NCBI GenBank assembly: GCA_005883575.1
Contig: VBFH01000068.1
Coordinates: forward strand, 1-38,527
Source: Chloroflexota bacterium
GTDB taxonomy: Bacteria > Chloroflexota > Dormibacteria > Dormibacterales > Dormibacteraceae
Direction: 5' to 3'
DNA length: 38,527 bases
The position numbers and the translations under genes are program-made. Position 1 is the first letter of the stretch. Every line of letters starts with the position of its first letter. Shown one piece after another: positions 1 through 38,527 of the stretch. Under the pieces are notes generated by a model. That model saw nothing but the letters and a program-made list of their open reading frames with translations, ran no database searches and was not told the origin of the DNA.

Positions 1-223
1 TAGCGCGTGCTGCGAACGCAACGATCGCTTCAAAACCGGCCTCGACGGCGGTGCCAAGAAAAAACGACGCGCTGAGAAGCCTCAGGACGCCCGGAACAGA
101 GTCGCCCAGACGCGTAACACCTGCTCAACGACCGACAGATGAGACCTACAATCTTTTCGGCCGGTTTGGAGTCGGCACCCCGCGGTGGCACTCGTCGCCA
201 CGGGAATCAGAGTTGCGGAACTC

Positions 224-454
224 TCACTTAGGGTGGATCCGTTTTCGGGGTCCGGTCAGCCCCTTCGGCTTGTCGCTCTCGCCGTGGCCGCGAAGGTCGA
301 CGGACACGACCCGATGTTTGGCTTTGAAGTGGTCGTGTTGTGGCTTGAAGTAGGATCGGTTGCAGGTCCAGCCGTGCATGAATACGAAGGCCGGCTCGCC
401 CTTGCCTTCAGCGACGTACGCCAGTCTCACGCCATCGCGCTGTAGGACAGTCAT
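224..454 (-). pseudogene. Alpha/beta hydrolase, N-terminal fragment
   Basis: The ATG at 454 opens MTVLQRDGVRLAYVAEG, followed by the oxyanion-hole HGW motif and the strand VVSVDLRGHGESDKP, the classic first third of an alpha/beta hydrolase. After about 70 residues the reading runs into GLTGPRKRIHPK and stops, so the nucleophile elbow and catalytic His are missing. The break coincides with a stretch (about 225-260) containing GGGTGGATCCGTTTTCGGG, which resembles the end of an IS21-family element. That assignment is inference. The gene was probably cut by a mobile element. It is not the other half of the hydrolase tail at 6208-6459, since nothing links the two. Confidence 0.7.
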
Positions 455-661
455 GTCCCCTCCTCCGAGAGCATCCCTCGGGCACGTGGCGGATGCCATA
501 ACCGCCACCCATTAGGCAACACTAAGCGTCCTCCACCAGCGCCGCAAGGCCGCCCTACGACGCCGCCCCGAGGATCGCCTCCAAGCTGCGCCTCCGGGCA
601 GGTTTTCATGTCCCTGACCGGCAAATTGAAGGAGCGGACGATGTTCGGCTTTGACGTGTGC

Positions 662-685
662 CAAACCGATTTCGGCCAAACGGGC
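662..685 (-). repeat. Inverted copy of the 68-bp repeat core
   Basis: Read on the minus strand these 24 bases match the core of the tandem repeat at 12073-12208 with one mismatch (GCCCGTTTGGCCGAAAT..GGTTTG). It lies about 240 bp upstream of the secreted repeat protein, as the tandem copies lie about 220 bp upstream of another secreted protein. The function is unknown. It could be the end of a small mobile element or a shared regulatory block. Confidence 0.6.
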
Positions 686-925
686 TTTTCGCCCGTCTGC
701 CCACGACTGGCCGTTTGTCAGAAAACCGTATTGCGCGCTTCGGTAAGCGCAAGAGACCGGTCAACCGAAAACTCCTATTGCCGATCTCTCGAAAAGAGAG
801 TAAGCAAAGGTCCGGAGCGGTCGCCACTCCAGCCGAACTGGGAGCTCGGAGGTGGTCGCGAAGACACAATTTCCGGATTGAATGTCTTGGATGCCTCAGC
901 GTCCGGGCGTAAAGAGGTAGGGGAG

Positions 926-2035
926 ATGCGTCAATTGCGACTACGAGCAGTCGGCGTTGCGGTAGGACTGGGCTTGTCGGCCGGGGCGCTATTCTTTGGC
1001 CCGGTCGAAGCAGCGGCGTCCACCTGGTCGATCGTGCCCAGTCCCAACAGCGGGACGAGCGACAACCAGCTAAAAGGCGTGGCCTGCGTCTCGTCCAGCT
1101 CCTGCACCGCTGTTGGCTCATACCGCAATGGCAGTAACCTGGACCAGACACTGATCGAGTCCTGGAACGGCACCAGTTGGTCGATCGTGCCCAGCCCCAA
1201 CAGCGGGACGAGCGACAACCAGCTAAATGGCGTGGCCTGCGTCTCGGCGAGCTTCTGCACCGCCGTGGGTTCCTACATCAGCGGTGAGGCCGCCCAAACA
1301 CTGATCGAGTCCTGGAACGGCACCAGTTGGTCGATCGTGCCCAGCCCGAACAGCGGCTTCAGCTTCCTCAATGGCGTGGCCTGCGTCTCGTCCAGTTCCT
1401 GCACCGCGGTGGGCACGTCGTACATCAACACCAGTGACACCTTCCTGTCCCTGATTGAGTCCTGGGATGGCACCAGCTGGTCAATCGTGGCCAGCCCCAA
1501 CACCGGGACAAGCGACTTCCTCAATGGCGTGGCCTGCGTCTCATCCGGTTTCTGCACTGCCGTGGGCAATTACTTCAGCAGCGACTTTCCCCCAGGGACC
1601 CTGGTCGAGGCCTGGAACGGCAGCAACTGGTCGATTGTGTCCAGCCCAAACACCGGGACAGGCGACTTCCTCTCTGGCGTGGCCTGCGTCTCGTCCGAGT
1701 CCTGCACCGCTGTCGGGACTCTGATCGAGTCCCTGAACGGCGTCAGATGGTCGATCGTGCCCAGCCCGAACAGCGGCTACAGCTTCCTCAACGGCGTGGC
1801 CTGCATCTCGTTCAAGTCGTTGAAATCTTGCACGGCAGTGGGTGGGCATGTTGGAGGCCAGACCTTGATCGAATCCAAGAAGGCCAACAAATGGTTGATC
1901 GTGGCCAGCCCCAACACCGGGACAGACGACTTCCTAACTGGCGTGGCCTGCGTCTCATCCGGCTTCTGCACTGCTGTGGGCCATTACTACAACAACAGCA
2001 GCGGCGTCTACCAGACCCTGATCGAGTCTGCGTGA
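926..2035 (+). CDS. Secreted seven-repeat protein (WSIVPSPN repeats)
   Basis: The start is the ATG at 926, which has a purine-rich GAGGTAGGGGAG site just upstream and opens a signal peptide (MRQLRLRAVG, a hydrophobic core, cleavage near VEAAAST). The open frame runs back to 608 but that extension is not protein-like. From residue 34 the mature chain is seven tandem repeats of 51, 50, 50, 50, 40, 48 and 47 residues. Each starts WSIV-SPN-G, carries GVACVSxxxCTAVG with two cysteines six or seven apart, and ends in TLIESWNG. Seven equal beta-rich repeats suggest a seven-bladed propeller whose blades are stapled by disulfides. That fold is inference. It is probably an exported binding or surface protein; no catalytic motif is seen. 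Confidence 0.85.
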   Translation: MRQLRLRAVGVAVGLGLSAGALFFGPVEAAASTWSIVPSPNSGTSDNQLKGVACVSSSSCTAVGSYRNGSNLDQTLIESWNGTSWSIVPSPNSGTSDNQLNGVACVSASFCTAVGSYISGEAAQTLIESWNGTSWSIVPSPNSGFSFLNGVACVSSSSCTAVGTSYINTSDTFLSLIESWDGTSWSIVASPNTGTSDFLNGVACVSSGFCTAVGNYFSSDFPPGTLVEAWNGSNWSIVSSPNTGTGDFLSGVACVSSESCTAVGTLIESLNGVRWSIVPSPNSGYSFLNGVACISFKSLKSCTAVGGHVGGQTLIESKKANKWLIVASPNTGTDDFLTGVACVSSGFCTAVGHYYNNSSGVYQTLIESA

Positions 2036-2394
2036 GCGCGGCCGGCGGAGTACGAGGCGGCCTGCTATGCAGAGCGCGCCGGGCCAGCCGTCGCGTGAAA
2101 ACCAAACGGGGAGTCTCCCCCAAACCCAGAGCGATTCACTAGGGGTGTGGCCCTTTCCAGAGATCGATGTCAAACGCGGATCTCATTATTGCTTTGACGA
2201 GGTTTGGCGTTGATTTGAGGGCACGCTCGAGCCGCGGCGAACCACGGGCTGACGCAGGTCGCACTCGGCTACCCACGACAGAACCCGCTAAAGGGAAAGC
2301 AACGAACAGAAGTTGACCAGGAGTCAGATGGTGCTAATGGACCTAAAAACTGGGGCTGGGTCTCGGTCTTGATCTTGGGGATGTGATAGCGGTT
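2036..2394. other. No recognisable gene
   Basis: Noncoding stretch after the repeat protein. No tRNA, clear terminator or conserved coding segment was seen. Confidence 0.5.
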
Positions 2395-2661
2395 ATGGCA
2401 AGAAAGCTCTGGAAGGTCGTTGACGACGAGAGGGTTCGACGATTCCGGCCCTATGGACAAGGTCATCTCACATGGGATGGCTATGTCGTTGTGCGTGTTG
2501 ATGGGCGGCTCGTTCGAGAGCATCGACTCGTGATGGAGCGAATCCTTGGCGGATGGTTCGACACGGGGACCCCTTCAAATCTGCCGCCGGGTGCTAGGCA
2601 AGCTCGTTTTCGAGGCATGTCTGGAAATCTGCCTTGCCCCCTTAATTCTGCCGCCCCGTAA
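2395..2661 (+). pseudogene. HNH endonuclease-like gene, N-terminal fragment
   Basis: The ATG at 2395 (or GTG at 2383) opens a short chain whose first 55 residues contain GYVVVRVDGRLVREH and RLVMERILGG. This is the usual lead-in of small phage-type HNH nucleases before the HH..N..DNR metal site. The frame then passes into low-complexity DNA (TGTPSNLPPGAR onward) and no HNH histidines follow, so the catalytic part is gone. The sequence after the break is built of short repeats, suggesting loss by rearrangement. Assignment to HNH rests on the EHRLVME segment only. Confidence 0.55.
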
Positions 2662-2673
2662 TTCTGCCGCCCC
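2643..2673. repeat. Tandem repeat, period 16 bp, two copies
   Basis: TAATTCTGCCGCCCC occurs at 2643-2657 and again at 2659-2673. A related AAATCTGCCGCC lies near 2578. The repeat sits inside the region that replaced the end of the HNH-like gene. Confidence 0.9.
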
Positions 2674-2746
2674 AAAAGAGGCATGTCGATTTTGGGCAAG
2701 GTCGATTTCGACGAGGGCAATCGCAGGGCGGCCAAAGTAGAGGCCA

Positions 2747-2776
2747 TCAAAAGAGGGGCCTCCAAAAGAGGGGCCT
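2747..2776. repeat. Tandem repeat, period 15 bp, two copies
   Basis: CAAAAGAGGGGCCT is repeated head to tail (2747-2761, 2762-2776, one base different). A third partial copy, CCAAAAGAGGCAT, lies near 2672. Confidence 0.9.
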
Positions 2777-2779
2777 GAA

Positions 2780-3425
2780 ATCTGACCCTGTGTTGGCGGC
2801 TATATCTGGCGGCCCGTTAGAACTAGGTGCCTGAACTGGATGCCTGTGCTGGGGTCTGCGCTGTATGGCAGCGCGTATGGCGTCTATAGAGGATGGGCCA
2901 CGATTGGACATGTACGCGCACACGTACGCGTGAGGCTCAGAACCAGGGGCCTCGTATAGAGAGCCCCTCATGGACAGGCCTAGGCCATGAGCATGGGACT
3001 CGATCATGATCATCATTGAGTCGAAGACCGAGCCAAACTTTTTTCTCGCCTTCGCGCGCGAGGATGAGCGCGATCGATGCATGGCGAAGTTGCCTACCGT
3101 CGGTGGGTCAAATTCCTGTCGCCATCGCCCGGCGCATACCGGCGTGGTCTGGTTACCGCTCAGCATCCCAAAGCACGCAACGCCTTAGCGGCCCCATGAA
3201 GGGCCGGGTCCCGCAGTACAAGAACGACGAAACCGTCCGCATCTTCTGGAGCGTCCCCACAAAGGTCGTTGATCAAGCCGCCTTGTCGGCTCGTGCGTCG
3301 GAGGGCCGGGCCATGGAGTCACCCGACCGGCCTGTTACCGTTGTATCTGCAGGCGCGCCTCGAAGGCTCGACGCCGAGCTCCGGTCCTTCTTCAGGTCGG
3401 TTGAGGGTTAGAACTGATCGAGCGA
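2780..3425. other. No convincing gene
   Basis: Short-word-rich DNA with several small palindromes (for example CCTAGGCC near 2980 and GATCATGATC near 3003). An open frame with ATG at 3196 (71 codons, ending 3411) is the best coding candidate, but it has no recognisable family and no clear ribosome site, so it is not called. Confidence 0.4.
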
Positions 3426-3690
3426 GTGGCTGACCGACTGCGGCTGGCGGAGCTCGTCGCCGCTCTTTCCCTAGCCACGGACCTCGGCATGGGGCAGCCG
3501 CTCGAGCAGCCACTCCGCACCTGCCTGATTGCTCTCGCCATCGACGACCGCCTTGGTCTGGAGGCAGGGAAGCTCTCGGACGTCTTCTACGTCGCCCTCC
3601 TCCGGTTCTTGGGCTGCACAGCAGACGCCCACGACATGGCCGCCTTGGTCGGCGGAGATGAGATCGCGATCCGAGCCGCCGCCGCGACCT
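3426..3690 (+). pseudogene. HD-type regulator, N-terminal fragment
   Basis: From the GTG at 3426 the chain reads LRLAELVAALSLATDLGMGQPLE, then RTCLIALAIDDRLGL, then FYVALLRFLGCTADAHDMAALVGGDEIAIR. This is the conserved opening of actinobacterial-type HD/HD-GYP regulators, often fused to LuxR helix-turn-helix domains. The match ends near 3690, where the frame enters antisense KDPG-aldolase sequence. The HD histidines and any HTH are missing. The junction lies in a GCCGCCGCC run shared by both partners, so microhomology may have joined them. Confidence 0.75.
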
Positions 3691-3972
3691 CCGGGATGAT
3701 CATTTGGCGAAACCACGAATTTGGCGCCAGCCGCCTTCGCCGTTTTGACCATCTCGGCAGTAGTTACCGTGCCCGCCCCAACTGGAAAAATCGCCGTTGC
3801 TGGCGTCGAGGCCGCGAATCACCTCCGCCCAGTCAGGAATCGTCGTGGTGATTTCGATAGTGCCCACGTCGCCGTCGACCGCCGCGATGGCGACCCGAAA
3901 CGCCTTCTGCGCATCGCCGCTGCTGAGGATCTCGGCGATCTTGTTCGGGAACGCCTCCGCGATTGTCAGCAT
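3685..3972 (-). pseudogene. KDPG/KHG aldolase fragment, frameshifted
   Basis: Read leftward from about 3972: KIAEILSSGDAQKAFRVAIAA, VGTIEITTTIPDWAEVIRGL, then, after a frame change, VGAGTVTTAEMVKTAKAAGAKFVVSPN. These are the strand-helix blocks of 2-keto-3-deoxy-6-phosphogluconate / 4-hydroxy-2-oxoglutarate aldolase (Entner-Doudoroff and related pathways), with the GAGTV and FVVSP motifs intact. The frame changes at the homopolymer 3786-3790. Removing one T on the coding strand restores NGDFPVGAGTV. The C-terminal half is absent, replaced at about 3690 by the oppositely oriented HD fragment. It is therefore dead twice over, although the homopolymer shift alone could be a sequencing error. Confidence 0.75.
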
Positions 3973-3974
3973 GC

Positions 3975-4358
3975 GAGACGGGATGATGAGCACCGGCAAG
4001 TGCTCCACCGTCTCATCACCGCAGTTTCGTGCGCTGACCGAGTCGAACAGGTCATGCAGTCCCGGTCTCCGGGGCTCTTGTCGATCAATTTCTCCGCGGT
4101 GCGATTACGTCCCAGTGCCACCCTCTTCGTGCAGGACAGTGCAGTGGTGCCGATCCACACAGCGCGGCGAGCTACGCATTCGTGGTGCATCGAACTGCAC
4201 GACTGCGTGATCATGAGCCGCATGCAGTCAGGCCCTGGCCGAGGTGGTCTGTCCGGAATAAGCCTCGCGACAGCGTTCACAGCACCAGGCTGGCTCTTTT
4301 CGTACCAACCCCAATCTCTGCCACTGGTGAAGCACCCATCGCACGGGATGACGAGCAC
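3975..4358. other. No recognisable gene
   Basis: Open frames exist on both strands but none shows family motifs or a start with a ribosome site. Confidence 0.4.
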
Positions 4359-4652
4359 TCATGAGCAGTCCTCGTCGTCCCTGTACGCGGGTCCATCTTT
4401 GTCCTCAAAGTCCAGTTGGTCCAGGATATGTTTGGCCAGCAAATGCAGGTCTCGTTTGTCGACCAGCAACCTCTGGAGGAGCCACGCCACGAAGCCTGGA
4501 CTCCGGAGCTCGGCCTGGAGCGCCGCCGGTTGGGCCAGCCGCTGGAGCAGTTCGTTGTAGTGGTGTTCGAATGCGGCCTGCCGTATCGATCGCCAGGCGT
4601 TTCCGCCCGCGCCACTGCGGCCGACTCGCTCGATGCGAGTGGCAGTGCTCAA
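4359..4652 (-). CDS. Small acidic-tailed protein coupled to the kinase
   Basis: The TTG at 4652 overlaps the TGA stop of the upstream histidine kinase gene (TTGA arrangement), which favours translational coupling. The 97 residues are predicted helical (LLQRLAQPAALQAELRS, FVAWLLQRLLVDK, HLLAKHILDQLDF) and end in an acidic tail (EDKDGPAYRDDEDCS). No membrane segment or known motif is visible. A response regulator normally follows a NarL-type kinase, and this is not one, as it has no receiver aspartate or HTH. It may be an accessory protein, and the function is unknown. Confidence 0.5.
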   Translation of the reverse strand: MSTATRIERVGRSGAGGNAWRSIRQAAFEHHYNELLQRLAQPAALQAELRSPGFVAWLLQRLLVDKRDLHLLAKHILDQLDFEDKDGPAYRDDEDCS

Positions 4653-5317
4653 ATCAACTGCTCATGGGGAAGGATCGCGCGCACCGTCGTGCCCTGACCC
4701 ACATCGCTTTCCAATTCCAAACGGCCGCCCAGGATGAGTGCCCGCTCGCGCATGCCCAGGAGGCCCATGCCAGGTTTGCGGGGGCCAGTTACGCTCTCGG
4801 TGCCGCGGCCGTCGTCCTTGATCTCAATCGACAATTGGTGGTCGAATGCCTGGCCGAGCACGACTTCGACCGAGTGCGCGCCGCTGTGGAGCCGAACGTT
4901 GGTGAGCGCTTCTTCAATGATGCGATACAGATCAAGAGCCGCCTGAGAGCGGATCTTCGAGGGCCAGGACGATGAGACGGCGAACTCCACCTTGAGTTGG
5001 GTGTTGGCCTTGAAGCGAGCCAGCAGCCTCCGAACCTCCTCCGCGAAGTCCTCTTCCAGAGCGGTTTGGCCGCGCAAGTCGATGAGGACCTGCCGAAGAT
5101 TCTTCAGGACGTCTCGGGTCGACTCTTGAAGCTCGGCGATCTCTTGGAGAGCTCTTTGATTGCCCAGCTGCCCCAGCTTCAAGCCCTCGAGGTCGATGAG
5201 CATGGTGGTCAGGGTCTGGGCGACTCGATCATGAAGCTCCCGAGCCAGTAGACGCCGAAGCTCGTCTGGGCTGGTCGCGGCACCAAACGGCCCGCCTGCA
5301 GGCGCTTCCGAAGACAC
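4649..5317 (-). CDS. Cytoplasmic NarL-family sensor histidine kinase
   Basis: The GTG at 5317 follows the purine-rich stretch GAGAAGAGGGG. The 222-residue chain lacks any membrane or input domain. It starts directly with a HisKA_3 dimerisation/phosphoacceptor domain (ELARELHDRVAQTLTTM type, phospho-His at residue 29), then a HATPase_c domain with the N box (IIEEALTNVRLHSGA), the G1 box (DDGRG) and the C-terminal GMGLLGMRERALILGGRLELES..GQGT segment. It should autophosphorylate and pass phosphate to a LuxR/NarL-type regulator, but none is encoded nearby. The signal input must come from another protein. The next gene starts within its stop codon. Confidence 0.85.
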   Translation of the reverse strand: MSSEAPAGGPFGAATSPDELRRLLARELHDRVAQTLTTMLIDLEGLKLGQLGNQRALQEIAELQESTRDVLKNLRQVLIDLRGQTALEEDFAEEVRRLLARFKANTQLKVEFAVSSSWPSKIRSQAALDLYRIIEEALTNVRLHSGAHSVEVVLGQAFDHQLSIEIKDDGRGTESVTGPRKPGMGLLGMRERALILGGRLELESDVGQGTTVRAILPHEQLI

Positions 5318-5581
5318 CCTAAGTACCCCTCTTCTCCCTTCAAGAGCATCATCCGGCAGGGCAGCCCTGCTCGGAAATCCCCGCGCAAGAATACATCCGG
5401 CATGGAGCTCTCGCTCCTAGATAGCGAGCCACCAACACAAAAAACTGTGGAAATTCCAAGGTCCACCGGGGCAGGCCACCGTTGCCTCCCGAGTCAGGTT
5501 GCCAGCTGGACGGCCGACCGCGGCCAGCACCTGGGGCTAGTCGGTCACCTAGCGTTGCTTCTCACTGTGGAACTGCTGGCG

Positions 5582-5956
5582 CTAGCTCCATTCACCGATC
5601 TCCTCTGCGAGATAGACCCCGGTGTGGGAGTGAATGCCATGGACCGCCAACTCGACCCTTGTCCTTGCCGCCTCGGCCGTGTCCGCCCCTACAGAAAGCT
5701 CGAAGCCCCGAGCGGTTACCTGCGAGGGAGGCGAGCCAAGCCCCTTGGCCCGGGCCAAGACTCTGGCTCGATCCCTCTCGGACCAACCCGTAGACGACCG
5801 GATGACCAGCCTAAAAAACCGGGATCTGACAAACCTCGCGACTTCATCGGGCTGTACAGGGCTTTTCCGCGCCACCTCGGCGCGGCAAAGCCGCCGACCA
5901 ACGTGGCGGGGACCGTCAGTATGGGGGGCAATCGGGCCAACGCCCAACACCGTCAT
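5582..5956 (-). CDS. Hypothetical protein, about 124 residues
   Basis: The ATG at 5956 lies just after a GGAGGGGCC stretch that could serve as ribosome site. The chain is basic in the middle (SRFFRLVIRSSTGWSERDRA) and has a more protein-like tail (FELSVGADTAEAARTRVELAV ending in EEIGEWS). No family is recognised and no membrane segment is present. The opposite strand is also open here, but with unlikely composition. The call rests on start context and composition only. Confidence 0.4.
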   Translation of the reverse strand: MTVLGVGPIAPHTDGPRHVGRRLCRAEVARKSPVQPDEVARFVRSRFFRLVIRSSTGWSERDRARVLARAKGLGSPPSQVTARGFELSVGADTAEAARTRVELAVHGIHSHTGVYLAEEIGEWS

Positions 5957-6160
5957 CACAGGAGGCCCCTCCCCACCATGATCGGGAGTCCAGCTTGTAG
6001 GGCGGCATAAGTGCATCGCCTATGCCGCCCTTGCATAGACGTGGTGAAGGCCCCCCAGGATCGGCCGGCTGACGACGTCGCCATTCGATATCGGCGGACT
6101 TGGGCGCTGGCGGCCGCTTCCCGACGGGTTCCCCCCGGGTGAGAATCGTTGCCCAACGGG

Positions 6161-6190
6161 TGGTGGGCCGCGGTGGACTCGAACCACCTA
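6161..6190 (-). pseudogene. 3' end of a tRNA (remnant)
   Basis: Read on the minus strand: a perfect 5-bp T-arm GGTGG-TTCGAGT-CCACC with a canonical 7-nt loop, then the seven acceptor bases GCGGCCC, a discriminator A and an encoded CCA. The expected 5' acceptor partner GGGCCGC, D-arm and a well-formed anticodon arm are absent upstream. This is only the last 30 or so bases. Such 3' tRNA pieces are what integrase-type elements leave at attachment sites, but no integrase is seen here. Confidence 0.65.
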
Positions 6191-6207
6191 CCTCGACGTA
6201 ACAGGGC

Positions 6208-6459
6208 CTAAGGCAATGCGGCGTGACCGTCGGTCACGCGGCGCAGGAAGGGTTTGATCGCGTCGGCCACCATTTGCGGGTGTTCTATGTATCCGACATG
6301 ACCACCGGAAATGGTATCCACACTGACGTTGAGCCGAGAGGCGAGCCAGTCGGCCATCTCCCGCATTAGGACCGGAGTCTCCTCGCCGGCTCCCACCTGG
6401 ACGGGTACGCGGTTGGCGCGGAGCCGCCCCTCATCTGGCCGCTTGGTCCGACGCTTCAC
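6208..6459 (-). pseudogene. Alpha/beta hydrolase, C-terminal fragment
   Basis: Residues from about 17 on read VPVQVGAGEETP, LMREMADWLASRLNV and ISGGHVGYIEHPQMVADAIKPFLRRV. This is the closing segment of an alpha/beta hydrolase with the strand before the acid residue and the catalytic His in GGHVGYIEHP. Everything upstream, including the nucleophile serine, is missing; the frame begins close to an IS scar at 6477-6553. The first 16 residues (MKRRTKRPDEGR) are probably not original. Confidence 0.7.
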
Positions 6460-6476
6460 CTCCCTAATGTTCGTGA

Positions 6477-6553
6477 GACGAATATGTGTGCCTCACAGGG
6501 AGAGTAGCCGGGCGAGGTTCGCAACTTCAAGCTTGGGATCGTTGCCAACCGAG
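6477..6553. mobile_element. Composite IS scar: two element ends abutting
   Basis: Bases 6477-6497 (GACGAATATGTGTGCCTCACA) match the terminal inverted repeat of the element at 8939-10170. Immediately after, 6498-6553 matches 11506-11561, the outer 5' end of a second transposase-bearing element (GAGAGTAGCCGGGC .. AACTTCAAGC .. GTTGCCAACCGAG). On the minus strand the second part still encodes LEVANLARLLS of that transposase. The two ends are fused base to base, so one element inserted in or recombined with the other and the bodies were lost. Confidence 0.7.
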
Positions 6554-6661
6554 CTGGTCGTGGTGACGTCGGTCGCTATTCTCGTCGGGCGATGGCGACG
6601 CAATTTTCGCGCACCTCAGGGGCCGGCGATCGGGTCGGTCACGCGCCACTGAAGAAATGCA

Positions 6662-7090
6662 TCAGCTGGATGCGAGCAGGGATTTCCGGGCTCGCTCGTC
6701 GAGCGGATCCGCCCTGCGCAGACCCGTGATTCCGTCAAACCCCGAGTCCGCACTGACGATTGTGGATATGCCATTGCGGAGGCAAGTGGCTGCATGTACG
6801 CGATCGTTGGCGCCGAGGTTTGGGGCGCGGAGTGAGAGAGCAGCCAGGAAGATCTCGTCGGTTACCGGAAGCAGCGGAGTCATGGCGCTGTAGCTCCGAC
6901 GGGTGAGACCTCTCAGATCGCCCAGCTTTGCCGACAGCTCCAGGAACCACACTTCCTCCATCACGGCCGGCGAGGTCTTGCCGTCAGCGGTTCCCGAGGC
7001 TATGGCTCGGAGTATCTCAAGGCAGGGGGATCTGTATCTGCTGGCGCTGGCACTGTAGACGAAGATGTTGGCGTCAATGAAGAATGTCAC
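6662..7090 (-). CDS. vapC: PIN-domain toxin VapC
   Basis: A 142-residue PIN-domain protein with the expected acidic metal-binding residues: Asp6 in FIDANIFVYS, Glu45/46 in PAVMEEVW, Asp96 in LGANDRVHAA and Asp115 in IVSADSGFDG. VapC toxins are Mg-dependent RNases that cleave tRNA or rRNA when freed from their antitoxin. The ATG overlaps the stop of the upstream antitoxin gene by 4 bp, the standard layout of a vapBC operon. All key residues are present, so it appears active. Confidence 0.9.
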   Translation of the reverse strand: MTFFIDANIFVYSASASRYRSPCLEILRAIASGTADGKTSPAVMEEVWFLELSAKLGDLRGLTRRSYSAMTPLLPVTDEIFLAALSLRAPNLGANDRVHAATCLRNGISTIVSADSGFDGITGLRRADPLDERARKSLLASS

Positions 7091-7377
7091 CTACGACTCG
7101 TTCTCGCCGCCCGTCTCAACGGATGTTCGTGCTCGGATTCGATCAACAGGTCCAGCTCATCCGGCCCCACAAATTTCCCTGGCTCCATTCGGGCGATCTG
7201 TTCAACGGCACGCTGACGTTCTTCTGCGGAAACCCCACCGACAATGGAATCAATCGCCTCTCGGACAAGCTCACCGACCGATGAGCCGCGCCGCTGAGCT
7301 TCAGTCGCGAGTCGCCGCCGTTGCTGGGGCGTGACCAGTACTTGGAGGCGCTTTGTGAGCATGCTCATATCATACAC
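7087..7377 (-). CDS. vapB: Ribbon-helix-helix antitoxin VapB
   Basis: A short N-terminal beta strand and two helices (KRLQVLVTPQQRRRLATEAQ, then RGSSVGELVREAID) form a ribbon-helix-helix DNA-binding fold. It is followed by a toxin-wrapping tail rich in Glu and Arg. Three in-frame starts exist: GTG 7377, ATG 7368 and ATG 7362. GTG 7377 is chosen because GGGGGG lies 7 nt upstream. The gene overlaps vapC by 4 bp. Such antitoxins normally repress their own operon. Confidence 0.85.
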   Translation of the reverse strand: MYDMSMLTKRLQVLVTPQQRRRLATEAQRRGSSVGELVREAIDSIVGGVSAEERQRAVEQIARMEPGKFVGPDELDLLIESEHEHPLRRAARTSRR

Positions 7378-7384
7378 ATATTAT
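7367..7384 (-). promoter_or_regulatory. Possible VapB operator
   Basis: An AT-rich imperfect dyad (ATA.TAT half-sites reading ATAATATGTGTATGATAT on the minus strand) overlaps the vapB start, in otherwise GC-rich DNA. This is where a ribbon-helix-helix antitoxin would autoregulate. Inference from position and symmetry only. Confidence 0.35.
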
Positions 7385-7479
7385 CCCCCCACTGGCATCG
7401 ACGATCTCGCTCGAGCCAAGACGACGGCCCTTGGCGCGCTCGATGACCACAGCAGAAGGCGACTGCCGACGCCCGCGAA

Positions 7480-7618
7480 TCGCATGAGGTCGCACCGAAC
7501 TTGTTCGGAGGCTCGGCTGCGCCTGACAAAGATCGAGACGCTGCTCCGCCGGCGCGGAGTTGAGGTTCCATACCGCACGGTGCATCGGTTCTGCGTGGCC
7601 GACGCGCGCGGGCTATAA
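7480..7618 (+). pseudogene. IS21-type transposase (IstA) fragment
   Basis: The plus frame reads RLRLTKIETLLRRRGVEVPY followed by RTVHRFCVAD, the conserved linker before the catalytic core of IS21-family IstA transposases. It stops at GL (TAA 7616). Neither the HTH nor the DDE core is present, so this is a scrap. A second IstA scrap with the true N-terminus lies at 16177-16314. Confidence 0.6.
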
Positions 7619-7736
7619 GCGATGCAGTTTTGCCGTCCTACACCGAGGCGGCCTGACCCGAAAGGTGCCGTCCGGCTATTCACGTCAATGACGGGGGACC
7701 GACCGCGATCGGGCCGGTCCCCTATGTAAAGCTTTC

Positions 7737-8663
7737 CTACCGGGCGAACGCTGGTGCGGCGATCTTCTTGCCAAGATGCTCGACAAACCAGTCTTTTGCC
7801 GCACCGCTCGCCATCTCGAAGCCAGGCCCGACGTAGGCGTCGAAATGGCCACCGGGCAATACGAAAAGCCGCTTCGGTTCGAGGGCGCGGTTGAAGGCAG
7901 CAAACGCCTCGTCGGCCACCGCGAGGTGGTCTCCGGCCGCGACGATCATTAAGAGGGGTGTAGGGCTGACGCGCTCGATGTAGGTGCCCGGCTCGTACTC
8001 CATCAACATCTCAAGCGTGCGGAGCGTCACCTCGTTCTTCCACGCGGGCGCTCTTGTCGCACCCGTCTCCGTGAACCACGTGTACGAGTCTTCCGTCGGC
8101 AGCGCAGCCGGCACTGCCGGATCCGCGCTCACCACCGCTGTAATCCTGGGTGGCTTCCCAGCGTAGCGAGCGTCCCTGTCCGCATCGAGTTGAGCGCGCA
8201 CCTGCGCCACAAGGTCGTTGCGCACCAGGCGCAGGATGTTTCGGTAGCCGCTGATCAGCGGGACCTGGGATACCACGCACTTGACGCGCCTGTCGATTGC
8301 GGCCACGACGATCGCGTGACCGCCACTGTAGCTGGATCCCCAGACGCCGATTCGCTCGCGATCGACCTCGGCTCTCGTGCAGGCGAACGTTATTGCGTCC
8401 CGGTAGTCGCGAACCTGAGCCCAGGGGTCTATCTCCTGCCGAGGCTCGCCTTCACTGGCGCCGAAGTTCCGGTTGTCGAAGACAAGCGCCGCCATACCGG
8501 CCTTGGCGAACACTTCGGCGTAGCTGTCGAGGTACATCTCCTTAACAGCCGAGAAGCCATGTGCCATAACGACGGTCGGGAACGCTTTGGCGCCGCGCTC
8601 GGGGGTGTAGAGCCATCCTCGCAGCCGGGGACCTTCCGCCTTGAATTCGATGTCTTTACGCAT
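7737..8663 (-). CDS. Alpha/beta hydrolase (dienelactone hydrolase-like)
   Basis: The ATG at 8663 is preceded by GGAGGAG at ideal spacing; the frame is open to 8753 but those codons are not conserved-looking. The 308-residue enzyme has the oxyanion segment VVMAHGFSAVKE, the strand VFDNRNFGAS, the nucleophile elbow IGVWGSSYSGGHA (Ser111 likely), an acid in MIVAAGDHLAVADE and the catalytic His in LPGGHFDAY. This matches soluble esterase/hydrolases of the family with WGxSxSGGH elbows. The substrate cannot be deduced. It has no signal peptide and no operon partner. It appears intact. Confidence 0.88.
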   Translation of the reverse strand: MRKDIEFKAEGPRLRGWLYTPERGAKAFPTVVMAHGFSAVKEMYLDSYAEVFAKAGMAALVFDNRNFGASEGEPRQEIDPWAQVRDYRDAITFACTRAEVDRERIGVWGSSYSGGHAIVVAAIDRRVKCVVSQVPLISGYRNILRLVRNDLVAQVRAQLDADRDARYAGKPPRITAVVSADPAVPAALPTEDSYTWFTETGATRAPAWKNEVTLRTLEMLMEYEPGTYIERVSPTPLLMIVAAGDHLAVADEAFAAFNRALEPKRLFVLPGGHFDAYVGPGFEMASGAAKDWFVEHLGKKIAAPAFAR

Positions 8664-8938
8664 CACTCCTCCATGGGGCTTGGCCCACCCGCCCGCTTGG
8701 GGCGGGGGGCAGAAAAGAGCAGGTTGGCAAGGCGTGGCGGGGCACGAGACCAAAATCGCCTTAGCACGCGCCGACCGAGCGTCGCGATCGAGCTGCGCAT
8801 CCCCGTCCTCTTTTGTCGAACCGTTTCGACAATTGCCATCGTGCGCCTGCCCAGTGCCGGGGTCAAGTCCGACAGCGAGGCGACATTCGATCAGAGCGAA
8901 GCGCGACTGGTCGTGAGGTAGCCTCGTCGGCGGACGGG

Positions 8939-10170
8939 TGTGGGGTCACATATTCTTCGGCGGGCAGGCTACACGGAGTAGCGTCGGCTGACCCTTAGGA
9001 TTTCGACCCCGATGCTCTTCGCTCTCGTCTACTCCATGTTTCGACTGCTCCTGGATCTGGTTGACGTAAGGCTGCGAGTCCACGATCCTGAAGCGGAACT
9101 GCTTCTGCTGCGGCACCAACTTCGTGTCGTGCGCCGGCAGGTCAAGCGGCCTCACCTGACCATGGCGGATCGGACCATCATGGCGGCGCTCAGCCAGCGG
9201 GTAAACCATGCGGCCCTTGCCGGGATGCTTGTCCAGCCGGATACGGTTTGGGCTGGCACCGTGAGCTGGTGAGGAGGAAGTGGGCTGCCTTCGGTCGCCG
9301 GCACGGCCCGGGTCGGCCAAGCCTCGATCCCGAGATCCAAGAGCTGATTCTGCAGATAGCGAGGGATAACCCGAGGTGGGGCTGCGTCCGGGTCCGCGGC
9401 GAATTGCTCAAGCTCGGTCATGTCGTCTCGGCGACCACGATTCGCAACTTGCTGCGGCGGAACCGGGTTGGGCCGGCTCCGCTGAGATCGCGCCAGACCA
9501 GGAAGGCGTTTCTGCGAGCGCAGGCTTCGGCGATCGTGCTCACCGATTTCTTCAGCGTTGACACGGTGTTTCTGAGGCGGCTCTACGTCCTCCTGTATAT
9601 GGAGCTGGCGACGAGGCGGGTGATCTGGTTCGCCGTGACCGACCGGCCAGGCGCTGCCCGGGTGAGCCAGCAAGCAAGGAATGTCAGCTGGGAGCTGAAT
9701 GAGCTGGGTGAGCAGGCGCGCTTCCTGATCCACGATCACGACCACAAATACGGCGGTGGCTCTGACCTCGTGTTCGAGGCCGACGGCATGACCGTGATCA
9801 GGACTCCGATCGCTGCGCCGCGGGCAAATTCATGCATCGAGCGCCAAATTGGCTCGACCAGGCGCGAGTGCCTCGATTGGCTTCTGATCCTCAATCGTCG
9901 CCGCCTCAAACGCGTGCTGACCGTCTGGTTTGAGCACTACAACGAAGCTCGACCACATCGTGGGCTCGAGCTGCGGACTCCGATCGCACGCTCCGACCCG
10001 GTCCTGACGTCGGGGCCAGTGAGGTGTGACAAGAGACTCGGCGGGCTTCTCCGCGAATATTCGCGTGCGGAGATGTGAGTTCCCGCCTGATTCCGGACTT
10101 ACATCGAGCGGCCGGCGCCGGCGCTCGACAGTAGCCGATCGATCGTCCCGACGAATTTGTGTGCCCCACA
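8939..10170 (+). mobile_element. Insertion sequence A, 1232 bp
   Basis: Left end TGTGGGGTCACATATTCTTC (8939 on) and right end GACGAATTTGTGTGCCCCACA (to 10170) are imperfect inverted repeats and bracket a two-frame DDE transposase. No clear target duplication is visible. Related right ends occur at 16313-16457 (about 145 bp) and 6477-6497, so the family has been active here more than once. Confidence 0.8.
9012..10078 (+). pseudogene. DDE (integrase-core) transposase, frameshifted
   Basis: The first frame (ATG 9012) gives the N-terminal region LFALVYSMFRLLLDLVDVRL, LLRHQLRVVRRQVKRP, ADRTIMAALS. The second frame (from about 9248) gives GWHRELVRRKWAAFGRR, a helix-turn-helix region, and an rve core with D in VLTDFFSVDT, D in FLIHDHDHKY and E in NSCIERQIG, ending LGGLLREYSRAEM. 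The switch occurs at GGTTTGGGC (9246-9252), where the intact paralogue at 18693-19727 reads TVLGWHR. One base is missing, so this copy should be inactive unless the frames are joined by slippage. All catalytic residues survive, so the loss looks recent. Confidence 0.85.
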
Positions 10171-10205
10171 GGCACCGACTGGCACATTGCTCGGACTAGA
10201 CGCAG

Positions 10206-10295
10206 GCCCTGGTGGAGGCGAGGATGCCGGAAATGCGCCGAGCCCATCCTCTACTGGGGGTGCGCCGACTTGCGTTGGAGCTGGCCCGTAAGGTG
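10206..10295 (+). pseudogene. Possible IS481-type transposase scrap
   Basis: A short stretch reads MPEMRRAHPLLGVRRLALELARK, resembling the RRAHP.WG.RRI..EL segment between the two HTH motifs of IS481-type transposases. Nothing recognisable continues on either side. It lies directly outside the right end of IS A. Confidence 0.35.
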
Positions 10296-10451
10296 TTCAG
10301 CCGGCACCTCAAAGTCGGTGGTCTAGACATCGCGACCGCGGTAGGGTTAGAAAATCGGTACCTAGGTCGGTACTTTGCCCGTTGGCCGCCTCCACATTCG
10401 CCCCTAGCCTGGCGATGCGCCTGCCAAACAAATTGATGAAGGAGGATCGAC

Positions 10452-10689
10452 GTGCAAGGACAGCTAGGTTTGCGAACGTCTCCCGTCCGCTTGCTGGCAT
10501 TCGTGCATTGCTGCTTTCCGGAACTGCGGGTTACTGGCTCCGAAGCCAGGCGCCGGTCGCAGGAGCCATTGCGCCGGCGGCACCGACAATTTCGAGCCAA
10601 GCTCAGGATCCCTACGACGGTTCGGATCCGGCATATCGTCCCATCCAGGCTTCGGATCCATACGACGGCCGCGATCCTGCCCGCCCTTA
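10452..10689 (+). pseudogene. Small exported DPYDG protein, frameshifted
   Basis: AAGGAGG lies 6 nt before a GTG at 10452 that starts MQGQLGLRTSPVRLLAFV. At about 10503-10508 the plausible coding switches to the neighbouring frame, which continues LLLSGTAGYWLRSQAPVAGA (a signal-peptide-like or anchor segment) and ends with two DPYDG motifs (AQDPYDGSDPAY, ASDPYDGRDPARP, stop 10687-10689). Joined, this gives an exported peptide of about 78 residues with an acidic Asp/Tyr/Gly tail. The ribosome site fits only one frame and the tail only the other, so a frameshift is inferred. The function is unknown. Confidence 0.4.
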
Positions 10690-10796
10690 AGGTTTGCCCG
10701 AGCCGTGCGGTGGACCGCGACGCACGGGCGCTCTCGTCCAGTATGGGTGTCTAATACCAAGCGAGGTCGAGGGATTTGGCGATCAGGACTACTGGC

Positions 10797-11158
10797 ATGG
10801 CAGGGCCTGGCCTAACGCGACGTGAATGGGAGGTCGCGGCGCTGGTGGCTGAGGGCCTCACCAATCGACAGATCGCGGAACGGCTCTTCATCTCCGAGCG
10901 CACGGCCGACAGCCATCTCGAGCACTTGCGCGAAAGCTGGGAGTAAGTAGCCGGGCTTAGGTCGCAACGTGGTTTGTTACACGAGAGGCTGCAACGGAGA
11001 CCAGCCGACCGCGACAGGATTGGATTCGCTGGCCACCACAACCCACTGTTCTCTTGGGCCGAGAGCGCGAGCTTGCCGAGGTTCGGCAGCTGATGCTCCT
11101 GCCCGAAGTGCGGCTGCTGACGCTGACCGGACCGCCTGGCACGGGCAAGACCAGGCCC
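10797..11158 (+). pseudogene. LuxR-type HTH / ATPase regulator, broken fragment
   Basis: From ATG 10797 the frame encodes a LuxR helix-turn-helix (LTRREWEVAALVAEGL, TNRQIAERLFISERTADSHL, EHLRE) and stops at 10946. One base earlier in frame the homology resumes: KLGVSSRA, a TAG where Gln is expected, VATWFVTREA, a linker, then LLGRERELAEVRQLML and the Walker A segment RLLTLTGPPGTGKTR of an NTPase domain. The gene had an N-terminal HTH followed by an ATPase domain. It now carries a frameshift, a nonsense codon and a truncation at about 11158, where the next element begins. A role in transcription control is inferred from the domains. Confidence 0.7.
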
Positions 11159-11159
11159 C

Positions 11160-11561
11160 AACCGCAGAATCAGGTTGCGCAGTTCATCCGAGATTGGCGG
11201 CCGGCCTCGCCGCGGGCGCAAGCCGAAGGCAGCCCAATGCTTCCGCACTAGCTCTCTATGCCAGTGGAGCAACGTGGCGGGAGAAAAGAGCAAGCGCCCA
11301 GGTGGCAATCTCGAGCCCAGTGCGGCCAGGATCATCCGGTCGGCCGGCAGCAGGTCCGGCCGCTTGACCTGACGACGCAGAACGGCGACCTGGTGGCGGA
11401 GGGCGAGAATCTCGAGGTCGCGCTCGGCGTCCGAGCTGCTGCGCAAGACGGCCAAGCTGATCGCCAGTCGCAGGAGCATATAGATAGACGCGTAGAGCAC
11501 GAGGCGGGAGAGTAGCCGGGCAGGCTTTGCAACTTCAAGCATGAGATTGTTGCCAACCGAG
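11160..11561 (-). mobile_element. Insertion sequence B remnant: transposase N-terminus
   Basis: On the minus strand from about 11542: LEVAKPARLLSRLVLYASIY, ILALRHQVAVLRRQVKRPDL, LPADRMILAALGSRL, LLHWHRELVRKHWAAFGLR, PRRGRPPISDELRNLILRL. This is the N-terminal HTH half of an integrase-core transposase related to those of IS A and IS C. It stops inside the Walker A codons of the LuxR-ATPase fragment at about 11158, and no DDE core remains. The outer end at 11561 is defined by loss of similarity to the copy at 6498-6553. Confidence 0.75.
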
Positions 11562-11624
11562 GCGGCCCGGACATGGGGTAGATGCGCTCGTCGAGCATCG
11601 ACAACGGAATTTCTGCGCAGCTCA

Positions 11625-11870
11625 CCGCGTACAAAGCCGGGAAATGCGCCAGAACCTCAGGTCAGGTCTGGACGCGTGTCACCCTGTCGCTCGTCCGTAC
11701 CTTCTGATTCCAGGGCCGGTCCAGGAGATACACGGTCACGCCTGGGCGGGGTAAATCTTCGGCTCGAGCGGGATTATCGTCGAAGAAGACCACCGGCTCC
11801 TGTGGACTCGCCGCCTGGGCCAGAGCGAGCTTCTCGCCGCCGCCTACGCGAACATCGTGGAATGGGTTCT
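11625..11870 (-). pseudogene. HAD-type phosphatase/nucleotidase, C-terminal fragment
   Basis: The minus strand reads NPFHDVRVGGGEKLALAQ, then PVVFFDDNPARAEDL and PGVTVYLLDRPWNQKV, then DRVTRVQT, a TGA at 11662-11664, and PEVLAHFPAL. FFDDNPARAE is the HAD motif IV loop with its paired aspartates, and YLLDRPWN is typical of NT5C-like/HAD nucleotidases. The TGA replaces a likely Trp. The nucleophile motif I (DxDxT) is missing upstream. Confidence 0.6.
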
Positions 11871-12072
11871 CCGATTCCTCGGAGCAGCCGTCGCTGATAG
11901 CGTCGGATCTACATAGCCGGCAACTCAGAGCCAGGAATTTGATCGCTCTGCACACAGTGGAAGCCAGCCGACCTACTTTCTGAACCCCACAGGCGGAGCA
12001 AGCTTAAACCACGCCGATGGCCAAAGCCACGGCCCGAAATCCGTGGGCGAAAGCGGATGAGCGGCTAAAGCT

Positions 12073-12208
12073 GCGGAGCGCCAGCACGTGGGCCCGTTTG
12101 GCCGAAATTGGTTTGACGCGCGTTAAAGCTGGCAAACGTTGCGGAGCGCCAGTACATGGGCCCGTTTCGCCGAAATTGGTTTGACGCGCGTTAAAGCTGG
12201 CAAACGTC
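12073..12208 (+). repeat. 68-bp tandem duplication
   Basis: Units 12073-12140 and 12141-12208 are 68 bp each and differ at four positions. Each carries GCCCGTTT.GCCGAAATTGG and then TTTGACGCGCGTTAAAGC. The core recurs inverted at 662-685. TTGACG within each unit could be a -35-like box, but no clear -10 follows. About 220 bp separates the array from the secreted protein gene at 12428. Confidence 0.95.
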
Positions 12209-12427
12209 GAAGCCGGTGGGCCATGATCGGTGATGCAACTCTAGGAGCGCGCCGCCGGGTTGGCAACATCCCCAGGCAAGCCGGCGCTCATACAGGAGGT
12301 TGAGTTATGTGATTTGGCGCATCGCAGCGGCCTTCCATATGCGCAACCTTGGCTGTGAAGCCTCCACCGCGCAGAGTACGATTGGTGCGTTCGCCACGGG
12401 TTGTGGGACCTGCGAGGAGGAGTCCAG

Positions 12428-13960
12428 ATGACGCGTCGAGCCATCGCAACTGGGTTGTTTGCCGCCCTCGTGTTGTGGCTCGTGACGGCGGGCGCGGGGC
12501 TGGTCCCGGCGGGCGCTGCCGCGCCATCTAGATCGTCATCGAGCACCGGATCGAACCTACCGACCTGGTGGACCAAGTACCAGACCCTGCTCCGCCAGAC
12601 GAACAACCCCACCTCCGCGCGCACGACAGCCACCCTGACCGCGGACGCCAATGTCGATGTCAGCAATGAAGATGGGCCACAGAGCGAGACGTCGATCGCC
12701 GTCGATCCAAACAACAGCTCTCTGCTGGTGGCGGGGTCGAACGAGATCTTCAGGCTGCCCATGCGCGGCTACTTCTCGAGTGACGGCGGCAGCAGCTGGG
12801 GTGCGGTGGATCTGCCGCTGCCCTCCGCCTCGACCACCAACGGCACCGACTTCGGTTCCGACCCCGGGGTCGCGTTCGACACCCAGGGCAACGTCTACTA
12901 CAGCTATATCGTCGTCTTCTTCAACCGCAGCTTCAGCTCCATCCAGGGCACCGAGGTCGCGGTCGCCAAATCGTTCGACCACGGCGCTACCTGGCCGCAA
13001 GTGACCTTCTTCAACTTCAACTCGGGCAGCGGCAAGTTCAACGACAAGCCGATGATCGCCGTGGACACCAATCCCACCAGCCCGCATCGTGACTCGGTGT
13101 ACGTGGCCTGGGACAATGCGTCGCTGAACGCCGGTAAGTCCTCGACCAACAATGTTCTGCTCTTCGCGCGCTCGACGGACGGAGGCAGGACCTTCAGCAG
13201 CGCTGCGCCGATCAGCCCGACGACCGGTGGGCCGAACGCGGTGATCGGCGCGGACCCTTACGTCGGACCCGACGGCGAGGTCTACGTGGCCTGGCACGAC
13301 GTGCAGCACAACCAGCTCGTGACGGCAAGCTCGTTCAACGGCGGCACTGGATTCGGCAGTCCGGTCGTCATCTCACCGACGCTCGTCGCCTTCGATGACG
13401 CCATCCCGGCGATGGCCAGCCGCCGCGCCCTGCTCTATCCCGCCTGCGACACAGATCGGAGCGGCAGCGCGTTTCGGGGGACGCTGTACTGCTCGTGGAT
13501 GGATGAGACGGCGAGCAATGGAAGCGACATCTTCGTGTCCCGTTCGAGCGACCGCGGCGCCAGCTGGAGCGCGCCGCAGCGGGTCAACAACGATCCGGCC
13601 GGGGTGCGCCGGGATCAGTTCAACCAGTGGCTGTCGGCGGACCCTGTCACGGGCGCTGTCGATCTCAGCTGGAACGACGCTCGCAACGATCCTAACGACA
13701 CCGAGACCGACATCTACGCTGCCAGCTCGACGGCCGGCGGTTCGCACTTCGCCAACGTCAAGGTCAGCACCGCACAGACTGACGAGAGCTCGGCGAACCC
13801 ATGCGCCGATGCGGGCAACCAGTACGGTGACTACGAGGGGCTCGTCGCCTTCGGCGGGGTGTTCCATCCGGTGTGGACCGACGGACGGCTCGACTGCACG
13901 ATCGACCCCTCGACGGGTCAGCCCATCGACGAGGAGGTCTTCACCGCGCGCGTCTCCTGA
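12428..13960 (+). CDS. Secreted BNR-repeat (sialidase-like) protein 1
   Basis: The ATG at 12428 has a GAGGAGGAG site about 6 nt upstream. A signal peptide (MTRRAIATGLFAALVLWLVT.. to about VPAGAAAPS) is followed by a propeller-type domain with several Asp-box/BNR motifs: SSDGGSSWG, SFDHGATWP, STDGGRTFS and SSDRGASWS. The chain is about 510 residues. The start of the mature protein (QSETSIAVDPNN, GSNEIF) and the recurring VYVAWxD strands fit exo-alpha-sialidase-like proteins, but the arginine triad and catalytic Glu/Tyr of true sialidases cannot be confirmed by eye. It probably acts outside the cell on glycans or as an adhesin. Confidence 0.85.
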   Translation: MTRRAIATGLFAALVLWLVTAGAGLVPAGAAAPSRSSSSTGSNLPTWWTKYQTLLRQTNNPTSARTTATLTADANVDVSNEDGPQSETSIAVDPNNSSLLVAGSNEIFRLPMRGYFSSDGGSSWGAVDLPLPSASTTNGTDFGSDPGVAFDTQGNVYYSYIVVFFNRSFSSIQGTEVAVAKSFDHGATWPQVTFFNFNSGSGKFNDKPMIAVDTNPTSPHRDSVYVAWDNASLNAGKSSTNNVLLFARSTDGGRTFSSAAPISPTTGGPNAVIGADPYVGPDGEVYVAWHDVQHNQLVTASSFNGGTGFGSPVVISPTLVAFDDAIPAMASRRALLYPACDTDRSGSAFRGTLYCSWMDETASNGSDIFVSRSSDRGASWSAPQRVNNDPAGVRRDQFNQWLSADPVTGAVDLSWNDARNDPNDTETDIYAASSTAGGSHFANVKVSTAQTDESSANPCADAGNQYGDYEGLVAFGGVFHPVWTDGRLDCTIDPSTGQPIDEEVFTARVS

Positions 13961-14352
13961 GAGTTCGCCGCATGTTCAGCCTCTCGGCGCGTACGTTCGC
14001 TCCGCTGGATCCAAACCTCGGTGGAGCGGGCGTGGTGGAGTGGAGGCATGGCGCCCCGATTGTTCGATCTCGGCAACCCACCGGGATGGCACGGGTCTTG
14101 GTACGGCGCGGCAACGTCGCTGCGGAGTAGCCGCTAGATCCGCGTGTCATGCGGCCGCCCGTAAGTCGTGAACCGGATCATGCGTTCAGCGCCGAAAGCC
14201 GTCGACCAGATCCGACTGGCCTGTCGCCCGACCGATCCGTGCGATACGACTGACGGGGGCGTGAGAGAGATCTTGCCCTCGTACGCGAACAGCAGTACAA
14301 ATGCGAGTACACCCGTCATCGGCAATGGTTCACCGAAAAAGGAGGGGTTGCT
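13961..14352. other. Intergenic region between the two BNR genes
   Basis: No complete gene. A short frame at 14048-14131 (MAPRLFDLGNPPGWHGSWYG onward) has protein-like composition and may be a remnant. No family is recognised. Confidence 0.4.
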
Positions 14353-15828
14353 GTGTGGAGAATCGGCATGCTTCCATTGCGGCTTAAGGCGGCCCTAGCG
14401 ATTGCTTTGGGCCTATCGCTCGGGCTCGTCGGGAGTGCTCAAGTAGTGGCCAGGACCCAGCTCTTGCAACTGAGCACTGACCCGTATTCGAACTCGACGA
14501 GTCAACACAAGACGGAGGTCGAGCCCGATACGTTCGCCTCTGGTTCAACCATCGTGACAGCGTTCCAAGTTGGCCGCTTCTTCAACGGTGGTGCTTCGAA
14601 CGTCGGCTTTGCTACCTCCTCCAACGGAGGCCATTCGTGGACGTCCGGCTTTCTTCCCAGTACCACTGTCTTTGCCACCCCCGCTGGAAGCCATGCTCGG
14701 GCGAGCGATCCTTCGGTGGCCTTCGATGCCAAACACGGCGTCTGGCTGATCTCCTACCTTGGACTGGTCACGCTCTCGGACGTCGATGTGTTGGCCAGCC
14801 GTTCAACTGACGGCGGCTTGACCTGGTCGGCACCGGTTGTCATCAACGCCAACGGTCATTTCAATGACAAGAACTGGACTGTGTGCGATGCCACCGCCAG
14901 CAGCCCCTTCTACGGTCACTGTTACACGGAATTCGACGACAACTCCCGTGGCGACCTTGAGCAAATGAGCACGTCGACCGATGGCGGGCTCACGTGGGGC
15001 AATGCCTTGGCGACCCAAGACCGCGTGCATGGGATTGGCGGCCAGCCGCTAGTTCAGCCCGATGGCACAGTAATCGTGCCTTTCGACGGCTTCAGCTTCG
15101 CTACCTTCCTACTCATGTCCTTCAGGTCAACCGATGGAGGGGCCAGTTGGAGTGCGGCCCGGGTTATAAGCCCTGTTAAGTTCCGACATCCCGCCGGGAA
15201 CATCCGTGCTGGCATCCCTTTGCCATCGGCTGAGATGGATGCCAAGGGCAGGGCCTATGTGGTCTGGTCCGACTGCCGCTTCGAGGCGCAGTGCTCAGCC
15301 AGCGACCTTGTCCTAACAACTTCCGACAACGGGATCGCGTGGAGCCATCCGACTCGGATCCCCGCTGACGCGATTGGTTCGGGTGTCGACCACTTTGTTC
15401 CCGGGCTGGCGGTGGATCGCTCGACATCAGATGGCGCGGCGCATCTGGTGCTGGCGTTCTATTACTACCCGCAGGCGAATTGCACCACCGCGACCTGCCA
15501 GTTGAATGCTGGGTTTACGGCATCAGCCGACGGCGGATCCAGTTGGACCTCGACGACTAAGGTGGCGGGACCGATGGCCCTGACTTGGCTGCCGAACACA
15601 ACCCAGGGCTTCATGGTCGGCGACTACATCTCGACGTCGTTCTCAGGAGCACCTGCGTTCCCGGCTTACGCCGTGGCGAGCGCCCCCGCGTCTGGTCTCT
15701 TCCAAGAAGCGATTTTCACCATCACTGGTGGCCTGAGCTCCACGGCCTCCGCTATTGCGGCCAGTGACACGAGCGGGTTCGGCAACACAAATGCGGCGGC
15801 AACAACCAACGCAGTAACAACGCAGTAG
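14353..15828 (+). CDS. Secreted BNR-repeat (sialidase-like) protein 2
   Basis: AAAAAGGAGGGG ends 5 nt before the GTG at 14353; the ATG at 14368 is an in-frame alternative. The signal peptide (MLPLRLKAALAIALGLSLGLVGSAQVVA) leads to a roughly 460-residue domain with Asp-box motifs SSNGGHSWT, STDGGLTWS, STDGGLTWG, STDGGASWS, TSDNGIAWS and SADGGSSWT. It shares overall plan with the preceding gene (an SETSIA/VEPDTFA opening, recurring VVWSDCR/VAWHD strands), so the pair looks like an old duplication. A strong hairpin follows the stop codon. The exact substrate is unknown. Confidence 0.87.
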   Translation: MWRIGMLPLRLKAALAIALGLSLGLVGSAQVVARTQLLQLSTDPYSNSTSQHKTEVEPDTFASGSTIVTAFQVGRFFNGGASNVGFATSSNGGHSWTSGFLPSTTVFATPAGSHARASDPSVAFDAKHGVWLISYLGLVTLSDVDVLASRSTDGGLTWSAPVVINANGHFNDKNWTVCDATASSPFYGHCYTEFDDNSRGDLEQMSTSTDGGLTWGNALATQDRVHGIGGQPLVQPDGTVIVPFDGFSFATFLLMSFRSTDGGASWSAARVISPVKFRHPAGNIRAGIPLPSAEMDAKGRAYVVWSDCRFEAQCSASDLVLTTSDNGIAWSHPTRIPADAIGSGVDHFVPGLAVDRSTSDGAAHLVLAFYYYPQANCTTATCQLNAGFTASADGGSSWTSTTKVAGPMALTWLPNTTQGFMVGDYISTSFSGAPAFPAYAVASAPASGLFQEAIFTITGGLSSTASAIAASDTSGFGNTNAAATTNAVTTQ

Positions 15829-15841
15829 TCAGCGGCTCGAA

Positions 15842-15879
15842 GGTTGAGGTGGTGATCATTCGCGACCACCACCTCAGCC
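15842..15879 (+). terminator. Hairpin after the second BNR gene
   Basis: Thirteen paired bases (GGTTGAGGTGGTG / CACCACCTCAGCC, one G-T) enclose a 12-nt loop, 14 bp after the TAG stop. There is no T-run, so it may be a non-canonical terminator or a 3' stabilising stem. Confidence 0.6.
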
Positions 15880-16037
15880 TCACGTAGCTTGAGAAACCTC
15901 GATCATTGATGGTCACGATCTCATCTGACAGGAGACTCTGCGCCTGCAGCTAGTCGGACATAGGAAACCTTCGGGCTGAGAATCCCCGGCGATGAAAGTT
16001 GGCTGCGTGCCGCCAGCGTAGTCCCCGCCGTTGTTGG

Positions 16038-16075
16038 TGATCACGAATAGTGAGATGAGCTGATCACGAAAAGTG
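16038..16075 (+). repeat. Direct repeats of an IS21-type left end
   Basis: TGATCACGAATAGTG (16038) and TGATCACGAAAAGTG (16061) are repeated 23 bp apart, one base different. IS21-family ends carry such spaced transposase-binding repeats, and an IstA start follows at 16177. Confidence 0.55.
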
Positions 16076-16176
16076 CAGACGTTCCGAGGCAGGACGGAGC
16101 CCCTGTCACCGTCCGAAGCAAGAGGTCCCTGCGAGGCTGTAGATGTTCTAGCCCACGCCTTACCAGGAGACCTCAC

Positions 16177-16314
16177 ATGCAGTCTGAGGAAGTTTGGATG
16201 TCGATGAAAGTCCTGCAGCAACATGGTTGGTCAATCGCGGCGATGGCGTGCGAGTTTGGTCTCAACTGGCGAACGGTCAAGCGCGCCTTGGAGCGTCAGG
16301 CTGCGCCGGCGTAG
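16177..16314 (+). pseudogene. IS21-type IstA, N-terminal HTH fragment
   Basis: The ATG at 16177 encodes 45 residues: EEVWMSMKVLQQHGWSIAAM followed by CEFGLNWRTVKRAL. This is the N-terminal helix-turn-helix of IS21 IstA transposases. The frame ends with a TAG at 16312-16314, where sequence homologous to the right end of IS A starts (16313). The rest of the istA/istB pair is missing. Confidence 0.65.
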
Positions 16315-16457
16315 GTGTGACGAGAGGCTCGGCGGGCTCCTGCGTGAGGTATTCGCGCGCGGCGATTCCAGCTGCCGCCTGATTCCGAGCTCGCATCCCG
16401 CGGCAGCGGGCCCGAGGGTGGCCGGTCGATCGTCCTGACGAATTTGTGCGCCCCACA
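16313..16457 (+). mobile_element. Right-end remnant of an IS A-type element
   Basis: AGGTGTGACGAGAGGCTCGG through GACGAATTTGTGCGCCCCACA aligns along its length with 10021-10170 of IS A, including the transposase C-terminus (RLGGLLREVFARG) and terminal repeat. The two copies have diverged moderately, so this is an independent insertion fused to the IS21 scrap. Confidence 0.8.
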
Positions 16458-16563
16458 GGGCGCTTGAAGCCGTCGCTTGACCGGCCGCTTCGGCGGTGCT
16501 AAGACTACTTGTAAGTATTCCGAGCGGAGAACGCTTACAGGCAGTTCTGGCGGAGGAGCGTCG

Positions 16564-17458
16564 ATGAGGCTCAGCGAAGATCAGTTAAGAGTGATTTGGC
16601 AGTCGGCAGGGCATGACCGGGCAATTGGTCATGAGCACTTCTGGGAGAGAGCGCTGTCTCGGCGCCAGTTTCTGGGCACGGCGGCCGCGGCAAGTGGTGT
16701 AGCGGCTACCGCAAGCCTGTGGGTGCCTGGTCAGGCGGAGGCGGCCGCTCCCGGCCCGGGCACACCAAGACCCATCCCGGGCACCGTCGCGCCGGCGGCA
16801 CCCTTTCATGTCAAGCTCCCGGGCGCATGTCAAGCTCCCGGGCGCCGGAGCGGAGCCCTCGACTATCACCGACTTCAATGGCTTTGTCGCCATCGCGGAT
16901 ATCGAAGGCAGTGGTACTGGGAGCGGCAGCGGCCTCACCTTTGCGGCCGATATGCGTTTCATGACAGGAACTTTCCAGGGCACTGACAATCGCATTCATA
17001 GGGGCACGTTCGGGTTCATCTGACTCGACGTCTTCAACGGTCCCGTTGGGACCGACCAGATCCACGACTTCAACCCGGGCATCGACCCCTTTCCGGCCGG
17101 GCTTTTCTGGACGGTCGCCATACCCGACGACTCGGTGGCGCTCAACCTAGGCCGCGGAACCGCCTCATACCGGCTGTCCAAATTCGCGATCGAGGACTAT
17201 GGCAACATCGGCAACGCGCTCAGCAACGGCACTTCCGTCCCGGGGGTAGTCAGCTTCGATGTCGAGTGGTCGGGCGTGGTCGAGCGAGCAAGCACTAGTG
17301 ATACCAGCAACCAGTTCTCGCTCAGCTTGGTAAGGACGGGGGCCTCGGTCAACTGGTCGGGAACGTCGAGCCTTGGTAGCTTCGCGTCCGATGCCGTGAC
17401 CAAAGTGAACTTTGCCCAGATCGCGCACGAGACGAATGGGATTTTCTTCGGTGGCTAG
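16564..17458 (+). pseudogene. Tat-exported protein, broken by a 19-bp duplication
   Basis: The ATG at 16564 (GGAGG upstream) starts MRLSEDQLRVIWQSAGHDRA. A twin-arginine signal follows (LSRRQFLGTAAAASGVAATA, cleavage near GQAEAA). At 16807-16844 the 19 bp encoding FHVKLPG are present twice and shift the frame. Deleting one copy joins PFHVKLPGAGAEPSTITDFN to GFVAIADIEGSG, FMTGTFQGTDNRIHRGTFGFI, a TGA at 17021-17023 where TGG (Trp) is likely, LDVFNGPVGTDQIHDFNPGI and on to the stop at 17456-17458. The ancestral product is about 290 residues, beta-rich, with no recognised domain. It was probably a folded exported protein of unknown role. Confidence 0.75.
16807..16844 (+). repeat. 19-bp perfect tandem duplication
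   Basis: CATGTCAAGCTCCCGGGCG is repeated exactly at 16807-16825 and 16826-16844, inside the Tat-exported gene. Nineteen is not a multiple of three, so it causes the frameshift. Confidence 0.97.
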
Positions 17459-17501
17459 GCTCGACCAAACAAGAGCAAACACTGGTTTGCGGAGGAGTCC
17501 G

Positions 17502-17957
17502 ATGCGACAGCTGATCTACCTGGGAACCGTGCTCGCGCTCGTCCTGACTCTCGCCTCAGTCGAGACCGTTCTGGCTGATCGGTTGCCCGGCTCCGACCAA
17601 GGTGGTCGGCCTCTGACGGCCGTCCTGTTGGGCCCCAACGAGGTGCCTACGGCCCCCTCCAGTTCGCAGGGGACGGCCACCATCACCATCAACCTGGGTC
17701 AGAGCGAGCTCTGCTATGTGATCGACTTCACCACCAGCGAAACCGTGGTCGCGGCCCACATACACCACGCCCCCGCAGGCGTGGCTGCACCTCCCGTGAT
17801 CCCACTGAACCCGCCGGCGGCCGGATCTTCTTCTGGCTGCAAGCAGGTCGATCAGGGCCTCCTGAAGGACATCGTCCAGAATCCCGAGCAGTACTACGTA
17901 AACGTGCACACCACCGCGCATCCTGGCGGTGCAGGGAGGGGACAGCTAACGAAGTAA
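17502..17957 (+). CDS. Exported CHRD-domain protein
   Basis: GGAGGAG precedes the ATG at 17502, 43 bp after the Tat gene. The signal peptide (MRQLIYLGTVLALVLTLASV, cleavage near VLADR) is followed by a single CHRD domain: TAVLLGPNEVP, GTATITINL, LCYVIDF, AAHIHHAPAGVAAP, NPEQYYVNVHTTAHPGGAGRGQL. CHRD domains occur in chordin and in many bacterial exported proteins. The HIHHAPAG histidines are conserved and may bind metal, though no biochemical role is established. Length (151 residues) is normal and the gene is intact. Confidence 0.9.
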   Translation: MRQLIYLGTVLALVLTLASVETVLADRLPGSDQGGRPLTAVLLGPNEVPTAPSSSQGTATITINLGQSELCYVIDFTTSETVVAAHIHHAPAGVAAPPVIPLNPPAAGSSSGCKQVDQGLLKDIVQNPEQYYVNVHTTAHPGGAGRGQLTK

Positions 17958-18314
17958 CCCGATCCTGGAGTCGCGCGGCGGGAGGGCTGCGGTACCCGCC
18001 ATCACCACCCCGGGGGTCAGCGTTCGCGACCCCTTATGGCTGAAGGACGATCTGTTTGCCGTGGTGGTGACTTCTGCCACCTTCGACGAGCAGTGCATGC
18101 ACAGCCCATAAACCTGCCCTAAGGAGCCGACCTTCCAGCCCGTCTCAGCTGGGGCCGGACAGGACGAACACGTGATGGTGGGTGAGGCGCGAAGAAAGTC
18201 CGTTGCCGGCTAGGAGCGATCGATATGAAGGTCGCGCTGGCTGACCAGTTAGGAAGAGCTGCGACGGCGATTGCAGCGAGGCGCTAACTGCGTGAGCGGG
18301 CGACGACGGTTGGC
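17958..18314. other. Intergenic region with a possible coding remnant
   Basis: GGCGGG..CCCGCC near 17977 could form a weak hairpin after the CHRD gene. Between 18017 and 18112 one frame reads VSVRDPLWLKDDLFAVVVTS then ATFDEQCMHSP and a stop, which looks like the end of a former gene but has no start or known family. Confidence 0.35.
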
Positions 18315-18578
18315 TCAGGCCGCGCGATAGTACTCGTTAATCAGTCCGTCGAGGCGTTGCTGAGGCAGGACCGCTCCGAAGCCAAGGGTGGGTGTGGGCT
18401 CAGGCGGGTGGAGGTCCAGCGCCAGATGCGGCCGCTGTCGGTTGTAGTGCTCGATGTACTCGCGAAGAACAGAGCGCAGGTGGCGTTCGCCGAAGATGAG
18501 CAGACAGTCCAGGCACTCATGTCGAATGGTTTTGATCACGCGCTCGCAATGGGCGTTGGTGTGCGGTTCAAAAATCAC
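18315..18578 (-). pseudogene. Transposase C-terminal fragment (element D family)
   Basis: The minus strand encodes TNAHCERVIKTIRHECLDCL, LREYIEHYNRQRPHLALDL and QQRLDGLINEYYRAA, the end of a DDE integrase-core transposase including the catalytic Glu of HCER. It is closely similar to the partial copy at 38010-38527. Upstream homology ends where IS C begins (18585), so IS C probably landed in it. The N-terminal part does not reappear beyond IS C. Confidence 0.8.
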
Positions 18579-18584
18579 GTCGGG

Positions 18585-19750
18585 TGACGCTGCCGGTCTG
18601 GAGGCTGAGAACGTGATGGGCTTGGCCAGGTAGGATCTCGCGCCGAGCTGCTGGCTTCCCTGATCTATTCACTGGTTCGCGCGCTGCTCGACGTGGTCGC
18701 GGTCAGCAGCACTGACAAAGCCAAGCTGGAGGCGGAGGTGCTGGCGCTCCGCCGCCAAGTGCAGGTGCTCAAGCGCCAGATCAAGCGGGTGCGTTGGAGT
18801 CCCGGCGACAGGATGATCATGGCGGCGCTGCGCGATCACCTTCGACGATCGGCATGGGCTGGATTGCTGGTGCGACCAGAGACCGTGCTCGGCTGGCATC
18901 GAGACTTGGTGCGTCGCAAGTGGGCCGCATACCTGCGCCGTCCAAGGCGGGGAAGGCCGCGGATCAGGAGCGAATGCCGTGAGCTGATCGTGCGGATGGC
19001 GTCCGAGAACCCGAGCTGGGGCTACTTTCGGATTCGCGGTGAGCTGCTTAAGCTCGGGCACATGGTGGCTGCGACCACGATTCGGTCCGTGCTCGTCGGG
19101 GCCGGAATCCCGCCCTCAGGTCGCCGAGCCCAGATGAGCTGGAAGCAGTTCTTGGCGGCTCACGCCCAGACGCTGGTAACGGCCGACTTCTTCACCGTCG
19201 ACACCATCTTCTTCAAGCGCCTCTACGTCCTTATCAATATGCACGTGGCCACACGGCGCATTTTGCTGGCGAGCTGCACCGCCAACCCGAACGAGGTCTG
19301 GGTGACTCAGCAGGCCCGCAACCTGCTGTGGACGCTGGAGGAAGAAGGGATCAAGCTCGAGGTCGTGATCCATGAGCGGGACAAGAAGTTCGCGCCTCGA
19401 GCGGACCAGGTCTTCAAGTCAGGTGGCGCTAGGGTGATCGTGACCCCGCTCCTGGCGCCTCGCTCCAACGCGCACGTTGAACGCTGGGTCGGGAGCTGTC
19501 GTCGGGAGTGCCTGGACTGGATGCTAGTCGTGAACGTGCGTCACCTGGAGGCGGTCCTTCGCGAGTACTGCATCCACTACAACCAGGAACGCCCGCACCG
19601 CAGCCGGGAGTTGCGGCCGCCGGCGGCACGAGGTGATCCGGGTGCGCGGCATGATGGCCAAGTCATCCGCAACCCTCGTCTCGGTGGGTTGCTGAACGAC
19701 TATCGTCGGGTTGCCGTCGCTGCCTGACGTGCTTCGGAGGCGGCACATCA
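18585..19750 (+). mobile_element. Insertion sequence C, about 1166 bp
   Basis: The left end TGACGCTGCCGGTCTG and the right end, read inverted as TGATGTGCCGCCTCCGA, are imperfect terminal repeats bracketing one full-length transposase. It is the only complete element with an uninterrupted core in the window. It sits against the truncated element D transposase. Confidence 0.65.
18693..19727 (+). CDS. DDE (integrase-core) transposase of IS C
   Basis: A single 344-residue frame: N-terminal LALRRQVQVLKRQIKRVRWS and DRMIMAALRDHL, VLGWHRDLVRRKWAAYLRR, a second HTH region (WGYFRIRGELLKLGH), then the rve core with D in LVTADFFTVDT, D in VVIHERDKKFA and E in AHVERWVGSCRRE. It ends RLGGLLNDYRRVAVAA. 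Homology to the IS A transposase extends upstream of the GTG at 18693 (LLASLIYSLVRALLD from 18648), but no standard start lies there, so translation may begin at CTG or start late. All catalytic acids are present, so it is likely active. Confidence 0.88.
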   Translation: MVAVSSTDKAKLEAEVLALRRQVQVLKRQIKRVRWSPGDRMIMAALRDHLRRSAWAGLLVRPETVLGWHRDLVRRKWAAYLRRPRRGRPRIRSECRELIVRMASENPSWGYFRIRGELLKLGHMVAATTIRSVLVGAGIPPSGRRAQMSWKQFLAAHAQTLVTADFFTVDTIFFKRLYVLINMHVATRRILLASCTANPNEVWVTQQARNLLWTLEEEGIKLEVVIHERDKKFAPRADQVFKSGGARVIVTPLLAPRSNAHVERWVGSCRRECLDWMLVVNVRHLEAVLREYCIHYNQERPHRSRELRPPAARGDPGARHDGQVIRNPRLGGLLNDYRRVAVAA

Positions 19751-19783
19751 CGGACGCTCGAAGCGGAGCAGCGGGCTAATCCA

Positions 19784-20314
19784 ATGGTCCTCCGGGGCAC
19801 CAAGAAGTTCCTTGACCTGGTAGGCGCCCGTTCTGAGGTCCTGGTCAATGCTGACCCGGCCGACGACGACTGGTACGCCAATCTGCTGTGGCTGGATCGG
19901 CGTAAGTGCCTGCTGCTGGCTCATGCGGGCACACTGTTCCCGGTGTTTGTCGCCGACGTGCACAAAGCCGATCTGATGCCTCTCGGCCCGGTCGTGGTCC
20001 GACTGATCAATCAGCAACTCGCTTCGGAAACCTTGCCGGAAGACAGTCTCGGCAAGCTTGATTCCAGCTCGGTCCAGCTCGCCCGAACTGCGAGCCGGAG
20101 CGTCCTCGGGTACATGAACGAAACCGCAACATACTGCTCGTACGCGATCGCCGACTACGGCGGACTGGAGCGATGCGACATCGCCGCTCTGAATCGCGAG
20201 CTTCGGCGAGAGCTCCATATGTCACGCCGACCGCCCGGCTACTTCGTCCCGATCGACGAGGTGATTAAGCGCGTCGGTGTGAGTCGTCGGCCCGATCTGG
20301 GAATCGTCAATTAG
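19784..20314 (+). CDS. DUF6933-like protein
   Basis: The 176-residue chain opens MVLRGTKKFLDLVG and has the strongly conserved block DDDWYANLLWLDRRKCLLLAHA followed by GTLFPVFVADVHKADL and later ARTASRSVLGYMNETA. These match the DUF6933 family as I recall it. No enzyme motif or membrane segment is present, and the cellular role is unknown. It lies 33 bp outside IS C and appears complete. Confidence 0.75.
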   Translation: MVLRGTKKFLDLVGARSEVLVNADPADDDWYANLLWLDRRKCLLLAHAGTLFPVFVADVHKADLMPLGPVVVRLINQQLASETLPEDSLGKLDSSSVQLARTASRSVLGYMNETATYCSYAIADYGGLERCDIAALNRELRRELHMSRRPPGYFVPIDEVIKRVGVSRRPDLGIVN

Positions 20315-20329
20315 CCCAATGCCTGTTCA

Positions 20330-20668
20330 GTGCGTGAAAGTGCCGGACGTGCTTTTCGAACCGCACATCTACCGGACGGTGCGCTCTCGAACGTCGAAGG
20401 AGACGGCAATTACGTCAGGGTGCAGGTACTCACCAACGGAGGGGCGCTGAACCGTGACAAGCAAGTCGCCGTGGTCCGCCAGTTCACCGACCTGGTCGCG
20501 GCTGCCGCAGGCGATCCCTCGCTTGAGGGGAGGACCTGGGTGCTACTCACTGAGGCGATTGAAGGCGGGTGGGGACTTGCTGGGCACGCCAACACCAATG
20601 CGGAGCTAGTCGACGCCGCTCGCGCGCAGATCGCAGAGCTTCAGCGCGCGAAAGGATCGTGTGGATGA
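20330..20668 (+). pseudogene. Tautomerase-like protein without its Met-Pro start
   Basis: From about 20409 the frame reads YVRVQVLTNGGALNRDKQVA, VVRQFTDLVAAAAGD, EGRTWVLLTEAIEGGWGLAG. This is a small tautomerase (4-oxalocrotonate tautomerase-like), an enzyme class that uses the N-terminal proline as its base. AAGGAGACGGCA lies directly before AATTACGTC, exactly where a start ATG-CCN should be. The frame instead continues upstream to an ATG at 20330 with 26 unrelated residues. A small deletion of the start and proline codons is inferred, leaving an inactive or untranslated gene. Confidence 0.65.
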
Positions 20669-21073
20669 CCCCCGCCATCTAGCGTGAGCCGTAGCTGACA
20701 GCCTACCGTTGGCAACGGACCGACGACGGTGTGGAAACATCGTCCTGGATAGTTCGGGCCAAGCTCCAGGCCTGGCGAGTGGGAGTCGTAAGTTGGGCGT
20801 ACCAGTACGCATTTAGTAGGCGGTCGCTCTCAATCCTTGGGTGTCGCCAGGTGTCGTTTCGTGTTCGGAATGCGTGGGGCGATCTCACCGATACAGCACC
20901 CGGCTTAGGTCCGCTCTCGGCCCACATTCTGTATCCCTAAAGCCGCAAGTTGCGGGCCGCAGATTGTGGTCTTTTGGTTCGCGGCACTCGGAGCGTGGCA
21001 TTTGGTGGCCTGGCGAAAAGGCCTAGGGGGCGACAGTAAGTGGGGGGCGGACTTTCTGTTTACCTTCGACCGT
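20669..21073. other. No recognisable gene
   Basis: About 400 bp separates the damaged left half from the copper/thiol island. No RNA gene or conserved coding segment was found. Confidence 0.5.
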
Positions 21074-21616
21074 TCACTGTCCCATCATGCCTCGCATCAT
21101 GGCGGGCATTCCGTCGCGTACGAATCCGCTCACTTCTTGCGCGTGCTCGCGGATCGCGCTTGTAATCCGCGGATCGCTTGATGTCTCTGTCACGACCACT
21201 CCCTTGGCGGTGATCGTCAACTCTCGTCGGTAACTCGTCGAGTTGCGGAATAGGGTCGGGAGGCTCGAGCTCATGCACGTGACCTCGGCATGTTGGTTGA
21301 GATGGCTATGCATGCTCGAAACGTGAGTCTGGAGCAGCGCGATCAAGTCGGTGGCGTCGGATTCAGTCGTGGTGCGTACTCCACCGTCAATCGTTTCGAC
21401 CGTTCGCCTTAGCTCGGTGTGGCGATCAAAGAGCTTCATATAGCTGTTCATGTCGGCCTGGGTCGCGCTGCCCATCATTCCTGACCCCATCATCCCGCCG
21501 TCGCCCGTGGACTTCAGGGCATCTCGAAGCAGGTAACCACCGGCAAGCCCCAGACCGACCAAGGCGCCGCCGGCGGCCAACAGGCCAAGCGCTGCGCGCC
21601 GCGTAACGCTAGTCAC
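21074..21616 (-). CDS. Exported or anchored Met/His-rich protein
   Basis: The GTG at 21616 (GAGGG upstream) opens a 180-residue protein with a twin-arginine-like N-terminus (VTRRAALGLLAAGG) and a single hydrophobic segment. Then come a methionine cluster (GGMMGSGMMGSATQ), a helical middle with HTELRR and MHSHLNQHAEVTCM, and a Met-rich end (GMPAMMRGMMGQ). Methionine and histidine clusters outside the membrane are typical of Cu(I)/Cu(II) handling. No named family is recognised. It is divergent from the membrane protein at 21698 with a TACTA-type operator between them, so both probably belong to the regulon. Confidence 0.7.
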   Translation of the reverse strand: MTSVTRRAALGLLAAGGALVGLGLAGGYLLRDALKSTGDGGMMGSGMMGSATQADMNSYMKLFDRHTELRRTVETIDGGVRTTTESDATDLIALLQTHVSSMHSHLNQHAEVTCMSSSLPTLFRNSTSYRRELTITAKGVVVTETSSDPRITSAIREHAQEVSGFVRDGMPAMMRGMMGQ

Positions 21617-21646
21617 GGACCCTCAGTCACCCGCCTGATCCCGGAT

Positions 21647-21664
21647 CACTACAGGCTGATAGTA
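21647..21664. promoter_or_regulatory. BlaI-type operator 1 (CACTA-N8-TAGTA)
   Basis: Half-sites CACTA and TAGTA are 8 bp apart, one mismatch from the exact dyad TACTA-N8-TAGTA seen elsewhere in the island. It lies between two divergent genes, 31 bp before the start at 21616 and 34 bp before that at 21698. Confidence 0.6.
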
Positions 21665-21697
21665 GCAACGCAACCAATCGCCGATTACCCTTCCCGC

Positions 21698-22375
21698 ATG
21701 ACTGTCCGTCCTGGCCGCAATTTCCGCGAGCCGAAAGCAATCGAACTGCTTGCATTTGCCTACGCTCTGGGCGTCGCCGGCACTCTGTGGGACTGGCGGG
21801 AGCATCTCCTTGGTCCAGGCACGCAGCCCCCACACCTTGTCATCGACCTGGGCGGCCTGGTGGTCATCTCGGCGCTGGCATTCAGTGGCAGGATCGATCT
21901 CCGCTCGCGAACGTTCATCGCCCTCTATGTGCTTTTGGTACTGGTCGTGCTGGTCGCCTTCGGCCCCTTCGTTCTCATGATGGCCGCTCCCAGAAGCTCC
22001 CTGATGGCGAGCCTGATGCACTCGATGATGTCGAGTGGGGCCCTACTTGCGTACCTGCCGCTGGTGTTGCTTGCCAGCTGGAGTGCGTGGCGGTGGCTGT
22101 CGCAAGACCGTCTCAATTGGTGGCGCTTAGCCACAGCGCTTGGAATCGTCGTGGTCGCCATCGCAACCGTGTGGGACCTGTATTGGCACCAGACGCATCC
22201 CATGGAGCTGCGGACATCGATGGCGGGGCTGCCGCCGCATCAGGCGATACTTGCCGGTTTCCTGATCGGACTGATTGGTACCGGTTGGGGAGCTGCCCTC
22301 GGCATCAATCGGGCTGAGTTCCGATCTCAGACGACCGGGGGCGCGATCGAGAACGCGGCATCGAAGTCGAAATAG
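21698..22375 (+). CDS. Multi-pass membrane protein of unknown family
   Basis: The ATG at 21698 opens a 225-residue protein with about six hydrophobic segments. Charged, His/Met-bearing loops include TLWDWREHLLGPGTQPPHL, MHSMMSSG and YWHQTHPMELRTSM followed by AGLPPHQA. The conserved-looking Trp/His/Met loops suggest metal or quinone contact, but no named family is recognised. It shares a divergent promoter region with the Met-rich protein, and its last 49 bp overlap the end of the convergent CopC-CopD gene. Confidence 0.75.
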   Translation: MTVRPGRNFREPKAIELLAFAYALGVAGTLWDWREHLLGPGTQPPHLVIDLGGLVVISALAFSGRIDLRSRTFIALYVLLVLVVLVAFGPFVLMMAAPRSSLMASLMHSMMSSGALLAYLPLVLLASWSAWRWLSQDRLNWWRLATALGIVVVAIATVWDLYWHQTHPMELRTSMAGLPPHQAILAGFLIGLIGTGWGAALGINRAEFRSQTTGGAIENAASKSK

Positions 22376-24543
22376 CGTTGGTCCATGAAATGACCCCGCG
22401 CTCGCATTTCCGTCTGGCGGGCCAATCCCTGACCGTCGACGACTAGGCGGAACCAAACCGGACTTCCATAAGGGGCCTCAAAGAACGAGACCACCTGCTC
22501 ACCGCCGGGTTCACCTGCGTCGACGACCCTCGCGTCCTGTATCGGACCGGAATCCCATGCGAAATCCGGAACATGGATCGGGAGGGTGGTCTCTGCCACC
22601 CACCGTTCGGTCGGAGTTGACCGCGAGTAGCGGACCGAGCCGATGATCACCGTTTCGCCGCCGGTCGAGAGCTGATAGCTGAGCCGATCGGGTGACTGAA
22701 ACGCGTACAGAGTGCGGAGCGGCTGCGACGACGGCCCGAGCGTTTCGTCGATGCGGTAATCACTCAATTGGTGCATGGCGCGCTGAAGCGTTTCCACGAC
22801 GGCGGTTCCGTCCGGTGCCGGCAGCCGCGGAAGCTTGAAGACAGCCGCGTCGTGGCCGGTGCCGAGCAGCACTGAGATGGACTCACCACCTGTGAGGCTG
22901 GCGGACGCGGTGGCGCAGGTGGGCCCGCACCGGCGAGCGCCCAAGTCCCGACCGTCGACCTGAATCCTCACCGCCCTCTGTGCTGCAGCGGCTTCTCCCG
23001 AGACCGGCATGACGTACACCCAGAGCGTGTTCTGGCCCGGTCTTCCGGGTCGGATGGTCAGACCGACGACTGAGTCACTGGCGCTGCCACCGAGGGTCAG
23101 GTCACCGGGCTGTGGCAGCGCGAGCGCCGACTCCGGGCCGGCCAAGCCGGCCTCCGCCTCCGCCAGGCGCGCCGGTGGGAGTGGAAACGCCGCGAGCAGT
23201 GCGGACGCGGAAACGACCACCAAGACGATCGCGGCTTCGAGCCTGGGCCTAGGCTGCAGACGGCGCCAGGCAAGCACCGAGAGAGGCAGCATCGCCCCGA
23301 CTGCGACGAGCTTGAACGCGAGGACGTTTCCGTAGGTCGACTGGAGGAGATCGAGTGGGCTGCTCAGCTCTTCGACTGCTTGGAGCAGGCCGGTCAATGC
23401 GGTCAGGGAAAACGCGATCAGCGCAACTGGGGTGAAGCGCTTGAGTAGCACTCGAGACTCCGGGCTCCTCCAGCCACCGGACCCTCGGATGGCGGCAAGA
23501 GCCAGGATCCCGCCTGCCCAGAGGCCCGCGCTCGCCAGGTGTATCGCGTCGACCGCGATTGCTGGTGCGGCGGGTCGTACCGCCGCGGCGTGGCCGGCCG
23601 CGGCCAGAGCCGTGATTGCTGCGAACACGAGGATGGTCACCCCGCGGACCCCCAGCATTGCCAGGATCAGAGCAGCCGCCTCGAATCCGAGCCTAAGGAG
23701 GCGGGCATAGCCCGGCTCACCGCCGCTCAGATAGGTCGCAATCCCGCCTGGGCTCAAACCTCCCGCCGCCGACATTGATTCGCCAGCGACAACGGCGACG
23801 CCGCCCGCGAACGCCACCACCAGAGCGCCGACCAGCGGCCCTCGAACCCAGATCAGGCGCGGCGGATGGCTCGCAAGCTGACGAACCAGCAGCAGTCCGA
23901 TCGCCAGCAAAAGGGCACCGAATTCGACTGCTCTGGCCAGCGCAAGCAGCATGTCCGGGAGCCCGAGCGATGCCGAGTTGGCCTCGCCCGTCCCGACTGG
24001 GGATACGCCTACGCCGAAGACGAAGCTCCCTCGGAGGACGTGCCCGTCGACAGCGCTCACGGTAGTCCAGTCCACTCTGTAGACACCGAACTCGTTTCCA
24101 GAGATGGGACCTTCGGTCTCCTCGCTGGAGAGGCCGGCAGCTGCGAAGGTTCGGCCGAGAGGCGCGACTACCTGCGCTCGCGAGAGCTGGATGTTGATTG
24201 GCTCCGAGAAGTCAAGAACGACGACGCCGGGTGCCGACGAGAGACGTTGGCCAGGCAGAGGCTGTGAGGAGGTGAGGGTGGAATGGGCAGAGGCCGCATG
24301 TGGCATTAGCGCCAGCACAGCAGCTGCGAGTACGAACGCGCGCCCAATGCGAAGGGCCGGCGGCCGCGAGGCTATCGCGATACCTCGACCTCGACCTCCG
24401 ACTGGGCTGACTCCGCACCGCCCGTGCGTCGCCGATCGCTTGCCGGGCCGAGTTTCCAGGACCGATAGAGAGCTGTAATGACGACCAGGGCGAGCAAACC
24501 TAACGCGATCGCCTGGATCGCGGTCGGCAAGCTCCCGAGCCAA
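22327..24543 (-). CDS. CopC-CopD fusion with C-terminal lipoprotein-like domain
   Basis: A CopC domain follows a signal segment (RIGRAFVLAAAVLALM, cleavage after ASA). The mature chain begins AHSTLTSSQPLPGQRL, with the copper-binding first His, and ends in SAVDGHVLRGSFVFGVG. A CopD part of about eight membrane helices follows (from MLLALARAVEFGALLLAIGL to LLAAFPLPPA), then a soluble region with a DSVVGLTIRPGRPGQNTLWV segment and a final 150 residues resembling LolA/LppX-type domains. CopC/CopD take up or deliver periplasmic copper. The start is unsure: 24543 (TTG) is the first, but the signal peptide begins near 24330 and overlap with the CcdA-like gene implies a start around 24386 or later. 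Confidence 0.82.
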   Translation of the reverse strand: MARELADRDPGDRVRFARPGRHYSSLSVLETRPGKRSATHGRCGVSPVGGRGRGIAIASRPPALRIGRAFVLAAAVLALMPHAASAHSTLTSSQPLPGQRLSSAPGVVVLDFSEPINIQLSRAQVVAPLGRTFAAAGLSSEETEGPISGNEFGVYRVDWTTVSAVDGHVLRGSFVFGVGVSPVGTGEANSASLGLPDMLLALARAVEFGALLLAIGLLLVRQLASHPPRLIWVRGPLVGALVVAFAGGVAVVAGESMSAAGGLSPGGIATYLSGGEPGYARLLRLGFEAAALILAMLGVRGVTILVFAAITALAAAGHAAAVRPAAPAIAVDAIHLASAGLWAGGILALAAIRGSGGWRSPESRVLLKRFTPVALIAFSLTALTGLLQAVEELSSPLDLLQSTYGNVLAFKLVAVGAMLPLSVLAWRRLQPRPRLEAAIVLVVVSASALLAAFPLPPARLAEAEAGLAGPESALALPQPGDLTLGGSASDSVVGLTIRPGRPGQNTLWVYVMPVSGEAAAAQRAVRIQVDGRDLGARRCGPTCATASASLTGGESISVLLGTGHDAAVFKLPRLPAPDGTAVVETLQRAMHQLSDYRIDETLGPSSQPLRTLYAFQSPDRLSYQLSTGGETVIIGSVRYSRSTPTERWVAETTLPIHVPDFAWDSGPIQDARVVDAGEPGGEQVVSFFEAPYGSPVWFRLVVDGQGLARQTEMRARGHFMDQRYFDFDAAFSIAPPVV

Positions 24544-25298
24544 ACCGAGACGTTACCGGCCAGGCTGGTGGCCCAACGGTTCCACACCTCCAGCCACCCC
24601 GGGAGGTAGGTGCTCTGGCCGGTGTACGCGATGAGCAAAGCAAGCACACCGATGGTGAGAAACATGACCGCGGCAACAGCATCGGTCCACGGTAACGACC
24701 ATCCCCGAAGCCGGATGCGACGCGTTCGTAATGCGAAGCCACGTGAGACGGGGTGCATACGATCCCAAACCAGCACCGTGACGAGGAGCGGGAAGACCAT
24801 GCCGAATATGTAGGCGAGGCCAAGCCCCAGGGCGCCGGTCACAGATGAGGCAAGGGCAGATAGGGCTACGACTCCGGCGAGCACCGGCGCACAGCACGAG
24901 CTGGCGACGCCCGCGGTCAGGCCGAGGGCGAATATGCCGCCCGGCGTCGATCCGGAAACGCGAAGCCTCAGCATCGGGAACGGCAGCGACCAGGGCCGGC
25001 CCGAGAGCACCTGGAGCGCAAGAAGCACCAGGAACAATCCGACGACGAAGAAGATGACGCGGTGCTGCGCGGCAAGCAGCTGCCCGAGAAGTCCGACGCC
25101 GAGCACGATCGGCAGCATCACCGAAGCAATGCCGGCCGCGAAGATCGCCGCCATCGCGGGCAGCCGCAGGCGCCCGCGTTCGAGAGCTGCACCGACGAAT
25201 GTCGGCAACAGCGATACGACACAACAGGGTGCGAACAGGGCCAGCACGCCGCCGAGGAAGGCGGCAACGAGCGAGCTCGAGTAGACGAGCGCGTTCAT
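24372..25298 (-). CDS. CcdA/DsbD-like thiol transporter (1)
   Basis: A 308-residue protein with six to eight membrane helices. Paired-cysteine motifs sit in the first and fourth helices: LFAPCCVVSLLP and VASSCCAPVLAGV. CcdA/DsbD proteins carry electrons from cytoplasmic thioredoxin across the membrane to extracytoplasmic thioredoxin-like proteins. Here the motifs are CC doublets rather than a single Cys each. The ATG at 25298 overlaps the stop of the glutaredoxin-like gene by 4 bp, placing it in the leftward operon headed by the redoxin at 26203. Its natural partner is probably that redoxin. Confidence 0.85.
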   Translation of the reverse strand: MNALVYSSSLVAAFLGGVLALFAPCCVVSLLPTFVGAALERGRLRLPAMAAIFAAGIASVMLPIVLGVGLLGQLLAAQHRVIFFVVGLFLVLLALQVLSGRPWSLPFPMLRLRVSGSTPGGIFALGLTAGVASSCCAPVLAGVVALSALASSVTGALGLGLAYIFGMVFPLLVTVLVWDRMHPVSRGFALRTRRIRLRGWSLPWTDAVAAVMFLTIGVLALLIAYTGQSTYLPGWLEVWNRWATSLAGNVSVWLGSLPTAIQAIALGLLALVVITALYRSWKLGPASDRRRTGGAESAQSEVEVEVSR

Positions 25299-25546
25299 GA
25301 GACTCTAGCCAGACGGCGCCGGACCCCACCCTCAGAGATCCGGCCGTAGCCGAGCAGCTGATCACCGGCGTAGAGGGCGGGCGGAAACGGGACCCCGTCG
25401 CGACGAACGACATCGGCCTCCGGGCTATCCCAGGCGAGCTCATGGATCTCAAACTTGAGTTCAGTTGCCAGGCGCTGCGCGACGCTCCGCGCGTGTCCGC
25501 AAAGATGGCAGTCGACCGCGGTGACCAGGGTTAGGCGCGAGGTCAT
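25295..25546 (-). CDS. Glutaredoxin-like CxxC protein
   Basis: Eighty-three residues with the redox motif CHLC at positions 13-16 (LTLVTAVDCHLCGHA), an EIHELAWDSPEAD strand-turn, the cis-proline segment GVPFPPALYAGDQLLGYGR and a helical end. This is the compact DUF836/glutaredoxin type, acting on disulfides in the cytoplasm. It lies 6 bp after the redoxin and overlaps the CcdA-like gene by 4 bp, so the three are surely co-transcribed. It may feed electrons to the CcdA-like protein. Confidence 0.88.
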   Translation of the reverse strand: MTSRLTLVTAVDCHLCGHARSVAQRLATELKFEIHELAWDSPEADVVRRDGVPFPPALYAGDQLLGYGRISEGGVRRRLARVS

Positions 25547-25552
25547 CGAGGA

Positions 25553-26203
25553 TCAGGCCCTGACAGCTGCTACGACCTGGTCGACGGGGACATGCATGGA
25601 ATCCGGGGCCAACTGCTTCCAGGTCACACGCCCGGAGCCGTCGACCACGAAGATCGAATGGCCGTCGACCGCCCCCATGTCCATGCCGCTTGGCAGGCGG
25701 AACACCCCGAACCCGGAGCCAAGCACGTGATTCCGGTCCTCAAGGATAGGAAATCCGAGGTGGAGCTGAGCCGCAAGGGAGGCCGACGTGGCAGCCGGAT
25801 CGGTGCTCACGCCCACCACTTGACCGCCGGCAGCCTTGATTGCATCCAACTGTCCCTGCAGCTCCACGAGCTGCTGTTGACAGGCCCCTCAAGCGCCACC
25901 TTCATAGAAGTAGACGACCAACTTGGAGCCGCGGAAATCGGTCAGAGACACCGTGCGCCCATCGCTGGACGGAACAGAGTCGGTGGGCACGGGCGAACCC
26001 ACTGCCAGGCCACCGCTAGCGCCACCACCACCGCCGGAGCCTGCATGCCCGAGTTGCGTGACGGCGACAAACGCTGCAACGAGAACCACGACGCCGCCAG
26101 CAATTGCGTACGGCCACCACTTGCCTGAGGTGGAGCGGACTGGGGATCGCTTGGGCTTCGACTTCGTCCGGCCAGACGAAGGGACGCCGCGTTTCTCGCT
26201 CAT
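25553..26203 (-). CDS. Membrane-anchored thioredoxin-fold redoxin, candidate selenoprotein (U-x-x-C)
   Basis: Two abutting frames, 26203-25889 and 25867-25553, are in the same reading frame and are separated only by a TGA at 25889-25891. Read through, they form one 216-residue protein: a basic N-terminus, one membrane helix (YAIAGGVVVLVAAFVAV), a linker, the redoxin start GSPVPTDSVPSSDGRTVSL, SKLVVYFYEGGA-[UGA]-GACQQQLVELQG, VVGVSTDPAATSASLAAQL, FPILEDRNHVLGSGFGVFRL, HSIFVVDGSGRVTWKQL. This is the AhpC/TSA-redoxin fold. UGA occupies the first position of the expected CxxC at residue 105, and Cys108 is retained. A SECIS-like hairpin follows. A plain Cys-to-stop mutation is the alternative. It heads the leftward thiol/copper operon under operator 2. 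Confidence 0.75.
25850..25883 (-). promoter_or_regulatory. SECIS-like hairpin downstream of the UGA
   Basis: Counting from the base after UGA, positions 15-21 (GCAGCUC) pair perfectly with 25-31 (GAGCUGC) around a GUG loop, and 6-10 (CUGUC) pair with 35-39 (GACAG) below an internal loop. The loop is 21 nt from UGA and begins with G. This fits the published bacterial SECIS consensus as I recall it: loop 16-37 nt away, small, with an early G. Confidence 0.65.
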
Positions 26204-26213
26204 CGTGCCAGTC

Positions 26214-26231
26214 TACTAGCCGCTCGTAGTA
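26214..26231. promoter_or_regulatory. BlaI-type operator 2 (TACTA-N8-TAGTA)
   Basis: An exact dyad in the 28-bp gap between the CcdA-like gene ending at 26232 and the redoxin start at 26203, where the leftward redoxin-glutaredoxin-CcdA-CopCD operon needs its promoter. Confidence 0.75.
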
Positions 26232-26957
26232 TCAGATTGGAGGCCAGTGGGCGTTCGCGTACCAGGCTAAGACCGGTGAGATCAAGGGCAGCCATCGATC
26301 GCTGACGAGCAAAACTCCCATCACAACCAGCAGAGCGCCCGACACGGGCTGGAGGGCCGCCGTGATGCGGCCGGCGGACCGCAACCAAAGCTGGACCCGA
26401 GCCACAGAGAGACCCAAGGCAAGAAAGGGCAAACCGAGGCCGAGGCTGTACGCCGTCAGCAGCAGCACACCCTGGCTCAAGCTCGCTGTTGTTCCGGCGA
26501 GGGTCAACACTGCACCCAAGACAGGTCCGATGCACGGGGTCCATGTGACCGCGAAAGCCGCCCCCAGAAGAGGCGCGGTCCCCAGCTTGCCTCCGGCCAT
26601 TCGCCGGCTCCAGTCGCCACCTCGACTGAGGAATCCGACACGGCCTTCAAGAAGCAGGAAGGCACCCATCACCGCAATGAAGACTCCGGCTACGCGCGCG
26701 ACCGGCACCCGGTTGTCGAGGAGCAACGCGCCAAGCTCAGACGCCGTTGCTCCCAGCGCGACGAATACCGCCGTGAAGCCGAGTACGAAAAGCGCTGCAG
26801 CCGCGATCGTGCGATTTCGGCGAGCTGGCTCGTCGCCGCCGAGCCCAGTCAGGTAGCCGAGGTATCCGGGCAGCAGCGGAAGACAGCATGGCGATGTGAT
26901 CGAGATGAGCCCAGCGACGAACGCGATCACAAGGCCCGGTTCGCCCACTCGGGGCAT
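26232..26957 (-). CDS. ccdA: CcdA-type cytochrome c biogenesis protein (2)
   Basis: Six membrane helices with the canonical single-cysteine-per-helix motifs of CcdA: ITSPCCLPLLPGYLGYLTGL in helix 1 and VTWTPCIGPVLGAVL in helix 4. CcdA transfers reducing power across the membrane to TlpA/CcmG/ResA-like thioredoxins. Two starts are possible, ATG 26975 (inside operator 3) and ATG 26957. The latter is preferred because the operator then lies wholly upstream. Length of about 241 residues is normal. It is divergent from the SCO-thioredoxin fusion and differs from the other CcdA-like protein, so the island has two. Confidence 0.88.
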   Translation of the reverse strand: MPRVGEPGLVIAFVAGLISITSPCCLPLLPGYLGYLTGLGGDEPARRNRTIAAAALFVLGFTAVFVALGATASELGALLLDNRVPVARVAGVFIAVMGAFLLLEGRVGFLSRGGDWSRRMAGGKLGTAPLLGAAFAVTWTPCIGPVLGAVLTLAGTTASLSQGVLLLTAYSLGLGLPFLALGLSVARVQLWLRSAGRITAALQPVSGALLVVMGVLLVSDRWLPLISPVLAWYANAHWPPI

Positions 26958-26962
26958 CCTAG

Positions 26963-26980
26963 TACTATCGGTCATTAGTA
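26963..26980. promoter_or_regulatory. BlaI-type operator 3 (TACTA-N8-TAGTA)
   Basis: An exact dyad in the divergent promoter region between ccdA (start 26957) and the SCO-thioredoxin fusion (start 26991), so one repressor dimer could block both. Confidence 0.75.
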
Positions 26981-26990
26981 ACGTGGGGGC

Positions 26991-28388
26991 ATGACGAGGC
27001 GCGCTCGGCTCATCCGGCGTGCGGCGCTGGGGGCGGCAATCGTGGTCGCCGCGGCCGTCTTGGGCCACCTCTTACTGACGCCGGTGACTGGAGACGTGCT
27101 CTTGCTGTTGACCGCCAGACAGGCAGACCATGTCGCCGCCACGTCAGTCGATCTGCATTCCGCTCAGGGTTGGATGACACTGGGGTCGATTCCGGCGCGC
27201 GCGGTGCCCAAAGCGCCAGAAACGGCTGAAGCTTTCTTGGCGCGGGTGCCCGTCGGGAGCTACGACCGCGTGCGCTTGGCCGGCGTATCCGTACCAGTGG
27301 CGCTCGTGGTGCAGAAGGACATCCTCAATCCGTTGCTGGTGGGTGTCGACGCTGGGCGACCGTTGCCAGACTCGGCGTACGGCGGGACAGAGGCGGTGAG
27401 CCTCGGGCTCAACGAGCTGTCCGGCCAGCTGAAGGCAATGCTCCCCTTCAGCTTGGTGGACCAATTCGGCCGCAACTTCACCAATGCCGACATCGCAGGT
27501 CATGACGTCCTGCTGGCTGCCTTTCACAGCAGCTGCCGGGAGACGTGCCCGCTCGTCGCGGGCCTCTTCCTCCAGCTACGCCAGCGGCTTCCGCCGTCGG
27601 TCCTCCTTGTCGAGGTCACGACGGATCCATCGGAGGACACGCCCTCTGTGCTGCGCGATTACGCCGGTCGCATCGGGGCGTCCTGGACCTTTGCCACTGC
27701 CGACCCCCAAACGCTAGCTGCCTTCTGGAAGCCCTTCGACGTCGTGCTGAGCACCAGCGATGTTCACCGCTCAAACCTGGCTTTGATCGACCGTCACGGC
27801 TACATCCGAACGTACTTCCTCGGTGCCCCTGATGTTGGTGGAACGCTGCCGGCTCCGCTGGACACGCAGCTCAGCGCCGCCGGCCGACAGCTCTTGTTGA
27901 CTCATGGCAACGGTTGGGGTGATTCACAGATCCTCGATGCTCTGCAGGCGGTCGGTGGCCTCGCATCGCCGTCCTCATCGGGCGGCGGCCCGGCGCCAGT
28001 GTTCACTCTGGACACGCTCGACGGCACACGCGTCAGCCTTGCCGACTTCCGAGGGCGTCCGGTTCTCATCAACTTCTGGGCGACCTATTGCGCGCCGTGC
28101 CGGCGCGAAATGCCGCTGATCGAACGGACCGCCGCGCAGCATCCCCGTCTTGTTGTCCTGCTCATCGACGAACGCGACAGCCACCAGTCAGCGTCTGCCT
28201 TCGTAAACGAGCTCCAAATCACCTCCGCTGTCCTGTTCGACGGTGACGGGAAGGTAGGCGATGCTTACGGAATCAGCGGTCTGCCGACGACCTTTTTCAT
28301 TCACCCCGAGGGCGGAATCGAGGGACGATACATCGGTGAGACCAACGCCGGAATTCTTGGCCCACACATCAGCGCGATCGGCGCGTAG
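26991..28388 (+). CDS. SCO1/SenC - TlpA-type thioredoxin fusion
   Basis: The ATG at 26991 follows GTGGGGGC. A basic N-terminus and one membrane helix anchor the 465-residue protein outside the membrane. Residues from about 140 to 290 form an SCO domain with the copper motif HSSCRETCP (Cys182, Cys186) and a His in TSDVHRSNLALIDRHG. SCO proteins deliver copper to the CuA site of cytochrome oxidase. From about 325 a TlpA/ResA-like thioredoxin domain follows (VFTLDTLDGTRVSLADFRG, NFWATYCAPCRREMP with Cys367/Cys370, cis-Pro in GLPTTFFI). Having the reductase and the copper chaperone in one chain fits the need to reduce SCO and CuA cysteines before loading. An N-terminal region (about 30-130) is unassigned. 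Confidence 0.88.
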   Translation: MTRRARLIRRAALGAAIVVAAAVLGHLLLTPVTGDVLLLLTARQADHVAATSVDLHSAQGWMTLGSIPARAVPKAPETAEAFLARVPVGSYDRVRLAGVSVPVALVVQKDILNPLLVGVDAGRPLPDSAYGGTEAVSLGLNELSGQLKAMLPFSLVDQFGRNFTNADIAGHDVLLAAFHSSCRETCPLVAGLFLQLRQRLPPSVLLVEVTTDPSEDTPSVLRDYAGRIGASWTFATADPQTLAAFWKPFDVVLSTSDVHRSNLALIDRHGYIRTYFLGAPDVGGTLPAPLDTQLSAAGRQLLLTHGNGWGDSQILDALQAVGGLASPSSSGGGPAPVFTLDTLDGTRVSLADFRGRPVLINFWATYCAPCRREMPLIERTAAQHPRLVVLLIDERDSHQSASAFVNELQITSAVLFDGDGKVGDAYGISGLPTTFFIHPEGGIEGRYIGETNAGILGPHISAIGA

Positions 28389-28818
28389 CCGAAAAGCGCT
28401 CGCTGCCGTCGCTCCCGCGACGCCCGGCGACCGATGGCTGGCGTGGACGCTTCTCGGCGTCGGCCTGCCCTGGCTCGCATACACGCGCCTCTACTTTTTT
28501 CTACACCCTCGCCATCTCACGTTCGACGGCGGCCTGTTCATGTGGTATTTCAACAAGCCCGACCCTTTCTGTGGCGGCACACGCACATTCGCCTGGATGT
28601 GGAGGGGAGACGTCGGTCGGGCAGTTGCGGTCTATCCGCTGGGTCCACTATTGTTCGTGGCGACGGTCGCGCTGGTGGTCTACGGCCTGTATGTGATGGT
28701 CACCCGACGTGCCGTGCAAATCAACCTCTCGCCGGCGATGGTTCGCGGTCTGCTTGTCGTAGGTTTCGTAGCTCTGGGACTGAACTGGATCGCCAAGCTG
28801 GTCTGGCTCGGCATGTGA
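28336..28818 (+). CDS. DUF2752-like membrane protein
   Basis: Three membrane helices and the signature PDPFCGGTRTFAWMWRGDVG followed by RAVAVYPLGPLL, matching DUF2752 (CPxCGxTR...GD...A...NP). It overlaps the end of the SCO-thioredoxin gene; GTG 28336 or TTG 28357 are possible starts, so the two are probably co-translated. The family is small and of unknown function; its single conserved Cys near the membrane could contact metal. It converges with the TlpA-like gene. Confidence 0.75.
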   Translation: MRPTPEFLAHTSARSARSRKALAAVAPATPGDRWLAWTLLGVGLPWLAYTRLYFFLHPRHLTFDGGLFMWYFNKPDPFCGGTRTFAWMWRGDVGRAVAVYPLGPLLFVATVALVVYGLYVMVTRRAVQINLSPAMVRGLLVVGFVALGLNWIAKLVWLGM

Positions 28819-28837
28819 GCGCTCAGGGCCGGGATCG

Positions 28838-29359
28838 CTAGCTGAGAATCGCCGCCATGTAGACCTCCAGCTGCTGAGCATCAACCGGCCCGATGACCCG
28901 GCTTTGGACAGTCCCGTGGCTGTCGACGAAATATGTCTCAGGCGGGGCCGTGACTCCGAAGTCGTGATACGAGCCGTGAATGGCGGGCCCGACCGGATAG
29001 GGGCTCTTGACGTCGGCTTCATAGGCACGCGCTGCACTGTCGGTGTCCTGTATGTCTACCCCCACGAATTGTGCTTTGCCGGAAGCACGCTCCGCCGCCG
29101 CCGCGAGAGCGGGCGCCTCCTGACGGCACGGTACGCACCAGGAGGCCCAGAAGTTGACTACCAGGGGCGTGCCCTTTAACGCTCGAAGGCTGATCAGATC
29201 GCCGTCGAGGGACCTGATCGTGAGGTCGGGGACCTGACTTCCGACAAGCGAGCTGGGTTGCTTCTGCGCTGCATGCAGCAGACCCCACCCGAGGGAGGCG
29301 AAGAGCGTGCCAACTGCGAGACCGCCAACAAGCCAGGTCGCGAGAACTCCACGAGTCAT
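28838..29359 (-). CDS. Membrane-anchored TlpA/ResA-like thioredoxin
   Basis: The ATG at 29359 starts a single N-terminal membrane helix (VLATWLVGGLAVGTLFASLG), then a thioredoxin domain: QVPDLTIRSLDGDLISLRAL, VVNFWASWCVPCRQEAPALA with the CVPC active site, and the cis-Pro segment GVTAPPETYFVDSHG. It faces outward and would be reduced by the CcdA-type proteins, acting on cytochrome c or SCO/CuA thiols. An upstream ATG at 29374 is possible, but 29359 leaves room for the operator at 29378-29395. It is divergent from the BlaI gene. Confidence 0.9.
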   Translation of the reverse strand: MTRGVLATWLVGGLAVGTLFASLGWGLLHAAQKQPSSLVGSQVPDLTIRSLDGDLISLRALKGTPLVVNFWASWCVPCRQEAPALAAAAERASGKAQFVGVDIQDTDSAARAYEADVKSPYPVGPAIHGSYHDFGVTAPPETYFVDSHGTVQSRVIGPVDAQQLEVYMAAILS

Positions 29360-29377
29360 TGAGGGTAAGTGCACTCT

Positions 29378-29395
29378 TACTATCTGGCCCTAGTA
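29378..29395. promoter_or_regulatory. BlaI-type operator 4 (TACTA-N8-TAGTA)
   Basis: An exact dyad, extended to TTACTA / TAGTAA, between the TlpA-like gene and the BlaI-type repressor gene itself. This implies autoregulation. Confidence 0.8.
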
Positions 29396-29426
29396 AGAAT
29401 AGCGGTCGGTAGCGCTATGATCGCCG

Positions 29427-29828
29427 GTGATGACTCGACGGGACGATCAGCTGACACGGGCGATGTCACTGCTGGGTCCACTCGAGGGCAGGTTGATGAA
29501 GCTGATCTGGGACGGCCGCGTCCATGAGCCGTTCATCGTTCGCGACGTGCTTGCGCTGACACCGGAGCTCGCCTACACGACAGTCATGACCACTCTCAAC
29601 CGCCTGGCTGACAAAGGTCTTCTGAGCGTGTCGAAGATGGGCTCTCACCAGCCTCACAAATACCGGGCCAATGGGGGAGTGAAAGACTTCATGGCCGATT
29701 CGGGTCGCGCCCAGGTTGATCGCCTTGTCGAGCTCTACGGAGACGCCGCGCTCGCCGCCTTCGCCGCACGCCTCGACCGGCTGTCGCCGGCCACACGCGA
29801 GGCCCTCAAGAGGCTGCGCTCGCGGTGA
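29427..29828 (+). CDS. BlaI/MecI/CopY-family repressor
   Basis: A 133-residue winged-helix protein: LGPLEGRLMKLIWDGR, FIVRDVLALTPELAYTTVMT (recognition helix region), LNRLADKGLLSVSKMGSHQPHKYRA (wing), then a helical dimerisation tail. GTG 29427 or ATG 29430 starts it; no strong ribosome site is visible. Family members bind dyads with TACTA/TAGTA-type halves and are inactivated by proteolysis (BlaI, MecI) or by copper (CopY). No CopY-type CxC Cys cluster is present at the C-terminus, so direct copper sensing is unlikely, and the downstream protease is the probable trigger. Its own promoter holds operator 4. Confidence 0.92.
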   Translation: MMTRRDDQLTRAMSLLGPLEGRLMKLIWDGRVHEPFIVRDVLALTPELAYTTVMTTLNRLADKGLLSVSKMGSHQPHKYRANGGVKDFMADSGRAQVDRLVELYGDAALAAFAARLDRLSPATREALKRLRSR

Positions 29829-30628
29829 CCGGGCGCCGGCTGGCTCTGCTTGCTGTCCTGGCCGCGGTGCCAATTGCCTGCCTCAGCACGGTTGCCGGTT
29901 GCCAGTCGGGCGGAGCGTGCGGCTGGATTCCCACGCACGGTACGTCTTGGTGGCCCGCAGCCTACGTGCCGCCGCTGCTCGTAGTTTTGGCTTCGGCTTT
30001 GGCCTGCGCCCTCAAGTTCGGACTCGTGGCCTCGAGGACAGAGCGCGAGTTGGCAAGGTTGCCGCGCGTTTCCATCCCGCCAAAACTGGTGCGCACGGCC
30101 AGAGCAGCCGGCCTTGATCGCGTTGAATGTGTCCGAGCCGGATCCCCGGTCGCTTTCTGCGCAGGCATTCTTCGGCACACCGTGTTCATCAGTGAAGCGG
30201 CGGTTGCAGGCCTGGCCGACTCCGAGCTGCTGGCCGTGCTTCACCACGAAGCTGACCACGCGCGGCGCCACGAACCGCTGTGGCGAGCAGCCAGAACCGC
30301 TGCGGCGGAGGTTCTCACCTTCCTTCCCATCGTCGGCTGGTGGTCAGAGCGTCAGATCACGCTGTCTGAGCTGAGTGCAGATGCGGCCGCCGAGCGGATG
30401 GTGGGCCGATCCGCGCTCGCCGGGGCCCTTCTGGTAATGACCGCCCCAGCGATCCCGCTGGCAGCCTTTGTAGGCCACGCCGAGCTGCGTGCTCGTCGAC
30501 TGCTCGGCATGCGAAGCGATGAGCCAAAAGCTCCGCGGGCGGTGTGGGCGGCAAGCTTTGTTTACTCGTGGCTCGCCATCAGCCTGGCTGGATGTCTATT
30601 CGCGGTTGTGGTTTCGCTTACGCATTAG
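29825..30628 (+). CDS. Membrane M56/M48-type metalloprotease (BlaR1-like, no sensor domain)
   Basis: The start GTG overlaps the repressor stop (GTGA). The chain of 267 residues has N-terminal membrane helices, then a zinc-protease core with HEADH at 141-145 (LHHEADHARRHEP) and a third-ligand helix ELSADAAAE, and further membrane segments. BlaR1/MecR1 proteases destroy their partner repressor when a penicillin-binding sensor domain is occupied. Here that sensor domain is missing, so another signal must act. N-terminal cysteines (ACL..GCQSGGACG) face outward or lie in the membrane and could sense copper or thiols; this is a hypothesis. Confidence 0.85.
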   Translation: MTGRRLALLAVLAAVPIACLSTVAGCQSGGACGWIPTHGTSWWPAAYVPPLLVVLASALACALKFGLVASRTERELARLPRVSIPPKLVRTARAAGLDRVECVRAGSPVAFCAGILRHTVFISEAAVAGLADSELLAVLHHEADHARRHEPLWRAARTAAAEVLTFLPIVGWWSERQITLSELSADAAAERMVGRSALAGALLVMTAPAIPLAAFVGHAELRARRLLGMRSDEPKAPRAVWAASFVYSWLAISLAGCLFAVVVSLTH

Positions 30629-30637
30629 GAGCGAAGA

Positions 30638-30850
30638 TCAGGCGCGGGCAATGCCGTAGCCTTTGTCTTCGAAAGCCCTGCGGATCTCGTCTTCGCTGAT
30701 CTTCTTGTCGTCGTAGTCGATTTCCGCGCGCTGTTTGTGAAAGCTCACTTTGAGACTTCGAATGCCCGCCAACTCGTCCTCTAGCCCCTCCAATGTCATC
30801 ACGCATGCCGAGCAATGCATTCCCTTGACGCTGAACACTTGCTTCGCCAT
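30638..30850 (-). CDS. copZ: CopZ-like copper chaperone (HMA domain)
   Basis: A single 70-residue heavy-metal-associated domain with the metal motif GMHCSAC (Cys13, Cys16), a VSFHKQRAEIDYD strand and a C-terminal GYGIARA. Such chaperones carry Cu(I) in the cytoplasm to P-type ATPases. GGAG precedes the ATG at 30850, and the gene lies 12 bp after the cupredoxin-tailed membrane protein, in the same leftward operon. It is divergently arranged from the ATPase it likely serves. Confidence 0.92.
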   Translation of the reverse strand: MAKQVFSVKGMHCSACVMTLEGLEDELAGIRSLKVSFHKQRAEIDYDDKKISEDEIRRAFEDKGYGIARA

Positions 30851-30862
30851 ATCTCAATCTCC

Positions 30863-32035
30863 TCAGGTGAACTCGAAGTAACCGCTGTACATGCCCATCG
30901 AGCAGGTGTAGCGCAGGTTTCCGTTAGCGGCGCTTGCCGGAATATTGATGGCGGTCTGACCCGTCTCGGGTAGGGTGCGTTGGTAGCCAATCGAGGGGAT
31001 CACAAAGCCCCGAGTGCAACCGGTGGTGCCGTTGCTCACGACTGTCAGGCTGACCGGCTTGCCGGCTGGAGCCTTGATCAGGTCAGGGGAGTAGCCAGTG
31101 TTGTAGACCTGGATCGTGATCGCTCCGTTTGCGTCCGGCTGAGCTGCGACCTCTGGCGAACCGCCGCTAGCCTGGGCCAGTGACACGGAAGCCGCGTTGA
31201 GCAGATTGGAAAAGGAGTAAGGCGAGCCCATCAGGTTCAGTCCACCTTCGATCGAGACGAGGCCGAGAATCAGGACGACTGCCCCCGCCAGTTGCAGAAA
31301 TCGCGTGTGCAGCACCTCTCCCAGGCGTGTGGCCACGTAGGCCAGGCCGAAGAAGACCGGAGTGGTGCCGAGGGTGAAAGCAAACATGATCGCCGCCCCG
31401 AGAAGCGGTGACCCGGTTCCGACGGCGAGCACCATCATCGCCTGGGTTACACCACAGGGAATGAAAATCGTCAGCGTGCCCAGGAACAACGGGGTAGCGA
31501 CCGTGCTTGCATTGTTCTTCGCGTAGCGGCGGATGAAGCGGGTTACGAATCGGGGCGGCTCGATCACGAAGTAGCGAAAGATCGGATGCAGGTTGAACAA
31601 CCTTGCCGCGGTCCCGAGCATGAAGATGCCAATTCCAATTTGAAGCGCCGCTCGGCTGTACGGACTGAGCTGGAGGACAGAGCCGATCCAGCCCAAGAAG
31701 ATGCCCAGGACCGTGTATGCGACTAGCTTGGCGGCCAAGAAAAGGGCGATTGGGGTGGCCGCATTGCGCCGCTTGGGTTTCTCCGGTTGTGCCAGAGTCG
31801 CCAGCGCCGCGAGCTCTCTGCGTCGCTGCTCCTTGGTCAACCGGCGGTTCGAGCGCTTCTTGCGCTGCGCGACCACGTGTCTGATCGCGAGCTGGGCTGT
31901 CACATCGGTCTCGGCTTGGCGAGCGACCGAGGTGGCGAGCAGGCCGGCCTGTACTGCCAGGCAGCTGAGCCCACCGGTGGTTACGCCGGTGATGAAGGCG
32001 AGGCCCAGAAGGTTGGTGGAGGCATCGAAGCTCAC
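30863..32035 (-). CDS. TauE/SafE-type membrane protein with C-terminal cupredoxin
   Basis: The N-terminal 290 residues hold six or more helices with Cys-containing motifs TTGGLSCLAVQAGL and TIFIPCGVTQAMMVL, typical of the SafE/DsbD_2-type family found beside copper genes. A basic cytoplasmic loop (KKRSNRRLTKEQRRREL) separates the first helix. The last 90 residues are a cupredoxin-like domain: ITIQVYNTGYSPDLIKAPAG, TTGCTRGFVIPSIG, LRYTCSMGMYSGYFEF, with Cys and Met as likely copper ligands. It probably handles Cu outside the membrane. It heads a leftward operon with copZ, under operator 5. Confidence 0.85.
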   Translation of the reverse strand: MSFDASTNLLGLAFITGVTTGGLSCLAVQAGLLATSVARQAETDVTAQLAIRHVVAQRKKRSNRRLTKEQRRRELAALATLAQPEKPKRRNAATPIALFLAAKLVAYTVLGIFLGWIGSVLQLSPYSRAALQIGIGIFMLGTAARLFNLHPIFRYFVIEPPRFVTRFIRRYAKNNASTVATPLFLGTLTIFIPCGVTQAMMVLAVGTGSPLLGAAIMFAFTLGTTPVFFGLAYVATRLGEVLHTRFLQLAGAVVLILGLVSIEGGLNLMGSPYSFSNLLNAASVSLAQASGGSPEVAAQPDANGAITIQVYNTGYSPDLIKAPAGKPVSLTVVSNGTTGCTRGFVIPSIGYQRTLPETGQTAINIPASAANGNLRYTCSMGMYSGYFEFT

Positions 32036-32093
32036 CGGATCGAAATCCCATTTGGCGGAAACTGATCGACCCGAGCGGCCACGGCGACGAGTC

Positions 32094-32111
32094 TACTACC
32101 TGGACATAGGA
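32094..32111. promoter_or_regulatory. BlaI-type operator 5 (TACTA-N8-TAGGA)
   Basis: One mismatch in the right half-site. It lies 59 bp before the start of the leftward cupredoxin-tailed gene and 26 bp from operator 6. Confidence 0.55.
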
Positions 32112-32136
32112 ACCTGGCCCATCGACTCGCACCTGC

Positions 32137-32154
32137 TACTATGCATCGATAGTT
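32137..32154. promoter_or_regulatory. BlaI-type operator 6 (TACTA-N8-TAGTT)
   Basis: One mismatch in the right half-site. It lies 18 bp before the GTG of the rightward gene at 32172. With operator 5 it forms a pair in the divergent promoter region. Confidence 0.6.
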
Positions 32155-32171
32155 ACCTGAGGAGGTTGCCT

Positions 32172-32399
32172 GTGGACCATATCCTGCCGTACCTGTTCTT
32201 GCTGGCGTGTCCGGTCTCAATGGGCGTGATGATGTGGATGATGATGCGCAAGGATCACGGCCATGCCTCGCCGCCTGTGAGCGATCCCCGCGTCGCCGAG
32301 CTCGAGAGCCAGGTCAACGAGCTGCGGATGGCGCTGCACGATCGGCAGGACGTCGGGGCGGCGGCGACCATTCCAGCGGCAAGCGCAGACAAGGACTGA
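32172..32399 (+). CDS. Small membrane protein, DUF2933-like
   Basis: GAGGAGG lies 6 nt before the GTG at 32172. The 75 residues begin with a helix ending in a Met-rich run (HILPYLFLLACPVSMGVMMW, MMMRKDHGHASPP) and continue with a coiled-coil-like VAELESQVNELRMALHDRQ. The layout (one helix, Met and His cluster, soluble helix) matches the DUF2933-type proteins found beside copper ATPases. The Met/His run could bind Cu(I). It precedes the ATPase by 66 bp. Confidence 0.75.
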   Translation: MDHILPYLFLLACPVSMGVMMWMMMRKDHGHASPPVSDPRVAELESQVNELRMALHDRQDVGAAATIPAASADKD

Positions 32400-32465
32400 G
32401 CCCGGGCAGTTTCGCGATTGGAAGACGGAGGCTTTCTCGGGGCTTCCAAATCGCATGGATAGACA

Positions 32466-35234
32466 GTGAATTTCCCTGACATTGCGGTAATCGCGTCCGG
32501 GATCGTGCTGATTGGCTTCTTGGCCTGGTTCTTCTTCGGCCCCAAGAAGGCGCGACAGGCTGAGCTCGTCGGCCAGGTGCAGCAGGTTCAGGTCCTGGTC
32601 AAGGGCGGCTATGCGCCGAACCTGATCCGTGTTCGCCAGAGCGTGCCGCTGAGGATCGTTTTCGATCGTCAGGAGGGCGGTGAGTGCACGTCGCGGGTCG
32701 TATTTCCCGACTTCGCCCTGAACAGGTCGCTGCCAGCCATGGCCAAGACCACGGTCGAGTTCACGCCCGACAAGACCGGGAAATTCGACTTCGCGTGTGG
32801 CATGAACATGGTTCACGGCAGCCTGGTCGTGGAGCCGCCGTCCCCGCCTTCAAAAGCCATTTCGTCCCTCCCTGCAGAGCCGGTAATCGATGGGGCATCA
32901 AATGGCGCGGATGCCGAACGACGTACTGACGACGTAGACACCGAGTCGGCCGAGCGCAAGGCGGAGATCGCCGACCTGACTCGTCGGGTGATCGTCGGCG
33001 CACCGCTGACCGCGCCAGTGTTGTTCGCGGCCATGGCGGACAGCTTTCTGCACCTGTCGTGGCTGCCACAGTTCCTGCTCAACCACTGGCTGCAGCTGGC
33101 GCTGATCACACCGGTCATGTTCTATTCGGGTTGGCCGATCCATCGCACGGGCTGGCTCAGCATCGCGCACCGCAGTGCTGAGATGAACGCGCTTATTACA
33201 GTCGGCACAACCGCCGCCTTTGGGTACAGCCTGCTGGTGACGGTGGCGCCGGGCCTGCTGCCGGCCGAGCTGCGCGGGGTGTACTTCGAGGTGGTCGGCG
33301 TCATCATCACGCTGATTTTGCTGGGCCGCCTTTTCGAGGCGCGGGCAAAGGCCGGCACGGGCGCGGCTATAAGGCAGCTGATCGGGCTCCAGCCGCGCAC
33401 CGCACGCCTCGTGCGCGATGGGGCAGAGGCTGACATTCCGGTCGAGGAAGTTGTCCCCGGCGACGTGATCTCAGTCCGTCCCGGCGAGAAGCTCCCGGTC
33501 GACGGTGAGGTGATCGACGGCCGTTCAACCGTCGATCAGTCGATGGTCACTGGTGAGTCGATACCGGCCACAAAGCAGGCGGGTGACACCGTGATTGGCG
33601 CCACGGTCAATCAGACCGGCGCCTTTCGGTTCCGTGCCACACGAGTCGGCAAGGACACGATGCTGGCCCAGATCATCCGGCTGGTCGAACAGGCGCAAGG
33701 CTCGAAGGCGCCAATCCAGCGACTGGCAGACGTCGTCGCCAGCTATTTCGTGCCGGTGGTGATGAGCATCGCGATTGCAACCTTCGTGGTTTGGTTCGTG
33801 GCTGGTCCGCCAACAACCCTCACCCTCGCCCTCGTTAGCGCGGTAGCCGTTCTGATCATCGCGTGCCCGTGCGCTCTTGGCCTCGCCACCCCGCTTGCAA
33901 TCATGGTCAGCACGGGCAAGGGTGCCGAACTGGGCATCCTCATCCGCTCGGCCGAGGCGCTCGAGACCGCGCAGAAAATCGACACCATAGTGCTGGACAA
34001 GACGGGGACGATCACGCGCGGGGCGCCCGCTCTCACCGATGTGATCGTCACCGGCGACCTTACCGAGAACGAACTGCTTCTGCTCGTCGCCTCGGCCGAG
34101 CAAACGTCCGAGCACCCGCTAGGAGCGGCAATCGTCGCGGGTGCCAAAGCGCGCGGCCTTCAGCCGCTTCAACCGACTGACTTCGAGTCGGTGACCGGAA
34201 AAGGTGTCCGAGCCACTATCGATGGACGGAAGGTCCTGGTCGGTAACGAGAGATTCATCCAGGACGCCGGCATCTCCGGGGACGGATTCGCGGAGGTCGC
34301 ACGGCGGCTCTCGACAGACGGCAAGACCCCGATTGGCGCAGTGGTGGATGGCAAGCTGGCAGGCCTTATCGGAGTCGCCGACACAATCAAGGACGACTCG
34401 GTGGCAGCGGTTTCGGCACTTCGTGATCTGGGTGTCACGGTTGTGATGATCAGCGGCGACAACCGGCAAACGGCGGCGGCGATTGCAAGGCAGGCAGGCA
34501 TCGAGCGCGTGATGGCCGAGGTCCTGCCCGACATGAAGGCACTCGAAGTGCGGCGGCTGCAGGACGAGCATCGAGTCGTTGCCATGGTTGGCGATGGGAT
34601 CAATGACGCGCCGGCCTTAGCTCAGGCGGATGTTGGCATGGCGATTGGTACGGGGACGGACGTCGCTATCGAAGCTTCAGACATCACCTTGATTTCTGGC
34701 TCGCTGACCGGCGTCGTCACAGCTATCAATTTGAGCCGCTCGACCATGCGCAACATCCGTCAGAACCTGTTCTTCGCGTTTGCATACAACATCGTCGGCA
34801 TCCCGATCGCCGCCGGCATCCTCTATCCGTTCTTGGGCCTACGGTTGAGCCCCATGATCGCGGCGGGAGCGATGGCGCTTAGCTCGCTGTCAGTGGTATC
34901 GAACTCCAACCGCCTTCGTGGTTTCAAGGCGAACGCGACTCAACCGGTCGTCGGCGCTCCGTTACCTGCTGAGCCCGTCGTCGAGGTCGCTTCGTATGGT
35001 GCTCCCCCGATCAGCCAAGATGCCCCAACGGGCCAAGGAGAAGACATGACAGGCGAGACAACCGCGATTGATCCCGTATGCCAGATGACGGTCGAGACTG
35101 CGAGTGCCGAGTACCGCTCCCTTCACGACGGCAAGGCCTACTATTTCTGCTCTGCCGGCTGCAAAGTGAGCTTCGACAAGAATCCGGGGAAGTTCATCGG
35201 CGCCGGCAACAAAGGCGAGCCGGCCAGCCACTAA
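32466..35234 (+). CDS. copA: Copper P1B-type ATPase, cupredoxin-ATPase-YHS fusion
   Basis: The GTG at 32466 opens a single helix ([20 protein letters not shown]). Next comes a cupredoxin-like domain (about 35-120: [44 protein letters not shown] with Cys/Met ligands) instead of the usual HMA domains. The ATPase core follows with TGES at 362, CPC at 467 ([12 protein letters not shown]), the phosphorylated Asp511 in DKTGTITRG, and [14 protein letters not shown] at 709. From about 861 a YHS domain ([32 protein letters not shown]) with three Cys ends the 922-residue chain. It pumps Cu(I) out of the cytoplasm. A copper-binding domain at each end is unusual. Confidence 0.93.
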
Positions 35235-35297
35235 GCCGTCGCCAGCGACCTGAGCAAAGGCGCTGGTGAATATGAGGCTCGGTGCTACCTTCACGCC

Positions 35298-35930
35298 ATG
35301 ACTGTGCAGGTTCTCCCGGCGCGGTCCCTCCTCCAACAGGCCCGTCTGGCCCAGTGGATAACGGTCGGTTGGATGGTCATAGAGGGTGTCGTAGCCGTCG
35401 GAGCGGGTATCGCTGCGCACTCGGTGGCGCTCACCGCCTTCGGGGTGGACAGCGGCATCGAGCTGTTCTCTTCGGTGGTGGTCCTGCGCAGGCTTCTCCA
35501 ACGATCGGAAAGTGAGGAACGCGGCTCGATGACTGGGGGAGAGCGCGGCGCGACCAAACTCGTCGGCTTCGCCCTATATGGCCTGATCGCTTACATATTG
35601 CTGTCGGCCGCGGTGGCCTTGGGGTTCCGCTTCGAGCCCGCAGCCTCTCCGCTCGGTATCGGACTCACGATCGCGTCGCTTCTGATCATGGCCGCTCTCT
35701 GGCGCTGGCGGCTTGCTCTCGCGGATCGCCTGGGAAGTCCCGCACTTCGAGGAGACGCGGCTTGCTCGATGGTCTGCCTGTACATGGCGGGTGTTGCCCT
35801 GGCGGGCCTTCTGTTGAACCAGTTCTTCGGACTGTGGTGGGCCGACCCGTTAGCTGGTCTGGCTTTGATCTGGTGGATCCGGGGTGAAGCCAACGAAGCT
35901 TTGGAGGCGAGCAAAGCGGAGAGCGACTGA
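35298..35930 (+). CDS. CDF-like cation transporter, membrane part
   Basis: The ATG at 35298 starts a 210-residue protein with five to six helices and the motif LTAFGVDSGIELFSS, whose Asp and Glu take the place of the HxxxD/DxxxD metal site in helix 2 of cation diffusion facilitators. It also has SMVCLYMAGVALAG and WADPLAGLALIWWIRGEANE, which resembles the helix 5-6 region. The usual C-terminal cytoplasmic domain is absent. The substrate is unknown; context suggests a transition metal. It follows the copper ATPase by 63 bp but has no TACTA-type operator. Confidence 0.8.
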   Translation: MTVQVLPARSLLQQARLAQWITVGWMVIEGVVAVGAGIAAHSVALTAFGVDSGIELFSSVVVLRRLLQRSESEERGSMTGGERGATKLVGFALYGLIAYILLSAAVALGFRFEPAASPLGIGLTIASLLIMAALWRWRLALADRLGSPALRGDAACSMVCLYMAGVALAGLLLNQFFGLWWADPLAGLALIWWIRGEANEALEASKAESD

Positions 35931-36000
35931 AAGTCGCTGGGCAGCTGGGCGTACACAGGGCAGCCGCGCGGCGCGAATGGGAGAGTGAAGGCAGGGTTGA

Positions 36001-36231
36001 ATGAATGAGATAACGGTATTTGGCGTCCTGGCGCTGACTTTCATGATGGCGATGTATTCGCTCGAGGGGCGGCATCGGCGTTTCACATTGGCCTTTGCAT
36101 TCGGCTGTTTGTTGTCCAGTGCATACGGCTTCCTGATTGGTGCCTGGCCCTTTGGAGTCGTCGAGATCATCTGGTGTGCGTTTGCGCTGCGCAAGTTTCA
36201 ATTGCGGCGCGATCAGCAAACGCCCGCCTGA
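36001..36231 (+). CDS. Small two-helix membrane protein
   Basis: The 76-residue protein starts at ATG 36001 with two or three helices (ITVFGVLALTFMMAMYSL, FTLAFAFGCLLSSAYGFLIG, FGVVEIIWCAFALRKFQL) and a short basic tail. Similar small proteins of unknown function occur widely. It ends 5 bp before the convergent MFS gene. The function is not recognised. Confidence 0.65.
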   Translation: MNEITVFGVLALTFMMAMYSLEGRHRRFTLAFAFGCLLSSAYGFLIGAWPFGVVEIIWCAFALRKFQLRRDQQTPA

Positions 36232-36236
36232 AGTAT

Positions 36237-37461
36237 CTAGAACTGCAAGCGAGCTGCGCTCGGCATCGTCTCGCGCATGCGCGCTGCGACCACAAGTCCC
36301 GACAACCCGGTGAGGCAAGCGACGGTGATGATCGCGGCGGGAAAGCCCGCAGCGTCTGCGATGACGCCGGCCACGATCGCTCCGGCCGCGTATCCGCTAT
36401 CGCGCCAGAACCGGTAGATGCCGACAGACGTGGCTCGCTCGGGGATGCGCGCAGCGTCGCCCACTACGGCGAGCAAGGTCGGATAGACCAGTGCTGTGCC
36501 GGCGCCCAGCACGACGCTCTCTGCAACCCACCAGTTGAAACCGGGCAGGATCACGAATGTCGCAATCGCGAGCGACTGCAGCAGCATCCCGGCCACGATC
36601 AAGGATTTGCGGCCGACAAGGTCGCTGATCCAGCCTGTGCCTAGTTGGCCCGCCCCCCAGACCGCTGGGTAGGTTGATGCCAACAGCCCGATCTCGCGTA
36701 GCCCGAGCCCATGGGCCGCGAAGAAGAGCGGCAACAGCGCCCAGGCCATGCCGTCGTTGAGGTTGTTCACCAGGCCTGCCTGACAGGCGCTCGACATCGT
36801 GCGGTCACGGAAGCTGACCTCGATTGCGAGCTTGGTCACCGATTCTGTCTGAATCGCACCGCCAGATTCGAGCTCGACATGGCCCCGAGGTTTCGCGCGC
36901 GAACAGGGAAAGCAGTAGACCACAGGCAGCAAGGCCCTCCGCCAACAGATACGGGCCGGGTCGGATGCCGTAATTCGCTGCGAGGAATCCAGCCACTGCG
37001 GCCGCGGCCGACACCGCAACGTAACCGGAGGCTTCGTTAAGGCCCAGCGCGAATCCGCGCCGCCGGGGTCCGACGAGGTCGATCTTCATGTTGACGGTGG
37101 TCGACCACGTGAGGCCCTGATTGAGGCCGAGGAGCACGTTCGCGAACACGACCCAGCCCCAAGAGGGCGCGAGGATGATGAGCAAAGGAACGGGCAAAGC
37201 CGCCACCCAACCCACGAGCAGGACAGTCCGTCGGCCGTAGTGGTCGGCTAGCCCGCCGGCGATGAAGTTGCTGGCGGCCTTGACCAAGCCGAAGCTGATC
37301 AGAAAGGAGAGGATTGCTGCGCTGCTGGCGAGGTGAAAGTCGTTCTCGGCGAGGGGTGCCAGGGTCGACCGCTCGACTCCCACCACCCCGCCGACGAAGG
37401 CGTTGATCGCCACCAAGAGAGCGAACTGTCGCCAGTTCGCACGCAGGCCGAGCTGGATCAA
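36237..37461 (-). pseudogene. MFS transporter with a one-base frameshift
   Basis: The first frame (start 37461) encodes six helices with the loop motif AGGLADHYGRRTVLLVGW. At about 36888 coding moves to the next frame, where ARETRGHVELESGG would be restored by removing one base, and continues with GLVNNLNDGMAWALLPLFFA, the second-half loop ISDLVGRKSLIVAGMLL and GFPAAIITVACLTGLSGLVV to the stop at 36237. Joined it is a normal 12-helix major facilitator of about 407 residues. The shift may be a real mutation or a sequencing error, since no other damage is seen. The substrate is unknown. It converges with the small membrane protein. Confidence 0.8.
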
Positions 37462-37488
37462 CTGGGTTGCCTTTATCCGCCAGCTACC

Positions 37489-37895
37489 CTAGGCGACAGC
37501 GCAGCGGTTGGCTCCCGCCTCCAACTCGCTTGGATCATCGGGAAGTTCACCGCGCTCGTTGAGCTCGACGATGCGGGAGTGGTTCGGCGGATTTGGCGGG
37601 ATCCGCCCCAGGACCGCGTCGACAAATGCTTCTGAATCAAGCCTGGCGAGGCCAACCGTTCCGCGAATTTTTCCGACCGTCGTCACCAGTAGACGGCCAT
37701 CGAACGGTATTGGCTCCGACTCATGGCCGGGTAGCACCTGAGTCGCCTCAGGCAGCTCGAGAAGGTGGCGGACCGACCGATGAAGAATGCCCGCGCGCGA
37801 CTTCAGGTCCTCGCGGGTACCTGAGGTGCGCAGAAAGTCCGTCGCTCCGCCGGTGCGCTCGACAGTGAAGGTTTGCGCGAGCTGATTAGTCAGAA
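37489..37895 (-). pseudogene. Metallo-beta-lactamase-fold hydrolase, C-terminal fragment
   Basis: The minus strand reads FTVERTGGATDFLRTSGTRE, then SVRHLLELPEATQVLPGHES, then LDSEAFVDAVLGRIPPNPPN, HSRIVELNERGELP and ends LEAGANRCAVA. VLPGH is the last metal-ligand motif and the PPNPPN..I.ELN tail is typical of persulfide dioxygenase/hydroxyacylglutathione hydrolase-like enzymes. The HxHxDH motif and first half are absent. Homology fades near 37895, close to element D, which probably removed the rest. Confidence 0.65.
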
Positions 37896-38009
37896 AGAGC
37901 TGCGACGGTCGTATCGAGCGAGGCTGTGACAGCGAAGGTGACGGACTGGCGAGGGTGACTGACTCGACGACGGGCTCAGGCTCGGTGCGAGCTGGTGCCG
38001 CTCGTCCGC

Positions 38010-38527
38010 TCAGGCGGCGCGATGGTATTCGTTAATCAGTCCGTTGAGGCGTTGCTGACGAAGTACCGATCCTGAGCCAAGGGTCGACGCCGGCTCAGGC
38101 GGCCGAAGTTCAAGCGCAAGATGGGGTCGCTGGCGGTTGTAGTGATCGATGTACTGGCGAAGAACCACCTGCAAGTGGCGCTCGCCGAAGACGAGCAGCC
38201 AGTCCAGGGCTTCGTGGCGTAGCGTCTTGATCATCCGCTCGCAATGGGCGTTGGCTCTCGGGCATCGGTAGGGTGTGAGGGTGACCCTGGCGCCTTCGCC
38301 GCGGAGCACCTGATCGAACTCGTCGACGAACTTGGAATCCCGATCATGGATAGCGAGCCGGATTGGAGCCTCCAGTTGGTTCAGCTCCCAGGTCAGGTTT
38401 CGGGCCTGCTGAGTGACCCAGGCGGCGTTGGGATGGGCGGTGCAGTTGGCGTAGAGAATGCGGCGGCCGCCGATCTCCATGAAGACCAACACGTAGAGGG
38501 TCCGAAGCAGCACCGTGTCGACGGTAA
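38010..38527 (-). CDS. DDE transposase (element D family), partial at window edge
   Basis: The frame enters from the right edge (TVDTVLLRTLYVLVFMEIG), continues RRILYANCTAHPNAAWVTQQ, LAIHDRDSKFVDEFDQVLRG (second Asp), ANAHCERMIKTLRHEALDWL (catalytic Glu) and ends LRQQRLNGLINEYHRAA at 38010. Only the last 170 or so residues are visible, and the N-terminus lies outside. It is closely similar to the fragment at 18315-18578 and more distantly to the IS A and IS C transposases. Confidence 0.85.
   Translation of the reverse strand, partial: TVDTVLLRTLYVLVFMEIGGRRILYANCTAHPNAAWVTQQARNLTWELNQLEAPIRLAIHDRDSKFVDEFDQVLRGEGARVTLTPYRCPRANAHCERMIKTLRHEALDWLLVFGERHLQVVLRQYIDHYNRQRPHLALELRPPEPASTLGSGSVLRQQRLNGLINEYHRAA

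Follow-up and report, generated by a model that had tools for sequence, protein, structure and literature searches.

Does an in-frame TGA in the middle of a redoxin gene mark a broken gene, or is it a codon for selenocysteine (Sec)? The question is raised by a window of 38,527 nucleotides, the whole stretch of DNA that was analysed, from a Chloroflexota genome. On the minus strand of this window, an ORF from 26203 to 25889 specifies 104 amino acids followed by a TGA, and a second ORF of 104 amino acids, in a common frame with the first, ends at 25553. The initial annotation held that the two ORFs are joined by this one TGA (25891-25889) precisely at a redox motif in which Cys108 is kept (U-x-x-C), and the sequence bears out this description; read-through yields the motif YFYEGGA-U-GACQQQL. 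The genes for CcdA1, the redoxin, a Grx-like protein, and CcdA2 run in a common direction, with small gaps on either side of the redoxin gene (Table 1). We report herein that 25553-26203 is, as judged from its sequence and those of its relatives, a single gene for a 216-residue selenoprotein, neither a pseudogene nor two ORFs. The probability that its product is a Sec-decoded, membrane-anchored Prx-like redoxin is put at about 0.96.

Table 1. Predicted features of the redoxin locus and its neighbours (window positions)
Feature	Position	Strand	Basis or remark
Selenoprotein redoxin gene	25553..26203	-	Read-through product of 216 aa with U105; Pfam AhpC-TSA and Redoxin
Terminator TGA of the redoxin gene	25555-25553	-	Homologous ends in orthologues: TGA, TAA or TAG
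UGA, selenocysteine 105, first position of UxxC	25889..25891	-	Nine other loci also have TGA; L072/L030 has TGC
Cys108 codon, second position of UxxC	25880..25882	-	In alignment, at the peroxidatic Cys position (T-x-x-C) of PrxQ relatives
bSECIS hairpin GCAGCUC-GUG-GAGCUGC, 7 bp	25858..25874	-	Loop 25867-25865, 21 nt after the UGA; conservation and published criteria
N-terminal transmembrane anchor, about residues 30-52	26048..26116	-	Sequence, orthologues, and model helix 38-51 (low confidence there)
Grx-like protein (CHLC), 83 aa, second cassette gene	25295..25546	-	After the redoxin gene in most loci
CcdA2, CcdA/DsbD_TM-like membrane protein (APCC...SSCCAP), 308 aa, third cassette gene	24372..25298	-	Profile comparison
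CcdA1, CcdA/DsbD_TM	26232..27068	-	Pfam DsbD_TM, 67.7 bits; immediately upstream of the redoxin gene
CopC-CopD fusion protein	22327..24543	-	Pfam CopC and CopD; downstream, common direction
SCO1/SenC-TlpA fusion	26991..28388	+	Pfam SCO1-SenC, 67.8 bits, and AhpC-TSA, 84.8 bits; divergent

The UGA codon among orthologues

Orthologues were sought class-wide in 110 genomes, together with a named-genome scan. Nine further loci, with identities of 96, 92 and about 52-58%, carry a single TGA at the homologous codon. In a tenth orthologue (G047/L072), for which identity ranges over 47-50% with the alignment used, this codon is TGC, giving CGAC, and the protein reads FYEGATCGACQQQL; the gene forms one ORF through the site and belongs to a redoxin-Grx-CcdA2 cassette. 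The initial annotation had set two outcomes against a Sec reading, namely homologues lacking a redox residue at this site and reads with TGC or TGT in place of TGA. Neither was found: the relatives possess UGA or Cys, and independent assemblies show the TGA again. All UGA and TGC loci come from MAGs of related soil Chloroflexota, several of them apparently from soil cores according to scaffold names.

Changes in the half of the gene that follows the UGA were counted against two close relatives, giving a dN/dS of 0.04 for L063 (21 synonymous and three nonsynonymous changes) and of 0 for L064 (23 synonymous and none nonsynonymous). An ordinary Cys redoxin broken by a TGA, through decay or a sequencing error, would account for a gene split by a stop codon, and decay elsewhere in the window was described in the first reading. 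However, since the UGA is conserved at the homologous codon across nine other loci from several assemblies (52-96% identity), and since the changes after it are overwhelmingly synonymous, as under purifying selection, a pseudogene or sequencing error is excluded for all practical purposes. A conserved SECIS hairpin and the presence of sel genes in the genome, both described below, likewise speak against it.

It might also be supposed that one operon encodes two proteins here, a 104-residue anchor and a 104-residue protein that begins at an internal GTG, a Val codon in the hairpin loop that starts a 104-aa ORF. Initiation there would nonetheless drop Cys108 and the redox helix, while residues U105 to Q109 are kept as protein in the orthologue alignment and the TGC orthologue reads through the site as one ORF, so that this arrangement is hardly credible. 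Least probable is a genome-wide reassignment of UGA, for example to Gly or Trp, which would make an in-frame UGA an ordinary codon. The redoxin gene itself stops with TGA where the homologous stop is TAA in L066 and TAG in L069; UGA is therefore not reassigned throughout the genome. Moreover, SelA, SelB and SelD have long frames with no internal stop other than the Sec UGA expected in SelD, and the residue aligned with the in-frame UGA of the redoxin is Cys.

The SECIS hairpin and the Sec machinery

Bacterial SECIS (bSECIS) elements have been defined by a stem of 4-16 bp, a loop of 3-9 nt with a G in the first two loop positions, a distance of 16-37 nt from the UGA, and an MFE of -7.5 or lower (PMC13188914). 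The hairpin of the window lies within every one of these limits (7 bp, GUG, 21 nt and -11.6 kcal/mol). Taken from one sequence alone, this hairpin is unremarkable and no strong evidence for Sec, as a 7-bp stem with acceptable geometry arises in 22% of cases when the window gene is recoded synonymously. It rises above chance because it is conserved across loci and not because of the single structure. The 7-bp stem occurs in nine of the ten UGA members, with the most divergent (L071) having 6 bp round a CGUGA loop, and the hairpin is lost in the TGC (Cys) orthologue. Synonymous codon conservation is highest at codons +5 to +10, which make up the hairpin. A near-identical hairpin at the same distance from the UGA is found in a separate clade of Chloroflexota Sec redoxins with the motif FYRAFW-U-xx-CR, and pair 21-31 is G-C in some genes and A-U in others, both of its bases lying at synonymous codon positions (the third base of a Gln codon and the first base of a Leu codon). 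Over both Sec-redoxin clades, the paired share of the pair cells is 97.5%, compared with 13-55% in slid controls. The 7-bp stem first noted, whose GUG loop lies 21 nt beyond the UGA, is thus a conserved property of the UGA genes and has the appearance of a functional bacterial SECIS hairpin; an Rfam search gave no SECIS match. The second stem, of 5 bp, which had been proposed along with it, does form in the window; over a set of ten orthologues, however, no more than 58% of its pairs are made, and it therefore lies outside the conserved element.

The window genome (G000; 3.6 Mb, 95.5% complete) contains SelA (510 bits) adjoining SelB (345 bits), a tRNA-Sec with the anticodon UCA (71 bits), and SelD (337 bits; L019 on C86), which has its own in-frame UGA in HGAG-U-ACK. 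Two FdhA-like loci of the same genome (L103 on C103 and L104 on C38) carry a UGA before HxP motifs, and a GU-loop hairpin comes after it. The Sec machinery is thus present and in use by other genes, and the absence of sel genes, which the initial annotation had named as a ground for rejection, can be dismissed. SelA was also found in G069, G105, G052, G060, G064, G149 and G455. G061, an incomplete assembly, has only a SelA fragment, with SelB below the cut-off, and in G149, the assembly of which is incomplete as well, no SelB match reached E<=1e-60.

Conservation of UGA or Cys at the site, the sel genes, and the conserved hairpin together bear out the proposal of a true Sec redoxin with UxxC, and on such comparative evidence the Sec reading of the gene may be regarded as established. 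SelB and Sec-tRNA(UCA) would decode the UGA as Sec105, with the hairpin that follows after 21 nt as guide, and translation of the redoxin mRNA would end at the second TGA.

An anchored redoxin with a known redox centre

The read-through protein matches Pfam AhpC-TSA (80.5 bits; cut-off 26) and Redoxin (60.9 bits; cut-off 26.6). A structure model, weak overall (mean pLDDT 57) and better at about residues 90-150, has a thioredoxin-type fold in which U105 directly precedes the first residue of helix 106-117; the nearest PDB structures are PrxQ, AhpC/AhpE and ResA. Scores for the narrower NCBIfam families stay below their cut-offs (PRK09437, 61.6 against 140 bits; AhpC equivalog, 29.6 against 272 bits; ResA, 34.5 against 170 bits), and a PHROGs search gave an unannotated weak match only. 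In the alignment, U105 falls at the Prx Thr position and Cys108 at that of the peroxidatic Cys. The Prx active site, PxxxT/S-xx-C, is accordingly absent, its Thr position being taken by Sec or Cys.

A hydrophobic N-terminal segment follows a Lys/Arg-rich tail in every full-length orthologue. This N terminus is probably cytoplasmic, and the catalytic domain is predicted by the positive-inside rule to lie outside the membrane, in agreement with the earlier suggestion of a membrane-anchored, outward-facing protein. Both the predicted fold and the anchor are well supported.

A 'Prx-like thiol:disulfide oxidoreductase, UxxC' (PF00578, representative WP_010940744.1) and a 'Redoxin family protein' with UxxC (PF08534) are catalogued selenoproteins (PMC13188914, PMC9312934), and 'Prx-like, UXXC' selenoproteins, defined by UxxC replacing the TxxC of Prx, were described in a survey of the Sargasso Sea (PMC1088965). 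The window redoxin resembles them in its Pfam domain, in a bacterial SECIS just downstream, and in having UxxC where Prx proteins align TxxC/TxxU. Because fold and motif are those of known selenoproteins, the redox centre is not new, and the suggestion of an undescribed family, made in the initial annotation in that it knew of none with such an architecture and context, is not supported (PMC1088965, PMC9312934, PMC13188914). What distinguishes the present protein from their descriptions is the N-terminal membrane anchor, the Grx/CcdA cassette, and the motifs FYE-xxx-UGAC-Q-QLVEL and GMDMG.

Other relatives differ in other ways. The FYRAFW-U-xx-CR redoxins (L083-L102) share about 31-34% identity, the UxxC position and the near-identical hairpin with the window protein, whereas most of them have a lipobox-like N terminus and a long Pro/Ala-rich linker; no Grx/CcdA2 cassette was found within about 1.5 kb of their genes. 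They form a second Chloroflexota Sec-redoxin clade (L083, L085, L086, L089, L090, L094, L100 and L102). TlpA, ResA and CcmG are anchored, outward-facing reductases of thioredoxin fold near CcdA and SCO genes, and TlpA of Bradyrhizobium reduces ScoI and COX II (PMC6696091). The window protein shares with TlpA/ResA the combination of a membrane anchor and a CxxC/UxxC thioredoxin fold; those proteins, however, are Cys-only (CxxC), and the window sequence is closer to PrxQ/AhpC than to ResA. With PrxQ/BCP it shares the fold and a Cys at the peroxidatic position, but Sec replaces Thr, the resolving Cys at PrxQ +5 is missing, and the protein is anchored and probably extracytoplasmic.

Among open PMC papers, no link of this kind between a selenoprotein and CcdA was found, the papers retrieved being unrelated by title and abstract, and nothing was found on selenoproteins together with Dormibacteria or CF-121. 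An anchored subfamily in a redoxin-Grx-CcdA cassette, with Sec and Cys forms, thus appears undescribed in the open PMC literature, and enlarges the selenoproteome of uncultivated Chloroflexota from soil by a cassette-linked member.

The gene cassette and its possible role

Of the ten UGA loci, seven have the genes for redoxin, Grx and CcdA2 side by side as a cassette (the window, L063, L065/L056, L066/L057, L069, L070 and L071), as does the Cys orthologue (L060/L072). L058 and L059 are without it, and the contig of L064 stops inside the gene. Distant Cys relatives from other Chloroflexota (L031, L081 and L084; FxEGxxC-xPCW, with E or Q directly before PCW) also keep the three genes, and some of them have a second redoxin copy. 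The contig of L070/L053 (G060:C154) bears the cassette twice, in facing orientation; of its redoxin copies, the complete one lacks about nine residues, among them the GMDMG motif, which is otherwise invariant. The Sec and Cys orthologues constitute a natural exchange pair within one cassette type, in which loss of the SECIS goes with the change to Cys. Since annotation may present such genes as two broken ORFs, the cassette and the hairpin together provide a means of finding them.

The CcdA-like neighbour suggested earlier is in fact represented twice, by CcdA1 upstream, which is present in the window and its two closest relatives, and by CcdA2 in the cassette. CcdA2 is related to CcdA1 in an hhalign comparison (E 1.1e-7), and one of seven CcdA2 members reaches 1.9e-5 with Pfam DsbD_TM. 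The L071 protein at the Grx position, missed by tblastn, passes the Pfam Glrx-like cut-off. As the Grx and CcdA2 of the window have no direct Pfam match, electron flow is something that we infer. Electrons from the cytoplasm would pass through one or more CcdA-like membrane proteins to the Sec-Cys pair of an AhpC/TSA-fold redoxin, held by one N-terminal helix and facing outside according to the positive-inside rule. The Grx-like protein would perhaps feed CcdA2, as donor or partner, and the Sec-Cys pair would reduce disulfides outside the cytoplasm, much as TlpA/ResA do. Such a reductive thiol/selenol relay via CcdA, of presumed direction and donor, is an account that we favour by a little.

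The main functional rival is that the selenoprotein is real and acts as a PrxQ/AhpE-like peroxidase at the outer face of the membrane instead of as a thiol-disulfide reductase for copper proteins. The best Pfam, NCBIfam and PDB matches are indeed peroxiredoxins, and Cys108 occupies the peroxidatic position. Nevertheless, Sec or Cys in place of the Thr before that Cys makes the motif a thioredoxin-type UxxC/CxxC, and the Grx and CcdA-like neighbours fit a reductive relay, although a CcdA relay could supply a peroxidase too. A peroxidase thus deserves serious attention, at odds of roughly one in three.

A copper context had also been proposed, and copper or metal genes do recur in the neighbourhood of several loci: the window and L069 have CopC-CopD, the window and L064 have SCO1-TlpA, L056 and L071 have HMA-type P-type ATPases, and L060 has HMBD. 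However, these neighbours vary between loci, so the recurrent link to copper is circumstantial, an association and not a demonstration, and a role in copper handling is plausible. If reduction is the function of the redoxin, copper-handling proteins would be candidate substrates, for instance the neighbouring SCO1/SenC-TlpA fusion, a possible partner or substrate; we hold the idea of a copper protein as substrate only tentatively. Residues M174, M176 and H182 are invariant in eight aligned orthologues, and copper binding by them is a speculation. A bolder and rather unlikely extension would be a dedicated selenium pathway for transmembrane reduction in soil Chloroflexota, in which CcdA2 and Grx feed the Sec redoxin, the conserved Met/His residues (GMDMG-x-V-D-x-H) bind or sense copper, and selenium chemistry protects or metallates copper sites. 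The use of selenium for thiol reduction outside the membrane in copper handling is hereby made testable.

A further gene pair of the window (29427-30628, plus strand), beside the genes for redox and copper proteins, specifies a regulator of BlaI/MecI-like type together with an M56/BlaR1-like membrane protease, families assigned by inspection. Homologues of this pair lie near the redoxin gene in L056, L060 and L064, which suggests a linked regulator.
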